Assembly: GCF_030505395.1 (NCBI RefSeq)
Contig: NZ_CP130044.1
Location: 1 to 64,000, forward strand
Direction: 5' to 3'
Length of the DNA stretch: 64,000 nt
DNA from: Asticcacaulis sp. ZE23SCel15
GTDB lineage: Bacteria; Pseudomonadota; Alphaproteobacteria; Caulobacterales; Caulobacteraceae
Notes under the pieces: generated by a model
The model's input: only the letters and a program-made list of their open reading frames with translations
Database searches by the model: none
What the model was told of the DNA's origin: nothing
Translations under genes and position numbers: made by a program
In this document: in pieces, positions 1 through 64,000 of the stretch
How positions within the stretch are numbered: the stretch's first letter is position 1
Layout of the letters: the number at the start of each line of letters is the position of its first letter

Positions 1-648
1 CATGATCGCCTGCGCCGCCTGATGCCAGGCATCGGCTTTGAAACCGGCGTCAATTTCGGGCAGCTTGGCGGCGATCTTGGCGTCGTCCAGCACCTGCCCG
101 ATCACGCCGGTTGAGGCCAGCATGATGTCGCGCTGACGGCAATCAAGCCTGCGCGATACCGCCGCCGCGGTCCGGCGGGCGGCATCAGCGCCCAGCTTGC
201 CCGTAAAGGCATTGGCGCACCCGGCATTGACCACCAGGGCGCGGATGTCGCTGCCCTCATTGGCGGCCAGTTGCTTCTTGCACCAATCAACGGGTGCGGA
301 GCCGATGGTGTGGCGGGTAAATACGCCCGCCGCCGTGGTGCCCTCTATGAATTTCATGACCAGCAGGTCGGGCCGGACATGTTTGTAAAATCCGGCGCTG
401 GCAATGGCGATTTCGACCCCGGCGACCACCGGCATGACCGGCAATGGCTGCATCAGCGGCGACACCTCAAGACCCGGCTTACCTGTGGCTGGCTTTACCG
501 GTTCCGTTGTTGCGGTCCCGCCCAGACCAGCCATTTCTGCACCCGTCTGCACGGCGCGTTTCAGCGCATTCGCCAACGGGTCGAGCGCACGCTCCAGGCC
601 GCTTGATGGCGAAGACGATGAGGCACCGGAAGTCGGGGTTTTGGTCAC
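1..648 (-). CDS. argJ: ArgJ, glutamate N-acetyltransferase (partial, 3' end outside the window)
   Basis: N-terminal 216 residues of the bifunctional ornithine/glutamate acetyltransferase of cyclic arginine biosynthesis. Recognisable stretches are KFIEGTTAAGVFT, VNAGCANAFTGK and ASTGVIGQVL, typical of the alpha-chain half; the gene continues past base 1, so the autocleavage threonine is not seen. I chose a GTG start at 648 because GGAG lies 7 nt upstream; no ATG is in frame. The first ~45 residues, rich in Ser, Pro and Ala, look like an extension compared with ordinary ArgJ. It lies downstream of the parvulin gene on the same strand. Confidence 0.93.
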   Translation of the reverse strand, partial: MTKTPTSGASSSSPSSGLERALDPLANALKRAVQTGAEMAGLGGTATTEPVKPATGKPGLEVSPLMQPLPVMPVVAGVEIAIASAGFYKHVRPDLLVMKFIEGTTAAGVFTRHTIGSAPVDWCKKQLAANEGSDIRALVVNAGCANAFTGKLGADAARRTAAAVSRRLDCRQRDIMLASTGVIGQVLDDAKIAAKLPEIDAGFKADAWHQAAQAIM

Positions 649-725
649 AGGCAAACTCCACAAAACAGACAGGCTAAGCCCCTTATCAGAGGCTAAACCG
701 TTCGCCAAATAAAGATTTTACAAAC

Positions 726-1697
726 CTATCGCGCTGCGGGCACAGGCGCGACTGAGGCCACCTCGGAGGCCGATTCTGATGCCATTTCGACCGCCTGAGC
801 CGCCGAGGCCGGTTCCTCATCGGCGCCGACGCCAAAGTCGGAATCCTTGACCAGCATTTTCACCTCTGCCTTATCGCGCAGCTTGGTCAGCAGGATGCGC
901 ACCTGATCATAGGTCAGAAAGCGCAGGATCTGCGGGCGGGCTTCATCCAGCGACAGAGGCTGCTCCTGACGGCGATCCTCGACCTTAAGGATCGCAAAAC
1001 CGCCATCAATTTCAATCGGGCCAGCAATCTGACCGGGCTTAGCGTTGGCCAGCACACCCTTATAGGCCGCTGGCATGACATCAGTGGTGAAATAACCCAT
1101 ATCGCCGCCATTAAACCGCGTGGCCTGATCGGTCGATTTCTCCATCGCCAGCGCTTCAAACATCGATCCGGCCTGAAGCTGTTTTATGATCGCCTCGCCC
1201 TCTTCGCGGGTGCGGGTCATGATCAGGCGGGCGCGAATTTCTTCGGACTGTTTGGCGAGTTTGAGCTGTTCTTCGTACAGGTTTTTGACGGCATTATCAT
1301 CAATGGCGGCATCGACCGTGTTTTCGACCAGCATATCGCCTAAGATACGCTCGCGCGCTGCGGCCAGACGGCGCTGGGCGACGATGGATTTATCAAGACC
1401 GTTTTTGACCGCCTCACGCGCCAGAAGTTTCTGATCAATGACTTCTTCCAGCATCCGGCGGAACAGGTCGGAAGTGATATCAAGCGGCTCACCCTCCCCG
1501 ATCAGCCCTTGCGCGACCGCTTCGTTGCGCACATCCGACGCCCACACGGTCTGGTCTTCGATCTTGGCCACCGCCGTGTCACCGGGCTCTGGCGCAGGCT
1601 CATTAATCGAGGGCTTATCACAGGCCGAAATGACCAGGGCCATCATCAGACCGGTCACCGCCAGAACTATTTTACCCTTACCCATGCCAAACCCCAT
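726..1697 (-). CDS. Parvulin-type peptidyl-prolyl isomerase lipoprotein
   Basis: Exported folding catalyst. A short signal sequence ends in a lipobox (LVISAC), so the mature protein is probably an envelope lipoprotein. A SurA/PrsA-like N-terminal region (LLEEVIDQKLLAREAV-like, about residues 60-150) is followed by a rotamase domain with the family signature FNGGDMGYF and a GPIEIDGGFAILKV-like strand. The C-terminal tail is Ala/Glu/Ser-rich. The open frame begins at a TTG (1712), but the ATG at 1697 has GGGGAG 7 nt upstream; ATG 1685 is an alternative. It is divergent from secA and co-directional with argJ, and it may assist proteins exported by SecA (inference). Confidence 0.9.
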   Translation of the reverse strand: MGFGMGKGKIVLAVTGLMMALVISACDKPSINEPAPEPGDTAVAKIEDQTVWASDVRNEAVAQGLIGEGEPLDITSDLFRRMLEEVIDQKLLAREAVKNGLDKSIVAQRRLAAARERILGDMLVENTVDAAIDDNAVKNLYEEQLKLAKQSEEIRARLIMTRTREEGEAIIKQLQAGSMFEALAMEKSTDQATRFNGGDMGYFTTDVMPAAYKGVLANAKPGQIAGPIEIDGGFAILKVEDRRQEQPLSLDEARPQILRFLTYDQVRILLTKLRDKAEVKMLVKDSDFGVGADEEPASAAQAVEMASESASEVASVAPVPAAR

Positions 1698-1865
1698 ATA
1701 TCCGCTCCCCAAATATGCCCTTAGCTGCGGTGTACGTTGACATACACCAGTTGGCCGCTTAAGTCAGTCCCCGCGCTTGAATAAGGCGCGAACCATACTA
1801 TTTGCAGTGATAGCCTCCGCACTGTTCACGCGGACATCATATAATTCAAGCATAGAGTTCTTCGA

Positions 1866-4733
1866 ATGCTGGCATTTGCCCAAAAGCTATTCGGCTCATC
1901 CAATGAGCGTAAAGTTAAGTCCATGATGCAGCGCGCGACGCGCATTTCGGCGCTTGAGCCGAAATATAAGGCCATGAGCGACGACGAGCTTTCGGGCCAG
2001 ACAGTCCTGTTCAAGGAACGAATCGCAGGCGGCGCCTCGCTTGATTCGCTGCTTGAAGAAGCCTTTGGCGTGGTGCGCGAAGCCGCCTGGCGCACCATCG
2101 GGCAGCGCCCTTACGATGTGCAGTTAACGGGGGCCATGATCCTGCACGACGGCGGCATTGCGGAAATGCGTACCGGCGAAGGCAAGACCCTTGTGGGCAC
2201 CCTGCCCGTCTATCTCAATGCTCTGGCCGGCAAGGGCGTCCACGTCATTACGGTCAACGACTATCTGGCCCGTCGCGACTGCGAGTTTATGAGCCGGGTC
2301 TATAAGTTCTTAGGCATGACCACGGGCGTGGTCGTACAGGGCATCAGCCAGCCGGAACGCAAAGCCGCCTATAATGCCGACATCACCTACGGCACCAATA
2401 ACGAATTTGGTTTCGATTATCTGCGCGATAATCTGGTCTACAACACGCGTGAAAAGGTCCAGCGCGGCCATAATTTTGCGATCGTTGATGAAGTCAACTC
2501 CATCCTGATCGACGAAGCGCGCACGCCGCTGATTATTTCTGGCCCGACCGAAGACCGCTCTGAGCTTTATAAAATCCTCGACGGTATCATGCGTGAGATG
2601 ATCACCGATCCGGAAACCTTTGAGCTGGACGAAAAGCAGCGTCAGGTTCTGCTGTCGGAACTGGGCTCTGAGCGCCTCGAAGAAGTGCTTGAGGCCCGTG
2701 GTCTGCTGGCTGAGGATTCCGCCGGGCTGTATGATCCGGTCAATATCTCGCTGGTACACCATGCCAATCAGGCCTTGCGCGCCAACACGCTCTATACCGC
2801 CAATAAGGATTATATCGTCAAGGCCAATGACCGCGGCGAACACGAAGTCGTTCTGATCGACGAATTTACCGGCCGTATGATGACAGGCCGCCGTTTGTCC
2901 GAAGGCCTGCATCAGGCGATCGAAGCCAAGGAAAAGGTCGAGATACAGCCGGAAAACCAGACGCTGGCCTCGGTCACTATCCAGAACTATTTCCGCATGT
3001 ATACCAAGCTCAGCGGCATGACCGGCACGGCGGCGACCGAAGCGGCCGAATTTGGTGACATCTATAAGATGGACGTGCTCGAAGTCCCCACCAACCGCCC
3101 GATCAAGCGCATTGATGACGACGATGAAGTCTACCGCACCGAAGCCGAAAAGCTGACCGCCATCGCCGCGCAAGTCGCCTATTGCTATAATCGCGGCCAG
3201 CCGATTCTGGTCGGTACGGCCTCGATCGAAAAATCCGAACTGCTGTCGGAGTTCCTGAAAAAATACAGCTTCAAGTCCGAAGTCTCACGCACGGTTAAGC
3301 CTGAATATGCAGGCAAGGACGCCAAGGAACTGAACAAACTTGGCGATGACGCCTATGACATCACCTATAAGACCGGCAAGGGCATCCCGCACAGCGTGCT
3401 GAACGCCCGCCACCACGAAAACGAAGCCTATATCATCGCCGACGCGGGCGTGCCCGGCACGGTGACCATTGCCACCAACATGGCCGGTCGCGGCACCGAC
3501 ATTCAGTTGGGCGGCAATGTCGATCTGCGCGTCCAGAAGTGGCTGGAAGACGAAGCGGCTGCTGGCCGCGACCCCTCAGCCGAACAGATTTTGGCCAAGC
3601 GCGGTGAGATTGAATTGAGCGTGGCGGGCCTTAAACAAAAGGCGCTTGAGGCCGGTGGCCTGTTCGTGCTCGGGACTGAGCGTCACGAAAGCCGCCGTAT
3701 CGACAATCAGCTTCGCGGTCGTACCGGCCGTCAGGGCGACCCTGGCCGCTCGAAGTTCTTTTTGTCGTGCGAAGACGATCTGATGCGCATCTTTGCCGGT
3801 GATCGGCTCAACGCCATGATGAAGACGCTCGGTGTCGAAGACGGCGAAGCCATCACCCATAAACTGCTCAACTCGGCCATCGCCACCGCCCAAAAGCGCG
3901 TTGAGCAGCGCAACTACGAAATCCGTAAAAACCTGCTGAAATACGATGACGTGGTCAATGACCAGCGCAAGGCCGTGTTTGAACAGCGTCAGGAATTTAT
4001 GGATTCTGAGGACCTGTCCGAACTGATCGCCGAAATGCGCGTCGACACGATTTCTGATCTGGTTGAGCGCCACCTGCCGCCCAAGGCCTATGCTGAGCAA
4101 TGGGATGTTGAGGGCCTGAAAGAGCGCTGCGTCGCCCTGCTCGGCCTTGACCTGCCGATCGAAGACTGGGCGAAGGAAGAAGGTATCGCCAACGAAGAGA
4201 TCGAGGAGCGCATCCAAAATCTGGCGGCTGAGAAGATGGCCAAGCGGCTTGAGATGCTGGGCAACGATCAGATGAAGGCGCTGGAGAAAAACTTCCTGCT
4301 GCAAATGATCGACATGCAGTGGCGCGAGCACCTGATGCATCTTGATCACCTGCGCGCCGTGATCGGCCTGCGCGGCTATGGCCAGCGTGATCCGCTCAAT
4401 GAATATAAGACCGAAGCCTTCACCCTGTTTGAAACCCTGCTGATCAACCTGCGCCACAACACGACGCGCTGGCTGATGACGCTGGAAATCCGCTTTGAGG
4501 AGCCCGCCCCGCAACCGGCAGCGTTCGATCCGATCCAGTTTGAGGAAATTCACCTTGATCCACTGACCGGCCATAACGAAGCGGGTGCTGATCCGTCGAG
4601 CCTGACGCCGGAACAGCGTGCGGCCTTGCCGAATTCATCACTTCCGGCGGGCTGGGAAAACACCTCACGCAATGGCAATTGCCCATGCGGGTCGGGCAAG
4701 AAGTTCAAGCACTGCCACGGGGCATTAGTGTAG
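1866..4733 (+). CDS. secA: SecA preprotein translocase ATPase
   Basis: Motor ATPase of the general secretion pathway, acting at the inner membrane with SecYEG. It has 955 residues. Walker A is MRTGEGKT (101-108). The motif II region reads [13 protein letters not shown], where the family normally has [13 protein letters not shown], so the last aspartate of DExD is asparagine. The NBD2 signatures [10 protein letters not shown] and [10 protein letters not shown] are intact. The C-terminus carries the zinc/SecB-binding SEC-C tail ([13 protein letters not shown]). The start ATG gives the usual N-terminus ([15 protein letters not shown]). It is monocistronic, divergent from the parvulin gene, and followed by a hairpin. 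Confidence 0.98.
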
Positions 4734-4737
4734 CACT

Positions 4738-4780
4738 CCGTGAAAAGTCCCTCGGCTTTGCCTCGGTGTACTTTTCACGG
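4738..4780 (+). terminator. Hairpin just downstream of secA
   Basis: CCGTGAAAAGT (4738-4748) and ACTTTTCACGG (4770-4780) form a perfect 11-bp stem with a 21-nt loop, beginning 5 nt after the secA stop. No U-run follows, so it may be a 3'-end protecting structure or Rho-assisted rather than a classic intrinsic terminator. Confidence 0.5.
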
Positions 4781-4909
4781 GATTACGTATTTGGAGTTCG
4801 TGGGGGCATCTTGGCCACACTTAGCCACTGAAATCAGAGCCATAAATTCAACCATTGCCACGGATGCGCCTATTAACTATCATTAAACCTGAATTGGGGG
4901 TTGATGATA

Positions 4910-5494
4910 ATGGGTGTGGGACTTTACAGATTAGCCGCGGTATCAGCGGTAGCGATGTTAATGGCCGGTGCCGCTCAAGCTCAGGTCGTCGTTGACGACC
5001 GCCCCGTCCACGCCCCGGCCGTCATCACCGATCTCGCTCAGGACGCTCTGGCTCAGGTCAATGACACGGCGGTGGCCCGCGCCGAAGACCGTAAAACCGG
5101 CATGTATCGCCAGCTAATGGAGCTAAACGGGACGTCGCGCAATATCCGCACGATCATGCTCAATACCAAGGCAGCGGTTCGCGTGGTCATAATCGACCGC
5201 AATCAGTCAAAGAACCTGACCCCGACCCAGGAGCAGCGACTGGATCAGATATCCAACACCATCCTGCGCCAGACCGAGGCTGAACTGATTGACGCCGTGG
5301 CGACCGCTCAGGCCAAGGCATTCTCCGAGGAAGAAATCGGCCTGCTGATCAAGGCCAACGGCTCAGATGCGGGCATGCGCTACAATGCGGGCAAGTTCAT
5401 GGCCCCCGAAGCCAGTGCCCAGCAAATTCAGACCTATATGGTCGATGCCGTCGTTAAGATCATCAAGACCTTCAATGAGCAGGTCCAGAGTTAA
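4910..5494 (+). CDS. Exported DUF2059-like protein, copy 1
   Basis: Predicted periplasmic protein of unknown function. A signal peptide (GVGLYRLAAVSAVAM, cleavage after AGAAQA) is followed by ~170 mostly helical residues. The C-terminal half (RQLMELNGTSRNI, then FSEEEIGLLIKANGSDAGMRYNAGKFMAPE) resembles the helical DUF2059 domain. TTG 4901, ATG 4904 and ATG 4910 are all in frame; I chose 4910 because GGGGG (4896-4900) is then 9 nt upstream. The next gene downstream is a diverged paralogue with a similar leader, so the two probably form one transcription unit. The family assignment is tentative. Confidence 0.7.
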   Translation: MGVGLYRLAAVSAVAMLMAGAAQAQVVVDDRPVHAPAVITDLAQDALAQVNDTAVARAEDRKTGMYRQLMELNGTSRNIRTIMLNTKAAVRVVIIDRNQSKNLTPTQEQRLDQISNTILRQTEAELIDAVATAQAKAFSEEEIGLLIKANGSDAGMRYNAGKFMAPEASAQQIQTYMVDAVVKIIKTFNEQVQS

Positions 5495-5543
5495 AACTAA
5501 AGATTATGGGGACGCCCAAAACGGGCAAGTGTGGGGGTTGGTT

Positions 5544-6254
5544 TTGTATCGGTTCAGTATTGTTCACGTCATAGTCTCAAGTGTGGTTGCGGCAACAGCC
5601 TCCATGGCTGTCGCAGGGCCCATTGATACGCCCAATGCCCTGCCCCGGCTGATTCTCGACCCAATTCGCCAGCAGGCGATGGCGCAAACCCAGCCTCAGA
5701 TCGACGCCCAAACCCTTCAGGCCATTCTCGATAAGGCCACGCGCGACACTGAGCTTAAGGCCCAGCCGCTGGTGCCGCTTACGGGCAGCGCAAGCGACGA
5801 GGGCCAGCAGGCCGCAAGCCCCGCCGAAGACCCGGCCTTTCTGGAGCGCGTCGATTTGATGCGCAAACTGTTCGAGGTTGATGGCACCGATGAAATCACG
5901 CGCCATTTCATCAATAATGTCCACATGCGCCTCATCATTCTTGAGGTAAATAACTACATAGATATCAATTCATTATCTGAGAATGATAAGTACCGCATCG
6001 CCACGATTGCCGCCCTTACTGCCGCAGAACTGGGGGATAAGGTGCTTAATCTGGGGGCGCGTCAGCACGCGCTGTACCTCAAGCGCGAGGAAATCCAGCA
6101 ACTCACCGCAGACCTTAGCAATGAAGCGCAAAAAAAGCTGACCAAGGTTCGCATGACTGATGACGGCGGCATCGACAAGCGCGCCGAAATTGATATGCAG
6201 ATTGCCGTATTAAAAATCATTCAGGCCTATGAAGCGGCCCCCGCGGTTCCCTGA
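5544..6254 (+). CDS. Exported DUF2059-like protein, copy 2
   Basis: Second exported paralogue, about 236 residues. A signal peptide ends near MAVAGP, followed by a Pro/Gln-rich linker and a helical domain. The segment VDLMRKLFEVDGTDEITRHF aligns with RQLMELNGTSRNIRTI of the upstream protein, and both end on a VLKIIQAYE / VVKIIKTFNE helix. The open frame runs back into the preceding gene, so its first ATG is not credible. I chose TTG 5544, with GGGGG 6 nt upstream, by analogy with the preceding gene; GTG 5529 is the alternative. Function unknown; 49 nt separate the genes. Confidence 0.65.
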   Translation: MYRFSIVHVIVSSVVAATASMAVAGPIDTPNALPRLILDPIRQQAMAQTQPQIDAQTLQAILDKATRDTELKAQPLVPLTGSASDEGQQAASPAEDPAFLERVDLMRKLFEVDGTDEITRHFINNVHMRLIILEVNNYIDINSLSENDKYRIATIAALTAAELGDKVLNLGARQHALYLKREEIQQLTADLSNEAQKKLTKVRMTDDGGIDKRAEIDMQIAVLKIIQAYEAAPAVP

Positions 6255-6442
6255 TCCGAGACGCAAGCCGCAACAAAAAAAGCCAGCGATTACAGCAACC
6301 CGTTACAGCCATTCGCCTGTAGCGGGTTAAATTCTTAATAGCGGTTAAATTTTAGTAGTCGAAACTCAAATTTGCGCTACACTCCTTTACGTTAACGTCC
6401 ACTAAAAACCAAGGACGGACAGCCTTAAGGGAGGCAAAACCG

Positions 6443-6637
6443 ATGAAGTGCGTGCGTAAGGTCTTGGCGGCCGTTGCGGTCGTTTCTCTATTATCGGCAG
6501 GGGCGGTTCAGGCTCAGAATGCCATTCAATGCAAGCGTAGTTGCGACAACACCTATAATACCTGTCAGAAAACCGATAAGAATTCTGATAAGTGCCTGAA
6601 ATCCTGGCTTCAGTGCAAGAAAACCTGCCCGAAGTAG
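6443..6637 (+). CDS. Secreted six-cysteine mini-protein
   Basis: A 64-residue precursor. A signal peptide ends in VQA, leaving a mature peptide of about 39 residues that is basic and has six cysteines. Their spacing is C-x3-C-x6-C-x9-C-x6-C-x3-C, which is mirror-symmetric about the centre and suits a helical hairpin clipped by three nested disulfides (1-6, 2-5, 3-4). A strong Shine-Dalgarno (AAGGGAGG, 8 nt before ATG) supports expression. I do not recognise a named family; CX3C-CX3C helical hairpins are a structural analogy only. It follows the two DUF2059-like exported proteins after 188 nt and may have its own promoter. Confidence 0.75.
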   Translation: MKCVRKVLAAVAVVSLLSAGAVQAQNAIQCKRSCDNTYNTCQKTDKNSDKCLKSWLQCKKTCPK

Positions 6638-6772
6638 TGAAGCCCCGCCCCTGATACTTAATAGCGTGGCAACGCGCCGCAGGGGCGGAAATCCATAAAA
6701 GACTTTGGGCGCACGATTGAGGGCTGCTATAGTGGGCAGCATATTGCCCCTTGACTTAAATCTGTAGCCTTC

Positions 6773-7894
6773 ATGCCCGATCAAGCCGCCCCGTCTGAAA
6801 TATCGTCATCTGCGAATACGCCGCGTGAGCGGATGGTGTTTGGTCAGGGTTTTCTGAAAGACTGCTGGTACTTCGCGGCCCTGTCATCGGAACTGGTTTC
6901 CGGCAAACTGCAACGCTATGTGTTGCTGGATGAACCGGTCCTTTTGGGGCGTGACCTGAATGGTGCCGTTTACGCCATGCGCGACATCTGCCCGCACCGC
7001 GCCGCACCATTATCCGCCGGTCAGATGATAAAGGACGAGAGTGGTGCCTGCATTGTGCAATGCCCCTATCACGGCTGGACGTTTAATACGGCGGGCACCT
7101 GCACCAAGATACCGTCCCTGACCTCGGATCAGGAAATGAACGCCTCTAAAATCCGGGTGCGCAACTATGCTGTCACCGAACAACAGGGACTGGTGTGGGT
7201 CTATGTGACCTCTGACCCGCGCCGCCCCCCCGAACCGGATCACGCGCCACCTACCCTGCCCGGTGTCGTCGGCGGTAAGCCCATAATTGTCGAGCGCATG
7301 GACTTCGACAGCCATATCGACCATGCGGTTGTGGGCCTGATGGACCCCGCCCACGGGCCATATGTGCATCAGCAATGGTGGTGGCGGTCGTCCAAGAAAC
7401 AGCTTGAGAAATCAAAGGCGTTTGCGCCGACCGAATATGGTTTTGCGATGGTGCGTCATGCCCCGTCAAAGAACTCCCGCGCCTATCGGATTTTAGGTGG
7501 CGCCCCGGCGACCGAGATCACGTTTCGTCTCCCCGGCGTGCGTTATGAGCATATTGTGATTGGTGAGCGCCAGATTCTGGGCCTGACGTGCCTGACGCCA
7601 ATCGATGCCAAGACCACGCGCATCACCCAGATTTTCTGGTCGGATCACAGCATTTTCCGCGCCATCACGCCGTTTTTCCGGCTGGGCGCTAAGGCCTTCC
7701 TCAAGCAGGACGGCGATATGGTCAATCTGCAGAATGAGGGCCTGAAATACGACCCAAGCCTGCTGTGGATCGACGATGCGGATACTCAGGCCAAATGGTA
7801 TCAGCAGCTAAAGCGGGAATGGGTGCAATCGCGGGCGGATAAGCGGGCGTTTGTGAACCCCGTAAAACCCTCCACATTGAAGTGGACGAGTTAG
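6773..7894 (+). CDS. Rieske non-haem iron oxygenase, alpha subunit type
   Basis: Ring-hydroxylating or demethylating oxygenase of 373 residues. The Rieske [2Fe-2S] ligands are C73-x-H75 and C97-x2-H100 (CPHR, CPYHGW). The mononuclear iron site is D191-x2-H194-x4-H199 (DPAHGPYVH). The single-chain form with a long N-terminal Rieske domain resembles VanA- or pheophorbide-oxygenase-type enzymes. No ferredoxin or reductase gene lies beside it, so the electron donor and substrate are unknown. The neighbours do not point to a catabolic operon. It ends just before a long inverted repeat. Confidence 0.88.
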   Translation: MPDQAAPSEISSSANTPRERMVFGQGFLKDCWYFAALSSELVSGKLQRYVLLDEPVLLGRDLNGAVYAMRDICPHRAAPLSAGQMIKDESGACIVQCPYHGWTFNTAGTCTKIPSLTSDQEMNASKIRVRNYAVTEQQGLVWVYVTSDPRRPPEPDHAPPTLPGVVGGKPIIVERMDFDSHIDHAVVGLMDPAHGPYVHQQWWWRSSKKQLEKSKAFAPTEYGFAMVRHAPSKNSRAYRILGGAPATEITFRLPGVRYEHIVIGERQILGLTCLTPIDAKTTRITQIFWSDHSIFRAITPFFRLGAKAFLKQDGDMVNLQNEGLKYDPSLLWIDDADTQAKWYQQLKREWVQSRADKRAFVNPVKPSTLKWTS

Positions 7895-7907
7895 AGGCAT
7901 TTTCCAC

Positions 7908-8075
7908 CTCCCCTGCATCGCGGGGGAGGTGTCAGCAAGGCTGACGGAGGGGTCATAATGCTCCGCCATTACCTAAAGTCAGGGCAAGTATAGATATTCC
8001 GGAATGCCCCCTACGTCATCCCAAAGATGGGATGCCACGGCACGGGCCGCCCCGCTCCCCCGCGATGCAGGGGAG
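7908..8075. repeat. 21-bp perfect inverted repeat between convergent genes
   Basis: CTCCCCTGCATCGCGGGGGAG (7908-7928) recurs exactly in inverted form at 8055-8075, and each arm is itself a near-palindrome. Just after the left arm lies a small hairpin, GTCAGC-AAG-GCTGAC (7931-7945). The element fills the gap between the convergent oxygenase and DUF3126 genes, as expected of REP-like intergenic palindromes or a bidirectional terminator. It has the same CCTCCCC / GGGGAGG vocabulary as the element at 20106-20261. Confidence 0.75.
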
Positions 8076-8083
8076 GAGAAGAA

Positions 8084-8284
8084 TTACAAATCTTCCTTCA
8101 AAATTGCCATTTCGAAGATGTAAGAGCCCTCTTCGTCTTCGTCGACATAGACCACGCCGATGAACTCTTCACCGATATAGACTTCCGACGAATCCTTTTG
8201 CTTACGGGCTTTGACTTCTAGGCCCTTGGTGCCGAAGGTTTTGGTGAGGTAGTCCTGGACCTTGGTGATATCCGAAGCGTTCAT
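8084..8284 (-). CDS. DUF3126 family protein
   Basis: Small acidic cytosolic protein of 66 residues, of the alphaproteobacterial DUF3126 family. Recognisable segments are DYLTKTFGTKGLEVKARKQ and EVYIGEEFIGVVYVDEDEEG. It has no signal peptide or membrane segment. The gene lies downstream of cysE on the same strand, an arrangement I recall as common in this class. No biochemical function can be assigned. Confidence 0.85.
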   Translation of the reverse strand: MNASDITKVQDYLTKTFGTKGLEVKARKQKDSSEVYIGEEFIGVVYVDEDEEGSYIFEMAILKEDL

Positions 8285-8421
8285 CGTTTTAAGTCTCTAC
8301 GTGATTGGTGAGGCATCAAAGCATGAATCCCGCCGGGCGGGGATAAACTTTGCGTTAGACCTGTATCGCCACAACCGTAGAAGCGCAAACCGAAAGCTGC
8401 GCCGCCCGCAGATTTCTGGGA

Positions 8422-9249
8422 TTAAATCACGTAGTCGTAAACCACATCCGACAGGGTCTGATCCATGCTGCGGGCCGGATCGGAGCAGGTCTTGCAGTTG
8501 ATGAGCTTGGCTGGCACACCCGCCGCCGTGCAGTGTTCCGGCACGGGCTTAAGCACCACGGAACCCGCGGCAATCTTGGCATGGTCGCCAATTTTAATAT
8601 TGCCCAGCACCTTGGCCCCGGCCCCCAGAAGGACACCATTGCCAATCTTGGGGTGACGGTCGCCGGTATGGGCGCCGGTTCCGCCCAGAGTCACGCCGTG
8701 CAGCATGGAGACATCATCACCGACCACAGCAGTTTCACCGATGACAATGCCGGTGCCGTGGTCCATGAAAATACCCTTGCCCATCGTGGCGGCCGGGTGG
8801 ATATCGATCTGGAACAGTTCCGACACACGGCTCTGGAAATGGTGGGCCATGGTAAAACGCCCGTCCCGCCACAGCCGGTTGGCGATGCGGTAAATCTGGA
8901 TCGAGATGAAGCCTTTGAAGAACATGAAGGCCTGCAAATAACCCTTGGCGGCGGGGTCGCGCTCATAGACGGCCTGCAGATCGCGCTCGGCCGCCTCGAT
9001 CAAGGCGGTGTCCTTGGCGTAGTAATCGTCGATGATCTCACGCAGGGTCATTTCACCAAAACCCGCGTCATTGAGCTTACGCGCGATATGGAACGACAGG
9101 GCGCAGTTTAAGCCGTCATGGGATAATATGGTCGAATGCAGCATGGACGCCAAAGCGGGCTCAGCCTTGGCCGCCTCCAGCGCTTCGGTGCGCAGCGTAT
9201 GCCAGATCGGCGTATCGTGACGCGTAATGACATCAAACTTATTGGCCAT
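8422..9249 (-). CDS. cysE: Serine O-acetyltransferase CysE
   Basis: Transfers acetyl from acetyl-CoA to L-serine, the first step of cysteine synthesis. It has 275 residues. The N-terminal helical SATase domain is followed by a left-handed beta-helix of hexapeptide repeats (IDIHPAATMGKGIFMDHGTGIVIGE region), with the catalytic DHGTG and HGVTLGGTG loops. The protein ends in isoleucine, as needed for docking the tail in CysK to form cysteine synthase. The start ATG follows a GGAGGCAAAGAT-like ribosome site. DUF3126 lies downstream. cysK is not in the window. Confidence 0.96.
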   Translation of the reverse strand: MANKFDVITRHDTPIWHTLRTEALEAAKAEPALASMLHSTILSHDGLNCALSFHIARKLNDAGFGEMTLREIIDDYYAKDTALIEAAERDLQAVYERDPAAKGYLQAFMFFKGFISIQIYRIANRLWRDGRFTMAHHFQSRVSELFQIDIHPAATMGKGIFMDHGTGIVIGETAVVGDDVSMLHGVTLGGTGAHTGDRHPKIGNGVLLGAGAKVLGNIKIGDHAKIAAGSVVLKPVPEHCTAAGVPAKLINCKTCSDPARSMDQTLSDVVYDYVI

Positions 9250-9282
9250 ATCTTTGCCTCCGGTGGGACAGGGCTACATCCC

Positions 9283-9909
9283 TTATCCCAAGATCGCGTT
9301 AATCAGGTGCGGCGGTAAATCACCCGTAGTTGCCATATGGTGTATCCGCAGCGCGCACACAACCGTCTGGGAGTCCCTGACCTGCCCACTTATAACAGCC
9401 TTTAACAGGTCTTTGAAGGGGATGCGCCTGATTTCAAGGCTTTCGGTCTCATCCAGCGCCCCCTCAGCGGGCGTAAGGCCGGTCGCCAGATAGCCGGTGG
9501 CCACTTCGTCGGTAATGGAATTGGACAAATCCATCTGGATGATTTCGCGCCAGTATTCGGCTTTTAATCCGGCCTCTTCGGCCAGTTCGCGTTTGGCCCC
9601 TTCCAGTGGGTCTTCACCGTCCGGCACCCCGCCTTCGGGCAGTTCCCAACTGTAGGCATTCAGCGCAAACCGTTGCTGGCCCACGATCACGACCGTGCCA
9701 TCGTCAAACAAAGGCACAACCGCCACCGCCCGGTTGCGAAAACGCGTTACACCGTAATGGGCCGGATTGCCTGTGGGGGCGATGACATCATAGCTTTCGA
9801 CCCGCATCCACGGGTTTTCAAATTCGATCTTTTGCGTCAAGATTTGCCAGTCGGGACGCGCCGCGGCGGCTTCAAGACTATCCCACGGCGGTAGGTTACT
9901 ATTTTTCAT
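9283..9909 (-). CDS. Nudix hydrolase, ADP-ribose pyrophosphatase type
   Basis: Cytosolic pyrophosphohydrolase, probably cleaving ADP-ribose or another nucleoside-diphosphate sugar. The Nudix box is complete: G-x5-E-x7-RELAEEAGL within GGVPDGEDPLEGAK. A strand before the box (YSWELPEGG) matches the ADPR-pyrophosphatase subgroup. The frame opens with TTG 9924, but ATG 9909 is the likelier start. It lies 33 nt upstream of cysE on the same strand, so the two may be cotranscribed. The substrate is inferred from subfamily resemblance only. Confidence 0.88.
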   Translation of the reverse strand: MKNSNLPPWDSLEAAAARPDWQILTQKIEFENPWMRVESYDVIAPTGNPAHYGVTRFRNRAVAVVPLFDDGTVVIVGQQRFALNAYSWELPEGGVPDGEDPLEGAKRELAEEAGLKAEYWREIIQMDLSNSITDEVATGYLATGLTPAEGALDETESLEIRRIPFKDLLKAVISGQVRDSQTVVCALRIHHMATTGDLPPHLINAILG

Positions 9910-9987
9910 GAGAAAAACTCGCAATTTTCGTGACGCGCTATAATATAGTTATGGTCGGTTACAATTTGATTTTAAAGAGACAATTCC

Positions 9988-10608
9988 ATGAGTTTACCTG
10001 ATTTCGATTTAAGTCCCATCGAATTTGGCACGCCTTTGCCAATCATGAAATCAAGGGAAACTCTGGAACTGCTGCTGCGCCGCAGATCAGCCCCCGCCCC
10101 GACCTTAGGGTTACCCGCCCCGTCAGAAGATGAGATCGAGCTTCTGATCAGCATCGGCCTGCGTGTGCCCGACCACGGTAAGATCGGGCCGTGGCGGATT
10201 GTGCGCTTTACGCCCGAATCCAAAGGCCATCTGGTCGATAAATTGAAGACCCTCGCCGACAGCCGTGGCGACCGTCAGGCCGCAGGCGCGCTGCTGAAAC
10301 TTTCGACCCCACCGGAAGCCCTGCTGGTTATATCCTCCCCCATTCAGCCGCATAAGATTCCCCTTTGGGAGCAGCAACTGTCGGCCGCCGCCATTTGCCA
10401 GAACCTGCTGATCGCGGCGGGAGCCTTGGGGTACGGTGCCAACTGGATTACCGACTGGTATTCCTATGACGCCGAGGCCAAAGAGATTTTGGGCCTGAAA
10501 GACGGTGAAGAGGTGGCAGGCTTTATCTTCCTCGGCACCCCGTCAGAGGCCCCGCTGGAACGCGACCGCCCCAACTATTCTGAGCGCATCAGCTTCTGGC
10601 CGGGTTAA
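9988..10608 (+). CDS. Nitroreductase family flavoprotein
   Basis: FMN-dependent NAD(P)H oxidoreductase of the YdjA-like nitroreductase group. Landmarks are the N-terminal LLLRRRSAPAP (FMN phosphate contact), RVPDHGKIGPWRIV, and the C-terminal LGYGANWITDW and GFIFLGTPSE segments. It has 206 residues from the ATG at 9988; the first ~20 residues are extra, and ATG 10045 would also give a plausible protein. It is divergent from the Nudix gene and overlaps the stop of the convergent membrane-protein gene by 4 nt. Physiological substrate unknown. Confidence 0.88.
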   Translation: MSLPDFDLSPIEFGTPLPIMKSRETLELLLRRRSAPAPTLGLPAPSEDEIELLISIGLRVPDHGKIGPWRIVRFTPESKGHLVDKLKTLADSRGDRQAAGALLKLSTPPEALLVISSPIQPHKIPLWEQQLSAAAICQNLLIAAGALGYGANWITDWYSYDAEAKEILGLKDGEEVAGFIFLGTPSEAPLERDRPNYSERISFWPG

Positions 10609-11048
10609 AAGGGTAATTCGCGCTTTCGTTTGACATAAACATAGTGCCTCGTTGCCATAATACCGGCAAAAATGCTCAAAATTAGCAAACCAAGCGTACA
10701 GGCGATCACTGCGGGAAATCCCATTTGCCATAGATAAAATATGATAGCGACAACACCACTAAACAGGACAACCGCAAAAACTGAGAAGAAAACTAAATAA
10801 GCCGTCGTCCACATACGGCGATTAAATATCCGCCCATAGATTTCAGCGGCAGCAATCGCAACCGCCACCAAAAATATTGTAGGATATGGATTTAAATGAA
10901 GAATACTTCCACCTGCAAAGTCTAAGGTGTTGCCTTGCAGTCGTAGGGCAAGCACAAATGCAAGCCACACGCTCCCAACAATAGACAAAACACCAAAAGT
11001 CCACGCTATTGGAACGCGCATCCACCAACGGTTCCATGCTCCCCGCAT
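10605..11048 (-). CDS. Small four-helix membrane protein, AT-rich
   Basis: A 147-residue hydrophobic protein with four predicted membrane segments, roughly residues 11-33, 54-70, 80-105 and 110-132, and a basic C-terminus (YVYVKRKRELPF). I recognise no family. The base composition is visibly more AT-rich than flanking genes, suggesting later acquisition or weak codon selection. Its stop overlaps the nitroreductase stop by 4 nt on the opposite strand. It lies 5 nt downstream of queF and may be cotranscribed with it. Confidence 0.65.
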   Translation of the reverse strand: MRGAWNRWWMRVPIAWTFGVLSIVGSVWLAFVLALRLQGNTLDFAGGSILHLNPYPTIFLVAVAIAAAEIYGRIFNRRMWTTAYLVFFSVFAVVLFSGVVAIIFYLWQMGFPAVIACTLGLLILSIFAGIMATRHYVYVKRKRELPF

Positions 11049-11053
11049 AAAAT

Positions 11054-11515
11054 CTAACCCCGACCTCTGTAGGGCGCAACCCCAGTCTCCGGCACCCAGA
11101 CACCCTTGGGGGCTTCAGACGTTTGCCAGAAGACATCAATCGGGATGCCGCCGCGCGGATACCAGTAACCGGCAATGCGCAGCCAGCGCGGATCGAGCAG
11201 GTCTTTCAGGCGCTTGGCGATATAGATGGTGCAGTCTTCGTGGAACGCACCGTGATTACGGAACGACGTCAGAAACAGCTTAAGCGACTTTGATTCCACC
11301 AGCCACTCGCCCGGCACATAGTCGATGACAATATGGGCAAAGTCCGGCTGGCCCGTCACCGGACACAGGGATGTGAATTCCGGAGCGGTAAAGCGGGCGA
11401 CATAATCGACATCGGGATGCGGATTGGGCACGCGCTCAAGCACGGCATCTTTGGGATCATCAACCGGACGGGCATCGGCCCCCAGTTGGGTGAGGTTGTC
11501 TGTGTAATGGCTCAT
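11054..11515 (-). CDS. queF: QueF, NADPH-dependent 7-cyano-7-deazaguanine reductase
   Basis: Reduces preQ0 to preQ1 in queuosine biosynthesis, a four-electron nitrile reduction. Short (unimodular) type, 153 residues. The catalytic cysteine lies in [14 protein letters not shown], and the QueF motif with substrate-binding glutamate lies in [21 protein letters not shown]. The frame opens further upstream at a TTG, but ATG 11515 begins the normal N-terminus ([12 protein letters not shown]). No other queuosine gene is nearby. Confidence 0.96.
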
Positions 11516-11697
11516 GGTGTGCGTCTGTAATACCACAGCGGTCAAAAATGAAGCGAAATCACCACAGGGTGCCGCAGCGACCTTAAGACCCTGTCGCCTG
11601 TGGCGCGAAATTAATCCTTGCGAAACCCTAATTTAAACCTATTGAAACCCCTTTGGATTATTGTCCCTACACTGAATAAAGCGAAAGCTGTAACCTG

Positions 11698-12642
11698 ATG
11701 CCGCTGTCTGCCAGTCTGAAAAAAGGCCTGAGTTTCCCGGCCATAGCCGCACCGATGTTTCTGGTGTCGGGCCCTGAACTGGTCATTGCCACTTGCAAAT
11801 CTGGCATGATCGGCACGTTTCCGGCGCTTAATCAGCGTACCTCCGAAGGCTATGCGCAGTGGCTGACTGAGATCAAATCCGCACTGACACCTGATGATGC
11901 CGCCTTTGGCGTGAACCTCATAGTTCACAACACCAACACCCGTTTGATGGCCGATCTTCAGATCACAGTCGATCATAAGGTGCCGCTGGTCATCACCTCA
12001 CTGGGGGCGGTCAAGGACGTGGTCGATGCCGTTCATTCATATGGCGGTGTCGTGTTTCACGATATCATCAATGCCCGCCACGCCAAAAAGGCCGCAGACG
12101 CCGGGGTCGATGGCCTGATTCTGGTGGCCGCAGGCGCGGGCGGCCATGCCGGCAATCAGCATCCGTTTACATTGATCAATGAGATCAAAAGCTTTTTCAA
12201 AGGCACGATTATCCTGTCAGGCGCTATCTCAACCGGCCGCGATGTAGCAGCAAGCCTGATGGCGGGGGCGGATCTGGCCTATATGGGCACGCGTTTTATT
12301 GCCACCACTGAGGCCCGCGCTGACGCCGCCTACAAAGACATGCTGGTCGACACGACGGCTAAGGACATCACCTATACCGACGCCATCTCCGGTATCAACG
12401 CCAACTTTCTCACGCCGTCACTAATCGCCAACGGGCTTGATCCGGCCGCCGCCAAAGACCCGCACCATACCATCGACATGGCCCACGAGCTCAACTCAGA
12501 GGCCAAGGCCTGGAAGACCGTCTGGTCCGCCGGTCAGGGGGTCGGCTCTATTCACGACATTCTGCCCGTGGCTGAACTGGTCGCGCGGTTGAAGGGGGAA
12601 TTCACCACCGCCATAGCGGATTTTAGTACGCGTACAATCTAA
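11698..12642 (+). CDS. Nitronate monooxygenase (2-nitropropane dioxygenase family)
   Basis: FMN-dependent TIM-barrel enzyme that oxidises alkyl nitronates. It has 314 residues. The N-terminal FPAIAAPMFLVSGPELV is the family start; AAGAGGHAGNQHPF is the FMN-phosphate/active-site loop with the expected histidine; LSGAISTGRDVAASLMAGADLAYMGTRF is the C-terminal phosphate site. It may detoxify propionate-3-nitronate (family knowledge; substrate not proven). The porin-like gene begins 10 nt after its stop, so the pair looks operonic. Confidence 0.9.
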   Translation: MPLSASLKKGLSFPAIAAPMFLVSGPELVIATCKSGMIGTFPALNQRTSEGYAQWLTEIKSALTPDDAAFGVNLIVHNTNTRLMADLQITVDHKVPLVITSLGAVKDVVDAVHSYGGVVFHDIINARHAKKAADAGVDGLILVAAGAGGHAGNQHPFTLINEIKSFFKGTIILSGAISTGRDVAASLMAGADLAYMGTRFIATTEARADAAYKDMLVDTTAKDITYTDAISGINANFLTPSLIANGLDPAAAKDPHHTIDMAHELNSEAKAWKTVWSAGQGVGSIHDILPVAELVARLKGEFTTAIADFSTRTI

Positions 12643-12652
12643 GGGACAACCC

Positions 12653-13342
12653 ATGTGTAAAGCTTTACTCCTTCTTGCGGCCGCGTTTGGCCTTGCGGCA
12701 ACCGCGGCCAGCGCCACCGAAGTCGGGCCGTTCAAACTTGGCGGTGAAATCAAGGTCGGCAGCGAAGGTATCACCAAAGGCATATCCGAAACTGAAGGTA
12801 ATGCTCAGGTCGTCGGTGCGGTAACCGCCACTTACAAGCCATTCTTTGCGGGCATACGCTTAAAGAACGTCAAGGGCTCGGATGGCACGGACGACCAGAC
12901 TCAGTGGTTTGCCGGGGCCAAGGGCGACATCGCCGGTTTCAAGGCCAGCCTGCAATTGTTGTACAAGACCAACAACAATGCCCGTCCGGGTACGGACGAT
13001 GACTTTTATGAATGGCAAAGCGACATCAGCCGCACTTTCAATAAGTCGACGACGGTCAAATATACCGCGATCTATTCGCCGGATTTATCAGGGGCGACCG
13101 AAGAAGCCTGGTGGCATGACCTGAGCGTGTCGCAAAAGCTGAACGCCAAATGGGCCGTGTCCGGCGGCGTGGGTATTCGCCGCCTCAGCCCTGAGCGCGA
13201 CTATACCGGCTATAATCTGGGTGCCAACTATACAGTGACCAAGGCAACCGGCCTTGATCTGCGCTACTATGACACCGATAAGCATGAGTACGGTAAGCGC
13301 TTTGGCGATCGTCTGGTGCTGACCCTGACGCAAAAGTTTTAG
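12653..13342 (+). CDS. TorF-family putative porin
   Basis: Outer-membrane beta-barrel protein, about 229 residues. A signal peptide (LLLLAAAFGLAATAASA) is followed by alternating amphipathic strands and a terminal phenylalanine (LVLTLTQKF), the usual barrel-assembly signal. The overall pattern (YTGYNLGANY, LDLRYYDTD) matches the TorF / Gcw_chp group of small alphaproteobacterial porins. It lies 10 nt behind the nitronate monooxygenase gene and is followed by a strong terminator. Solute unknown. Confidence 0.82.
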   Translation: MCKALLLLAAAFGLAATAASATEVGPFKLGGEIKVGSEGITKGISETEGNAQVVGAVTATYKPFFAGIRLKNVKGSDGTDDQTQWFAGAKGDIAGFKASLQLLYKTNNNARPGTDDDFYEWQSDISRTFNKSTTVKYTAIYSPDLSGATEEAWWHDLSVSQKLNAKWAVSGGVGIRRLSPERDYTGYNLGANYTVTKATGLDLRYYDTDKHEYGKRFGDRLVLTLTQKF

Positions 13343-13362
13343 GCTTCAGGACTGTAAAACTG

Positions 13363-13397
13363 AAAAGGCGGTCAAATATGACCGCCTTTTTTTATTT
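13363..13397. terminator. Bidirectional intrinsic terminator
   Basis: AAAAGGCGGTCA (13363-13374), loop AATA and TGACCGCCTTTT (13379-13390) form a 12-bp stem followed by TTTATTT on the plus strand and flanked by A residues on the other side. It can end both the porin transcript and the convergent TetR transcript. Confidence 0.88.
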
Positions 13398-14058
13398 ATG
13401 CCGCGACAGATTTCAGGCCTGAAACCACGAGAGTAATCTGCTGTTTCATACGCTCAATCAGTTCATTGAGCCCCATCTCACCGTGGAAGCCGCGGCGCAG
13501 ATTTGAAAAACACAGGTCTTCCAGAATCTCAGAGGCACATTCGATCGGGCTGCCCGCTGGCAGTTCGTTGTGCTCACGCGCATAGCTGAGGCTGGCCAGC
13601 ATGGTCTGACGCACCAGATCGCTGAGGCGGTCGATTTCATTAAACGCCGGATCGCGCCGCGCCCAGTTCATCACAAAGGCCGACAGTACCAACTGCATGT
13701 CGGTATGGGCGGCTTCATAGGTGCATTTTAACTGCTTGAGCAGGCGCTCGGTCAGCGGCAGGGTTGGATCATGGGCATCGATCATGCGTTCCAGCACCAC
13801 GGCGGATTCGGCTTCGACGACCTTGATAAAAATTTCGTTCTTGTCGCTGAAATTAGCAAACAGCGCGCCCGTAGAGAGACCGGCCTCCTTGGCGATATCG
13901 CGCAGAGTCGCCGCTTCGAACCCACGATCCTTGAACAAAGCCTTGGCCGAGGCCAGAATCTTTTGCCGGTTCAGTTCCTTAGATCTGGCTCTGGCACCTA
14001 ACGGCACAGTTCTCTCCTCACGCACCAACTTTTCTTTTAACTCATAGGCCTTGTACAT
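13396..14058 (-). CDS. TetR-family transcriptional regulator
   Basis: DNA-binding repressor of 220 residues. The N-terminal helix-turn-helix (about residues 28-75: RQKILASAKALFKDRGFEAATLRDIAKEAGLSTG...FANFSDKNEIF) is standard; the C-terminal ligand domain is helical and unlike well-known members. About 27 residues precede the HTH, so a shorter start is possible. It is convergent with the porin gene and divergent, across 330 nt, from the HIG1-like gene. A short dyad lies 46 nt upstream of its start and could be its own operator. Inducer unknown. Confidence 0.92.
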   Translation of the reverse strand: MYKAYELKEKLVREERTVPLGARARSKELNRQKILASAKALFKDRGFEAATLRDIAKEAGLSTGALFANFSDKNEIFIKVVEAESAVVLERMIDAHDPTLPLTERLLKQLKCTYEAAHTDMQLVLSAFVMNWARRDPAFNEIDRLSDLVRQTMLASLSYAREHNELPAGSPIECASEILEDLCFSNLRRGFHGEMGLNELIERMKQQITLVVSGLKSVAA

Positions 14059-14388
14059 ACGCTTACTCGCACTCAGATAATTCTTAAAAAATAAAGGCAG
14101 AGCTTACCTTAGGTAAACCTGCCCTGAATTTCGCTCCCAGCCCTTATATAGGGATTAAAGAGGCTCTATCCAATAGGCAAAAATCAGGCGGGCATCCGCA
14201 TCACATATGATATACGTTTAGACCCGGATTATCTGTCGCAAGTTATTCGCACCTGCAAACGATATAAACTAACATTTATGTCGAGTTCATGGCTTTACGC
14301 CTGAGAAGTGTGCACTTATGCACAGAAAGACGTTTTACAAAACCGGATATGACTTGCAAACGTATATTTCCGGTTAAATGGATATATA
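14059..14388. other. 330-nt AT-rich intergenic region
   Basis: Holds the divergent promoters for the TetR gene and the HIG1-like gene. Apart from the dyad at 14104-14116 I see AT-rich tracts (around 14090 and 14200-14280) but no convincing gene; a 67-codon frame at 14289 lacks a ribosome site and runs into the real gene. Confidence 0.6.
14104..14116. promoter_or_regulatory. Candidate TetR operator dyad
   Basis: TTACC-TTA-GGTAA is a perfect 5-bp dyad with a 3-nt centre, placed 46 nt upstream of the TetR start codon, where an autoregulatory site would be expected. It is short, so chance is a serious alternative. Confidence 0.3.
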
Positions 14389-14595
14389 ATGAATACATTT
14401 CTTACCAATCTGGCTCTGGTGGCCATGCTGGGCGTACTCGTGGTTCTGGGGCTGGGCATTTTCAGTCTGGCCAAGGGCGGCACGTTCCGTGAGCGCTGGT
14501 CCAATAAGCTGATGCGCCTGCGCGTTCTGTTGCAAGCGGTGGCGATCGTGTTGCTGTGTGTATTACTGTGGTGGCGGACGACGCACAGTGGTTAA
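14389..14595 (+). CDS. HIG1-like twin-transmembrane protein
   Basis: A 68-residue inner-membrane protein with two hydrophobic helices (about 5-28 and 45-62) joined by a basic loop (KGGTFRERWSNKLMRLRVLLQ). This matches the HIG1-domain pattern; in some bacteria and in mitochondria the family associates with cytochrome oxidase. Its last 8 nt overlap the GTG start of the adenosyltransferase gene, implying translational coupling. Role inferred from family resemblance only. Confidence 0.8.
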   Translation: MNTFLTNLALVAMLGVLVVLGLGIFSLAKGGTFRERWSNKLMRLRVLLQAVAIVLLCVLLWWRTTHSG

Positions 14596-15160
14596 ACTCA
14601 ACAAGATTTATACCCGCACCGGCGATAGTGGCGACACGGGTCTGGCAGACGGGGCGCGCCGCCTGAAAAGCGATGCCCGCATCCGCGCCTTTGGCAGCAT
14701 TGACGAAGCCAACTCCATGATCGGCGTGGCGCGGCTTTATGTCGCGGGGTTTGAAGGTTTCGATCCGCTTCTGGCGAAAGTTCAGAACGATCTGTTCGAT
14801 CTGGGGGCCGATCTGGCGGTGCCCGAAGACGGCCAGCCGAAATCATGGACGCCGATCCGCATCAAGGCCGCTCAGGTCACTGCACTTGAGGCCGACATTG
14901 ACCGCTATAACGCCGAACTGTCGCCGCTAAATTCGTTTATCCTGCCCGCCGGAAATCCTTTGAGTGCGCACCTGCATCTGGCGCGCACCATAGCCCGCCG
15001 TGCCGAAAGCGATCTGGTGGCGCTGATGCATACGCCGGATGAAGTCGTAAATCCCGAAGCGCTGAAATATCTCAACCGGCTGTCGGATCTGCTGTTCGTG
15101 CTGGCCCGCTACGCCAACAATAAGGGCGCGGATGATGTCCTTTGGGTGCCGTCGACTTAA
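14588..15160 (+). CDS. Cob(I)alamin adenosyltransferase, PduO type
   Basis: Makes adenosylcobalamin from cob(I)alamin and ATP. It has 190 residues from GTG 14588. The N-terminal ATP site KIYTRTGDSGDTGLADG is diagnostic, followed by FGSIDEANSMIGVA and, near the C-terminus, RLSDLLFVLARYAN. The open frame begins at an ATG 30 nt earlier, but that region codes for the HIG1-like protein in another frame and the family starts at the chosen site. The substrate is presumably scavenged cobalamin; no B12 pathway gene is nearby. Confidence 0.94.
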   Translation: MVKLNKIYTRTGDSGDTGLADGARRLKSDARIRAFGSIDEANSMIGVARLYVAGFEGFDPLLAKVQNDLFDLGADLAVPEDGQPKSWTPIRIKAAQVTALEADIDRYNAELSPLNSFILPAGNPLSAHLHLARTIARRAESDLVALMHTPDEVVNPEALKYLNRLSDLLFVLARYANNKGADDVLWVPST

Positions 15161-15475
15161 TCATGAAGCCGGTGCGTCTGCCTTAACGTCAGTGGCCTTC
15201 ACTTCCGGGGCCTTGGCCCCCGGTGCGGTATTGGCAGTCGTCGGGGCCTGTTCGGTCGGCCAGTGAATCTCCCGGCCCTCACCCGCCGCTCTGCCGGTAA
15301 TCGTCGGCAGATAGACTGGCGCGCGGCAGATACGGTACTGGTTCGACCACCAGGCCCCCGCCGCTTCGCATTTTTTGCGCGGCATCTCATACAGGGCCGT
15401 GTAGACCCATACACCGCCGGTGGCGAATACGAAAACGATCAGGGCGGCAATCTTGACGCGCATGATGAGGCTCAT
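15161..15475 (-). CDS. Single-pass membrane protein, unknown
   Basis: A 104-residue protein with one N-terminal membrane helix (about residues 6-28), a short periplasmic region with two cysteines (KKCEAAGAWWSNQYRICRAPVYLP), and an Ala/Pro/Lys-rich disordered tail. GGGGAA about 8 nt upstream supports ATG 15475. The two cysteines 15 residues apart may form a disulfide. Its stop abuts the convergent adenosyltransferase stop. I recognise no family. Confidence 0.65.
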   Translation of the reverse strand: MSLIMRVKIAALIVFVFATGGVWVYTALYEMPRKKCEAAGAWWSNQYRICRAPVYLPTITGRAAGEGREIHWPTEQAPTTANTAPGAKAPEVKATDVKADAPAS

Positions 15476-15745
15476 GAGGGGTTCCCCAATAAAACGGCGG
15501 TGCTAATAGCGTCAAAGCCGGTGCAAATTGACTTTAGGGCACTGCAAATTCTTGTGAAATGCCCTGAATTTCCGGTTGTTATGCATCTCTTTGATTGACT
15601 TTGGCAAGCAGGCTCGTCACTTATCTCGGCCAAATCTTGAGGGTTTAAACTCTTAAGATACGTTTGAAACAATAAGCCTATTGCCGCTGCGGTATGTCAA
15701 TTTTACGGCCACCGCAAAGGCTTCATGTCTTAAGGTGAGAGACTG

Positions 15746-16492
15746 ATGAAAATTCTGGTCCCCGTGAAGCGGGTCATAGATTACAACGTCAAGGTACGCG
15801 TCAAGGCCGATCAGACCGGCGTCGATCTGGCTAACGTTAAAATGTCGATGAATCCGTTCGATGAGATTGCCGTCGAAGAGGCCGTGCGCCTTAAGGAAGC
15901 GGGCATCGCCACCGAAATCGTCGCGGTATCTATTGGCGTCGCGCAGTGCGAGGCCATCCTGCGCACGGCCTTGGCTATGGGCGCCGATCGCGGTCTGCTG
16001 ATCCAGACCGATCAGGATATCGAACCCCTCGGCATCGCTAAATTGCTCAAGGCCGTGATTGCTGAGGAAAACCCAAACATCGTCCTGATGGGCAAGCAGG
16101 CCATTGACGGCGACAACAATGCCACCGGCCAGATGTTGTCGACACTTCTTGGTTGGCCGCAGGCGACCTTTGCGTCAAAGGTGGTCATCGACGGCGATGA
16201 AGCGAAAGTGACCCGCGAAGTGGACGGTGGCCTACAAACTTTGGGCGTCAAGTTGCCCGCGGTTATCACCACCGACCTGCGTCTCAATGAGCCGCGCTAC
16301 GCCTCCCTGCCCAACATCATGAAGGCCAAGAAAAAGCCGCTCGACACCAAGTCTGTGGCTGATTACGGCGTCGATGTCGCCCCGCGCCTTAAGGTGCTGA
16401 AAGTCACCGAACCGCCCAAGCGTACGGCGGGCATCAAGGTCGCCGATGCTAATGCTCTGGTCGCCAATCTGAAAACCGCGGGAGTGCTGTAA
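15746..16492 (+). CDS. etfB: Electron transfer flavoprotein beta subunit
   Basis: Beta subunit of ETF, which carries electrons from acyl-CoA and related dehydrogenases to the quinone pool through ETF-QO. It has 248 residues. The N-terminus ([19 protein letters not shown]), the AMP-binding loop ([13 protein letters not shown]) and the [28 protein letters not shown]-like recognition loop are typical of the mitochondrial/alphaproteobacterial group. AAGGTGAGAG precedes ATG. etfA follows 1 nt after the stop. Confidence 0.97.
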
Positions 16493-16493
16493 T

Positions 16494-17429
16494 ATGGCTG
16501 TTTTAGTTATTGCCGATCATGACGGCACGCATTTGCGCGACTCCACGCTTAAGGTTCTGACGGCGGCCAAAGCACTGTCGCCCGATATCGACGTGCTAGT
16601 TTATGGCGCAGGGTCCGCTACCGTCGCCGGTCAGGCCGCCAAAGCTGCCGGTGTGCGTAAAGTGCTGACGGCCGAGAGCGCCGGTCTCAATGCCGATATC
16701 GCCGAAGATGTTGCCGCCCTGATTGCCGGACTGGCTGCCGGTTATGACGCCGTCGCCATTCCCGCCTCCGCGTCGGGTAAGAACTTCGCCCCGCGCATTG
16801 CCGCCCTTCTGGATGTCTCTATCATTTCCGACGTTATCGAAGTGATCGATGCCAAGACCTTTGTGCGTCCAATCTATGCGGGCAATGCGCTGGAAACGGT
16901 ACAGACCTCCGACGCCAAGGTCGTGCTGACCGTGCGCCCGACCACCTTTACGGCTGTGGCCGCTGACGGCGGCTCGGCGGCGGTTGAAGCGGCCTCAGTC
17001 CCGGCTGATTTCGCGGGCACACGTTTTGTCGGTGAAGAAAAAGTCACCTCCGACCGTCCGGAACTGGGCGCCGCTAAGGTTGTCGTCTCCGGCGGGCGCG
17101 CGCTAGGTTCTGCCGAAGAATTCCATGCGGTGATCGAGCCTCTGGCCGATAAGCTGGGTGCCGCCGTCGGTGCGTCCCGTGCCGCGGTCGATGCCGGTTA
17201 TGCGCCGAATGACTATCAGGTCGGCCAGACGGGTAAGGTGGTCGCTCCAGCCCTCTACATCGCCGTGGGCATATCGGGTGCCATTCAGCATCTGGCCGGT
17301 ATGAAGGATTCCAAGGTGATCGTCGCTATCAACAAAGACCCCGAAGCGCCGATCTTCCAGATCGCAGATTACGGGCTGGTCGAAGACTATAAAACCGCTG
17401 TTCCGGCCCTGATGGCTGCCCTCGGTTAA
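16494..17429 (+). CDS. etfA: Electron transfer flavoprotein alpha subunit
   Basis: FAD-binding alpha subunit, 311 residues. The C-terminal FAD domain carries VVSGGRALGSAEEFH, then GQTGKVVAPALYIAVGISGAIQHLAGM and INKDPEAPIFQIADYGLVED. It sits 1 nt behind etfB and is followed by a strong terminator. The downstream 3-hydroxyacyl-CoA dehydrogenase fits a role in fatty-acid oxidation. Confidence 0.97.
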   Translation: MAVLVIADHDGTHLRDSTLKVLTAAKALSPDIDVLVYGAGSATVAGQAAKAAGVRKVLTAESAGLNADIAEDVAALIAGLAAGYDAVAIPASASGKNFAPRIAALLDVSIISDVIEVIDAKTFVRPIYAGNALETVQTSDAKVVLTVRPTTFTAVAADGGSAAVEAASVPADFAGTRFVGEEKVTSDRPELGAAKVVVSGGRALGSAEEFHAVIEPLADKLGAAVGASRAAVDAGYAPNDYQVGQTGKVVAPALYIAVGISGAIQHLAGMKDSKVIVAINKDPEAPIFQIADYGLVEDYKTAVPALMAALG

Positions 17430-17452
17430 GGGACAGGCATCTATAAAATTGC

Positions 17453-17500
17453 AAATCCCTCAGAGCCCGCCCTCAAGCTGACTCTGAGGGATTTTCTTTT
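17453..17500 (+). terminator. Intrinsic terminator after etfBA
   Basis: AAATCCCTCAGAG (17453-17465) pairs with CTCTGAGGGATTT (17482-17494), a perfect 13-bp stem, followed by TTCTTTT. It separates etfBA from the dehydrogenase gene. Confidence 0.85.
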
Positions 17501-17559
17501 GGGCTTGATTGTGCGGTCAGGCCCTATAGTCTTACAGATACAGTTTTGTAGCAGGTGTA

Positions 17560-18444
17560 ATGGTGATGATGAATATCAAGTCAGTGGGCATTATCGGCGC
17601 GGGTCAGATGGGGGCAGGTATCGCTCAGGTTTGCGCTCAGGCGGGTTATACTGTGCTGCTGCATGACCAAAAGATCGACGCCGTTCACGCTGCCCTTGAA
17701 AAGATCAATAAGGGCTTCAACCGCCTGATTGAAAAAGAGGTACTCACCGCTGACGACGCCAAGGCCAGCATGGGCCGCCTGCAACCGGCAGCTTCCGCCC
17801 ACGACCTGAAAGACTGCGATCTGGTGATTGAGGCTGCCACCGAAAATGAAGAGATCAAAAAAGCCATCTTCAAATCGGTCAGTGAGCACTTAAAACCTGA
17901 CGCTATTATGGCCTCCAACACGTCTTCGATCTCGATCACCCGCCTTGCGGCGGCGTCCGATCGTCCGGGCAAGTTTATCGGTTTGCATTTCATGAATCCG
18001 GTGCCGGTGATGAAGCTGGTCGAGATTATTCGCGGCATCGCCACCGACCCCGAAACCTATCAGGCGGCCGTCGAATTTGCGCAGTCCCTGGGCAAAATCA
18101 CCGCCAATTCTGAGGATTATCCGGCCTTTATCGTCAACCGCGTCCTGATCCCGATGATCAATGAAGCGATCTATACCCTGTACGAAGGTGTCGGCACGGT
18201 CGAAGCCATCGACACGGCCCTGAAACTGGGGGCCAATCACCCGATGGGGCCGCTGGAGCTTGGCGATTTCATTGGGCTTGATACGGTGCTGGCGATCATG
18301 GAAATGCTGCATGACGGTCTGGCTGACTCGAAATACCGGCCCTGCCCGCTGCTGGTGAAGTATGTCGAGGCCGGTTGGCTGGGGCGCAAAACCGGACGCG
18401 GCTTTTACGACTATCGCGGCGAAAAGCCGATCCCGACCCGTTAA
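17560..18444 (+). CDS. 3-hydroxybutyryl-CoA (3-hydroxyacyl-CoA) dehydrogenase
   Basis: NAD-dependent oxidation of 3-hydroxyacyl-CoA, in short-chain fatty acid or polyhydroxybutyrate metabolism. It has 294 residues. The dinucleotide site is GIIGAGQMGAGIAQ; the catalytic His-Glu pair lies in GLHFMNPVPVMKLVEII; the C-terminal domain has NHPMGPLELGDFIGLD. The monofunctional length indicates a Hbd/PaaH-type enzyme rather than a FadB fusion. An AGGTG site precedes ATG 17560; a second ATG lies 6 nt downstream. Confidence 0.95.
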   Translation: MVMMNIKSVGIIGAGQMGAGIAQVCAQAGYTVLLHDQKIDAVHAALEKINKGFNRLIEKEVLTADDAKASMGRLQPAASAHDLKDCDLVIEAATENEEIKKAIFKSVSEHLKPDAIMASNTSSISITRLAAASDRPGKFIGLHFMNPVPVMKLVEIIRGIATDPETYQAAVEFAQSLGKITANSEDYPAFIVNRVLIPMINEAIYTLYEGVGTVEAIDTALKLGANHPMGPLELGDFIGLDTVLAIMEMLHDGLADSKYRPCPLLVKYVEAGWLGRKTGRGFYDYRGEKPIPTR

Positions 18445-18458
18445 GACAAGAGCCCTGC

Positions 18459-18914
18459 GTGCTTCAGCTTAGACAGCCAGTCTTTCCATGGATGGTCACC
18501 AGCCTGATCGGGGCAATGGTGCTGCATGGCTGCGTGTGGTTTTTCGCGCGGTTGCTTGCGGTAGGCGGCGGTGATGCTGCATTAGAAGCCCCCAGACAAG
18601 TTGGACTAGCCTTTTTTTGGATGGTTGGTGCACTGGCCATATGGTCAGTTAAAGCCCCTTCATCCAGAATCACAGCAGCATTAACAGTTCTAATATGCGC
18701 AGGAATGACTGGGGTATTGGGTAGCGTGCTAGTCTTTTTACAATTGCTGTTACATATGACGGCCCCATTAGAAAAGCATGGTCCGGTTATGTTTGTTGGT
18801 ATGAGCCTGTTAATGATCCTGACACAAGTATTAATAGCCATACCCGCCGCCATAACGCTGCAACAGATAGCTCTGAAACGCCGCATAATCCCAATGACGG
18901 CGCGAGATGCCTGA
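18459..18914 (+). CDS. AT-rich membrane protein, unknown
   Basis: About 151 residues with four hydrophobic helices (TSLIGAMVLHGCVWFFARLL; LAFFWMVGALAIW; ALTVLICAGMTGVLGSVLVFLQLLL; FVGMSLLMILTQVLIAIPAAITL). The open frame extends back into the dehydrogenase gene; I chose GTG 18459 because it lies 12 nt after that gene's stop. Its 3' end overlaps the DUF418 start by 8 nt, so the two may be coupled. Base composition is more AT-rich than either neighbour. No family recognised. Confidence 0.6.
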   Translation: MLQLRQPVFPWMVTSLIGAMVLHGCVWFFARLLAVGGGDAALEAPRQVGLAFFWMVGALAIWSVKAPSSRITAALTVLICAGMTGVLGSVLVFLQLLLHMTAPLEKHGPVMFVGMSLLMILTQVLIAIPAAITLQQIALKRRIIPMTARDA

Positions 18915-20109
18915 CGCTGACGCCCGCCGTATTGTCTATCTGGATATCGTGCGGGGCCTGAGCATTCTGGGCATATTGTTTGTTAATGCCGTAGCCTTTG
19001 CCATGCCGATGCATGTCTATGTCAACCCGGCCTTGTCGCCGCTGGGCATGACCTCCGCCGACATCGCCGTGTGGTGGGTCGATGAGGTGTTTTTTACCGG
19101 CAAGTTCATCACGATCTTCTCGATGCTGTTCGGGGTCAGCCTCTATCTGATCAGCGCATCAGAGCCGGACGACCTGCCACTGCCTCAGCGGGTCATCGGG
19201 CGCAGGTTGGGGTGGATGGTCATCTTTGGCCTGATCCACGGCGCGCTGATCTGGTACGGGGATATTTTGCTGCTCTATGCCATATGCGGGTTCGTGTTTT
19301 TTAGCTGGCGTAACCTTGGAGCCAAGCAGCTACTGGTGGCGGGCAGCGTGCTTTATCTGGTCGGCAATGGCATTATCCTGTGGCCCGCGATTAATGACGG
19401 CATCGGGGTTATACCTGAACCGTCCGTGCCCCTGCCCGATCTGCTGAATCCGATTATTGAGCAGATGGGTTCAGGCTTTACAGGTTCGCTGAGCGGTAAT
19501 TTCGCCATGTGGTCGCAAAGCATCGTCAATGAAATCCTGTTCTACCTGCCGGTGACGATCGGGCTGATGATGATGGGTCTGGGCCTGTTCAAATCCGGCT
19601 TTTTCAGGGGCGAGAGCCGCCGTACCACCTATGCCGCGGTCATCGCCCTTGCCGGGGTCAGCCTTGCCCTGATCGGCTGGCAGGCCGCCGTGATAATCGA
19701 CGAAGGCTTTCCCTCCGTCCGGATTATGGGGCTTTATGCCGTCGCCAATGAATATCTGTCGATCATCGTCAGTCTGGGCTATGTATCGGCACTGATCCTG
19801 ATCGCCAAAACCGATATCGGTTTAAAGCTGTTGTCGCCCTTGCGCGATGCCGGGCGCATGGCCTTTACCAACTATCTGCTGCAATCGCTGATCATGACGG
19901 TAATATTTTATGGTGGTCGCGCCCCGGAAAGCTGGGGCCTTGGGCTTTATGGCACGGTGGGTAATGCGAGCCTTGTGCCGATTGTGGTCGCCATCTGGGT
20001 GGGACAACTTCTCTTCAGCAGCCTGTGGATGCGCGCCTTCCGGTATGGGCCGTTCGAGTGGGTGTGGCGGTGCTTAAGCCATCAGCGGCTTGTGGCGATC
20101 TTAAAGTAA
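18907..20109 (+). CDS. DUF418 family multi-pass membrane protein (YeiB-like)
   Basis: A 400-residue inner-membrane protein of ~10 helices. The N-terminal RIVYLDIVRGLSILGILFVN is the signature of the DUF418/YeiB group, related to acyltransferase-3 and HgsNAT-like membrane proteins; the C-terminal DUF418 half contains LRDAGRMAFTNYLLQSLIMTVIFYG. Function is not established for the family. It overlaps the preceding membrane-protein gene by 8 nt. Its stop codon lies inside the left arm of the large palindrome that follows. Confidence 0.88.
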   Translation: MPDADARRIVYLDIVRGLSILGILFVNAVAFAMPMHVYVNPALSPLGMTSADIAVWWVDEVFFTGKFITIFSMLFGVSLYLISASEPDDLPLPQRVIGRRLGWMVIFGLIHGALIWYGDILLLYAICGFVFFSWRNLGAKQLLVAGSVLYLVGNGIILWPAINDGIGVIPEPSVPLPDLLNPIIEQMGSGFTGSLSGNFAMWSQSIVNEILFYLPVTIGLMMMGLGLFKSGFFRGESRRTTYAAVIALAGVSLALIGWQAAVIIDEGFPSVRIMGLYAVANEYLSIIVSLGYVSALILIAKTDIGLKLLSPLRDAGRMAFTNYLLQSLIMTVIFYGGRAPESWGLGLYGTVGNASLVPIVVAIWVGQLLFSSLWMRAFRYGPFEWVWRCLSHQRLVAILK

Positions 20110-20261
20110 GTAAGAGCCCCCACCACCACGCCAACAAGTTGCCGCGGTCCCCCTCCCCGGCACGCCGGGGAGGTATATTAAAACAATTCCTATACCTCCC
20201 CAGTTTACTGGGGAGGGGGACCGTTTTGCGCAGCAAAAGGGTGGTGGGGGCTCTTACTTAC
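20106..20261. repeat. Composite palindromic element
   Basis: The outermost arms, 20106-20127 and 20240-20261, are a perfect 22-bp inverted repeat (it begins GTAAGTAAGAGCCCCC). Inside, 20145-20158 pairs with 20210-20223 over 14 bp (CGGTCCCCCTCCCC). Two further hairpins sit in the core: CCTCCCCGG-CACG-CCGGGGAGG and CCTCCCCAGT-TT-ACTGGGGAGG. The stop codons of both convergent genes lie within the outer arms. It resembles a REP/BIME-like repeat and may also stop transcription both ways. Confidence 0.8.
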
Positions 20262-20920
20262 ACTTCGGACCACATACGGAGCAGATTCCCGACCGACTTA
20301 TCGACCATCAGCTTTTGCGCGCTTTCGGGCAGGCTGGCGCGCACCTGATCAAGGTCAAACAGCACCTCACGCTGATCGTCGCGTCGGATCTGACTCTGCA
20401 CCCAGCCGACGCAGGCACGCCGCTCCCCATCGGTCACCGGCGTTACCTGATGCAAAAGGCCGGTGCGGTAGACAATCATATCCCCGGCCGCAAGCCGCAC
20501 ATCGCGCACCCCTTCGACACTTTCGAGCGACAATGCCCCGCCCTCATAGCTGTCTCGCGGCGACAGAAACAGGGTAAACGACAAATCGGTGCGCAGATGC
20601 CCGCCCGCCTCATCCTTCATCATGGCGTCATCCGTGTGCATCCCGTAGGCATTGCCAACCCCGTACCGGCTCAAGATCAGGCGCGACCACTTCGCCGGAC
20701 GGACATAGGACATAAACAGCGGATGGCGCTCCATCGCTTTACGCAAGAACCCGCGCAGGGCAATCGCCTTCGGGTCACGCCAGTCGGCCTGCTGGTTCGA
20801 CTTGACCTTGCGCGCCGCCGCCCCCGCGGTTTGCTTGCCGTCGGTCAACCGCATATCATCAAACAGGGCCGTCACACGCTTAAGGTCTTCGTCATCCAGT
20901 ACGCGATTGATCAGCAGCAT
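20258..20920 (-). CDS. Fe(II)/2-oxoglutarate hydroxylase, PiuC/YbiX type
   Basis: PKHD-type dioxygenase of 220 residues. The iron ligands are visible: H-x-D in GMHTDDAMM and the distal histidine in GLLHQVTPVT, with the 2-oxoglutarate arginine in RRACVGWVQS. In other bacteria piuC is linked to TonB siderophore receptors and iron starvation; no receptor is present here. The frame opens 105 nt upstream, but ATG 20920 gives the family N-terminus (MLLINRVLDDEDL) and normal length, with AAGG 7 nt upstream. Confidence 0.93.
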   Translation of the reverse strand: MLLINRVLDDEDLKRVTALFDDMRLTDGKQTAGAAARKVKSNQQADWRDPKAIALRGFLRKAMERHPLFMSYVRPAKWSRLILSRYGVGNAYGMHTDDAMMKDEAGGHLRTDLSFTLFLSPRDSYEGGALSLESVEGVRDVRLAAGDMIVYRTGLLHQVTPVTDGERRACVGWVQSQIRRDDQREVLFDLDQVRASLPESAQKLMVDKSVGNLLRMWSEV

Positions 20921-21045
20921 GTCGGACCTTAATTTACGTCGTAAGCCAAAAACTAATATTGCGAACCACTTGCAAAGTCGCGCATGGTGCGGTACAGACC
21001 ACACCACATTGATATATGGCGTCAACTTATTTCGGGTGATTTTAG

Positions 21046-21816
21046 ATGATCGAGTTCAAACCTAAACTATGGACCGGCGCGGCCGGCGGCCTGATGATGC
21101 TTGGGGCGCTTAGCGCCTGCGGTGAAAAGCCAAAGGACGGCACGGCCACCAAGACCGAAGACGCCGCCGCCAGTGCGGATGCGGCCAATACTGCCGTTGT
21201 CGCCGGTGGCGAAGCCGGTGAAGGTGGCGCGGTTCTGGCCTATTCATCGATCCCGGAATCGAGCCGTTTGACCCTGCGTTTGCAGCACATCAAGGGCTTT
21301 TTGCTGGTCGGTCAAAAGGTCGCCAAATCGGCTGATGGTACCGAAGGGGCGGCTATTGTTATCGGTCAGGGCCTGTCGGAAGCGCTCGATCCGCAGGAGC
21401 CGAAACTGGCCGCCGCTGGTCTCGATGTTGCGGCTGTGCGCAAGGCTGCGGAAACCGGTTCTGAGGCCGACATCAAGGCCGCGATTGCCGCCATTGACGC
21501 CGCCTATGCCAAGAACCCCGGCGTGGCCAAAGATACCGCCATCGGCATGGCCGAACTGACGCAAGGCCTTTATGCCGAAGTCCTCAAGGAAGGCATTATC
21601 GACCCAACCGAATATCTGCACTCACAGGGTGCCGCCCTGTCGCTGAAGGATCTGGTCGCGCGTGAAAAGTCGCTGGCCCCCATCAAGGCCGATGTCGATG
21701 CCCTGGCCGCCTACTGGCCGACCACGCTGGCCCCGGAAGAGGCCGCCAAGATCGTTGATAAATCCAAGGTCGTGTCATCGGTCAGCCGTATAGAGCTTTC
21801 GATCAACTCGCTGTAA
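21046..21816 (+). CDS. Putative lipoprotein, unknown
   Basis: A 256-residue exported protein. The signal peptide ends in the lipobox LSAC (about residue 25), followed by an Ala/Gly/Asp-rich linker and a mostly helical domain (RLTLRLQHIKGFLLVGQKVAK; AYAKNPGVAKDTAIGMAELTQGLYAEVLKEGIIDP). It is strongly alanine-rich. I do not recognise a family. It is monocistronic, divergent from the PiuC-type gene, and followed by a strong terminator. Confidence 0.75.
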   Translation: MIEFKPKLWTGAAGGLMMLGALSACGEKPKDGTATKTEDAAASADAANTAVVAGGEAGEGGAVLAYSSIPESSRLTLRLQHIKGFLLVGQKVAKSADGTEGAAIVIGQGLSEALDPQEPKLAAAGLDVAAVRKAAETGSEADIKAAIAAIDAAYAKNPGVAKDTAIGMAELTQGLYAEVLKEGIIDPTEYLHSQGAALSLKDLVAREKSLAPIKADVDALAAYWPTTLAPEEAAKIVDKSKVVSSVSRIELSINSL

Positions 21817-21911
21817 TTAAGGTGTTATTGATCTGCGCACCCGCCGCACTGTGGTCCTCAGTCACGGTGCGGCCCGGACAACCTGAACCCGGCACATGCG
21901 CAGACATATAA

Positions 21912-21945
21912 GGGCGGCGATCCATCCCCGATCGCCGCCCTTTTT
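21912..21945 (+). terminator. Intrinsic terminator
   Basis: GGGCGGCGATC (21912-21922) and GATCGCCGCCC (21930-21940) form an 11-bp stem with a 7-nt loop followed by TTTTT. It ends the lipoprotein transcript. Confidence 0.88.
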
Positions 21946-21957
21946 ACTAATCCCGCT

Positions 21958-23049
21958 TTACGCCCGCTCTGGATCTGGGCGGCACACGAAATAGGCATTG
22001 ACCGGATCGTGGGCCAGACGCGACATCTGAATGCGATTAAACCCGGCCTCTTTCAGCATCCGCTCGGCCAGTTCGACACCCCACATAGTCCCAAGGCCAG
22101 CACCACCCTGCCCCAGCGATACCGGCGTGCAGTGGGTTGTCGACATCATATAAAGCATCGGCGCGAACGGGTTATTGATATTGTTTTCGAGGTAACTCGA
22201 CCCGCCAATATCCTGCATCAGGAACGTCCCCGCCGGATGCAACGACCGACGTACGCTTTTGAGCACACCCGCCGGATCTTTCTGGTCGTGGATGGCGTCA
22301 AAGGCCAGGACCAGATCAAACAGCCCCAAATGCCCGGCTTCGGTCAGATCGCAGGCTTTGAAGTTAAGATTGTTTAGCCCCAACTCCACCGCCTGATTGG
22401 CCGTATCTTCAAAAGCATCGGCACACAGATCAAAGCCGATGAACCGGCTATTGGGGAAGCGCCGGGCCAGTTTAAACAACGCCCGCCCGGCCCCGCACCC
22501 AACATCCGCCACCTCAATGCCGCGCTCCAGCTTATCGGTCAAACCCGGCACCAGCGGCAGAATATGATCAAACAAAGCATTGACCACGCTTTGCTGGCTG
22601 TCCTCGGCCATGACCGTGTAAAAGCGACCGCAGTGATGATACTGCAAGCCGCCGCCATCACGGAATCGCTCAACGATGCGATCTTCGACCCCGGCTGCGG
22701 TGGCGATAAATTGCGACGGCACCGCCAGATTAAATTCGGCCTCGCGCGTCAGAACCGCGGCGTGTTCGGCGGGCAGGCTGTAGGTACGTGCCAGCGGATC
22801 ATACTCAACAACCCCAGAGGTCACCATGACCGCCAGCCATTCGCGTACATAGCGCTCCGACAGCCCGGCCGCGGCGGCCAGCCCCTCGGACGTGGTCGAT
22901 GGAGGGCGTGCAAATGTATCAAACAGTCCGGTGCGATGACCGACCGAGGTCATCAGCATCAAAGCCGCATGGTTCAGCGCCGTGACCATCTTGCCGGTAA
23001 AGGCTTCGCATTTGGCCTGATCAAAGTGGGTGTGGGTAATCGCATTCAT
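21958..23049 (-). CDS. SAM-dependent methyltransferase with winged-helix N-terminus
   Basis: A 363-residue class I methyltransferase. Residues ~40-115 form a winged-helix-like dimerisation domain (TTSEGLAAAAGLSERYVREWLAVMV); the SAM site is VADVGCGAGRALFKLA, with FDLVLAFDAIHDQKDP as motif IV region. The architecture resembles O-methyltransferases and rhodoquinone/ubiquinone-type methyltransferases, but the substrate cannot be told. It is divergent from a GlxA-type regulator with a shared operator-like dyad between them, so it is probably controlled by that regulator. Confidence 0.86.
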   Translation of the reverse strand: MNAITHTHFDQAKCEAFTGKMVTALNHAALMLMTSVGHRTGLFDTFARPPSTTSEGLAAAAGLSERYVREWLAVMVTSGVVEYDPLARTYSLPAEHAAVLTREAEFNLAVPSQFIATAAGVEDRIVERFRDGGGLQYHHCGRFYTVMAEDSQQSVVNALFDHILPLVPGLTDKLERGIEVADVGCGAGRALFKLARRFPNSRFIGFDLCADAFEDTANQAVELGLNNLNFKACDLTEAGHLGLFDLVLAFDAIHDQKDPAGVLKSVRRSLHPAGTFLMQDIGGSSYLENNINNPFAPMLYMMSTTHCTPVSLGQGGAGLGTMWGVELAERMLKEAGFNRIQMSRLAHDPVNAYFVCRPDPERA

Positions 23050-23062
23050 TATCGTCTCCTTT

Positions 23063-23084
23063 GGTGTGAAATTGTGATCACACC
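23063..23084. promoter_or_regulatory. Operator-like dyad between methyltransferase and regulator
   Basis: GGTGTGA (23063-23069), 8 nt, TCACACC (23078-23084) is a perfect 7-bp dyad. Overlapping it, TGTGATCACA (23073-23082) is a perfect 10-bp palindrome. It lies 14-35 nt upstream of the methyltransferase start, where a repressor or activator of this divergent pair could bind; a Crp-like protein is another possibility. Confidence 0.45.
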
Positions 23085-23187
23085 ATGTAGAGAACTCCGT
23101 TATTGCCGGTTAGGGACAAACCTGACATCTTCGGTTCAAATCAGACACTCCCCACCCATTTAAAGCCTTTCACAGGCGATATCTGAC

Positions 23188-24210
23188 ATGATGACACCGG
23201 CGCTCACGGTCACCATTATCGGCTCCCCCTATTCCAGTTCATCGGGCATGTTTGTGTTCATGGATGTGCTGTCGTCGGTCGGGCGCGACTGGTCGCTGCT
23301 GACCGGCGAAGGCATTCAGGCTCCCCGCTTTGTGCCGACAGTGAAATCTTTGGATGGTGAGCCGTTTACGGCCCCTAACGGCATGGTTCATATCCCGCAT
23401 GGGCCGCTGATCTTTGGCGACTATCCCGATATTGTGCTTATTCCGGACCAATATATCGCGCCCTCCGGCCCGTTCCCCAACGAATTTGCCGCTATTGGCG
23501 ACTGGATCAAAGCCGCCTATGCCAATGGCTCGATCGTTGCGTCGGTCTGCTCCGGCACCATGCTGCTGGCCCATACGGGGCTGTTGTCGGGGCTGGAGGC
23601 CACGACCCATTGGGGGTTCTGCGATGCCATGGGCCAGCTATTCCCGGATATCAAAGTGCGCCGGGAGCGGCTGCTGGTGCCAGCGGGCGATGGTCATCGC
23701 CTGATTACTGCCGGCGGGCCGTCCTCCTGGCATGACGTTGTGCTATATCTGATTGCGCGATTGGCCGGGATAGATGAAGCGCGCAAAATCGCCCGGCTAT
23801 ATCTGCTTAACTGGCACGCGGATGGTCAGTTGCCCTATGCCTGTCTGTCGATTTCGCGCCAGCATGATGACCTGTCGATCCGTGAGGCGCAGGTCTGGGC
23901 CGCCGATAACTATGCGCACCCGGCACCGGTGCGGGAAATGGCGCGCCATTGCGGGCTGAATGAGCGTAGTTTCCTACGCCGGTTCCAAAAGGCCACGGGC
24001 CAGTCGCCGCTCGATTACATCCGTCATCTGCGCCTTGAAGAGGCCAAGCAAATGCTGGAAACCAGCGATCAGGCGCCGGATGATATCGCCGCCGAAGTCG
24101 GTTACGAAGAACCCGCCGCCTTTCGCGCCCTGTTCAAAAAAGCCGTCGGCATGACACCGCTGGCCTACCGGCGGCGCCACAGATTGCCTGCCATTTCCAT
24201 TCCGATTTAG
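23188..24210 (+). CDS. GlxA-family transcriptional regulator (DJ-1/PfpI + AraC)
   Basis: A 340-residue two-domain regulator. Residues ~1-190 form a DJ-1/PfpI amidotransferase-like ligand domain with the cysteine elbow VASVCSGTMLLAHTGLLSG. Residues ~225-325 form an AraC DNA-binding domain with two HTH motifs (VREMARHCGLNERSFLRRFQKATGQSPLDYI and DDIAAEVGYEEPAAFRALFKKAVGMTPLAYRR). The likely target is the divergent methyltransferase. The inducer is unknown; relatives sense amines or carnitine-like compounds. Confidence 0.92.
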   Translation: MMTPALTVTIIGSPYSSSSGMFVFMDVLSSVGRDWSLLTGEGIQAPRFVPTVKSLDGEPFTAPNGMVHIPHGPLIFGDYPDIVLIPDQYIAPSGPFPNEFAAIGDWIKAAYANGSIVASVCSGTMLLAHTGLLSGLEATTHWGFCDAMGQLFPDIKVRRERLLVPAGDGHRLITAGGPSSWHDVVLYLIARLAGIDEARKIARLYLLNWHADGQLPYACLSISRQHDDLSIREAQVWAADNYAHPAPVREMARHCGLNERSFLRRFQKATGQSPLDYIRHLRLEEAKQMLETSDQAPDDIAAEVGYEEPAAFRALFKKAVGMTPLAYRRRHRLPAISIPI

Positions 24211-24336
24211 ATTTTCCCTTACATCCGCCGTCTGTAAAATCGTGAGATTTGAGACAAATAATAGCTGCCAATCGCCGCAGGTACATTGAGTACCTGCAAG
24301 CGCAGACTGCGTATTAGTTGTCCAAAGACCGCGATT

Positions 24337-25065
24337 TTACTGGGTAAGGAGGTGATCGAGAAGCGCTTTCACCTCCGGCTGATCCCAATGGGCCTCGCCC
24401 TCCAGGCGGGCGACTTCGCGGCCCTGCTTGTCGATAATCAGGGTCGTCGGCATGGCGTTGACGACATAGTTCGACGGCGCGGCGAAATGCGGATCGTTAT
24501 AGATCCCCAGCGGCTCATGCACGCCGATGAAGCTTTTGACATCGGGCAGCTTGTCTTCGGTATCGACACTCAGCGGCAGCACTTTCATCTGATCGACCGG
24601 ATACATGCCTTGCAGTCGGGCCAAGGTAGGCATTTCGACCCGGCACGGCGCGCACCAGGTCGCCCAGACGTTCAGCACCACGACCTTGCCCGCAAAATCG
24701 CTGACGTGGATGGGCTTTTTGTCACCGTCATAAAATTCAATATCTGTCAGAGGCCTTGGCGTTTCATGGGTGATCAATTTAGCCAGCGTACCCGTGGCGT
24801 AGGCTTTCAGCGGCCCTTGTGCGGAAGGCGGGGCGACGGCCTGAACCGCCTTGCTGTCGGGCTTCATGGCAATGACCGCAAACAAACCCGCCCCAAGCAA
24901 CGCCACCACAGCCAAACCAATCGCCATCCCCAGACGGCGCTTATTCTTTTTGTCTTCAACGATTTTAGACTTTACCTGATCTTGGGACTTGGCCTGAACC
25001 TGTTCCGAGGTTAAGGGTGCATCACCTTTTTTCTCACCGTTGTTTTCGTCCGGAACTTCACCCAT
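24337..25065 (-). CDS. TlpA-like membrane-anchored thioredoxin
   Basis: A 242-residue thiol-disulfide reductase anchored in the inner membrane. A hydrophilic N-terminus of ~44 residues precedes one membrane helix (about 45-66), then a periplasmic thioredoxin fold with [13 protein letters not shown] and the cis-proline AMPTTL. A role in reducing cytochrome c or other periplasmic thiols is typical. If ATG 25065 is right, its start codon overlaps argH's on the opposite strand; a shorter start at 24927 would remove the overlap and most of the hydrophilic N-terminus. Confidence 0.9.
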
Positions 25066-26482
25066 GACCGATCAATCCGACCCCCAAAAGCCAGCGGCCC
25101 CGGAAGGCCAGAAAATGTGGGGCGGTCGCTTCAATGCCAAGCCCGATCAGATCATGCAGGCCATCAATGTCTCCATTGAGGTCGACAAGCGCCTGTGGGC
25201 TCAGGACATTGCGGGCTCACGCGCCCACGCCGCCATGTTAAGCCAGCAAGGTATCATAAGTTCTGACGATGCCCAACAGATTGATACCGGTTTGGCGACA
25301 ATTGCCGAAGAGATTCAATCAGGTGTATTCCCGTTCCGTGCGGAATTTGAGGACATTCACATGAATGTCGAGGCGCGCCTGCGTGAACTGATCGGTGCCA
25401 CTGCCGGGCGTTTACATACCGCCCGCTCGCGCAATGATCAGGTCGCGACCGATTTTCGCCTGTGGGTGCGGGCTCAGGTCGATCAGACCATCGTGCAATT
25501 GACCGACCTGCAACAGGCCTTGCTGGAGCGCGCTGAGGAATATGCCGACGCCCTGATGCCGGGATTTACCCATCTTCAACCTGCCCAGCCGGTGACCTTT
25601 GGCCATCACCTGATGGCCTATGTCGAAATGTTCAGCCGCGATGCGTCACGCTTTGCCGATGCCCGCGTGCGCATGAATGAAAACCCACTGGGGTCGGCGG
25701 CCCTGGCTGGCTCGCCCTTCAATATCGACCGCTTTGCGACGTCCGCAGCACTTGGTTTTGACCGGCCGATGGGCAATAGCCTTGATGGGGTCTCCGCTCG
25801 CGATTTCGCGCTCGAATCCTTAAGCCACGCCAGCATTTGCGCCGGTCACCTGTCGCGTCTGGCCGAAGAAATCGTCATCTGGACCACGCCGCAGTTTGGG
25901 TTCGTTAAACTGTCCGATGCCTTTTCGACCGGTTCCTCGATCATGCCGCAAAAGCGCAACCCCGATGCCGCCGAGCTGGTGCGCGCCAAGACTGGCCGCA
26001 TCACAGGCGCGCTGATGGCGCTTACCACCGTCATGAAGGGTCTGCCGCTCGCCTATTCCAAGGACATGCAGGAAGACAAACCGCCAGTATTCGAAGCGTT
26101 TGATGCCCTTGATCTGGCGCTGGCCGCCATGACCGGCATGGTGCGCGATCTTAAGGCCAATACCGAGCGCATGAAGGCCGCCGCCTCCGGCGGGTTTTCG
26201 ACCGCCACCGACCTTGCCGACTGGCTGGTACGTAACCTCAACATGCCGTTCCGCGATGCTCACCACGTTACGGGGGCTGCGGTAAAGCTTGCCGAAAGCC
26301 GTGACATTGATCTGGCGCAATTAAGCCTCAATGACCTGCAAAAACTTGACGCGGGCATTACCGATGATGTGTATATGGTTTTGACTCCCGAAGCCTCCTG
26401 TGCGTCGCGCCAAAGCTATGGCGGCACGGCTCCGGATCAGGTGCGTTTGCAAATCGAGCGCCACAAACAGCGCTTAAACTAA
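25064..26482 (+). CDS. argH: Argininosuccinate lyase
   Basis: Last step of arginine synthesis: argininosuccinate to arginine and fumarate. It has 472 residues. Landmarks are KMWGGRF at the N-terminus, [24 protein letters not shown]-like [17 protein letters not shown], and the mobile catalytic loop [21 protein letters not shown] 25064 overlaps the tlpA-like start codon on the opposite strand. The lipoprotein gene starts ~15 nt downstream and lysA follows, a familiar argH-lptM-lysA order. Confidence 0.98.
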
Positions 26483-26497
26483 AAGGGATTTAAGGTG

Positions 26498-26782
26498 ATG
26501 GTGAAACTGGGGAAAGCCGCTCTCATTCTCGGCGTGGCAATGGGGCTGGGTCTAAGCGCCTGCGGTAAGCAGGGCGATCTTGAAAAAGCGCCGCCATTGT
26601 GGGGCAAGGAAGCCAAGGCCGAGCGCGACGCCATCAAGACCGCCGAAGCCCAGGGCAAGAAGACCGAAAAATCACTGCCGCGCGCCAGCGATAAACCGGC
26701 CGCTGCCGATCCGTACTACAGCAACAACGTCAAGGTGCAGGACGCCCCGCTTGAGGGCACGGGCAATTCCCAGCGCCAATAG
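26498..26782 (+). CDS. lptM: LptM-like small lipoprotein
   Basis: A 94-residue lipoprotein with lipobox LSAC followed by GKQGDLEKAPP, matching the short conserved CG-x-KG-x-L-type motif of the LptM/YifL family, which helps mature the LPS translocon LptDE in E. coli. The remainder is a hydrophilic, Lys/Ala-rich disordered tail, longer than in E. coli. Its position between argH and lysA supports the assignment. The frame opens at GTG 26495; ATG 26498 is preferred. Confidence 0.8.
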   Translation: MVKLGKAALILGVAMGLGLSACGKQGDLEKAPPLWGKEAKAERDAIKTAEAQGKKTEKSLPRASDKPAAADPYYSNNVKVQDAPLEGTGNSQRQ

Positions 26783-26816
26783 CCAGACTAAGTAACACCT
26801 AAAAGATAAGAGTTCG

Positions 26817-28115
26817 ATGAACCATTTCGACTACAAAGACGGCGACATGTTCTGTGAGCAGGTTTCGCTCAAAGACCTGGCCGACCATATCGGCACGCCG
26901 CTTTATGTCTATTCATCCGCCACGCTGGAGCGCCACTATAAGGTGTTTGCGGGTGAACTGATCGATCAGCCGGAACTGCAAAGCCCCAAGGGTGAAGACC
27001 CGCTGATTGCCTTTGCGATGAAGTCGAACTCTAACCGCGCCGTCCTGCGCACTCTGGCCCGACTGGGCTGCGGGGCCGATACGGTGTCTGAGGGCGAAAT
27101 TCGCCGCGCCCTGGATGCCGGGATTGCCCCGGAAAAAATCGTCTTTTCCGGCGTGGGCAAGACAGACGCGGAAATGGCGTTTGCGCTTAAGGCGGGCATA
27201 TATCAGCTCAATGTCGAATCCCGGCCCGAACTGCTGCGTCTGTCGAAGGTCGCCGCCTCGCTGAATATGGTCGCCCCACTCGTCATCCGCATCAATCCGG
27301 GTGTCGGTGCGGGCGGTCACGCCAAGATCACCACCGGCGGCGCCAAGGATAAGTTTGGCGTGTCCGCTGCGGATGCCATCGCTCTCTATGCCGAGGCCGC
27401 GAGCGATCCGAATTTGGCGCCGCTTGGCATTGCCTGCCATATCGGCAGCCAGATTTCTGACCTCACGCCGATGCAGGCCGCTTTTGCGCGCATGAAATCA
27501 TGGGTGCTGGAACTGCGGGCCCAAGGCTTAAGCGTTGAACGGCTTGATCTGGGCGGCGGTTTGGGGGTGCCCTATTTCAACCAGCCCGCCCCGCCCTCGC
27601 CTGATGTCTTTGCCGAGATGGTAGCGCTCACCGTCGGTAATCTTGGGGTGCGTTATACCTTTGAGCCCGGCCGCCTGATCGCCGCCAACGCCGGGATCAT
27701 GCTGTCGCGTGTTATCCACGTTCATGAGCGTAAGGATTCCGGCCAGCAGTTCTTAGTGGTCGATGCCGCCATGAACGACCTGATGCGACCGGCCCTTTAT
27801 GACGCTTTTCATGATATCCGCCCGGTAACGCAAGTCACCGACGCCAAGACCTGCGTCTATGATGTGGTTGGCCCGGTGTGCGAAACCGGCGACACCTTTA
27901 CGCGCGACCGTAGCTTGCCCGAACTCAAAGCCGGGGATCTGGTCGCCTTCATGTCGGCGGGTGCTTACGGGGCGGTGATGGGAGGCGAATATAATTCGCG
28001 TCCACTCGCCCCGGAGGTGTTGGTGCGTGACGAAAAATGGGCAATAGTGCGCCCTAGGCCAAGCTATGAAGACATGCTGAAACGCGAAACCTTGCCGGAA
28101 TGGCTTGCGGACTAG
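26817..28115 (+). CDS. lysA: Diaminopimelate decarboxylase
   Basis: PLP-dependent decarboxylation of meso-diaminopimelate to lysine. It has 432 residues. The PLP lysine lies in AFAMKSNSNRAVL; other marks are HIGSQI, the phosphate-binding DLGGGLGVPY, EPGRLIAANAG, and the C-terminal CETGDTF and SAGAYGAVMGGEYNSRP. It lies 34 nt behind the lptM-like gene and is probably part of the argH operon. Confidence 0.98.
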   Translation: MNHFDYKDGDMFCEQVSLKDLADHIGTPLYVYSSATLERHYKVFAGELIDQPELQSPKGEDPLIAFAMKSNSNRAVLRTLARLGCGADTVSEGEIRRALDAGIAPEKIVFSGVGKTDAEMAFALKAGIYQLNVESRPELLRLSKVAASLNMVAPLVIRINPGVGAGGHAKITTGGAKDKFGVSAADAIALYAEAASDPNLAPLGIACHIGSQISDLTPMQAAFARMKSWVLELRAQGLSVERLDLGGGLGVPYFNQPAPPSPDVFAEMVALTVGNLGVRYTFEPGRLIAANAGIMLSRVIHVHERKDSGQQFLVVDAAMNDLMRPALYDAFHDIRPVTQVTDAKTCVYDVVGPVCETGDTFTRDRSLPELKAGDLVAFMSAGAYGAVMGGEYNSRPLAPEVLVRDEKWAIVRPRPSYEDMLKRETLPEWLAD

Positions 28116-28150
28116 GCAATTAGGCCAGAGAACTGGACTGGGGGGACCGG

Positions 28151-28720
28151 ATGAAACTGCAACGACCATCGCGATTTTCCGATCACGGTCGGGCCATGAC
28201 GGGGACGGAATGGGTCATGATCTGGGAGCGGATACTGCCCGCCCTCGCCCCAATTGTCGTAAGTGCCGCCCTGATCGCCGTTGCCGGTCAGTGGGGCCTG
28301 TTTGCACTTTTGGTACCTTTGGCCCACGCCGGGGTTCTGGCAGGTATTGTGATCGTGACGCTGCTGTTTGTCATACGCGGCCTTATGGGGTTTAAGCGCC
28401 CGACCTTTCAGGAAATCATCGCCCGTCTGGCGCTCGATAACGGCTATGAGTACCATACGGTCTTAGGCATGCGGCATCTTAAGGTCCATCCGAAGTTAAA
28501 GGTGGCCAAGCCCAAGGCCGGACTGGCCCAGGGCGATCCAATGGCCCTGCGCTTTGTGGCCGCATTGGCCGCTGTACTGGGGTTCCTGATTATCGGGCCG
28601 GTATCGATTAACCAGGTCAGCGCGGCCTTTAACCCTTTCCTTAAGGATCGCCCGCCCGCCCCAGCCGTGATTATAGCGGTATCCCAGAACCTGATGGGCC
28701 ATTTCACCCCGAACGGTTAA
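28151..28720 (+). CDS. Shortened DUF4175 (TIGR02302-like) membrane protein
   Basis: A 189-residue protein with three hydrophobic segments (about 30-50, 55-77 and 132-152). WERILPALAPIVV and DPMALRFVAALAAVLGFLIIGP resemble the N-terminal membrane part of the large DUF4175/TIGR02302 proteins often found after lysA in alphaproteobacteria. Those proteins continue for several hundred residues into a periplasmic and coiled-coil region. Here the frame stops about where that would start, and the next gene follows after only 83 nt. It may be a truncated remnant or a minimal form that keeps its membrane anchor. Confidence 0.6.
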   Translation: MKLQRPSRFSDHGRAMTGTEWVMIWERILPALAPIVVSAALIAVAGQWGLFALLVPLAHAGVLAGIVIVTLLFVIRGLMGFKRPTFQEIIARLALDNGYEYHTVLGMRHLKVHPKLKVAKPKAGLAQGDPMALRFVAALAAVLGFLIIGPVSINQVSAAFNPFLKDRPPAPAVIIAVSQNLMGHFTPNG

Positions 28721-28750
28721 CCCTGTGGCTTAAGATTTAAGCAATGACCC

Positions 28751-28759
28751 TGTGGATAA
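28751..28759 (-). promoter_or_regulatory. Perfect DnaA-box sequence
   Basis: TGTGGATAA (TTATCCACA on the minus strand) matches the strongest DnaA-box consensus. It is isolated, in the 83-nt gap before the thermonuclease-like gene. Close by, CCCTGTGG occurs twice. A single 9-mer can easily be chance. Confidence 0.25.
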
Positions 28760-28803
28760 TCTGATTGCTGGCCACATAGGGTCTGTCTGCATCCGATTGT
28801 TTT

Positions 28804-29358
28804 ATGACCAAATTTGAATTGGCCGCGCGCCGGTCAAACCGTCCGAAAATCAGCCGCACCGTCCTCAGCACCGCCCTGTTGTGGGTGGCACTGATCGTGG
28901 TCGGCGTCATCATTTACGATAAGACCTTTCCAGCCCCCGCCCCTGCCGAAGCCGCCGCAGCTCAATCCACCCTACAGGGCCGCGCCACCGCCATAGACGG
29001 CGACGGACTGAAAATCGGTGACCACGAAATCCGCCTGCATGGCATCGACGCCTTTGAATATGATCAGACCTGCGGACTTTACGCCTGCGGTCAGGCCTCC
29101 AAAGCCCATCTGGCGCAATTGATCGCGGATCAGGCCATCACCTGCTGGGCCCGCGATACCGATCGCTATGGCCGGATCGTCGCCATCTGCAAGGCGGGAA
29201 GTAAGGATATCGGTGCCGAGCAGGTCAGATCAGGGCTGGCGCTGGCCTATAGCCGCTATTCAGATATATACGTCCCGCTGGAAAAAGCCGCCCGCGATCA
29301 ACGCCGTGGTGCTTGGGCCTACGGTTTCAGCCGCCCGGAAAACCACCGGCATAATTAG
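28804..29358 (+). CDS. Membrane-anchored thermonuclease-family protein (SNase-like)
   Basis: A 184-residue protein with an N-terminal membrane helix (about 20-42) and a staphylococcal-nuclease-like OB fold (GRATAIDGDGLKIGDHEIRLHGIDAFE, RYGRIVAICKAGSKDIG, ARDQRRGAW). Four cysteines in the domain (TCGLYACGQ, TCWARD, AICKAG) suggest disulfides outside the cytoplasm. The catalytic set (IRLHGID with Arg, then RYGR) looks intact, but nuclease activity is an inference. The stop overlaps the convergent phosphoribosyltransferase stop by 4 nt. Confidence 0.85.
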   Translation: MTKFELAARRSNRPKISRTVLSTALLWVALIVVGVIIYDKTFPAPAPAEAAAAQSTLQGRATAIDGDGLKIGDHEIRLHGIDAFEYDQTCGLYACGQASKAHLAQLIADQAITCWARDTDRYGRIVAICKAGSKDIGAEQVRSGLALAYSRYSDIYVPLEKAARDQRRGAWAYGFSRPENHRHN

Positions 29359-29870
29359 TCCAGAGCGCCGATATAGGGCAGACCACGCATTTTCGCGCCG
29401 TCATCAAGGCCGTAACCGACCAGATAACGCAGCGGCGCTTCCCAGCCGACCACATCGGCTTCGATAGAACGGGCGACCGGCTTTTGAGCCATGACAGCGA
29501 TAATGACTTCACTGGCCCCGGCGCGCAGCACATGGTCGCGCGCGAATTTCAATGACGCACCGGTATCAAGCACATCGTCCATCAGCAGTACCTGCTTGCC
29601 CTGCACCGGGCGCTGCAAATCGGCCCTCAGCAGCAGTTCCCCGCTTTCACGGCCATCGCCATAGGACGATAGCCACAGGGCATCAAAACTCAGGTCAACC
29701 CCAAGCCGCGCCAGTGCCCGCGTCAGATCGGCGGTGAACCACAACCCGCCGGTCAGCAGGCAAATCCCCACACAGTCGGGCTTCAGACGCAGGGCCAAGG
29801 CTTGCGCTACGCGCTCAACGCAGGCGGCGATTTCAGCTTCGCTTAACAGAACGGTTGTTGCTGCGGTCAT
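29355..29870 (-). CDS. Hypoxanthine phosphoribosyltransferase-type enzyme
   Basis: Purine salvage enzyme that joins a purine base to PRPP. It has 171 residues. The PRPP loop is VLLMDDVLDTGASLKF; KPVARSIEADVVGWEAPLRYLVGYGLDDG fits the base-binding and C-terminal region of HPRTs. It lies 8 nt downstream of the zinc-ribbon protein gene on the same strand, so the pair may be cotranscribed. Base preference cannot be told from sequence alone. Confidence 0.88.
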   Translation of the reverse strand: MTAATTVLLSEAEIAACVERVAQALALRLKPDCVGICLLTGGLWFTADLTRALARLGVDLSFDALWLSSYGDGRESGELLLRADLQRPVQGKQVLLMDDVLDTGASLKFARDHVLRAGASEVIIAVMAQKPVARSIEADVVGWEAPLRYLVGYGLDDGAKMRGLPYIGALD

Positions 29871-29878
29871 GGGGCTAC

Positions 29879-30844
29879 TCAGTGATGCGGGGTCGTTTTA
29901 AGCGGCGGTGGCGCATGGCCGTCACCGCCTGAAGACAAGGCCGGTTTCAGGGCAGGCTCATCGTGCGCCTCTGCCGTCGGTTCATGACCAGAATCCGCAG
30001 ACACGGCATGCGGATCAGCGGCTTGCTGGGCATGGTCAGCCGCTGCGGGGGCATGATCGGCGGGCTCTTCGCCGTGGCCGTCCGCCGGAACCGCATGGTC
30101 ATCCGTTTTATGGCTGGCCGAGGCGTGTTGCGTAGACTTGGTCTTTCCTTGGGCCTTCATCGCGACCAGATCGAACATCAGTTCCACCGATGCGGCCATA
30201 TTTTTGGCATCCGGCACATCGAACACCAGAGTCCGTGTTTCATTGGGTGCCACCACCAGCCCGTTCGATGGCACCAGAATGGTTGAGACCGTGCGGTTCT
30301 CAGCATCCAGAATCGTGGCCTTGACCGGTGGCACGGGGGTGTCTTCATCGCGCAGGTTTTTCACCTCGGCATGGACGCTGACCACAAAGCGCCCGCCCTT
30401 AAACGACGGCTCGACCTTATAGTTGACGAACTCCAGACCCGCCGCATTGACCTTCAGACCGGCCATCGCATAGGCATTGGCCACTCCCGGAAAGGCGCGC
30501 ACAATATCGACCCGCAGAAAATAGCTTAAGCCCAAAATAGCGACAAACACGGCGGCAAGCCCGCCCCAGATCATGCCCTGCGTCGCCAGCGCCTGAGCGC
30601 GTTTTTTATCGACCAGCATGGTGCGGTAAAGCTTAGGCAACTCTTTGGCCTTGACCTCAGCCGGTTTTTTGTCGGCCGGTTTGGGATCTGCCGCCGCACT
30701 CAAGGGCAACTCAATAGGCTCTTCCGGCTTTTGGGCATGCCACATGGTCTTGCAGGCCGCGCAGCGTACATTGCGCCCGGCCGCACCTAAGCTGGCCTCG
30801 GCGATCTCATAGCTGGTCGCACAATTGGGACAGGTGAGAATCAT
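29879..30844 (-). CDS. MJ0042-type zinc-ribbon membrane protein with His-rich tail
   Basis: A 321-residue protein. The N-terminal zinc ribbon uses C5-x2-C8 and C28-x2-C31 (TCPNCATSYEI, VRCAACKTMW). A basic linker and one membrane helix (about 88-110) lead to a DUF3426-like beta domain (about 125-240). The last ~75 residues are disordered with more than a dozen histidines in DHA, HGEE and HAP clusters, ending HH. The tail could bind metal or be a flexible spacer. It is divergent from ftsE. Confidence 0.82.
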   Translation of the reverse strand: MILTCPNCATSYEIAEASLGAAGRNVRCAACKTMWHAQKPEEPIELPLSAAADPKPADKKPAEVKAKELPKLYRTMLVDKKRAQALATQGMIWGGLAAVFVAILGLSYFLRVDIVRAFPGVANAYAMAGLKVNAAGLEFVNYKVEPSFKGGRFVVSVHAEVKNLRDEDTPVPPVKATILDAENRTVSTILVPSNGLVVAPNETRTLVFDVPDAKNMAASVELMFDLVAMKAQGKTKSTQHASASHKTDDHAVPADGHGEEPADHAPAAADHAQQAADPHAVSADSGHEPTAEAHDEPALKPALSSGGDGHAPPPLKTTPHH

Positions 30845-30940
30845 TTAAGCAGAATCAATTCTGGCGAATCGCCAGATAAAGCCCATATTAATACCTGTCC
30901 GTTTTATGCTTCGGAAACCCTTAACAAGTGATCAAGCCCG

Positions 30941-31732
30941 TTGCGCCAATATGCCCCGTCTGCCCCGCCCGATAGCGCTGATGAACAGGCGATTCTGTCG
31001 TTCATCGACGTCAGTCTGGGGTACGGGCGCGACGCCAAAATCAGCCGCGACCCCAATCAGTTCATCCTGAAATCCCTTAATTTTCAAATCGCTGCGGGCT
31101 CGTTTCATTTTCTGACCGGCCCATCGGGCGCGGGTAAAACCTCCCTGCTCAAGATGATCTATCTGGCCCAGCAACCCAGTGCCGGGCAGATTTTACTTAT
31201 GGGCGAAAAAATTAACCCTGATAACCGCGATCAGCGCACGCGCCTGCGCCGGCGACTAGGGGTGGTGTTTCAGGAGTTCCGGCTTCTGGATCATCTCAAT
31301 GTGTTTGATAATGCCGCTCTGCCGCTGGTGGTCACCGGCGCCAAACCGCGTGAATATAGTAGCGATGTTACCGAACTTCTGACCTGGGTCGGCCTCAAGA
31401 ACCACCTGCACCTGATGCCGCCGGTGCTGTCAGGTGGCGAGAAACAACGGCTGGCCATTGCGCGTGCGGTGGTGCATCGCCCGACGCTGATTCTGGCCGA
31501 TGAGCCAACCGGCAATATCGACTACGCCATGGGTCTGCGCATCATGCGGTTGTTAATCGAGCTTAACCGGTTGGGCGCGACGGTAATCTTTGCGACCCAC
31601 GATGAGAGCCTCATTCAGGCGTCAGGTATGCCGGTGTTGGAACTGCGCCACGGCAATATCCATAAGCGCGACTTAAGCCGCGACCTGTCGGCGCGCCTGC
31701 AACCGGGCCATACACCGGAGCCTAAAGCATGA
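30941..31732 (+). CDS. ftsE: Cell-division ATP-binding protein FtsE
   Basis: ATPase of the FtsEX complex, which couples septal assembly to peptidoglycan hydrolase activation. It has 263 residues. Walker A is GPSGAGKT (60-67), the Q-loop is VFQEFRLL, the ABC signature is LSGGEKQR (163-170) and Walker B is LILADEPTG. About 40 N-terminal residues precede the usual start; TTG 30941 is the first available start after an in-frame stop, and no ATG occurs before the Walker A motif. The stop overlaps the ftsX start by 4 nt. Confidence 0.95.
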
Positions 31733-32658
31733 TCCGCGTGTTGCGCCGTAAGAAAATTAAACCATCCGTAGACACCTTCCCCGGCATTGTCCGGGCCGAC
31801 CTGTTGCCGGCCGAAGACACTCGCGAAGTGTCACTGCACTTTGTCATCGCCGTCCTGTGTTTCATCGCCTGCCTGTCGGCGATTGTCGCTATGGCGTCTG
31901 ACCGGGCAGCGCAAGGCTGGGCCCGCGACCTGCGCGCCGAAGTGACCGTGCAGGTGCGCCCGTCAGGCTTAGAGACCGGGGCCATGGCCGCCGCCAAGGC
32001 CGCTGAGATCCTGGGCGGCGTCAAGGGCGTCGAGGAAGCCGCGGCCCTTGAGCCTGAACGTGCCCGCGAGCTGATCAAGCCGTGGCTGGGCGATGTGGTA
32101 CTGGATGACCTGCCCGTGCCCAACCTGGTCGAGGTCCGGCTGGATAAGGACAACCCCGCCACTGCCATCGATATCATGAGTGCGCTTACCGCCCGTGACA
32201 TTGACGCCAGCCTTGATGACCATTCGACCTGGCTTAAGGATATCGAGCAAGCGGCCCTGATTATCCGGCTGATATCATTTGCAGTTTTCACGATTGTCGC
32301 GGTGGCCACGGGTGCGGTCGTCAGCTTTGCTACCCGCGCCGGATTGACTACGCGATCAGACATTATCGAAATTTTGAGCCTGTGCGGCGCGTCCGATGGC
32401 TTTATCGCCCAGCGGTTTCAGTACCGCTTTATGAGCCTTGCCGTAACCTCCGGCCTGATGGGAGCGGCGGCGGCGGGTTTAGTCACAGTGATCATCAAAC
32501 TGATCTCCCCGTCACAAAGCTTTGCCTTAGCCCTTCCCTTTTCGTGGTTAGACCTGTTAATATTAATACCGTGTCCGTTGCTGGTGGCGTTGATTTCCGC
32601 CACAACCGCACGCATGGTGACGTTGCGACTATTGGGGGGAGCACATGAAAAAGCGTAA
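31729..32658 (+). CDS. ftsX: Cell-division membrane protein FtsX
   Basis: Membrane partner of FtsE, 309 residues. A cytoplasmic N-terminus is followed by TM1 (about 38-58), an extracytoplasmic loop with the usual VTVQVRP strand and predicted coiled region, and three further helices (about 185-205, 228-255 and 272-295). EILSLCGASDGFIAQRFQYRF is the cytoplasmic loop that contacts FtsE. It overlaps ftsE by 4 nt and the YdcF-like gene by 14 nt, so all are translationally linked. Confidence 0.93.
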   Translation: MIRVLRRKKIKPSVDTFPGIVRADLLPAEDTREVSLHFVIAVLCFIACLSAIVAMASDRAAQGWARDLRAEVTVQVRPSGLETGAMAAAKAAEILGGVKGVEEAAALEPERARELIKPWLGDVVLDDLPVPNLVEVRLDKDNPATAIDIMSALTARDIDASLDDHSTWLKDIEQAALIIRLISFAVFTIVAVATGAVVSFATRAGLTTRSDIIEILSLCGASDGFIAQRFQYRFMSLAVTSGLMGAAAAGLVTVIIKLISPSQSFALALPFSWLDLLILIPCPLLVALISATTARMVTLRLLGGAHEKA

Positions 32659-33301
32659 AATTATGCTGGCTGTCCTCAGCCTGATCCTGTTGTGGGTGGC
32701 AGGTCTGTTTTTCTTTGCTGACCGCGTGATCGATTCGACACCCGCCACTGAGCCTGAAGACAAGGCTGACGCGATTGTGGCCCTGACCGGCGCATCCGAC
32801 ATGCGCATCCGCGAAGGCATGAGGCTGCTGGAACGGCGCAAAGGTGAGCGCCTGCTGATTTCAGGGGTCAACAAAGAGGTGCGTCGCCCCGAACTGCTGC
32901 CGGTTACCGATGGCTCAAAGCGGCTATATGATTGCTGCGTTGATCTGGGCTTTGATGCGGTTGATACGGTCGGCAATGCGGCGGAAATCGCCGCCTGGGC
33001 ACGGGCCAAGGACTATGATGACCTGATCGTGGTCACTTCAGACTACCATATGCCGCGTAGCTTGCTTGAGATCAAGCAAGCCCTGCCCGAAGCCACCCTG
33101 CACGCCTACCCGGTGGCCACACCGTCGCTGGATGCGCGGGCCTGGTGGAAATCGACGTCGGGGTCACGGGTTCTGGTGATCGAATATTGCAAATATCTCG
33201 CCATACTGGGGCGAAATCTGGTAGGGAGTGTCGCTTCGCTTTTCGGTAAGGATAAGGATGCCGAAAGCCCTGCCTCAGCCCCGGAGACCTCTAAAAAGTG
33301 A
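32645..33301 (+). CDS. YdcF / ElyC-like DUF218 protein
   Basis: A 218-residue inner-membrane-anchored protein. An N-terminal helix (about 5-24) is followed by a DUF218 domain with DAIVALTGASDMRIREGMRLLE, RLLISGVN, and VVTSDYHMPRSLLE, which carry the conserved acidic and His residues. Relatives (ElyC, SanA) affect envelope integrity and peptidoglycan precursor recycling. Overlap with ftsX (14 nt) and plsC (4 nt) supports a cell-envelope operon. Confidence 0.87.
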   Translation: MKKRKIMLAVLSLILLWVAGLFFFADRVIDSTPATEPEDKADAIVALTGASDMRIREGMRLLERRKGERLLISGVNKEVRRPELLPVTDGSKRLYDCCVDLGFDAVDTVGNAAEIAAWARAKDYDDLIVVTSDYHMPRSLLEIKQALPEATLHAYPVATPSLDARAWWKSTSGSRVLVIEYCKYLAILGRNLVGSVASLFGKDKDAESPASAPETSKK

Positions 33302-34032
33302 GCGCCTTACGTAATTTAGCGTTTCAGATCTGGCTGTACGGCATGATCTTTCTGGTCGGTTTCGGCCTCTCCCCCCTGCTGCTGCTGCCGCGCAAGATGG
33401 TCATGGCAATTATTCGCGGCTGGGCGCGTGGTGTGATTTGGGGGCTTAAGGTCATTTCCGGCGTGAAGGTCGAGTTTCGCGGCCTTGAACATGCCCCGCA
33501 AGGTTCGGCCCTGATTGCCGGCAAGCACATGAGCATGCTCGATACCATAGCACCGTTTCTGGTCTTGCCCGACACCTGCTTTGTGCTCAAAAAAGAACTA
33601 ACGAGAATGCCGTTTTTCGGCTGGTACATGTGGCGTGCTCATATGATCCCGATCAAGCGCGAAGACGCCGCCAAGGCGCTGAAATCCATGCTGGTCATGG
33701 CCAAAGAACGCCTGCGTGAACAGCGTCAGATCGTCATCTTCCCCGAAGGTACGCGCACGGAAGTGGGCGAAGACCCGACTTATAAGCCCGGCGTGGCCGC
33801 CATTTACCGCGATCTGGAGGCACCGTGCTATCTGATGGCCACCAATTCCGGCCAGTGCTGGCCCGCCCACGGCATCAGACGCTATCCCGGCACGGTGGTT
33901 TATGAATTTCTGCCGCCACTGCCCGCCGGTATGAAGCGCGCCGAGTTTATGAGTGCGGTGCGTGAGCGGATCGAGACCGCCTCAAACGCCCTGATGGCGG
34001 AAAATAGCAGCAAGCAAGCCGTTAGCGATTAA
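33298..34032 (+). CDS. plsC: 1-acyl-sn-glycerol-3-phosphate acyltransferase
   Basis: Makes phosphatidic acid by acylating the sn-2 position of lysophosphatidate at the inner membrane. It has 244 residues with an N-terminal membrane helix. The catalytic H-x4-D is in KHMSMLDT, and the glycerophosphate-binding motif is FPEGTRTE. It starts with GTG inside the overlap GTGA with the YdcF-like stop. It is the last gene of the ftsEX operon. Confidence 0.94.
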   Translation: MSALRNLAFQIWLYGMIFLVGFGLSPLLLLPRKMVMAIIRGWARGVIWGLKVISGVKVEFRGLEHAPQGSALIAGKHMSMLDTIAPFLVLPDTCFVLKKELTRMPFFGWYMWRAHMIPIKREDAAKALKSMLVMAKERLREQRQIVIFPEGTRTEVGEDPTYKPGVAAIYRDLEAPCYLMATNSGQCWPAHGIRRYPGTVVYEFLPPLPAGMKRAEFMSAVRERIETASNALMAENSSKQAVSD

Positions 34033-34134
34033 CTGTCTTTTTCTACCGCCTCATTACCGCAGCGCAGCATGACACTTATCGATCCTTTATAACACCTGTG
34101 GTACGGTATCATTCTGCCTTTTTGTGTTTGTGAT

Positions 34135-34141
34135 AAGGAGG
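34135..34141 (+). promoter_or_regulatory. Strong Shine-Dalgarno fixing a GTG start
   Basis: AAGGAGG lies 6 nt before GTG 34148. It shows that the small gene begins there and not at the ATG 24 nt upstream, which lies in front of the ribosome site. Confidence 0.85.
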
Positions 34142-34147
34142 ATCGCT

Positions 34148-34369
34148 GTGAGCCAGCCATTGTCGGAAGACGACAAACGCGCCCTGTTTGAAAAGCTTGA
34201 CCGCGTTATGGACGAACTCGGAACCCGCCCGGTCGAATATAACCGCGCCTGCGTCTATGTTGAGGCACTGATCGGCGAACGCGCCGGCGACAGCGATGAC
34301 GCCAGCGAGTTGATCACTATGACGGAACGCGAAATTGCCGGGATACTGTCCCGGCCTCACGCCGCCTGA
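34148..34369 (+). CDS. Small acidic helical protein, unknown
   Basis: A 73-residue cytosolic protein, acidic, predicted almost all helix (SEDDKRALFEKLDRVMDELG; YNRACVYVEALIGERAG; ITMTEREIAGILSRP). It starts at GTG behind an excellent AAGGAGG. No signal peptide or motif. It follows plsC after 115 nt and so probably has its own promoter. I do not recognise it. Confidence 0.7.
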   Translation: MSQPLSEDDKRALFEKLDRVMDELGTRPVEYNRACVYVEALIGERAGDSDDASELITMTEREIAGILSRPHAA

Positions 34370-34412
34370 TATTTTAAGGCTTACACATCTTTCGCATAGC
34401 TATGCGGGTGTC

Positions 34413-34517
34413 TTAGCGATGCTCGTGGTCCTGCATCCAGGGAAGCACTACGAACGCTACGAAACACGCAAGCATTATCGCGGTGGCGGTTAAGCCTACG
34501 AACACTTCCATTTTCAT
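34413..34517 (-). CDS. Single-helix membrane micro-protein
   Basis: A 34-codon frame (MKMEVFVGLTATAIMLACFV, then AFVVLPWMQDHEHR). One strongly hydrophobic helix of about 21 residues is followed by a short polar tail with two histidines. A second ATG (34511) has AGGA 5 nt upstream and would give 32 residues. The compact form resembles the small single-helix subunits of membrane complexes, but I cannot match it to a named one. It is convergent with the 73-residue gene. Confidence 0.5.
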   Translation of the reverse strand: MKMEVFVGLTATAIMLACFVAFVVLPWMQDHEHR

Positions 34518-34611
34518 CCTGCCCTAATTGGAATGAGAAATCTTAAGCGTACTATATTGCCGCCCCGGATTCATTCGCCCCACAGGTTTCACCGGGGCCT
34601 TATATAAAAAG

Positions 34612-34626
34612 TTAATAAATTCTTAA
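34612..34626. promoter_or_regulatory. Candidate CtrA-binding site
   Basis: TTAA-TAAATTC-TTAA matches the full CtrA consensus TTAA-N7-TTAA known from Caulobacter. It lies 215 nt upstream of the GGDEF-EAL start codon in an AT-rich stretch. AT-richness raises the chance of a random match. Confidence 0.45.
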
Positions 34627-34628
34627 TT

Positions 34629-34646
34629 CGATAGCAAGCGCTATCG
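34629..34646. promoter_or_regulatory. Dyad adjacent to the CtrA-like site
   Basis: CGATAGC-AAGC-GCTATCG is a perfect 7-bp dyad with 4-nt spacer, 2 nt from the CtrA-like box. It could be an operator or a small hairpin. Confidence 0.4.
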
Positions 34647-34840
34647 TATCACAAATCATTGTGGCGCTGCGGTAGGGCAAAAATGACACGAAATTCTCTT
34701 ATTTGGCGAATTATTACCCCTCGGAAAGTCAAAAACCCTTAACGAAGTATAATGGTTTGCTCGCTAAGGTCGAAGTTTAAGTAAAATCCAATCGGCGCTA
34801 AGACCGGGACAACCTATAACCAGCCCATAAGGCGGACTTC

Positions 34841-36517
34841 ATGACCCAGGCGAACGGCTCAGGACTTCGTTTACCTCGACGGATCGGGGCCGAAGAAGCT
34901 CGCGATCTGGCTTCATGGCTAATTTTTCTAACGGCCATCGCCATTGGTGCCTATTTCGACCTGTTCCGCGGTCTGGTTATTTTTGCTCACAGCCACCATA
35001 CAGCGTGGATTAATGTCGGCGCGTTTGTGTTTCTGGCGGTTCTGGTGTGCGGCTACGCCCTGTCACACCGGCGCGCCATTGCGCTCAAGGCTGCGCTCAA
35101 AACCCGCGACGAGGCCGAGATACGGCTGAATGAGGTTGCTTTTTTTGATGCCCTGACCGGACTGCCTAACCGGCGCAAGCTGGGCCATGATCTGGCTGAG
35201 GCCCTGTCGTCGCCCAATGCCCGTGTCGGCCTGATGATGATCGATCTCGATAATTTCAAACCGCTCAATGATGCCCACGGCCACCGCACCGGCGATCTTT
35301 TGTTACAGATGGTGGCTGAACGCATGGCCGACGCCTTGCGCGATCAGGGCCAGCTTTACCGAACCTCCGGTGATGAATTCGCAGCTCTGCTATCGGCCCC
35401 AGCCGATGACGCGGCCCATGCCAATACGGCCCTTCGCCTGTTGCAGGCCTTCGCGGCCCCGTTTGAGGTCACGACCGATGCAGGTGTGACCTGCCATCTG
35501 GCCGCCAGCATCGGCATTGCCCTGGCGTGTGAGGCCCATAGCCTGACCGGCAGCGAGCTTTTGAAACGTGCCGATATGGCCCTGCACCGCGCCAAGGACG
35601 ATGGCCGAGGGCAGTTCCGTTACTATGATCAGGAAATGGATGCCCGTATTCAGGCCCGCGCCCGGATCGAAGCCGACATGCGTCAAGCCATACTCAAAGG
35701 CGAAATCAGAGCCTATTATCAGCCTCTGGTCACGCTCTCGACCGGGCAGATCGAAGGCTATGAGGTTCTGGCGCGCTGGCACCATCCGCAAACCGGCACC
35801 ATCGCCCCCTATGCCTTTATTTCGGTCGCCGAAGATATGGGGCTGATCGATCAGTTAACGCTGCAACTGCTGGATCAGGCCTGTGTCGATGCTCAAGGCT
35901 GGCCGGACGATATCTATATTTCGCTCAATATTTCGCCCAACCAGCTTATGGATGATCAGTTATCCAAAGACATTCTGACCTTGCTGGATAGTTATGAGTT
36001 TCCGCCCTCACGCCTTGAGGTCGAGGTGACCGAGACCGCGCTGGTTCATGATTATGAGGCCGCTAAGCGCATTTTGTTTGCCCTCAAAGCCAAGGGGGTG
36101 CGTATCGCGCTCGATGATTTCGGCACCGGCTATTCCAACCTCAACCACCTGCGTGAACTGCCGATCGATAAGCTCAAGATCGATTCGTCCTTTGTCATGG
36201 CTGCCCAGCGCACCCCGGCCAGCCGCAAGATCGTTGAGGCCATTTTAAGCCTATGCAAAAGCCTTGATCTGGCCACCACCGCCGAAGGGATCGAAAACTT
36301 CGAGACCGCCCACTGGCTGTCCGAGCAGGGCTGCAAAACTGGTCAGGGCTTTTTGTTCGGCAAGGCCATCAGCGGCGAGGAAATCACCGTCAATGGCTTT
36401 TGCGACGATCAGATCGAGGCCCTGCGCATTGCCCTGTCGGCCCTGATCGCCGCCGATCCGGAAAAATCGGCCCTGATGACTGATGGGCGCTTTCCGGCCT
36501 TGCTGGCGGCGAAGTAA
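34841..36517 (+). CDS. Membrane GGDEF-EAL protein (cyclic di-GMP turnover)
   Basis: A 558-residue protein. Two membrane helices (about 26-48 and 57-75) are followed by a GGDEF domain with SGDEF (176-180) and an EAL domain with EVL (308-310). The inhibitory RxxD site is lost: Arg is present but Asp is replaced by Gly. The EAL metal ligands look complete (E308, N363, E396, DD 425-426, K in DKLKID, E482), so phosphodiesterase activity is plausible; cyclase activity is uncertain with Ser in the first GGDEF position. A CtrA-like site upstream suggests cell-cycle control. Confidence 0.92.
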   Translation: MTQANGSGLRLPRRIGAEEARDLASWLIFLTAIAIGAYFDLFRGLVIFAHSHHTAWINVGAFVFLAVLVCGYALSHRRAIALKAALKTRDEAEIRLNEVAFFDALTGLPNRRKLGHDLAEALSSPNARVGLMMIDLDNFKPLNDAHGHRTGDLLLQMVAERMADALRDQGQLYRTSGDEFAALLSAPADDAAHANTALRLLQAFAAPFEVTTDAGVTCHLAASIGIALACEAHSLTGSELLKRADMALHRAKDDGRGQFRYYDQEMDARIQARARIEADMRQAILKGEIRAYYQPLVTLSTGQIEGYEVLARWHHPQTGTIAPYAFISVAEDMGLIDQLTLQLLDQACVDAQGWPDDIYISLNISPNQLMDDQLSKDILTLLDSYEFPPSRLEVEVTETALVHDYEAAKRILFALKAKGVRIALDDFGTGYSNLNHLRELPIDKLKIDSSFVMAAQRTPASRKIVEAILSLCKSLDLATTAEGIENFETAHWLSEQGCKTGQGFLFGKAISGEEITVNGFCDDQIEALRIALSALIAADPEKSALMTDGRFPALLAAK

Positions 36518-36520
36518 TTA

Positions 36521-36543
36521 GAGCGAAATGCACCATTTCGCTC
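36521..36543. terminator. Hairpin between convergent genes
   Basis: GAGCGAAATG-CAC-CATTTCGCTC is a perfect 10-bp stem with a 3-nt loop, 4 nt after the GGDEF-EAL stop. No U-run follows on either strand. GGTGGC-GGA-GCCACC lies further on, about 36569-36583. Confidence 0.5.
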
Positions 36544-36618
36544 AGGCCGCCATTGCGGCGGCGGCCAAGGTGGCGGAGCCACCGCCCGGCGAGGGACTTA
36601 AGAACTATCTAGGCCGGA

Positions 36619-37131
36619 TTATCTGGGTCTCTGGGGCCCGCGATCGCCAAACCACCACGCCAGTGCGGTTGAGGCGCTGAACGTCACCGCATTGACGAAG
36701 GTGATGACGATGTCGTCTCGGATCGCCGAGGGCAATTTCGCTCCCAGAGCCGTGAAGAACAACAGGCTGAACACCAGCCAGATCAGCACCGTGAGTGTCG
36801 GCCGCACCAGTGCCCGCACCGCCTCAACCCACACATAGCCGCCAGTCAGTTTCGCCTCAGCCGCAATCGAGGCCTCAAGCCCCGCCCAGCGGCCTTCGGT
36901 ATCGGCGCGGTCTAACGCCTGCTCCGCCTGACGGGCCTGCGCCTCCGACTGCGCCCCGATAAGCCGCAGGTCGTGGTCCCAGCGATCGCGGTCATGGGCG
37001 ATATCCATGGCGCGGTCTTTGCGTTTTTCGCGCAACTCATAGATGCCGATCAGGCGGCTCAGACCAGAGCCCATCGCCCCGAACAGCCCGCCCAAAGCGC
37101 CCGCGCCACCGATCATATCCAGCAAAGTCAT
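36619..37131 (-). CDS. Phage-type holin-like membrane protein
   Basis: A 170-residue protein. A Gly-rich start (DMIGGAGALGGLFGAMGSG) is followed by a charged helical region (about 32-90), then two clear membrane helices (about 110-128 and 142-161) and a basic end. This layout resembles the three-helix holins found with gene-transfer agents and prophages (GTA_holin_3TM type); the match is by pattern only. GGAG lies 8 nt before ATG. It starts 5 nt after the DUF2793 gene, so the two are one unit. Confidence 0.6.
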   Translation of the reverse strand: MTLLDMIGGAGALGGLFGAMGSGLSRLIGIYELREKRKDRAMDIAHDRDRWDHDLRLIGAQSEAQARQAEQALDRADTEGRWAGLEASIAAEAKLTGGYVWVEAVRALVRPTLTVLIWLVFSLLFFTALGAKLPSAIRDDIVITFVNAVTFSASTALAWWFGDRGPQRPR

Positions 37132-37135
37132 GATC

Positions 37136-38794
37136 TTAGCTCCGGTAATTAAAGCTATAGGCCGACACTGAGGTCATAGCCCTCTGGCCCGTGCCCGTAT
37201 TGGTTACGGCGGTAAACAGCCCTAACTCCGGCGACCATGCCACGCTGCGCCAGCCCTTATCGGCAGCACTGACGCCCAATGACCAGTTGATACCATCGGC
37301 TGAGGTCATCACACGGTTGCCCGTGCCGGATGACGCCACCGCACAAAACAGACCAATCTCAGCCGCCCACGCCACGCTACGCCACTCAAGATCGGCGGCG
37401 GTTGCCCGTAATGTCCATATAATGCCGTCCTCGGAGGTCATGGCGCGGCTGCCGACACCCGATGCTGCCACCGCCACCAAACGGTTCAATTCCGGCGAAA
37501 AGCATAGGCCCTGCCAGTCAAGGTCAGCCGGTGTGGTGCGTAAGGTCCACATCACCCCGTCGGCTGAGGTCATAACACGGCTGCCGGTGCCGGAGTTGGC
37601 CACCGCGATAAACAGGCCGATTTCGGCGGCCCATACGACGCACCGCCCATCAAAATCCGCCGGGGTCGTTCGCGCCGTCCAGACCACCCCGTCGGGTGAG
37701 GTCATCACCCGGTTGCCCGTACCGGAGGCGGCGACGGCGCAAAACAGATGCCGCTCCGGCGACCAGCACACACTCGACCAGTTGTGATCGGCGGCGGAGG
37801 TTCGCGCCGTCCAGGTGACACCGTCAGGTGAGGTCATGACCCGGTTACCCGCCCCCGAAGCCGCCACCGCGCAGAATTGCCAGGTTTCCACCGACCAGCA
37901 CACACTCATCCAGTTATTGTCCGCCGCCGATGTACGCGCGGCCCACGTCACCCCATCATCAGAGGTCATGACGCGGTTGCCGGTGCCCGTCGCCGCCACG
38001 GCGCAGAACCGGCCCAACTCCGGCGACCAGACGACACTTTGCCAGTCATGGTCAGCAGGTGTGGTGCTGTTCAGCCACCCCTGCCCTGCAACGTGGCGGC
38101 GCTGAACGACATTGGCGGTTTTAAAGGGTGCTGTGGCCAACCGCACGCGCCCGGAGACGTGATTGACCCGCAAGGCTTCACGCCAGTTCATGCCGTCTGA
38201 GACCTTAAGCGTCAGATCATCATCGCCCAACAGCCCCAAAAGCGCACGGGTCTCGAATTCTGACTGCCACAGGATCTGTACATCAGCGTCATCGGCACTG
38301 CGGTTGAGCGTCAGACTGAAATCACCGCTGCCGCCATCTTCGGCCGACATGAGGGCCGCTGGGCTTTTGAGCGCCAGCCGGTTATAACTATCGGCACCGG
38401 TGCCAATCCCCAGCCGAAGCAGATTATCTATCGCTTTCAGGTGACTTTCCAGCGCCACCCAGCCGGTGTCCGTACGCACCACAAAGCTTTGGGTATCGGC
38501 GACATAAACCAGAGCACCGGCGGGTATATTGATCACCGCCCATAGGTGGGTATCATAGCGCATCATCGCCCCATTGGGCTGTCCCGCCCACTCGGCCCCG
38601 CTGGCGCCTGATGTCAGGATATAGGCGTCCCCATTTGCCGGCGTGGCGGGCTGTGCGGTCACGCTCACACTTAAGACGCGGGCGTGGATAAGGGCGTCGC
38701 AGCGCATCAGGGCTTCGTTCAGGGTGATGTGTTTCTGGCTCTGCCCCGCCGCCAGCAGGGCAAGGTTCAGGCGCGGTGTCTGGGTGTCGGGCAC
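37136..38794 (-). CDS. DUF2793 tail protein with seven-repeat Asp-box propeller
   Basis: A 552-residue virion-type protein. Residues 1-115 match DUF2793 (TPRLNLALLAAGQSQKHITLNEAL, ANGDAYILTSGASGAEWAGQ), found in phage and gene-transfer-agent tail regions. A linker (about 120-240) resembles the usual DUF2793 follow-on (LGIGTGADSYNRLALKSPAAL). Residues 244-552 are seven tandem 44-residue repeats, each with SVxWSPE, FCAVA, GTGNRVMTS and DGVxWTxR; S-x-D-G-x-x-W is Asp-box-like. Seven repeats suit a seven-bladed propeller, probably for receptor binding. It starts at GTG with GAGGA 6 nt upstream. Confidence 0.8.
   Translation of the reverse strand: MPDTQTPRLNLALLAAGQSQKHITLNEALMRCDALIHARVLSVSVTAQPATPANGDAYILTSGASGAEWAGQPNGAMMRYDTHLWAVINIPAGALVYVADTQSFVVRTDTGWVALESHLKAIDNLLRLGIGTGADSYNRLALKSPAALMSAEDGGSGDFSLTLNRSADDADVQILWQSEFETRALLGLLGDDDLTLKVSDGMNWREALRVNHVSGRVRLATAPFKTANVVQRRHVAGQGWLNSTTPADHDWQSVVWSPELGRFCAVAATGTGNRVMTSDDGVTWAARTSAADNNWMSVCWSVETWQFCAVAASGAGNRVMTSPDGVTWTARTSAADHNWSSVCWSPERHLFCAVAASGTGNRVMTSPDGVVWTARTTPADFDGRCVVWAAEIGLFIAVANSGTGSRVMTSADGVMWTLRTTPADLDWQGLCFSPELNRLVAVAASGVGSRAMTSEDGIIWTLRATAADLEWRSVAWAAEIGLFCAVASSGTGNRVMTSADGINWSLGVSAADKGWRSVAWSPELGLFTAVTNTGTGQRAMTSVSAYSFNYRS
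37139..38065 (-). repeat. Seven tandem 132-nt coding repeats
   Basis: The C-terminal part of the DUF2793 gene is seven in-frame copies of a 132-nt unit (44 codons). Copies are diverged but share strings such as GTCATGACCCGGTTACC on the plus strand. The last copy lacks the final DGxxW blade element. Such repeats allow copy-number change by recombination. Confidence 0.85.
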
Positions 38795-38869
38795 AATTGA
38801 TCCTCAGATAAAATGGGTCTGAGGTCAGGATGGCGGCGCAACCGGGTGCGGGCACAGACGCGGGGATAG

Positions 38870-39331
38870 TTATGGATGAAGGTAAATGACCCGCTTTTTG
38901 CCCTTGACGGCTTTCATCGCCGCGACGTGGTCAGCATGAGCCCCTGACGCATGGGCTTCGCGTTTGCTGGCGGCGACGTAGTGGGTTTTGTCTATATAGT
39001 TCTGCACCAGCTTGGCGGCATAGAGATGGCCCTGAAAGAACAGGTCGGCGGCTTGACCGACCACCGGCACCGAGCTTACGCCGTTATCGACAAACAAAAC
39101 CCCAACCGCCATCAGAAAGGTCGGTAAATCCATGCGCGCCCGAATACCGTGCAGCAGGATAATAATACTGGCCCCGATGCTGTAAATCAGCCCCGCCCCC
39201 GGTATCCAGGTCAGAATCCCGTCAAGACCGATACCAAATGGCCCAAGCCCGACAACGCGGTCAGACAGGCGCTTAATCGTGCCGACCTGTTCATAGACGC
39301 GGTTCACATCTTCATGAGATTTCACAAACAT
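38870..39331 (-). CDS. DUF4112 family protein
   Basis: A 153-residue protein with two hydrophobic helices (about 47-62 and 70-95) within the DUF4112 domain: RLSDRVVGLGPFGIGLDGILTWIPGAGLIYSIGASIIIL. The C-terminus is basic and helical (KREAHASGAHADHVAAMKAVKGKKR). The frame opens at TTG 39373, but ATG 39331 gives the usual N-terminus. It is divergent from the YbjQ gene. Family function unknown. Confidence 0.87.
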   Translation of the reverse strand: MFVKSHEDVNRVYEQVGTIKRLSDRVVGLGPFGIGLDGILTWIPGAGLIYSIGASIIILLHGIRARMDLPTFLMAVGVLFVDNGVSSVPVVGQAADLFFQGHLYAAKLVQNYIDKTHYVAASKREAHASGAHADHVAAMKAVKGKKRVIYLHP

Positions 39332-39415
39332 AGGCCTTGCCCCCCGCAAGGATGTGGATATTAATCCGTGCAATCACCTGCCATTTAGGCACAGCTTAAA
39401 TCAAAAGGAAATACT

Positions 39416-39745
39416 ATGTCCGAGGGAATAATCCTGACCACGACCAACACGGTCGAAGGCCGCCCCGTCGAGGCCTATCTCGGCATTGTCACCGGCGAAG
39501 CTATTCTGGGCGCCAATATCTTTCGCGACCTGTTCGCTGGCATCCGCGATATCATTGGCGGGCGGTCTGGCTCATACGAAAAAGTTCTGCGTCAGGCCCG
39601 TGATGCGGCCCTCAAGGAAATGCAGATCGAAGCCGAAAAGCTGGGCGGCACGGCGATTTTGAGTGTCGACATCGACTACCAAACCGTCGGTCAGGGCACT
39701 ATGCTGATGGTTAGCTGCTCCGGCACTGCGGTCCGTCTGCGCTAA
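39416..39745 (+). CDS. YbjQ family (UPF0145) protein
   Basis: A 109-residue cytosolic protein of the YbjQ/DUF74 family: [34 protein letters not shown], then [22 protein letters not shown] and [15 protein letters not shown]. The family forms pentameric rings and is sometimes called heavy-metal-binding; no certain function. AAAGGA precedes ATG. The next gene begins 3 nt after its stop. Confidence 0.92.
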
Positions 39746-39748
39746 TCC

Positions 39749-40678
39749 GTGCTGATCACCCGCCTGTTTCAAATTCTATGCTTTCTGGCAGCCGCCACCC
39801 TTTTGGGTGTGGGGGTGATGGTCGCGCTCAATCCGGCTGGGCGTGAGCTGTATCTGATTGATATATTTACCTTACCTTTGCTGAGCGGGACCGCGTGCTT
39901 TGCGGTACTGATGTTGCTGCTCAGGCGACACGTAGCCTGCCTGATGACATTTACGGCCTGTCTTGCGATGGGCATAGGCTTCTGGCCCACAGCGCTGCCC
40001 GCCGGCAACCCCGCCGCAACGGATGCCAAGCCCGTGCGGGTCATGTTTGCCAATCTGTGGGTCAATAACAAAACCCCTGAGCGGCTGGCTGACTGGGTGA
40101 CGCAGACCAGCCCCGATATCGTCGTCTATATCGAAGACGGGCCCAGAGCCGAAGAACGCCTCATGCCGTTGATGAAGGCTCAGTATCCCTATCATTTCGA
40201 GACGTGGGACAGCCATGTCTTCTCACGGTATCCACTAACCCATGCCAAAGGCTATATCGACCATCGCAATCTGCACCGGGTCGATGTGATGGCGCCACAG
40301 GGCAGATTTACGCTTCTGGTGACGCACTTTACCCGCCCCTGGCCGTTTCAGCCGCCCGCTGCGCAAGTAAAACAACGCGATTTTCTGGCCGATTATCTGC
40401 ACAAATCAACCGATGACGCCACGCTCATTGTCGGGGATTTCAACTCTGCCCCCCATGCCCGTCTTCTGGATGTTCTGATGAAGGAGCAGAGGCTGCATGT
40501 CGCCGCAAGCCTCGGCGGAACATGGCCTGCGCGCCTGCCCGTACCCCTGCGGGTCAATATCGATAACGCCTTGGCGCGTGACGGGCTGCATATGTCACCA
40601 AAGACGATCGGGCCCTATTACGGCTCCGATCACCTGCCGATCATGGTCGAAGTAACGCCGATCCGGCCAAAACCTTAA
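39749..40678 (+). CDS. Membrane endonuclease/exonuclease/phosphatase-family protein
   Basis: A 309-residue protein. Three N-terminal hydrophobic helices (about 5-28, 38-57 and 62-80) are followed by an EEP domain facing the periplasm. Motifs are VRVMFANLWVNN, FTLLVTHF, TLIVGDFNSAP and the C-terminal YYGSDHLPIMVEV. The SDH and GDFN motifs support a metal-dependent phosphodiesterase, but the substrate (nucleic acid, lipid or sugar phosphate) cannot be told. GTG start 3 nt after ybjQ. Its stop overlaps the convergent gene's stop by 4 nt. Confidence 0.85.
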   Translation: MLITRLFQILCFLAAATLLGVGVMVALNPAGRELYLIDIFTLPLLSGTACFAVLMLLLRRHVACLMTFTACLAMGIGFWPTALPAGNPAATDAKPVRVMFANLWVNNKTPERLADWVTQTSPDIVVYIEDGPRAEERLMPLMKAQYPYHFETWDSHVFSRYPLTHAKGYIDHRNLHRVDVMAPQGRFTLLVTHFTRPWPFQPPAAQVKQRDFLADYLHKSTDDATLIVGDFNSAPHARLLDVLMKEQRLHVAASLGGTWPARLPVPLRVNIDNALARDGLHMSPKTIGPYYGSDHLPIMVEVTPIRPKP

Positions 40679-41220
40679 GTATCAGCTTTTGGCGCGCGCT
40701 TCTTTTTAGGCGCAGGCTTGACCAGCGGCTCCAGACTGTCGGCGGCGGTGTCCATCGCCGCCGCAACAGCTTCTACGGGCACGGGTTTTAAGGTTTCGGC
40801 GACCTCATTTTTAGCAACAAAGGCCGGGTGCATATCGACATGCGGCATACGTTCTACGGCTTCGGTGGCGACCTCTTCGGCCTCCATCATCATCTTCATG
40901 GCCGCGCGCTGAGTGTCGCGGATAGCGCTTTCAGTTTCGGCCAGCATCGTGGTCATCACAGAGCTGTCAGGCATCCACGGATTGATGAACCCTAACGGCT
41001 TGTTCCCGCCAGAGCCCGCAACCTTAGTCGCACTCAGGGCCTGCGTCACGCTCCAGGCGCTGATCCCAAACGAAGTCGCCGCCCAAAACGGCACCCACAT
41101 GGGCGACAGCGCCCCCATCCAGAAATTAGCCATGCGCTCAGACGCCTGCTGCACGGCTTTTCCGGCCTCTTCAGCCTGAGCCAGCGGGGCAAACTCGACA
41201 GTATCGTCAGCCATAGACAT
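40675..41220 (-). CDS. Phasin-like helical protein, unknown
   Basis: A 181-residue protein, mostly helical, with a Trp/Met/Phe-rich segment (MANFWMGALSPMWVPFWAATSFGISAW), then a long amphipathic helix (TMLAETESAIRDTQRAAMKMMMEAEEVATEAV) and an Ala/Pro/Lys-rich basic tail. This resembles phasins (granule-surface proteins), but the match is only in general character. The frame opens upstream; I chose ATG 41220 (a second ATG lies 6 nt downstream). Neighbours give no clue. Confidence 0.6.
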   Translation of the reverse strand: MSMADDTVEFAPLAQAEEAGKAVQQASERMANFWMGALSPMWVPFWAATSFGISAWSVTQALSATKVAGSGGNKPLGFINPWMPDSSVMTTMLAETESAIRDTQRAAMKMMMEAEEVATEAVERMPHVDMHPAFVAKNEVAETLKPVPVEAVAAAMDTAADSLEPLVKPAPKKKRAPKADT

Positions 41221-41412
41221 GATTCCGTAAATGAAATTGGGGTTAACCCAGCGTAACACGGAAAACACGCGCTGACCATGAAGTCGGCATCACAGGCGCG
41301 TTATTGCACTGCGGCATTTTGGCACTTGTTTAGCTCAAACGCCGCATGGCGCCTCACATAAGTTCCGGCGACCGGTCGGTCTTGCCAAAGCGCCTTATAA
41401 GGCACTTTGGAT

Positions 41413-42285
41413 TTACGGATTAAGCGTCCAGACCTTGGCCAACCCGCCGTTGTCGCCAAATACGGTCACCACATCGGCGGCTATGGCGCGCAGATCGGCC
41501 TCAAAGCCCACCGGCGCATTAACCGCCACCAGTGCACAGCCGTTCATCTTCATGGGATTCCACAACGGCCGCAGACGTAGTTCCGCAATCAGCAGGTCCG
41601 GGTCATGGGTTTCGCCATCAGAATCTTCATGGGCAAATAACTCATGCTCCATATCGCGCAGATAACGATCGAACGTTTCAAGGTCTTTCAGCGGCAACCA
41701 GATCAAGGCCTTAAGGTTTGGCCGCGCCGTAAGCCCCGCCTTCAACGCATCGACAATCTGCGTATAGTCATCAGACCGCTCAAACGGCGGGTCGATCAGC
41801 CAGAACATATCAGCCGGATCATCAATCTGAGCGGCATTGACGGCAAATTTGTAGCCATCGACATTCTGCGCCTTACCGCGCGGCACAATCGCTTCCTGCA
41901 AGTAACGGAAATCGTCAGGGCGCAACTCACAGCCGACATAGGCATCACCCACCCGCAGGTGGTCGAGCGTCAACACAGGTGAGCCGGGATAAAGACCGAT
42001 TGAGTTGCGAAATCCGGCCCGCTCATTCTTGGCGCGCACATAACCGGCCAACGGTTTCAGGCTGTCGGGAACATCGGAACTGAGCAGGTATTTTATGCCC
42101 GCTTCGGCTTCTTTTGAGCGCGCAAAATGCGGATCGGACAGGTCATAATAGCCCGCCCCCGCATGGGTATCGATGACAGTCAGCGGGGCCACAGACCCGC
42201 GCAAATGCTTGAGGAAGCTCAAAACCGCCGCATGTTTAGCCAGATCGGCAAAGTTTCCGGCATGAAAGCCGTGGCGGTAGTTCAT
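41413..42285 (-). CDS. rlmJ: 23S rRNA (adenine-2030-N6)-methyltransferase RlmJ
   Basis: Methylates N6 of A2030 in 23S rRNA. It has 290 residues. The start MNYRHGFHAGNFADLAKHAA is diagnostic; the DPPF-type catalytic motif is LIDPPFER; VIDTHAGAGYYDL is the SAM site. Its ATG overlaps the stop of the MmcQ/YjbR-like gene by 4 nt, so it is the last gene of a three-gene unit with the aspartokinase fusion. Confidence 0.95.
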   Translation of the reverse strand: MNYRHGFHAGNFADLAKHAAVLSFLKHLRGSVAPLTVIDTHAGAGYYDLSDPHFARSKEAEAGIKYLLSSDVPDSLKPLAGYVRAKNERAGFRNSIGLYPGSPVLTLDHLRVGDAYVGCELRPDDFRYLQEAIVPRGKAQNVDGYKFAVNAAQIDDPADMFWLIDPPFERSDDYTQIVDALKAGLTARPNLKALIWLPLKDLETFDRYLRDMEHELFAHEDSDGETHDPDLLIAELRLRPLWNPMKMNGCALVAVNAPVGFEADLRAIAADVVTVFGDNGGLAKVWTLNP

Positions 42286-42641
42286 TCCATCAGTCCCAGT
42301 TCACGCTTTAGTTTTTTAGGCAGGGCCGCCGCAATCAGATCATATGAACCGCGTAAGAGATCGCGCAGTTCGTCATCGCTCATCTCAACAGGGCCGCGCG
42401 CCTGAATCCACGTCATGCCGCGTGACGCCAGATAAGGGGCCGGGATGCAGTCGGGATGATCGCGCAGGATTTCAAACCCGACCGGCGTGACCTTGAAACT
42501 GACCCGGAACTGACCGTCCGGGGCGGTGGCGATCGCAAACACCTTACCGCCGACCTTCCACACATCTGAGCCGCCCCACTGCACCACATGGGTCGTGGCG
42601 GGTAAGGCAGCACAAAAGGCGTTAAAGTCATCAAGGGTCAT
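42282..42641 (-). CDS. MmcQ/YjbR family protein
   Basis: A 119-residue protein of the CyaY-like MmcQ/YjbR fold: FCAALPATTHVVQWGGSDVWKVGGKVFAIA, RVSFKVTPVGFEILRDHPDCIPAPYLASRGMTWI, then DDELRDLLRGSYDLIAAALPKK. The family is called DNA-binding by similarity, but the role is not firm. It is sandwiched between the aspartokinase-homoserine dehydrogenase gene (0 nt gap) and rlmJ (4-nt overlap). Confidence 0.9.
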   Translation of the reverse strand: MTLDDFNAFCAALPATTHVVQWGGSDVWKVGGKVFAIATAPDGQFRVSFKVTPVGFEILRDHPDCIPAPYLASRGMTWIQARGPVEMSDDELRDLLRGSYDLIAAALPKKLKRELGLME

Positions 42642-44309
42642 CTATTTCAAATTGGCTTCACGCGCGATGTGCAAAACATCGGCCAGCAGTGCCTCGCTTG
42701 TAGGCCATGCGCCCGCGCCCTTACCCGTGACGTACCAGGTTTCATCGTTATCGAGTTCTAGGATCAGGCGGTTCTGCTCGCCCTTGGCCCCGACCAGATA
42801 GTGATCGGCGTCCAGCACCTCAAGCTTCATCGAGGCGTCGATGCCGTCCTCAGTCCGCCAGCACCGCGCCACATAGCGCAGGCCCTTGCCGTCGGGGATG
42901 ATCAGCGAGTCCTCAGTGATCGCGCCGACCTCAAGATGCTTGGGCGTCAGGCCCGGATAGGCAATTTCACGCAACAGTTTCAGTTTCGCGCCAACATCGG
43001 TGCCATCAAGGTCTGCGGTCGAATCCGGCTCGGCAAAGCCCAGACGGCGGGCTTCGTCCATAGCGGCGTCAAAGGTTTTACCGGCCTCGACCTGATCAAT
43101 GACAAAGTTCGAAGTGCCGTTCAAAACACCGCAGAAGCTTTTGATCTTATGGGTTTTGACCGCCCGGCTCAACGCTTCGATGATCGGGGCACCGCCACCG
43201 ACTGAGGCCGAATAGGTCAGCATGGCGCCCGAGGCTTTCGACGCGGCCCGCAACTTATCGCCTGAGGCCGCCACCGCCTGTTTGTTGGCCGAGGTCACCG
43301 ACACACCGGCCTTGAGGAAGGCTTCGAGCAGTTCGGCCGATGGCGACACGCCCGTGCCGACATCGACGAACACATCGACATCCCCCTTGGCAAACGATCG
43401 CGCATCCGAGGTGAATTTGGCAGCCAGCGGATGATCGCGGCGCTTTGAGACATCGCGCACCAACACGCGGTCGATCTCGATCAGGTCATCCCACTCCTGC
43501 GCGCGCTCAAGGAATTTGGCACCGACCCCGCCAGCGCCCATAACGGCGATGCGCAGCTTGCGTTTCAGCGGCACGGCCTTGCGCAGCGATGTTTTGCCCC
43601 CCAACACGGTCTCATAACCCTTGGTCAAGGCGGCGACCTCAACGGTCATGCCGTTGTCCTTGGCGTAGCGCATGGCCTTGTTCTGCACCACCGGATGGGC
43701 GATTTTCAGCGCTTCATCCCAGGCCAGCGCTTCGTATGGCTTGGCGCTGTCACCGACCTGCGCCGGATCAGCGTCATAGACGGCATCAATGTCCTTATAG
43801 AGCTTAACCGGCACATCCAGCGCCTTAGCGATATAAACCGCGGTCAGATCAGACCCGCCGCGCCCCAGCAGAACCGGCTCACCCGAAGCATTTTCGGCCA
43901 CATAGCCCGGCACCACGACCAGATCGAATTTCTCAAGATCACCCTTAAGCACATCGGCATTCACGCCGGTCGGATTGGCATTGAAATGATCGCCCTCTGC
44001 CGTCAGCCCGATTTCGTAGGCCGAGCGAAACTTGGTCACGATGCCCGACCGCTCACAGGCCATAGCCAGAAGCGTCGCGGCCTTCATCTCACCCGTCGCC
44101 AAAAGGTGCGGCGTGGCCGATGAGGTCGAAGCCTGCGTGTAGGAAACCGCCAGCCGCATAAGCTGATCGGTGTCGCCCTTAAAGGCAGAAACCACGGCGA
44201 TAATCTTATGGGCATCGCGCACATACCGATAAATTTCAGCCACCGCCCGGTGCAGCGCACCCTCAGACGTCAGGACTGAACCGCCGAATTTCACAACAAG
44301 GGTAGACAT
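42642..44309 (-). CDS. Fused aspartokinase-homoserine dehydrogenase without ACT domains
   Basis: A 555-residue fusion. Residues 4-230 are an aspartokinase catalytic domain (VVKFGGSVL, VVSAFKGDTD, LLGRGGSDLTAV). Residues 252-555 are homoserine dehydrogenase: NAD site VMGAGGVGAKF, ANKQAV, GVLNGTSNFV, and GFAEPDSTADLDGTDVGAKLKLL. ThrA-type enzymes (about 810-820 residues) carry ACT regulatory domains between these parts; only about 20 residues lie here, so feedback by threonine or lysine through ACT is unlikely. It would convert aspartate to aspartyl phosphate, and aspartate semialdehyde to homoserine for methionine or threonine. ATG 44309 is chosen over an upstream start. Confidence 0.9.
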   Translation of the reverse strand: MSTLVVKFGGSVLTSEGALHRAVAEIYRYVRDAHKIIAVVSAFKGDTDQLMRLAVSYTQASTSSATPHLLATGEMKAATLLAMACERSGIVTKFRSAYEIGLTAEGDHFNANPTGVNADVLKGDLEKFDLVVVPGYVAENASGEPVLLGRGGSDLTAVYIAKALDVPVKLYKDIDAVYDADPAQVGDSAKPYEALAWDEALKIAHPVVQNKAMRYAKDNGMTVEVAALTKGYETVLGGKTSLRKAVPLKRKLRIAVMGAGGVGAKFLERAQEWDDLIEIDRVLVRDVSKRRDHPLAAKFTSDARSFAKGDVDVFVDVGTGVSPSAELLEAFLKAGVSVTSANKQAVAASGDKLRAASKASGAMLTYSASVGGGAPIIEALSRAVKTHKIKSFCGVLNGTSNFVIDQVEAGKTFDAAMDEARRLGFAEPDSTADLDGTDVGAKLKLLREIAYPGLTPKHLEVGAITEDSLIIPDGKGLRYVARCWRTEDGIDASMKLEVLDADHYLVGAKGEQNRLILELDNDETWYVTGKGAGAWPTSEALLADVLHIAREANLK

Positions 44310-44482
44310 ATCAAAGTTCCGATCATGAGTTTGCGCCCATACGGCAGGCGACAAATTTTAAGAGTTAAGGCTTGCGTGGTTATAAGACCTGACCCGAAAT
44401 TCAAAGGAAAAAGATAAGCCACCCGGCAAATTGTGTTATGGCGATCATATAACGCACCCAATTGGTTTCAAAAGAAATTTTC

Positions 44483-45406
44483 GTGTCATCGGTTCCCGTC
44501 ACCCCTGCTGCTTCCGCCTCGCTCAAAGCCTATGGGTTTTTAGCAACCGCGGGTCTGTTGTGGGCGGGCAATACGGTGGCGGGCAAGATGGCTGTCGGCC
44601 ATATCGATCCGGTCACGTTGAGTACCCTGCGCTGGTTCAGTGCTTTTTGCCTGATAGCCGCCTTTTCAGTTAAGCCCCTACGCCTCGACTGGCCGAAAAT
44701 CCGCAGCCACTGGCCGTTGCTGCTGGGTTATGGGGCGGCGGGGTTTGGACTGTTCAATATTGTGCTCTATTCGGCGCTTAGCCTGACCTCAGCCACCAAT
44801 GTGGTGATTGAACACGCGGCCATGCCCGCCGTTATTTTCGCGCTCAACTACGCCATATTCCGGGCGCGGGCCAGTGTGGCCCAGATCGCCGGATTCAGCC
44901 TGACCCTGTTTGGGGTTCTGGTCACGGCCAGCCACGGCGACCTGATGTCACTGATCCACCTGAACCTCAATCGCGGCGATGCCCTGATGGGGCTGTGCGT
45001 CCTTTTATATGCCGGATACACCATTGCCTTGCGCTTCAAGCCCGACATCCACTGGCAAAGCCTGATGGCGGTCTCAGCCCTTGGGGCTGTGCTGGCCTGC
45101 CTACCGGCCTTGGCTCTGCAAGGGATGGCGGGCAAGATCGTCTGGCCCGATGCCACCGGCTGGGCGATTGTAGGCTACACCGCGCTTCTGCCCGCTCTGG
45201 TGGCGCAGGTCGCCTATGTGTGGGGCGTCGAACTGATCGGCGCCAACCGAGCAGGCCTGTTTATCAACCTGATCCCTATTTTTGGCGTCGGGTTATCGGT
45301 GCTGATTTTGCGTGAACCCTTGCACGGCTTTCACTTTGTGGCTCTGGCACTTGTGTGTGCGGGGATTACGCTGGCCGAACTGGGACGTCCTAAATTAGCG
45401 GCCTAA
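44483..45406 (+). CDS. DMT-family (EamA) transporter
   Basis: Drug/metabolite exporter of 307 residues with ten membrane helices in two EamA repeats: GLLWAGNTVAGKMAV begins the first and MGLCVLLYAGYTIALRFKP the second, with the typical ALLPALVAQVAYVWGVELIGANRAGLFINLIPIFGV near the end. Substrate unknown; such proteins often export amino acids or metabolites. The frame opens at TTG 44462; I chose GTG 44483. It is divergent from the aspartokinase fusion, and its stop overlaps the convergent gene by 12 nt. Confidence 0.88.
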   Translation: MSSVPVTPAASASLKAYGFLATAGLLWAGNTVAGKMAVGHIDPVTLSTLRWFSAFCLIAAFSVKPLRLDWPKIRSHWPLLLGYGAAGFGLFNIVLYSALSLTSATNVVIEHAAMPAVIFALNYAIFRARASVAQIAGFSLTLFGVLVTASHGDLMSLIHLNLNRGDALMGLCVLLYAGYTIALRFKPDIHWQSLMAVSALGAVLACLPALALQGMAGKIVWPDATGWAIVGYTALLPALVAQVAYVWGVELIGANRAGLFINLIPIFGVGLSVLILREPLHGFHFVALALVCAGITLAELGRPKLAA

Positions 45407-45904
45407 CAGGCGATTGCGAAACCCTTGCGGTGCGTTCGGGCCCAGCCAGATATTGAAAAAGGCCCGGCTAAACTCGGCATCCCTGATCGTGCCCAGCAGC
45501 TTGCCGCCGCTGTAAAACAGCGCATGACCGCTGGCATCACGTATTCCCGTAATACTGGCCCCCTTAGATACATCCGGAAAAATCACCGTCATCTGCTCAC
45601 GCCAGCGATTGAGCTTATCGGCATTCACGCCCTGCTTCTGGATTTCCTTGACCGAATTATCTGTGATAGACTTGCCCTTGATATTCCTGAGATATTCAAG
45701 CTTTAGCGCAAATGGCCCAGAGGCATTATACCGGCTCTGGGGCGCATACAGGGTGGCATCAAATATATCGAACCCCAGATGGCTGTAGCGGCCCGATCCG
45801 ACCTTTTTCGCGTTCGGTACGTGTTTGAGAACATCCTGCGTTTCGGCCTGAGCCCCAAAGGCCGAAACGGCAAGACATGAAGCGATAAAATAGCGGCGGT
45901 GCAT
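45395..45904 (-). CDS. Exported chalcone-isomerase-like protein
   Basis: A 169-residue periplasmic protein. A signal peptide (RRYFIASCLAVSAFGAQA) is followed by a chalcone-isomerase-like fold: GSGRYSHLGFDIFDATLYAP, LEYLRNIKGKSITDNSVKEI and SRAFFNIWLGPNAP. The bacterial branch generally lacks isomerase activity and may bind fatty acids or other lipids (family knowledge). The 3' end overlaps the DMT gene by 12 nt on the opposite strand. Confidence 0.88.
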   Translation of the reverse strand: MHRRYFIASCLAVSAFGAQAETQDVLKHVPNAKKVGSGRYSHLGFDIFDATLYAPQSRYNASGPFALKLEYLRNIKGKSITDNSVKEIQKQGVNADKLNRWREQMTVIFPDVSKGASITGIRDASGHALFYSGGKLLGTIRDAEFSRAFFNIWLGPNAPQGFRNRLLGR

Positions 45905-45993
45905 TGAGATGGCCCTTTTGGTCTGATCTTTGGTGTCCCGTCAGGTTTGTCTACGCCGCCTGTCTGCCTGCGGATCACTGTTCGCGCATAGTC

Positions 45994-46024
45994 AAAGGGC
46001 GCGGTCTTTAAAACCGCGCCCTTT
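45994..46024. terminator. Hairpin between the chalcone-isomerase-like gene and czcA
   Basis: AAAGGGCGCGGT (45994-46005) and ACCGCGCCCTTT (46013-46024) form a 12-bp stem with a 7-nt loop. It lies 5 nt after the czcA stop on the minus strand and probably ends the efflux operon; the U-tract is short. Confidence 0.75.
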
Positions 46025-46028
46025 ACTG

Positions 46029-49178
<3,150 letters not shown>

Positions 49179-50441
49179 CTAGTGATCATGGCTCGCGCCG
49201 GATTTTTCGATGTCCGCGCGGATAAGGAAGGCGCCCTTGACGACATAGGTTTCACCGGGGTCAAGCCCGCCCAAAACCTCGGTCCATTCCGGTGTCTTTC
49301 GGCCCACCTTAATCATGCGGACTTCATAGACATTGCCGACCTTGGCGTAGACCACCGGCATATCGCGGAAGGTCTGGATGGCTTCGGTACGCACCGCCAG
49401 AGGCACGCCCTGCTCGCCCGTAAAGAAGCTGCCTTCGATGCCAAGACCTGAGCGGAACACCCCGTCGCCACCCGGCAAATGGACATGAGCCATGATGGTC
49501 TGGGTGGCTTCGTTGACGCTGGGCAGAATGGCCTCGACCTCAGCCATGAGTATATGAGACCGGTCCAGTGCGCGCACCTCGACCTTTTGCCCCACCCGCA
49601 CCTTTTCGGCATCGCGTGGAAACAGGAAGAACTCGGCATGCAGCGCGTTGGGGTCGGCAATGACATAGAGCGGGGCGTCATAGGCCACGCCGCCGACATT
49701 GGCGTTCTTCTCAATGACGACACCTGAAATGGGGGCCGGAATGGCATAGGTTTGCAGGCTTTCGCTTGATTCAACGCGGGCGATGATCTGACCCTTGCGC
49801 ACGCTTTGGCCCAGTTCCACCGTCATGGCCATGATCCGGCCGGGATACCAGGCGCGCACTTCGCTTCGGCCTTCGGGCTTGGTCTCCACGCGTCCGGACA
49901 GATCGATCCGATCAATCAGCGTGGCGGGTCCGGCCTGTTCCAGCGTAATCCCGGCGGTCGTGGCCGCTTCGGGGCTAATGGTCGTGCGCCCCTCATAGGA
50001 CGCGTAAGCCCAAGCGTAAGCCTTGTCGCGATAACGGGCGTCGATGCGCACATCAAAGGAATGAGGCTCCTCAACCACGCCCTGCCCGCGCAGATAATCC
50101 TCTTGCGGCTGGAAGGTAAAACTATCGACCTTACCGCCCAGTCGGGTGAGACGGGTCATGACGGTAACGGCGTTTGGCGCCACGGGCTTATCCTGCCAAT
50201 AGGGATAAAAGCGGAATTCCGGCTCAACACCACTTTCGTAGATGGTCACTTCCAGCGAAAAATCGCCAGTGCGCAGCAGGCGACCATTGTGCGGCCCGCG
50301 CTCAAAGTCGTCTTCGCCCCCGTCAGCGTGACCATGATCATCTTCGGGTTTTGACTTACCGCAGGCGACAAGCCCTATGGCGGACAGACTGGCCGCACCC
50401 AGCAGCCAGAAGCGGCGGGATTGATTGAGATTATATGTCAT
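49179..50441 (-). CDS. czcB: CzcB-type efflux periplasmic adaptor
   Basis: Membrane-fusion protein, 420 residues, linking CzcA to CzcC. A signal sequence with lipobox LVAC is followed by a His/Asp-rich stretch (DDHGHADGGEDDFERGPHNGR) that probably binds metal. The barrel-sandwich halves are GRIMAMTVELGQSVRKGQIIARV and YAIPAPISGVVIEKNANVGG, followed by beta-barrel and membrane-proximal domains; the protein ends SHDH. Its start overlaps the czcC stop by 4 nt. Confidence 0.93.
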   Translation of the reverse strand: MTYNLNQSRRFWLLGAASLSAIGLVACGKSKPEDDHGHADGGEDDFERGPHNGRLLRTGDFSLEVTIYESGVEPEFRFYPYWQDKPVAPNAVTVMTRLTRLGGKVDSFTFQPQEDYLRGQGVVEEPHSFDVRIDARYRDKAYAWAYASYEGRTTISPEAATTAGITLEQAGPATLIDRIDLSGRVETKPEGRSEVRAWYPGRIMAMTVELGQSVRKGQIIARVESSESLQTYAIPAPISGVVIEKNANVGGVAYDAPLYVIADPNALHAEFFLFPRDAEKVRVGQKVEVRALDRSHILMAEVEAILPSVNEATQTIMAHVHLPGGDGVFRSGLGIEGSFFTGEQGVPLAVRTEAIQTFRDMPVVYAKVGNVYEVRMIKVGRKTPEWTEVLGGLDPGETYVVKGAFLIRADIEKSGASHDH

Positions 50442-51733
50442 TGGGCAGCCTCCACGTCAGGCAGCAGGGCCAGCCACTTGCCGCTCAGACGATCGCGATT
50501 AATTTGTTCGATATGAAATTGTTTCAGAACCTCAAGGCGGCGGGCCTTGGCGGTCATCAGGGTTTGTTGAGTCCCGATCACGTCGCGATAGGTAAAGCCG
50601 CCACGCACAAAGCCTTCGCGTACCTGCCTCAGTGCGGTTTCAGCCTGCGGGATGACCTCAGACTTGATGCGCTCGGCTTCGTGCGCCAGATCAGCCATGC
50701 GCAGGGTGGCAGCGGTGATGTCACGCTGCCGATAGCGCTCGGCCACTTCGATGTCAGCCGATGCCGCCTCAGAGTCCGCGCGAGCCCGATCGATATGGCC
50801 CCGATAGGCGTCATTGCGATTGAGCGGTATAGACCCGCCAATGATAAAGGCCACGGCGCCATCCCCCTGAAAATGGCGGATACCGGCCGAGACGGTCGCA
50901 TCCTGCACCCGGCGCGTCGTCTCCACCCGAACCTGAGCCGCAGATAGCCGCTGACGCGCCCGCAAGACCTCGATGTCCGGCGTTTCCAGCAGGGTGGGCT
51001 CAGAGATCACCGGGGTGTCTTCAAGCCATTTGGCCTCAAGCTCAAACTCCGCCGCCCCGCCCCACAGGGCCGCCAGTTGGGTTTTAAGCTGGCGAACCTT
51101 AGCCGCCGCCTGATCATGGGCAATCCGGGCGGTCGCCACCTCAGTCTCAGCCAGAGAGCCCGCAAACAACGGATCGCGCGCCGCCGTAACCCTCCGGCGG
51201 ATTTCGGCCTGCGACTGTTCAGCCAGCTTCAACCGCTGACCGGCGAGCTCCGTTTCAGCCTCAGCCACCACTGCCTCAACCCACAGTCTTTGCGCGGCAG
51301 TCATCGCTTCCCAGGTCCGGACACGGCCTTCGGCGCGCGCCAGATCTTTTTCCGCCGACGCGGCCCAGATGCGGGCCTCACGCTTGGATTTACGCTCTAA
51401 CGGTTGCTGATAGCTGAGCGTGGTTTCGGCCTGACTGAGACCGCTATAGGGCCCGGAGCCCAGCACATTTTCGGCCTCAAGCCCGACACTGGGGTTTGGC
51501 CGTACACCGGCCTGACGAATACCCGCCTCGGTCGCCGCCAGTCGTTTTTGTGTGGCCATCGCCGCCGGATCGGACTGAGCCGCCCGCGACATAGCCACAG
51601 ATAAGGGAAGCGTTTCGGCCTGTGCCATCGCACTCAGGCAAAGGCCCGCGCACAGAACCGCAGGCAGGGTCAATCCGGCCACGCGGCCAGACGCCATCAG
51701 GACACCGAACCGGTGCCGCTTGGAAAATATCAT
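50438..51733 (-). CDS. czcC: CzcC-type outer-membrane efflux channel
   Basis: TolC-family protein of 431 residues. A signal peptide (VAGLTLPAVLCAGLCLSAMAQA) is followed by two repeats of long helical hairpins and short barrel strands: ANPSVGLEAEN-like RPNPSVGLEAENVLG and ISAGIRHFQGDGAVAFIIGGSIPLNRND. SQAETTLSYQQPLERKSKREAR is typical of the CzcC branch. It is first of the core czcCBA genes and overlaps czcB by 4 nt. Confidence 0.92.
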   Translation of the reverse strand: MIFSKRHRFGVLMASGRVAGLTLPAVLCAGLCLSAMAQAETLPLSVAMSRAAQSDPAAMATQKRLAATEAGIRQAGVRPNPSVGLEAENVLGSGPYSGLSQAETTLSYQQPLERKSKREARIWAASAEKDLARAEGRVRTWEAMTAAQRLWVEAVVAEAETELAGQRLKLAEQSQAEIRRRVTAARDPLFAGSLAETEVATARIAHDQAAAKVRQLKTQLAALWGGAAEFELEAKWLEDTPVISEPTLLETPDIEVLRARQRLSAAQVRVETTRRVQDATVSAGIRHFQGDGAVAFIIGGSIPLNRNDAYRGHIDRARADSEAASADIEVAERYRQRDITAATLRMADLAHEAERIKSEVIPQAETALRQVREGFVRGGFTYRDVIGTQQTLMTAKARRLEVLKQFHIEQINRDRLSGKWLALLPDVEAAQ

Positions 51734-51799
51734 GATGAAAAGCTTTCGCGAAGGTCTGAAATGATGCGCTCAATCGGCGCATGACGTTACAGGAACGGT

Positions 51800-52195
51800 T
51801 CAGACTCGCGGCGGCTGGTCCGGCATATGGGGGATATGTCCGGCGGGGACAGCCGTAGCCGCAGGCTTCAGATCGGCGACCGTGGCCAATATGGTTTGTG
51901 GTATTTCACTACGTCGCTCAAGCGGCGGCGTCGGCACATCGCCGCTGTGGTGGTGATGCAGATCAAAGCCATCATGGATATGTTCCGGCGGCTCCACATG
52001 GCTGTGGCAGTCATCCGCAGCGCAGGTTTCAACCCAGCCGCCATCGGCCAGCTTCACATCACCACTGGCCGCATGGCGGATATCCAGGGTGGCATTCTGC
52101 ATCGACACAAAGCCCGCATTCAGAACCGCTGCCATGCACAGTAAAGTACACAGCGCCACGACACGTTTTGAGAAGGTGCGTAAGCTCTGGATCAT
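51800..52195 (-). CDS. CzcI-like His-rich periplasmic protein
   Basis: A 131-residue exported protein. A signal-like hydrophobic N-terminus (RVVALCTLLCMAAVLNAGFV) is followed by a Cys/His-rich region: CAADDCHSHVEPPEHIHDGF and LHHHHSG, then a Pro-rich tail with GHIPHMPDQ. The cluster suggests metal binding. Its position ahead of czcC matches CzcI, a small regulator/metal-binder of czc operons; identity by sequence is not certain. Confidence 0.7.
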   Translation of the reverse strand: MIQSLRTFSKRVVALCTLLCMAAVLNAGFVSMQNATLDIRHAASGDVKLADGGWVETCAADDCHSHVEPPEHIHDGFDLHHHHSGDVPTPPLERRSEIPQTILATVADLKPAATAVPAGHIPHMPDQPPRV

Positions 52196-52206
52196 TGGTG
52201 TTAGCC

Positions 52207-52224
52207 TTAGCCTGTTTCGGCTAA
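52207..52224. promoter_or_regulatory. Small dyad upstream of the czcI-like gene
   Basis: TTAGCC-TGTTTC-GGCTAA, a perfect 6-bp dyad, sits in the 53-nt gap between the aldehyde dehydrogenase stop and the czcI-like start. It could be an operator for a metal sensor or a small hairpin; no sensor gene is in the window. Confidence 0.3.
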
Positions 52225-52248
52225 CGAATGAAGCTGTTATCTTATCCG

Positions 52249-53778
52249 CTATTTCAACCCGTCCGGCAATAGCCCCTGCGGTACATTCTGATAGCTGACC
52301 GGCCGCAGGAACCGTCGGATGGCGCTGGTGCCGACCGAGGTTGAGCGGCTGTCGGACGTGGCCGGAAACGGGCCGCCGTGCACCATGGCCGGACTGACCT
52401 CAACCCCGGTCGGCCAGCCATTAACCACCAGTCGCCCGACCTTAAGCTCCAGCACCTCCATAACTGTGCGCGCCAGTTCCGTGTCGCCAGGCTCCAGATG
52501 CAGGGTGCCGACCAGATGCCCTTCAAGGCTTTCGGTCACCTGCATCATCTCATCCACACTATCACAGCGGACAATGATCGATGAGGCGCCAAACACTTCG
52601 TGGCTCAGCGCCGGGTCATTCAGAAACGCTTTGGCAGTGGTCGAGAATATTGCCCCCGGCGTGCAGTTGATCTTGCCGGTTTCGATGCCGCGAGCCTCTA
52701 GCACGACATAGGCGTGTTCGGCAAAGGCCGCGAGCCCGTTGGCATAGTTGGCGTGGATACCTGCCGTCAGCATGGGCATGGCCTTGACCTGGCCAAGCGT
52801 CGCCGAGGCCGAAGCTACAAAGCGATCCAGCGCCGGACTTTGCAGGGCAATGACGATACCCGGATTGGTACAAAGCTGTCCGCCGGATACAGTCAGCGAC
52901 GCGACATAGTCCTCACCAATGGTCTCAGCCCGCGCCTCAAGCGCTGCAGGCAGCATATAGACCGGATTGACGCTGCTCATTTCGGCATAGACCGGAATCG
53001 GCTCAGGCCGCGCCGCCGCCAGCCCCACCAGAGCCATGCCGCCACCGCGTGAGCCCGTAAAGCCGACCGCCTTGATGCGCGGATGCTTCACCAGCGCCAC
53101 ACCGGCATCAATCCCGCCGGTCAGTAGCGAAAACACCCCTTCGGGCAGGTTAAGCTCGGCCACAGCCGCCTGAATGGCGCGACCAACCATCTCACTGGTG
53201 CCGGGGTGAGCGGGATGGCCCTTGACGATCACCGGACACCCAGCCGCCAGCGCCGAGGCCGTATCCCCACCGGCCACCGAAAAGGCCAGCGGGAAATTGC
53301 TGGAGCCAAACACCGCCACCGGCCCCAGCGCCACCTGACGCAGGCGCAGGTCAGGCTTTGGGAACGGCAGCCGCTCAGGCCGCGCCGGATCAATCGTGTA
53401 GTCGAGGAACTGTTCTTCGCGCACGACATGGGCGAAGAACCGAAGCTGAAACACCGTCCGGTCGCGCTCCAGCACCACCCGTACTTTGGGAATGGCGGTT
53501 TCCAGATGAACCCGATCGATAAGCTCATAACCCAGAGCGACGAGTTTTTGCGCGATCAACAGCAAAAACTGTGAACGTACATCCGGCGAAGTCCGCCTAA
53601 AAACTCCAAACGCCTGCCAGGCCAGTTCGGCGGCCTGATCGACATCCGCCGAACTGGCCTCAACAAACCTTGGTTCCAGCACCTCACCCGTGGCGGAATT
53701 GACCGCCCACGGCTGGCGCTCAGGCCGAGCTATGGTGCGGGCGCCGATCAGAAGATCGCCAGTCAGTGGAGTGGTCAT
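52249..53778 (-). CDS. NADP-dependent aldehyde dehydrogenase, ketoglutarate-semialdehyde type
   Basis: A 509-residue ALDH. The general base glutamate lies in PVYAEMSSVNPVYMLP, the catalytic cysteine in VSGGQLCTNPG, and the cofactor region is GSRGGGMALV. The layout matches the alpha-ketoglutaric semialdehyde dehydrogenase group that ends sugar-acid and hydroxyproline pathways. No sugar pathway gene is nearby; it sits directly upstream of the metal-efflux genes on the same strand. GGAG lies 6 nt before ATG 53778; the GTG at 53793 is less likely. Confidence 0.9.
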   Translation of the reverse strand: MTTPLTGDLLIGARTIARPERQPWAVNSATGEVLEPRFVEASSADVDQAAELAWQAFGVFRRTSPDVRSQFLLLIAQKLVALGYELIDRVHLETAIPKVRVVLERDRTVFQLRFFAHVVREEQFLDYTIDPARPERLPFPKPDLRLRQVALGPVAVFGSSNFPLAFSVAGGDTASALAAGCPVIVKGHPAHPGTSEMVGRAIQAAVAELNLPEGVFSLLTGGIDAGVALVKHPRIKAVGFTGSRGGGMALVGLAAARPEPIPVYAEMSSVNPVYMLPAALEARAETIGEDYVASLTVSGGQLCTNPGIVIALQSPALDRFVASASATLGQVKAMPMLTAGIHANYANGLAAFAEHAYVVLEARGIETGKINCTPGAIFSTTAKAFLNDPALSHEVFGASSIIVRCDSVDEMMQVTESLEGHLVGTLHLEPGDTELARTVMEVLELKVGRLVVNGWPTGVEVSPAMVHGGPFPATSDSRSTSVGTSAIRRFLRPVSYQNVPQGLLPDGLK

Positions 53779-53897
53779 GATCATCTCCGGCACTGCGGTA
53801 TTATTAAGCGCCTAACATGGCCCTGCGCCTTAAAGCAATCAAGATGGCCACATATCCCCCTTGACGGTTTTATAGAAAATACGGCATAGGAAACCTA

Positions 53898-54007
53898 CTC
53901 ATCGAGACCAGCCGAGGGACAGGCCCATTGACGCTGGGGCAACCGCTTTTCCATTCGTGGGATCGCATGGTGCCAACTCCTGCGAAGATTTATCTTCGAC
54001 AGATGAG
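53898..54007 (+). promoter_or_regulatory. SAM-I (S-box) riboswitch aptamer
   Basis: A 110-nt leader matching the S-box core in order: P1 5' strand CTCATC (53898-53903), GAGGGA, GGCCC, TGA, GGCAACC, then GGTGCCAACTCCTGCG, a hairpin (CGAAGAT-TTATCTTCG) and GACAGATGAG, whose GATGAG (54002-54007) closes P1 perfectly. It lies ~110 nt before the metX-like ATG. The expression platform is not obvious: AAGACG...CGTCTT (54011-54016 with its partner near 54040-54045) could form an alternative stem, but no U-run follows, so control may act on translation. SAM binding should shut down methionine synthesis. Confidence 0.9.
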
Positions 54008-54116
54008 AGGAAGACGCCACGCGCCGTCTGCGGCAGAGCCGTCTTATCTTCTCACCCGTCATGATAATTTTCTGGTCGCGATTGAGCCCGTTTTGCTTGA
54101 TGCCCATATGGATGAC

Positions 54117-55100
54117 ATGACCGCGACTTTGGACCACTTGCCCGACCTGACCGGCGTTGATGTGACAGCCCCGATCCCTGACGATTTCTTACTCGCCAGC
54201 GGGCAAAGGCTGATGCAATCCCATGCCATCGGCCGCGTTTACGGCCCAGCGGGTGCGCCTATGGTGGTCGCCATCGGTGGCATTTCAGCCAGCCGCGTCC
54301 TGTTCCAAAAGGAAGACACCACCGACACCGCCCCCGGCTGGTGGGAAGGGGTTGCGGGCCCCAATCAGGCGCTCGATCTCAACCACTGGCGGGTCTTAAG
54401 CATCGACTTTGCCCCGTCCCTGCCCGCCGACCGGGTCTATACCATCTCCACTCACGATCAGGCACGGCTGGTGAAACTGGTGCTGGATCAGATCGGCGTG
54501 GATGAGGTTCACGATTTTATCGGCGCATCATACGGCGCCATGATTGGCCTTGCCTTTGCCGAGCTTTATCCCGATTTCGTCAAGCGCCTGTGTGTGATCT
54601 CCGCCGCCCACCGCGCCCACCCGATGGCCACCGCCATGCGCGGCCTGCAACGGCGCATCCTGATGTTCGGCAAAGACACCGGTCATGAGCGCGAAGCCAT
54701 ATCGCTGGCGCGGCAACTGGCCATGACCACCTACCGGTCTGAGCAAGAGTTTCTGGAACGCTTTGACGGCCTGGCCCCTGATGTCGCCGGTGAAAACTAT
54801 ACCGTCTGCAATTATCTGCGGGCGCGCGGCGATGCCTATACGGCGTCGGACGTCAACCGCTGGGTATCGCTGTCAGATTCGCTCGATCGGCACCGCGTTG
54901 ACCCAAAGAACATCAAGGCCAAGGTTTTTCTGGCCGCCGTGCCTACCGACCGGCTGGTGCCCTATGCCGACATGGTGGCGCTGTATGAAAGCCTGTCAGA
55001 CAGCGTATTCATTGACCTGCCCTCTCTATATGGCCACGATGCGTTCCTGAAAGAGATCGAACGCGTGTCCGATATCGTCAAACACTCGTTGGAAGACTGA
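54117..55100 (+). CDS. metX: Homoserine O-acyltransferase, MetX-like
   Basis: Alpha/beta-hydrolase enzyme that activates homoserine as its O-acetyl or O-succinyl ester. It has 327 residues from ATG 54117. The nucleophile elbow is GASYGAMIG; the acid and histidine are in PTDRLVPYADM and LYGHDAFLKE; TAPGWWEGVAGPNQALD is typical of MetX. The open frame extends through the riboswitch to 53928, so the first start is not credible; ATG 54108 and ATG 54003 (inside the P1 3' strand) are alternatives. It lies 5 nt before metB. Confidence 0.85.
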   Translation: MTATLDHLPDLTGVDVTAPIPDDFLLASGQRLMQSHAIGRVYGPAGAPMVVAIGGISASRVLFQKEDTTDTAPGWWEGVAGPNQALDLNHWRVLSIDFAPSLPADRVYTISTHDQARLVKLVLDQIGVDEVHDFIGASYGAMIGLAFAELYPDFVKRLCVISAAHRAHPMATAMRGLQRRILMFGKDTGHEREAISLARQLAMTTYRSEQEFLERFDGLAPDVAGENYTVCNYLRARGDAYTASDVNRWVSLSDSLDRHRVDPKNIKAKVFLAAVPTDRLVPYADMVALYESLSDSVFIDLPSLYGHDAFLKEIERVSDIVKHSLED

Positions 55101-55105
55101 TTACC

Positions 55106-56278
55106 ATGTCGAAAAAAGACTACCTCAAAGACGCCAAGCTGGCGACCCGCGTCATCAATATCGGCATTGATACGGATACGGCGCACGGTGCGGTCATGCC
55201 GCCGATCTACCTGTCGTCGAACTATACGTTTGAGGGCTTTGGCAAGAAGCGCACCTTTGACTATGCCCGTTCCGGCAACCCGACGCGCGAAGTTGTGTCT
55301 GAGGTTATTGCGGAACTCGAAGGCGGCATAGGCGCGGTCATGACCGCGTCCGGCATGGCGGCCATTGACCTGCTGTGGCAGCCGCTTGAGAAAGGCAACA
55401 ACCGCGTGGTCGCCCCCCATGATTGCTACGGCGGCACCCAGCGTCAGTTGAATGCCCGCGCTAAACAAGGTTTGATTGACCTCGTCTATGTCGATCAGGG
55501 CGATGACGCGGCGGTGCTTAAGGCCCTGTCGCAGCCGACGGCCATGTTGCTGATTGAAACCCCGTCTAATCCGCTGATGCGGGTGGTGGATCTGCAAAAA
55601 CTGATCGATCTCGGCCACAAAGCCGGGGCCAAGGTCGCGGTTGACAACACCTTCCTGTCGCCCGCCCTGCAAAATCCGATCAGGTTCGGCGCGGATTTTG
55701 TGGTCCATTCGACCACCAAATATATCAATGGCCATTCGGACGTGATCGGCGGGGCGCTGGTTTGCACGACCGCAGAAGACCTGACGCTTTACCGCTGGTG
55801 GGCCAATTGCGTCGGCTCGACCGCGCCCGCGTTCGATTCGTATCTGACCTTACGCGGCGTGCGCACCCTGTTTGTGCGCATCAAACAGCAGCAGCAGTCG
55901 GCGCAGGCCGTGGCCGAATATCTGGAAAGCCATCCGGTGGTCTCAAAGGTCTTTTATCCCGGCCTGAAATCCCACCCGCAGCACGATCTGGCCGCCCGTC
56001 AGCAGGCCGGATTTGGCGCGATGATGAGCTTTGAGCTTAAAGGGGGTTTAGATGCCGTCAAAGCCGTTCTGGATGTGGTTGATCTGTTTTCACTGGCCGA
56101 ATCCTTGGGCGGGGTCGAAAGCCTGATCGTCCATCCGGCCTCCATGACCCACGCCGCTATGTCACCGGAAGCGCAAGCTACGGCTGGTATCACCGGCGGC
56201 CTGTTGCGTCTGTCGATCGGTCTGGAAGATGCGGATGATCTGATCAAGGCGCTGGAACGGGCGTTGTCGGTGGCCTAG
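55106..56278 (+). CDS. metB: Cystathionine gamma-synthase / Cys-Met PLP enzyme
   Basis: PLP enzyme of 390 residues that condenses the activated homoserine with cysteine (or sulfide). The PLP lysine lies in VHSTTKYINGHSDVIGGA; other marks are YARSGNPTREVV, EGGIGAVMTASGMAAI, VDNTFLSPALQNP and SLGGVESLIVHPASMTHAAM. Close spacing to the metX-like gene (5 nt) and the shared S-box point to methionine synthesis. Cystathionine gamma-synthase is favoured over lyase by context; sequence alone does not decide. Confidence 0.93.
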   Translation: MSKKDYLKDAKLATRVINIGIDTDTAHGAVMPPIYLSSNYTFEGFGKKRTFDYARSGNPTREVVSEVIAELEGGIGAVMTASGMAAIDLLWQPLEKGNNRVVAPHDCYGGTQRQLNARAKQGLIDLVYVDQGDDAAVLKALSQPTAMLLIETPSNPLMRVVDLQKLIDLGHKAGAKVAVDNTFLSPALQNPIRFGADFVVHSTTKYINGHSDVIGGALVCTTAEDLTLYRWWANCVGSTAPAFDSYLTLRGVRTLFVRIKQQQQSAQAVAEYLESHPVVSKVFYPGLKSHPQHDLAARQQAGFGAMMSFELKGGLDAVKAVLDVVDLFSLAESLGGVESLIVHPASMTHAAMSPEAQATAGITGGLLRLSIGLEDADDLIKALERALSVA

Positions 56279-56338
56279 GTAAGCATTGCCCGTTTTAAGC
56301 GCCCGTGTTAGCGTTTCTGAAAACGGGGAGCATTTTCA

Positions 56339-57220
56339 ATGCGATATATTCGGTTATTAGGTCTTTTAGCTGGGCTGGCTTTAGTGAGCGCGTGCTCAAA
56401 ACCTGCCGAAGGCGCCTATGAAGATGCAGCCATATCCACTCATATGGTTGACCTGTCCGAGGAGCCGGTAAAGAAGAGTACCGCCGTTCCGGGCCAGGAA
56501 CTTGCCCTCCCGCAACTGGCCTATGAATATACTTATACGATGGAAGCCCCGTTGCGCGGTCTTGATACCCTGATCGCCAGCCATCAGAGCTTGTGTGATC
56601 AGGCGGGCCCGCAAAACTGCCTGATGATCACATCCAATTCATACGGCAATAAGGCTTCGGGACAAAAGAGCCAAACTATGGCTTTACGCGTATCTCCCCA
56701 GTGGCTGAAAACCTTTCAGGCTGGACTAGAGGGCGACCTCAAGAAGTCCCGTGGCCAGTTGACCTCACAAAACGTCAACAGCGAAGACCTTAGCCTGCAA
56801 ATTGTCGATTCCGAAGCGCGCCTTAAGAACAAGACCGCATTGCGTGACCGACTGATCGACATCATCAAATCAAAACCCGGAAAGATTGCCGATCTTATCG
56901 AAGCAGAGACCACACTGGCTAATGTGCAGGCCGAGATTGACAGCCTGCAATCCTCATTAGCGGTTATGCGCAAACGTGTGGCCACGGTACGGCTGACACT
57001 GGAATACCGCTCAGAGACATTGGCCACTCCCGGTTCGGCTTTTTCTCCGGTCGTGGACTCTTTGACAGATTTCACCCGTGTGGCCATGAGCAGTCTGGGC
57101 GCAATAATTCTGGTGATTGCCGCTCTTTTGCCGTTTGGTTTGATCGTTGTACCGCTGGGCTGGTTTGGTTGGAGGTTATGGCGCAAGCGTAAAGCAAAGT
57201 CCAAGCCCACAGCCGGTTAA
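56339..57220 (+). CDS. DUF4349 lipoprotein with C-terminal membrane helix
   Basis: A 293-residue envelope protein. The lipobox is VSAC; the DUF4349 domain spans about residues 60-250 with MALRVSPQWLKTFQAGL and a coiled coil (SEDLSLQIVDSEARLKNKTALRDRLIDII). A hydrophobic helix (about 255-280) ends in a basic tail. Lipid anchor plus C-terminal helix implies both ends at membranes. Function unknown. It follows metB after 60 nt and overlaps the convergent phzF stop by 4 nt. Confidence 0.88.
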   Translation: MRYIRLLGLLAGLALVSACSKPAEGAYEDAAISTHMVDLSEEPVKKSTAVPGQELALPQLAYEYTYTMEAPLRGLDTLIASHQSLCDQAGPQNCLMITSNSYGNKASGQKSQTMALRVSPQWLKTFQAGLEGDLKKSRGQLTSQNVNSEDLSLQIVDSEARLKNKTALRDRLIDIIKSKPGKIADLIEAETTLANVQAEIDSLQSSLAVMRKRVATVRLTLEYRSETLATPGSAFSPVVDSLTDFTRVAMSSLGAIILVIAALLPFGLIVVPLGWFGWRLWRKRKAKSKPTAG

Positions 57221-58041
57221 ACCGGCCGGATTAACACTTCCGTTTTCTGGGTGGTGATCGCCTGCCCGCGCAGTTTAACGCGGTCACCGACCAGTTCGCA
57301 ACGAAGATCGCCGCCACGGCGCGGGTAGGCCTGATGGAACTCAATCACAGTCTTACCCGTCAGGCAGGCATACAGCGGCATGAGGGCGCAGTGCATAGAG
57401 CCCGTGGTCGGGTCTTCGGCGATACCAAAACCGGGGCCAAAGAACCGGCTGATGACCTCATAGGGGCTGCCTTCATCGGCAAACGCCGTCACCACCACAT
57501 GGGCGGCATCAAACAGGGTGCAGGTTTGCGGATAGCCGATCTCAGCGGGATTGAATTTCAGATTGCGCACGGCGGCTTCGGATGCCAGTTGCAGGATCAG
57601 CATCGGCCCGCCAAAGGTCGCCACTGCGGTCTGACCGATCACCGCTTCAATCTCAGGCAGCGACGCGATGGCCTGCACCGGATAGGCGGGAAAGTCCATT
57701 TCAAGCTCGCCGTCCGCGCGGCGCACACTCAATCGGCCCGCATGAAGCGTGTCAAAATACACAACCTCGGCGTCAAGCCCCAGTTCGGTAAACAAGGCAT
57801 GGGCCGCCGCCAGGGTGGCATGGCCGCACAGATTGACCTCAACCGCAGGCGTGAACCAGCGCAGGCCAAACACATTGGCCTCAGATGTCTTGAGCATATA
57901 GGCGGTTTCGGCCTGATTGTTTTCCATGGCCAGACGGCTCATGAAATCATCAGACGGCCACGCATCGAACGGCTCGACCACCGCCGCCGGATTGCCCATA
58001 AACGGCGCGCGCGCAAAGGCGTCGATTAGAAATTGTCGCAT
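57217..58041 (-). CDS. PhzF-family isomerase/epimerase
   Basis: A 274-residue protein with the diaminopimelate-epimerase-like fold. The N-terminus is MRQFLIDAFARAPFMGNPAAVV; NNQAETAYML carries the catalytic glutamate; NLCGHATLAAAHALF and EDPTTGSMHCALMPLY are the two phosphate/active-site loops. Family members act on phenazine precursors or unknown metabolites; no phenazine genes are nearby, so only the fold is certain. ATG 58041 is preferred over TTG 58071. Confidence 0.92.
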   Translation of the reverse strand: MRQFLIDAFARAPFMGNPAAVVEPFDAWPSDDFMSRLAMENNQAETAYMLKTSEANVFGLRWFTPAVEVNLCGHATLAAAHALFTELGLDAEVVYFDTLHAGRLSVRRADGELEMDFPAYPVQAIASLPEIEAVIGQTAVATFGGPMLILQLASEAAVRNLKFNPAEIGYPQTCTLFDAAHVVVTAFADEGSPYEVISRFFGPGFGIAEDPTTGSMHCALMPLYACLTGKTVIEFHQAYPRRGGDLRCELVGDRVKLRGQAITTQKTEVLIRPV

Positions 58042-58042
58042 A

Positions 58043-58495
58043 TTAAAAAGGCTCTTTGTTATTAAAGCCAAGTTTATCAGATAAAAAACCGATAACTATA
58101 TACCCGACATAAAAAACCAATCCGATGAAAGACATAGTGATTGTCATTATGTGCTTCTCCCAACCATCGTCTTGACTATCAAAATAGGCGTACAAAATAG
58201 TATCAACAACGCATCCAAACATGGCAAAGAACAATATCACCGTAGCCAAGCGTCCGACATTCAAGCGGGTTTGGTTTGATGAATAATATAGCTGCTTAAA
58301 ATCCATAGTCTCGTAGGCAATGCGCAAAACAGCCCCCGCCATCAACAGCATGAACACAACGAGGCCATGCGCTATGGACGCATAAAAAACCGCGATGGCA
58401 CTGATAACTAAACTTACCAAGACCGAAAGCGGCAGTTTTTTCAAACACTGCCACAGATAAAACTTCTGATCTCGATTAAGCCCCCAACTCGACAT
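58043..58495 (-). CDS. AT-rich four-helix membrane protein, unknown
   Basis: A 150-residue protein with four membrane helices (about 20-38, 43-60, 82-103 and 118-140), aromatic-rich. The base composition is strikingly AT-rich and the codon choice differs from its neighbours. Its stop lies 1 nt from the phzF start, so the pair may be cotranscribed. I do not recognise a family; signs suggest acquisition from elsewhere. Confidence 0.65.
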   Translation of the reverse strand: MSSWGLNRDQKFYLWQCLKKLPLSVLVSLVISAIAVFYASIAHGLVVFMLLMAGAVLRIAYETMDFKQLYYSSNQTRLNVGRLATVILFFAMFGCVVDTILYAYFDSQDDGWEKHIMTITMSFIGLVFYVGYIVIGFLSDKLGFNNKEPF

Positions 58496-58501
58496 CCAGC
58501 G

Positions 58502-58912
58502 TTAGGCGATAATGTCCGGGCGGATTTTGTCTTCGATCTCAGTAATCTGATCGCGCAGGGCCAGTTTTTTGCGCTTTAGGCGGGCAATCAGAATCTGATC
58601 CGGTAAGGGCATGGATTCCAGCGCGCTGATGGATTCGTCCAGATCCTTATGCTCCATCCGCAGATGCGCTACCTGTCCGCGCATCTTGACGGTTTCGACG
58701 CTGATCGGCAATTCGCGCACGGTGGGGTCGAGGTCGTCCTTCTGGTAATCCAGAACGTCCTCGGCAATATCATCGAAATTTTCAGCATCGACATCGCGGC
58801 GGCCAAAGACACGGCGCTCAATATCGGCTCCGCCTTCGCCTGCACCGGTTTTCACGAGGGTGAGGCCCTGGGTCGGAAACAGCGATCTTATATTGCTCTG
58901 ATCGTCATGCAT
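58502..58912 (-). CDS. DUF465 (YdcH) protein with N-terminal extension
   Basis: A 136-residue protein. Residues ~82-132 form the DUF465/YdcH helical hairpin (LRMEHKDLDESISALESMPLPDQILIARLKRKKLALRDQI). The first ~80 residues are an acidic, Asp-rich extension not present in the short paralogue at 60224. No signal peptide. Function unknown. It is co-directional with the AT-rich membrane-protein gene 6 nt downstream. Confidence 0.82.
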   Translation of the reverse strand: MHDDQSNIRSLFPTQGLTLVKTGAGEGGADIERRVFGRRDVDAENFDDIAEDVLDYQKDDLDPTVRELPISVETVKMRGQVAHLRMEHKDLDESISALESMPLPDQILIARLKRKKLALRDQITEIEDKIRPDIIA

Positions 58913-58977
58913 GTAAACATCCGCTCCTTAGATCACGTCCCGATCTGAAGTCTTTCGGCCCCAAAGTATTCAGGACA

Positions 58978-59490
58978 TTAAGACGCAGGAGTATACTCTA
59001 AAAATCCGCCCTCCGAAAGAGTGCCAATCAGACTAATCAACTGAGGTCGCGGCACTTTTGGCCCCCAGGCTTTGGCTGCGGCCACTAAATTGTCCGTGCA
59101 AAGAGTGGTAAGATTTTGTTTCGCCTCAGAAAAATCAATAATGGACAACGCTTCCAGCGCTGTCATCAGCTCGCGCTCACTGTTCAGTTCCACTGATTTT
59201 ACCTGCGCACGAATACGCTCACGGGCCGCATCATCTATGTCGGACAAAGGTTTCCGCAGCCTTTTGCGAAGTATTCGCAGCGGCTCAACCACGGCCTCGC
59301 TCCATGACCGGGCCATATCCGCCCCCTCTTCGGCCGCCTCGGCGCTGAGTTTGCCGCCATTTGTGCCTACCCAGACCGCCCACAGCAGCAGCGGCACGCA
59401 CTGATCATGATCGTCCTGCAGGTTGAGACACTGCGCCGCCACCCCGTCTGCGCCATAGGCCGCCACAGCCCAATTCCAAAAGCTAGTCAT
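58978..59490 (-). CDS. TIGR02444 (DUF2390) family protein
   Basis: A 170-residue helical cytosolic protein. The N-terminus FWNWAVAAYGADGVAAQCLNLQDDHDQCVPLLLWAVWVG is the family signature; WSEAVVEPLRILRKRLR follows. The C-terminal half is more AT-rich and less conserved. Function unknown in the literature I know. Its start overlaps the ubiX stop by 8 nt, so the two are coupled. Confidence 0.88.
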   Translation of the reverse strand: MTSFWNWAVAAYGADGVAAQCLNLQDDHDQCVPLLLWAVWVGTNGGKLSAEAAEEGADMARSWSEAVVEPLRILRKRLRKPLSDIDDAARERIRAQVKSVELNSERELMTALEALSIIDFSEAKQNLTTLCTDNLVAAAKAWGPKVPRPQLISLIGTLSEGGFLEYTPAS

Positions 59491-60082
59491 GGTTCAGCGA
59501 TACGTCCTCGCCCCACTTTTTAAACGGTGCATTGAGGCCAAACAGGTCAAGCACCCGCCCGATATTCTGCTCCACCATCTCATCAAGCGACTGCGGGCGG
59601 GTATAAAAGGCCGGCATGGGCGGAGCTACGATCGCCCCCATCTCTGTCACCGCCGCCATCGAGCGCAGATGCCCCAGATGCAGCGGGGTTTCGCGTACCA
59701 TCAAAACCAACCGACGACGCTCCTTAAGCGTCACATCCGCGGCCCGACTAATCAGGGATGATGTCACGCCAGTGGTGATTTCGCTCAAGGTCTTGACCGA
59801 ACAGGGCGCCACCAACATGCCCAGTGTACGGAACGATCCCGACGCAATCGCGGCACCGATATCAGCGGGTTTATAGACCACATCGGCCTTAGCATGCAGA
59901 TCGGACAGGCTGATGTCCAGTTCCGCCGTCAAACTTAATGCGGCGGCTTTCGAGACGATAAGGTGGCTCTCAATCTTAAGGGCGCGCACGGCCTCCAGCG
60001 CCTTAAGGCCATATATAGCCCCGGATGCGCCGGAAATGGCGATGATCAAACGCGGTGTGTCAGGCATGTGGGTACTCATCAT
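59483..60082 (-). CDS. ubiX: Flavin prenyltransferase UbiX
   Basis: Makes prenylated FMN, the cofactor of UbiD-type decarboxylases (ubiquinone synthesis). It has 199 residues. The FMN site is IIAISGASGAIYGLKAL; VAPCSVKTLSEITTGVTSSLISRAADVTLKERRRLVLMVRETPLH is the family core; MPAFYTRPQSLDEMV is near the end. Two adjacent ATGs (60082, 60079) are possible. ubiD is not in the window. It overlaps the TIGR02444 gene by 8 nt. Confidence 0.96.
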   Translation of the reverse strand: MMSTHMPDTPRLIIAISGASGAIYGLKALEAVRALKIESHLIVSKAAALSLTAELDISLSDLHAKADVVYKPADIGAAIASGSFRTLGMLVAPCSVKTLSEITTGVTSSLISRAADVTLKERRRLVLMVRETPLHLGHLRSMAAVTEMGAIVAPPMPAFYTRPQSLDEMVEQNIGRVLDLFGLNAPFKKWGEDVSLNHD

Positions 60083-60223
60083 TCATATTTTATAAACTAA
60101 CAATCTCTCACTTCCGTGATCAATTGTAATCCATTGTGATTCTACACACAGCCATTTCGGGTGTTCCCTAAGCAGGTTCGGACATGGGGTTCGGACCGGT
60201 ATAGACAAAGAGGACCCTGCAAT

Positions 60224-60424
60224 ATGACCATAGCAGCCAGAGTACGCGAGTTGGATCAGCGTCACCAATCCCTCAAGCATACGATTGAACGCGAAGCGAA
60301 AAATCCGTCCGTGGACTCTCTATACCTTAAGGAGCTGAAGCGCAAAAAACTTAAGCTCAAAGAAGAAATCGAACGCATCAGAGATGTTATGCGACAGGGA
60401 GATGGCATGAAGGTGCTGCAATAA
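60224..60424 (+). CDS. Short DUF465 (YdcH) protein
   Basis: A 66-residue helical hairpin: VRELDQRHQSLKHTIEREAKNPSVDSLYLKELKRKKLKLKEEIERI, the YdcH/DUF465 pattern. GAGGA 9 nt before ATG 60224 fixes the start; the longer open frame begins before it. It is paralogous to the C-terminal part of the protein encoded at 58502-58912. Function unknown. It is followed by a strong terminator. Confidence 0.88.
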   Translation: MTIAARVRELDQRHQSLKHTIEREAKNPSVDSLYLKELKRKKLKLKEEIERIRDVMRQGDGMKVLQ

Positions 60425-60450
60425 CCCCGTAAAATATCATTGATGTGGAA

Positions 60451-60481
60451 AAAACGCCGGAGAGTGATCTCCGGCGTTTTT
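60451..60481. terminator. Intrinsic terminator, usable both ways
   Basis: AAAACGCCGGAGA (60451-60463), loop GTGA, TCTCCGGCGTTTT (60468-60480), a 13-bp stem with T-run. It serves the DUF465 gene (+) and the convergent esterase gene (-), whose stop is 2 nt away. Confidence 0.9.
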
Positions 60482-60482
60482 G

Positions 60483-62435
60483 CTATTTAATCGCTATTTC
60501 AAACGGCCCGGCGGGAAGGCCTGCCCGGTCATAAAGCGTGCAGGTCGGGCTGTCGGCCCAGCAATAGCGCACATATTGGGCGGTGGCCGCATTGGGCGCT
60601 TCTAAGGTCACGCTATTGCCGCTCAGTTGGGCGGCGGCGTAAGTACACGGCCCGCGATTGCTGTCACACAGTTCAAAGCTGATCGGTTTGTCGGTCGAAT
60701 AGGAAATCAGTCCGCCGTCGATATCGGTAAAGTTTACCGTCACCGTGTCGCCTGCGCGTATCGCCGATTGCGGCTGAGGTCCCGATGGCGTGATATTCTC
60801 CTTATAGATTACCGACCGCGCCCCCCGCGCCAGCCTTTTGCCGACTGTATTCTTATCGAGCGGGTGGATATCATTAGGATCGCCAATATCGACGGTGACC
60901 GCCAGAGCGGCATTGCCATCGCGTGCCACGGCCAGCCGTTGCTGATCCTGCAAACGTGCCCAGCCAGACTCGACCGGCTGCGTCGGGCGCGCTCCGTAAT
61001 TGGCCAATTGCACGATCAAAAACGGCAGATCCGGCCCGAACTGACCGCGCCAGTCTTTCATCATGCCGCCCAGCAATCCGGCATAGCTATCCGCCTCACC
61101 CGTATTGGACTCGCCCTGATACCACAGCGCCCCTTTGAGGCCATAGGGCCCGATCGGCGCAATCATGGCGTTATAAAGCGTCATCAACCCACCCGTGGCA
61201 TCCCACGGTGCGCGCGGCGGCTGCGGCACAGTTTTGGGTACCCGAAGGAACCGCCAATGGGTTAAGGCCACCGAGCCACCATCGGCAAGCGTCAGGTTAC
61301 GCGGCCCGTCGCCGTAAACACCGCCCGCCCCCCAGGTATCGACCGTATTGATGACGATGGTGTTGTCACCAGCCTTAAGCGCCCCCGCCGGTAGCTTATA
61401 AGCGCGCAGCGTCCCCGCCCCAGACGTATAGCCCGCCGGCTTGCCATTGACCCAGGTCTGATCGATCTCATCAATCGTGCCAAGGTTCAGGGTCGCCGCC
61501 CCCTTGGCCTGAGCCGCAGTAAGCTTGACCGTCGCCGCATACCACAGACCACCATTATAGGTGGCAAATTCGGCGACACCCCATTGCTCCCAGTTCTTTG
61601 AAATGTCAGGCACCGCGTCCCAGGTAGCGATCGTTTTCGCGTTGGCCGCCCACGGCTTGCCTTCGCCGCCATTGGCCGCCCACCAGCTTTCAAACTGCTG
61701 CCCCCAGCGGGTCGTCCCCGCCGCGGTGTCTCTGGCATAGACCTTCATCAGGTCAAGCTGATCATTATATCCACCATTATTTCGCAGCGCCGTCTCGCTC
61801 ATAAACGGGCGGATGTTCGACCCGCCCCAAGACGCATTGATCAGGCCGACCGGCACATTGATGGTGCGCTTCAACTCACGGGCATAGTAATAACATACCG
61901 CCGACCAGTTCGGCACGGTCTCCGGCGACGCCACCTGCCAGTGGACGGGCGAAAGGAACGTATCGGACGGCGTCAGGCTTTGGGTCTTGGCCACCGTCAT
62001 CATCCGGATGGCGTCATCTTTGGCGGTGGCAATCGCCCCCTGCGACCCGATCGTGCCCTGAACATTCCACTCCATGTTCGATTGCCCCGAACACAGAAAC
62101 ACGTCGCCAAACATGACATCGCGGGCCGTTTGCTTTGCACCGGATGCGGTCACGACCTCCAGCGTATAAGGCCCACCCGCCGGTGTCGCCGAATAGCTGA
62201 CCTGCCACTGACCTTTCGCATCCGCCGTGGCCGTCAGGGTCTGCGCCCCCAGCTTTACGGTCACCGCCTCATTCGGGGCCGCCTGCCCCCAGATCGGCAC
62301 GGCGCGATCACGTTGCAGCACCGCATGATCCTGAAACATCTCGGCCAAAAGCGGCGGGCTTGACGGTGTTTGCGCCCCCGCGGGCAAGCTCATCAGCGCG
62401 GCACAAAGCGTGCCTGCGATCGCAGCGAACTTCAT
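60483..62435 (-). CDS. Exported sialate/acetyl-xylan-type 9-O-acetylesterase
   Basis: A 650-residue secreted SGNH esterase. A signal peptide (AAIAGTLCAALMSLPAGAQ) is followed by a beta domain and the catalytic core: FLCSGQSNMEWNV (Ser), WYQGESNT (Gly/Asn oxyanion region) and DPNDIHPLDK (Asp-His pair). A galactose-binding-like beta insert lies about 310-430. Enzymes of this type remove O-acetyl groups from sialic acids or plant polysaccharides; the LacI-type operator upstream suggests carbohydrate control. ATG 62435 has AGGGA 8 nt upstream; the longer frame lacks a signal peptide at its start. Confidence 0.9.
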   Translation of the reverse strand: MKFAAIAGTLCAALMSLPAGAQTPSSPPLLAEMFQDHAVLQRDRAVPIWGQAAPNEAVTVKLGAQTLTATADAKGQWQVSYSATPAGGPYTLEVVTASGAKQTARDVMFGDVFLCSGQSNMEWNVQGTIGSQGAIATAKDDAIRMMTVAKTQSLTPSDTFLSPVHWQVASPETVPNWSAVCYYYARELKRTINVPVGLINASWGGSNIRPFMSETALRNNGGYNDQLDLMKVYARDTAAGTTRWGQQFESWWAANGGEGKPWAANAKTIATWDAVPDISKNWEQWGVAEFATYNGGLWYAATVKLTAAQAKGAATLNLGTIDEIDQTWVNGKPAGYTSGAGTLRAYKLPAGALKAGDNTIVINTVDTWGAGGVYGDGPRNLTLADGGSVALTHWRFLRVPKTVPQPPRAPWDATGGLMTLYNAMIAPIGPYGLKGALWYQGESNTGEADSYAGLLGGMMKDWRGQFGPDLPFLIVQLANYGARPTQPVESGWARLQDQQRLAVARDGNAALAVTVDIGDPNDIHPLDKNTVGKRLARGARSVIYKENITPSGPQPQSAIRAGDTVTVNFTDIDGGLISYSTDKPISFELCDSNRGPCTYAAAQLSGNSVTLEAPNAATAQYVRYCWADSPTCTLYDRAGLPAGPFEIAIK

Positions 62436-62463
62436 ATGAATTTTCCCTGAATTATTATTTATG

Positions 62464-62473
62464 TTAGCGCTAA
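62464..62473. promoter_or_regulatory. LacI-family-type operator upstream of the esterase
   Basis: TTAGCGCTAA, in the context ATGTTAGCGCTAAAAC, is a perfect 10-bp palindrome with the AGCGCT core of many LacI-family sugar operators. It lies 29-38 nt upstream of the esterase start codon. The regulator is not in the window. Confidence 0.5.
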
Positions 62474-62541
62474 AACTAACGCGCGCCCCTGCAACGGACA
62501 ACCCGCCCCGGTCATTATATTTTCAGGATTTATCACACAAA

Positions 62542-62566
62542 AAAGGCCTCCACGCGGGAGGCCTTT
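62542..62566 (-). terminator. Intrinsic terminator after trcR
   Basis: On the minus strand AAAGGCCTCC pairs across the loop with GGAGGCCTTT (62557-62566 and 62542-62551) and is followed by a run of six T. It lies about 20 nt after the DUF1013 gene stop. Confidence 0.85.
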
Positions 62567-62587
62567 GATGACGTTTGTGTTTAAGGA

Positions 62588-63289
62588 TTAATCCTCATCG
62601 TCCTCATCGTGAACGGGACGCGACGGTGCCGAACCGAACACGTCTTCGACGCTGAGGTCAGGACGGCTGTTGTAGGTATCTTCTTCCTCATCCGGAATGA
62701 TAGCGGCTGCCGGTTTCAGCGACGGATCGTCGAGCGGGATACCCAGCTTTTCGGCCTGCTTGATCTTGACGGCAGCGGCCTTGCGCACGGCGGCGTCCAG
62801 TTCAATCTGCGACACGAGGCCGAGCGTCACCGGATCGACCGGCTTGATATTGGTCGAATTCCAGTGGGTGTTGTTGCGCACCTGCTCGATGGTCGATTTG
62901 GTGGTGCCGAGCAGCTTAGAAATTTGCGCGTCAGTGACTTCGGGGTGGTGGCGCACGAACCATTTGATGGCGTCCGGGCGGTCCTGACGACGCGACACCG
63001 GCGTATAGCGCGGGGCTTTTTTGGCGGGCTTCAACAATTCCGCGTGACGGCTGACCAACGCCTTCATGCGATAAGCCGGGGTGCTTACGGCCTTATCAAG
63101 CTCCTCGCGGGTCAACTGACCGTTGGCGATCGGGTCAGCGCCACGGATATCGCGGGCGACTTCGCCATCGGCAATGCCCTTGACTTCAAGGAAGTGCAGG
63201 CCGCAGAAATCGGCGATCTGCTCGAACGAGAGCGAGGTATTGTCGACCAGCCACACAGCGGTCGCTTTTGGCATCAAAATATCAGACAT
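62588..63289 (-). CDS. trcR: DUF1013 cell-cycle regulator TrcR
   Basis: A 233-residue cytosolic protein. The alphaproteobacterial DUF1013 signature is clear: LMPKATAVWLVDNTSLSFEQIADFCGLHFLEVKGIADG (an HTH-like region), RQDRPDAIKWFVRHHPEVTDAQISKLLGTTKSTIEQVRNN (a second HTH), and an acidic C-terminal tail. Members have been named TrcR, a conserved regulator linked to cell-cycle transcription in Caulobacter relatives. It is monocistronic with a terminator. Confidence 0.88.
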   Translation of the reverse strand: MSDILMPKATAVWLVDNTSLSFEQIADFCGLHFLEVKGIADGEVARDIRGADPIANGQLTREELDKAVSTPAYRMKALVSRHAELLKPAKKAPRYTPVSRRQDRPDAIKWFVRHHPEVTDAQISKLLGTTKSTIEQVRNNTHWNSTNIKPVDPVTLGLVSQIELDAAVRKAAAVKIKQAEKLGIPLDDPSLKPAAAIIPDEEEDTYNSRPDLSVEDVFGSAPSRPVHDEDDED

Positions 63290-63355
63290 AGATGCATCTT
63301 TCCTGAGCGGTGAATGTTGGCTCTCGTCATGAAAACCGCCATTCAGAAACGGCTA

Positions 63356-63378
63356 CGCCCGGCCTTTTCGGCCGGGCG
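63356..63378. other. GC-rich hairpin between alaS and trcR
   Basis: CGCCCGGCC-TTTTC-GGCCGGGCG (63356-63364, 63370-63378) is a perfect 9-bp stem with a 5-nt loop in the 186-nt gap between alaS and trcR. No U-run follows, so it is not a standard terminator. Confidence 0.45.
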
Positions 63379-63475
63379 CGGGTTATTGCCATCATCTATA
63401 AAGCGGTTTTGCGTCAATGGGAACACCCCAAACGCAATTTCTGCGGCGAAGGCCACACACCGATAAAAAGACCGG

Positions 63476-64000
63476 TTAAATCAGACCTTTGATCGCCGCA
63501 AGCCCAGCCTCAGCCTTAGTGGCATCCGGTGCACCGCCTTGCGCGAAGTCAGGCTTGCCGCCCGCCCCTTGCCCGCCCATAGCGATGACGGCGGCCTTGG
63601 CCAGTTCAGCCGCATTATATTTACCGGTCAGGTCGGATGTCACGGCCACGGTCACCGCCGCCTTGCCATCCAGAATACCGACCAGCGCCACAATGCCTGA
63701 GCCCAGAGCTTTACGGAAATCCTCCGCCAGAGGCCGTAAATCCTTGCCGCCGACCCCGTCCAGCACACGGGCCGTCACCTTGATGCCATTGATCTCTTCG
63801 GGGCCAGACGCGACCCCGCCGCCGCCAACCGCTAAAGCGCGTTTGACGTCAGACAGTTCTTTCTCAAGGCGTTTACGATCAGCAATCAGGGCCTCAACGC
63901 GGGCAGACACCTGCGCCACCGGCACCTTGAACTGATCGGCTAATCCCTTGGCGATACCCGCCTGCTCAAGCAGGTATTGCCGCGCGGCCTCTCCCGTCAC
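63476..64000 (-). CDS. alaS: Alanyl-tRNA synthetase, C-terminal part
   Basis: The last 174 residues of AlaRS, cut by the right edge. The coiled coil (VSARVEALIADRKRLEKELSDVKRAL) leads to the DHHA1-type C-Ala domain with GSGIVALVGILDGKAAVTVAVTSDL and the ending MGGQGAGGKPDFAQGGAPD, which is diagnostic. The aminoacylation and editing domains lie outside the window. The first in-window codon is an internal GTG, not a start. Confidence 0.96.
   Translation of the reverse strand: MTGEAARQYLLEQAGIAKGLADQFKVPVAQVSARVEALIADRKRLEKELSDVKRALAVGGGGVASGPEEINGIKVTARVLDGVGGKDLRPLAEDFRKALGSGIVALVGILDGKAAVTVAVTSDLTGKYNAAELAKAAVIAMGGQGAGGKPDFAQGGAPDATKAEAGLAAIKGLI

What the first reader, a model, noticed from the sequence alone, without database searches (positions are those of the whole stretch)
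53898..54120. S-box (SAM-I) riboswitch controlling metX-metB in an alphaproteobacterium
All conserved SAM-I blocks occur in order and P1 closes with 6 perfect base pairs (53898-53903 with 54002-54007). SAM-II and SAM-V are the classes usually discussed for alphaproteobacteria; SAM-I is mainly Gram-positive, so a clear S-box here is notable. The expression platform is unusual: no U-run terminator, and an ATG (54003) lies inside the P1 3' strand in frame with metX.
Basis: partly seen in the sequence, partly recalled or inferred. Interest (0 to 1): 0.7.

Follow-up and report, generated by a model that had tools for sequence, protein, structure and literature searches.

The report
SAM-I riboswitch before metX-metB
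A bacterium of the genus Asticcacaulis carries a genuine, textbook-shaped RNA sensor for S-adenosylmethionine in front of two methionine-making genes; the same sensor and gene pair occur together in many relatives, and the translation start most likely lies further downstream than first thought.

Summary
In detail: Rfam RF00162 (SAM-I/S-box) scores 83.0 bits at 53896-54009 (cut-off 44.4, E 4.2e-18), with the 6-bp P1; it is the genome's only SAM-I match. The genes are a PRK08775-type metX and metB. The setting is less exceptional than supposed: 93 of 299 family genomes have SAM-I, the same 93 that have this metX type; 77 of the 80 nearest MetX loci and 9 of 9 outside the class have it too; Xanthomonas has a tested counterpart. 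SAM-II passes its cut-off in 55 of 142 class genomes but 0 of 119 family genomes. ATG 54003 as metX start fails: a P1 ATG is in frame and open in 15 of 79 loci, and in near relatives 54003-54116 evolves as RNA, not protein. The start is most likely ATG 54117, inside a 73-nt invariant block. Likeliest mechanism: translational repression, P1 competing with an anti-P1 helix and a downstream fold masking ATG 54117. This coupling is inferred and weakly supported by folding; a weak terminator-like hairpin, kept in 5 of 5 clade members, is the main rival.

The parts
53896..54009 (+). SAM-I (S-box) aptamer, RF00162 full length
   Evidence: 83.0 bits, cut-off 44.4, E 4.2e-18
53898..53903 (+). P1 5' strand CUCAUC
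   Evidence: pairs with 54002-54007
54002..54007 (+). P1 3' strand GAUGAG; holds ATG 54003, judged not to be the metX start
54004..54011 (+). anti-P1 helix, 5' strand UGAGAGGA (with 54012-54016 AGACG x 54040-54044 CGUCU); exclusive with P1
   Evidence: MFE fold; pairing probability 0.94 with the P1 5' strand held open, 0.01 with P1 forced
54047..54054 (+). anti-P1 helix, 3' strand UCUUCUCA
54030..54042 (+). hairpin between the two anti-P1 strands, followed by CUUAUCUUCU; weakly terminator-like
   Evidence: 1 found, shuffles 0.3 +/- 0.6; in 5 of 5 clade leaders, 0 of 20 other genus leaders
54058..54063 (+). candidate anti-AUG GUCAUG, complementary to 54116-54121 CAUGAC, which holds the start codon
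   Evidence: pairing 0.72 with P1 closed, 0.54 with P1 open; both strands lie in the invariant block 54055-54127
54074..54080 (+). stem A 5' strand GGUCGCG, alternative mask, pairs with 54122-54128 CGCGACU
   Evidence: 0.23 with P1 closed, 0.34 with P1 open; its only variable base, 54128 U to C in G068, turns G-U into G-C
54122..54128 (+). stem A 3' strand, first codons of metX
54117..55100 (+). metX, homoserine O-succinyltransferase type (PRK08775); most likely start ATG 54117
   Evidence: NF006449 340 bits, cut-off 296; N-terminus as in relatives; codon pattern begins here
55106..56278 (+). metB, cystathionine gamma-synthase (TIGR02080)
   Evidence: 563.4 bits, cut-off 504.55

Best explanation
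A SAM-I riboswitch in the 5' leader of the metX-metB operon of an Asticcacaulis species; it lowers methionine synthesis when SAM is plentiful, most likely at translation initiation. Shown by comparison: the aptamer, its co-occurrence with this metX-metB pair, a conserved non-coding leader that runs to about ATG 54117, and complementarity of the P1 3' strand with 54047-54054. Inferred: SAM closes P1, which frees 54040-54063, so that 54058-54063 (or stem A 54074-54080 x 54122-54128) masks the start codon at 54117. Without SAM the anti-P1 helix 54004-54016 x 54040-54054 forms and the ribosome site opens, perhaps with help from the ribosome, co-transcriptional folding or another factor.
For: RF00162 at 83 bits. 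The same 93 of 299 family genomes carry SAM-I and PRK08775 metX (lists compared by eye). SAM-I lies upstream of metX in 77 of the 80 best MetX loci (the query alignment was built from loci with SAM-I) and in 9 of 9 loci outside the class. In the window and four near relatives 54003-54116 has 5 of 114 variable columns, by codon position 2/3/0, plus indels that change the frame in G089; metX 54117-54476 has 75 of 360, by position 12/9/54 (Fisher p 1.1e-5 for rate, 0.0027 for the third-position share). The longest invariant run, 54055-54127, covers the start codon and ends one base short of the end of stem A (it ignores one inserted base in G089). Anti-P1 pairing is 0.94 with the P1 5' strand open and 0.01 with P1 closed. 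In 11 of 25 genus leaders the P1 3' strand finds a better partner downstream than in at least 95% of shuffled leaders. The Xanthomonas counterpart acts mainly at translation and hides SD and AUG (PMC7270179, sections read).
Against: Equilibrium folding hardly separates the two states at the window's start site: opening cost 4.2 (P1 closed) against 4.1 kcal/mol, start codon unpaired 0.14 against 0.23; stem A is even more probable with P1 open (0.34) than closed (0.23). Partner-swap tests show no significant covariation: anti-P1 1946 of 5000 permutations as good, anti-SD/SD 463 and 383 of 5000. In the window itself 7 of 60 shuffled leaders pair as well with the P1 3' strand, and G068 breaks one anti-P1 pair. 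A weak terminator-like hairpin is kept in all five clade members. The Shine-Dalgarno match before 54117 (GGA 54110-54112) is poor. No SAM-binding or expression data exist here.
Confidence: 0.7

Rival explanations
1. Transcriptional control in the window's clade: with P1 closed, hairpin 54030-54042 followed by CUUAUCUUCU acts as a weak intrinsic terminator, or the leader admits Rho; anti-P1 is the antiterminator.
For: One terminator-like site, found in 5 of 5 clade leaders; anti-P1 uses 54040-54044 and 54047-54054 and would break it, the classic SAM-I layout; start-site opening is not predicted to switch in the window.
Against: 5-bp stem and interrupted U tract, found in shuffles at 0.3 +/- 0.6. 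None of the other 20 genus leaders and 4 of 54 leaders outside the genus have such a site by the same rule; expected from base shuffles 1.0 and 1.6. The Xanthomonas counterpart has no Rho-independent terminator and acts mainly at translation, with a weak effect on a transcriptional fusion (PMC7270179). Rho was not tested.
Confidence: 0.27
2. One reading: metX starts at ATG 54003 inside the P1 3' strand, so that closing P1 hides the start codon directly.
For: The ATG exists, and a P1 ATG is in frame and open into metX here and in 14 further loci, 15 of 79.
Against: 64 of 79 loci lack an open in-frame P1 ATG, among them the near relative G089, where indels shift the frame. No codon pattern in 54003-54116 (2/3/0) against 12/9/54 in metX. 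MetX homology begins at residue 38 or later of the 365-residue reading in 18 of the 20 genus rows outside the window's clade (L038 and L042 begin earlier).
Confidence: 0.04
3. A decayed S-box: the aptamer is kept but the window lineage has lost the coupling after an insertion of about 12 nt between CCCGUC and UGGUC.
For: The insertion is visible in the five-genome clade; predicted opening energies are the same in both states for the window.
Against: The leader is much more conserved than the coding sequence (5 of 114 against 75 of 360) with a 73-nt invariant run; the aptamer scores 83 bits, within the range of the other family hits (64.7 to 91.4).
Confidence: 0.1

Closest known systems
SAM-IXcc, the met-operon SAM-I riboswitch of Xanthomonas campestris (PMC7270179; introduction, results and discussion read)
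   Same: SAM-I aptamer in front of a homoserine O-succinyltransferase gene and metB; no strong intrinsic terminator; model in which anti-SD and anti-AUG strands mask the start. There the SD stays masked without SAM; here the start codon is predicted to stay mostly masked with P1 open.
   Different: The third gene of the Xcc operon (hom) is not next here: the ORF at 56339 matches no NCBIfam family. tRNA-fMet sensing is untested here. The Xcc sequence itself was not in hand; six unnamed loci of one non-alphaproteobacterial family (L225-L230) have other platform sequences than the window.
RF00162 SAM-I (S-box) with a Rho-independent terminator, as in Bacillus yitJ (recalled, and PMC7270179)
   Same: Aptamer architecture; P1 as the switching helix.
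   Different: Those end in strong terminators; here only a weak terminator-like site.
SAM-II (RF00521) of other alphaproteobacteria
   Same: Same ligand and pathway, by PMC1273637 and PMC4239095 (passages seen).
   Different: Another fold; no match in this genome and over cut-off in 0 of 119 family genomes.

Membership tests
SAM-I riboswitch (RF00162) | Covariance-model score over the curated cut-off, full-length match | tested here: met
   83.0 bits against 44.4, model 1-108
SAM-I riboswitch (RF00162) | P1-P4 around the conserved core, with a closing P1 | tested here: met
   cmscan alignment, accuracy 0.93; P1 6 bp
SAM-I riboswitch (RF00162) | Located before methionine/SAM genes, conserved in relatives | tested here: met
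   metX-metB; 77 of 80 MetX loci; 79 of 88 SAM-I loci examined in the family have this metX downstream
SAM-I riboswitch (RF00162) | Selective SAM binding with a structural change | not testable with these tools
   needs in-line probing
SAM-IXcc-type translational SAM-I | Downstream homoserine O-succinyltransferase gene and metB | tested here: met
   NF006449 340 bits (cut-off 296) and TIGR02080 563.4 bits (cut-off 504.55)
SAM-IXcc-type translational SAM-I | Start site masked when P1 is closed, open when not | tested here: inconclusive
   start codon 0.14 against 0.23 unpaired; opening 4.2 against 4.1 kcal/mol
SAM-IXcc-type translational SAM-I | Binding of uncharged initiator tRNA to the anti-SD strand | not testable with these tools
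   needs a binding assay; not tested
Terminator-type SAM-I | Rho-independent terminator exclusive with anti-P1 | tested here: inconclusive
   one weak site, 5-bp stem, in 5 of 5 clade leaders and 0 of 20 other genus leaders
SAM-II (RF00521) | RF00521 score over cut-off | tested here: not met
   no match in G000; the search finds 55 of 142 class genomes over cut-off, while the control panel rang nowhere

The most novel reading that the evidence does not exclude
The order Caulobacterales holds an alphaproteobacterial lineage of SAM-I switches whose platforms change fast under a fixed aptamer. In the window lineage a new start-codon mask (54058-54063 x 54116-54121) has replaced the anti-SD helix seen elsewhere in the genus, and, as the site stays masked even without SAM, a second signal such as uncharged initiator tRNA is needed to open it.
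Probability: 0.12. Interest if true: 0.7.

Novelty: new member of a known kind. Interest (0 to 1): 0.35.

Why it matters
It qualifies the usual summary that alphaproteobacteria use SAM-II and Gram-positives SAM-I. In part of this order (93 of 299 genomes of the family) SAM-I controls metX, and in the genomes sampled it is present exactly where one type of metX is present, as if gene and sensor were one cassette; SAM-II was not found over its cut-off in the family. Most family genomes drawn (206 of 299) have neither this metX nor SAM-I, so their control is a separate question. Because the aptamer is constant while platforms differ, even within one genus, the set could serve to study how expression platforms are rebuilt.

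Tried and rejected
metX start at 54003: rejected. Start at TTG 54138 behind GGACCAC: considered because some genus members have GGAC-CAC before their ATG; rejected because G068 has neither. Start at ATG 54108: not excluded by conservation, but 54117 fits relatives' N-termini better (M plus seven residues, then PDL, as in L037).

Recent transfer from outside the class: not supported. In a MetX tree of 53 rows (51 different; a chosen part of the loci held) the nine rows from outside the class lie on one side of a branch (95/61, not starred). An older transfer or a common origin cannot be told apart, as the tree is unrooted.

Covariation as proof of the platform: not obtained. Excess complementarity to the P1 3' strand outside the genus: 0 of 48 loci had at most 3 of 60 shuffles as good, so the anti-P1 idea is not supported for them. 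In one search two genus rows (L039, L047) were anchored on a wrong ATGAG and L070 perhaps too; 6 of the 79 metX loci gave no row.

Plasmid spread: no match of 53890-54120 in the plasmid collection. Sigma-70 consensus scan: no promoter in 53780-54200.

Rows dropped: one search lists 102 SAM-I places; the window plus 87 were examined; 14, all of genus g3, were left out because their scores equalled or were close to those of places taken (their identity was not tested). Of these 88, nine have no metX of this type downstream, leaving 79. Searches over more than 40 genomes used stricter filters and scored only some first-look candidates.

Because the weak site is kept in the whole window clade, I raised the transcriptional rival to 0.27 and lowered the best explanation to 0.7.

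Full report
What is there. Rfam's SAM-I model (RF00162) matches 53896-54009 on the + strand over its full length with 83.0 bits (gathering score 44.4, E 4.2e-18); it is the only Rfam match over a gathering score in the window and the only SAM-I match in the genome. Downstream lie metX, of the PRK08775 homoserine O-succinyltransferase type (340 bits, cut-off 296), and metB (TIGR02080, 563.4 bits, cut-off 504.55).

Who has it. The closest named relatives by MetX are Asticcacaulis endophyticus and A. machinosus (95 and 94% identical). SAM-I is found in 93 of 299 genomes drawn from the family, in 4 of 22 genera; 25 of them, the window included, are of the window's genus (genomes without a match were only partly listed, so I do not claim that every genus member has it). 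It is found in 46 of 200 genomes drawn from the order, in two further families, but in only 8 of 385 drawn from the class, 7 over the cut-off. The six class hits that are not from this family, one of them below the cut-off, had no match to the window's MetX or MetB in the fetched stretch. Of the 14 control genomes only Bacillus subtilis, Thermus composti and Deinobacterium chartae rang; if the panel is that, it includes Caulobacter vibrioides.

A cassette. The 93 family genomes with SAM-I and the 93 of 299 with a PRK08775 metX over its cut-off are the same genomes (lists compared by eye). SAM-I lies upstream of metX in 77 of the 80 best MetX loci (20, 20, 20 and 17; missing in L203, L216 and L217). 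These 80 are the best of 562 candidates in a capped search, the query alignment was built from loci that carry SAM-I, and some are the same genomes as in the family draw, so this is no independent count. In a draw of 398 genomes of the phylum nine genomes outside the class have such a metX (eight over the cut-off), and all nine have SAM-I upstream. SAM-II, by contrast, is over its cut-off in 55 of 142 class genomes and in 0 of 119 family genomes, with two weaker matches. So where this metX is found in the group, SAM-I stands where SAM-II stands elsewhere; 206 of the 299 family genomes have neither SAM-I nor this metX. In a MetX tree the nine outside rows lie on one side of a branch (95/61), and 19 rows group together in which every row with a named family is Caulobacteraceae (97/92). 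One same-family genome falls outside that group: L211, whose contig has the length of that of G009, sits with L203 and a Hyphomonadaceae MAG. Descent is thus mostly, not wholly, in step with the family.

Where metX starts. The ATG at 54003 lies in the P1 strand GAUGAG. Of 79 metX-linked loci, 15 have a P1 ATG that is in frame with metX and open, 9 of the 25 in the genus (seven loci have no such ATG and count as no). In the window and four near relatives 54003-54116 has 5 variable columns of 114, by codon position 2, 3 and 0, and G089 has a two-base gap and a one-base insertion that break the frame; from 54117 on, 75 of 360 columns vary, by codon position 12, 9 and 54. The rates differ with p 1.1e-5 and the third-position shares with p 0.0027 (five variable columns are few). 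ATG 54117 gives MTATLDHLPDLTG, in length like MNAHTFSAPDLIG of L037 (some relatives are longer here). The longest invariant run is 54055-54127, 73 bases, leaving aside the one base inserted in G089. This is what one expects of a structured leader that reaches over the start codon.

How it may work. With the 5' strand of P1 held open, 54004-54011 pairs with 54047-54054 (probability 0.94) and 54012-54016 with 54040-54044 (0.95); with P1 closed these fall to 0.01 and 0.07. That is a switch on paper. Downstream, GUCAUG 54058-54063 can pair with CAUGAC 54116-54121, which holds the start codon (0.72 with P1 closed, 0.54 with P1 open), and GGUCGCG 54074-54080 with CGCGACU 54122-54128 (0.23 and 0.34, the wrong way round for a simple mask); the start codon is unpaired 0.14 and 0.23. 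The one variable base of stem A, 54128, changes a G-U to a G-C pair in G068. I infer translational repression, with closed P1 favouring the mask. The predicted difference is small: opening the site costs 4.2 against 4.1 kcal/mol in the window; over 25 genus leaders the difference ranges from -1.3 to 6.1 and is 1.0 or more in 11. Partner-swap tests gave no significant covariation. The Xanthomonas study found SD masked also without SAM and explained its opening by uncharged initiator tRNA (PMC7270179). Whether anything like that applies here is open.

The terminator question. One terminator-like site lies at 54030-54042 with CTTATCTTCT behind it. By the same rule it is found in all five genomes of the window's clade, in none of the other 20 genus leaders, and a site of some kind in 4 of 54 leaders outside the genus, against 1.0 and 1.6 expected from base shuffles. 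The stem has 5 pairs and the U tract is broken, so I hold it for the weaker option, but it is exclusive with anti-P1 and sits in the one clade whose start site is not predicted to switch.

Platforms differ. In the genus 24 of 25 leaders hold CUGGUC and 18 of 25 hold ACCGGAC within 26 bases before the ATG; the two can pair over the Shine-Dalgarno region. The window's clade of five is among the seven without ACCGGAC: about 12 bases are inserted between CCCGUC and UGGUC, and the start region is rebuilt. Outside the genus 0 of 48 leaders show an excess of complementarity to the P1 3' strand, against 11 of 25 within it (for the window itself 7 of 60 shuffles are as good). So the aptamer is kept while the platform changes.

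Known or new. SAM-I upstream of a homoserine O-succinyltransferase gene and metB is known and tested in Xanthomonas campestris (PMC7270179; sections read). PMC3766115 (passages) calls the SAM riboswitch present in diverse species of eight phyla beyond Firmicutes. PMC4239095 (passages) scanned proteobacteria including Caulobacterales for SAH, SAM-SAH and SAM-II riboswitches, and calls SAM-I widely distributed in Firmicutes. PMC1273637 (passages) describes SAM-II in alphaproteobacteria and SAM-I as predominantly Gram-positive. PMC2704228, PMC5756330 and PMC6230763 (passages) do not report SAM-I in this group in what I saw. My full-text searches listed no paper whose title or abstract start tells of SAM-I in Asticcacaulis, Brevundimonas or Caulobacterales; they cover open-licence papers only, most hits were seen as listings, and Rfam's own genome tables, which may well list such hits, were not seen.

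Verdict. Interest is moderate: the cassette shared in the order and the changing platforms are the points a specialist might not know.

Noticed in passing
This suggests SAM-controlled outer-membrane uptake of methionine or a relative of it. The search listed two papers, neither about this by title.
   Followed up: partly
L082 and L103; L071; L058: Other SAM-I copies lie in front of a MetN-like ABC ATPase with NIL domain (L082 tested; L103 looks alike), a Cys/Met PLP enzyme (L071), and, some 700 bases on, a luciferase-like monooxygenase (L058).
   Followed up: partly
L120-L125 (class genomes outside the order): SAM-I matches (39 to 74 bits, one below the cut-off) without a MetX or MetB match of the window's type in the fetched stretch; their target genes were not looked at.
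   Followed up: no
L203, L216, L217: Three MetX loci of this type without a SAM-I over the cut-off in the fetched stretch: possible losses or replacements of the sensor.
   Followed up: no
L220: A MAG contig titled Klebsiella pneumoniae carries a SAM-I-metX unit whose MetX lies on the alphaproteobacterial side of the tree; perhaps a mislabelled record.
   Followed up: no
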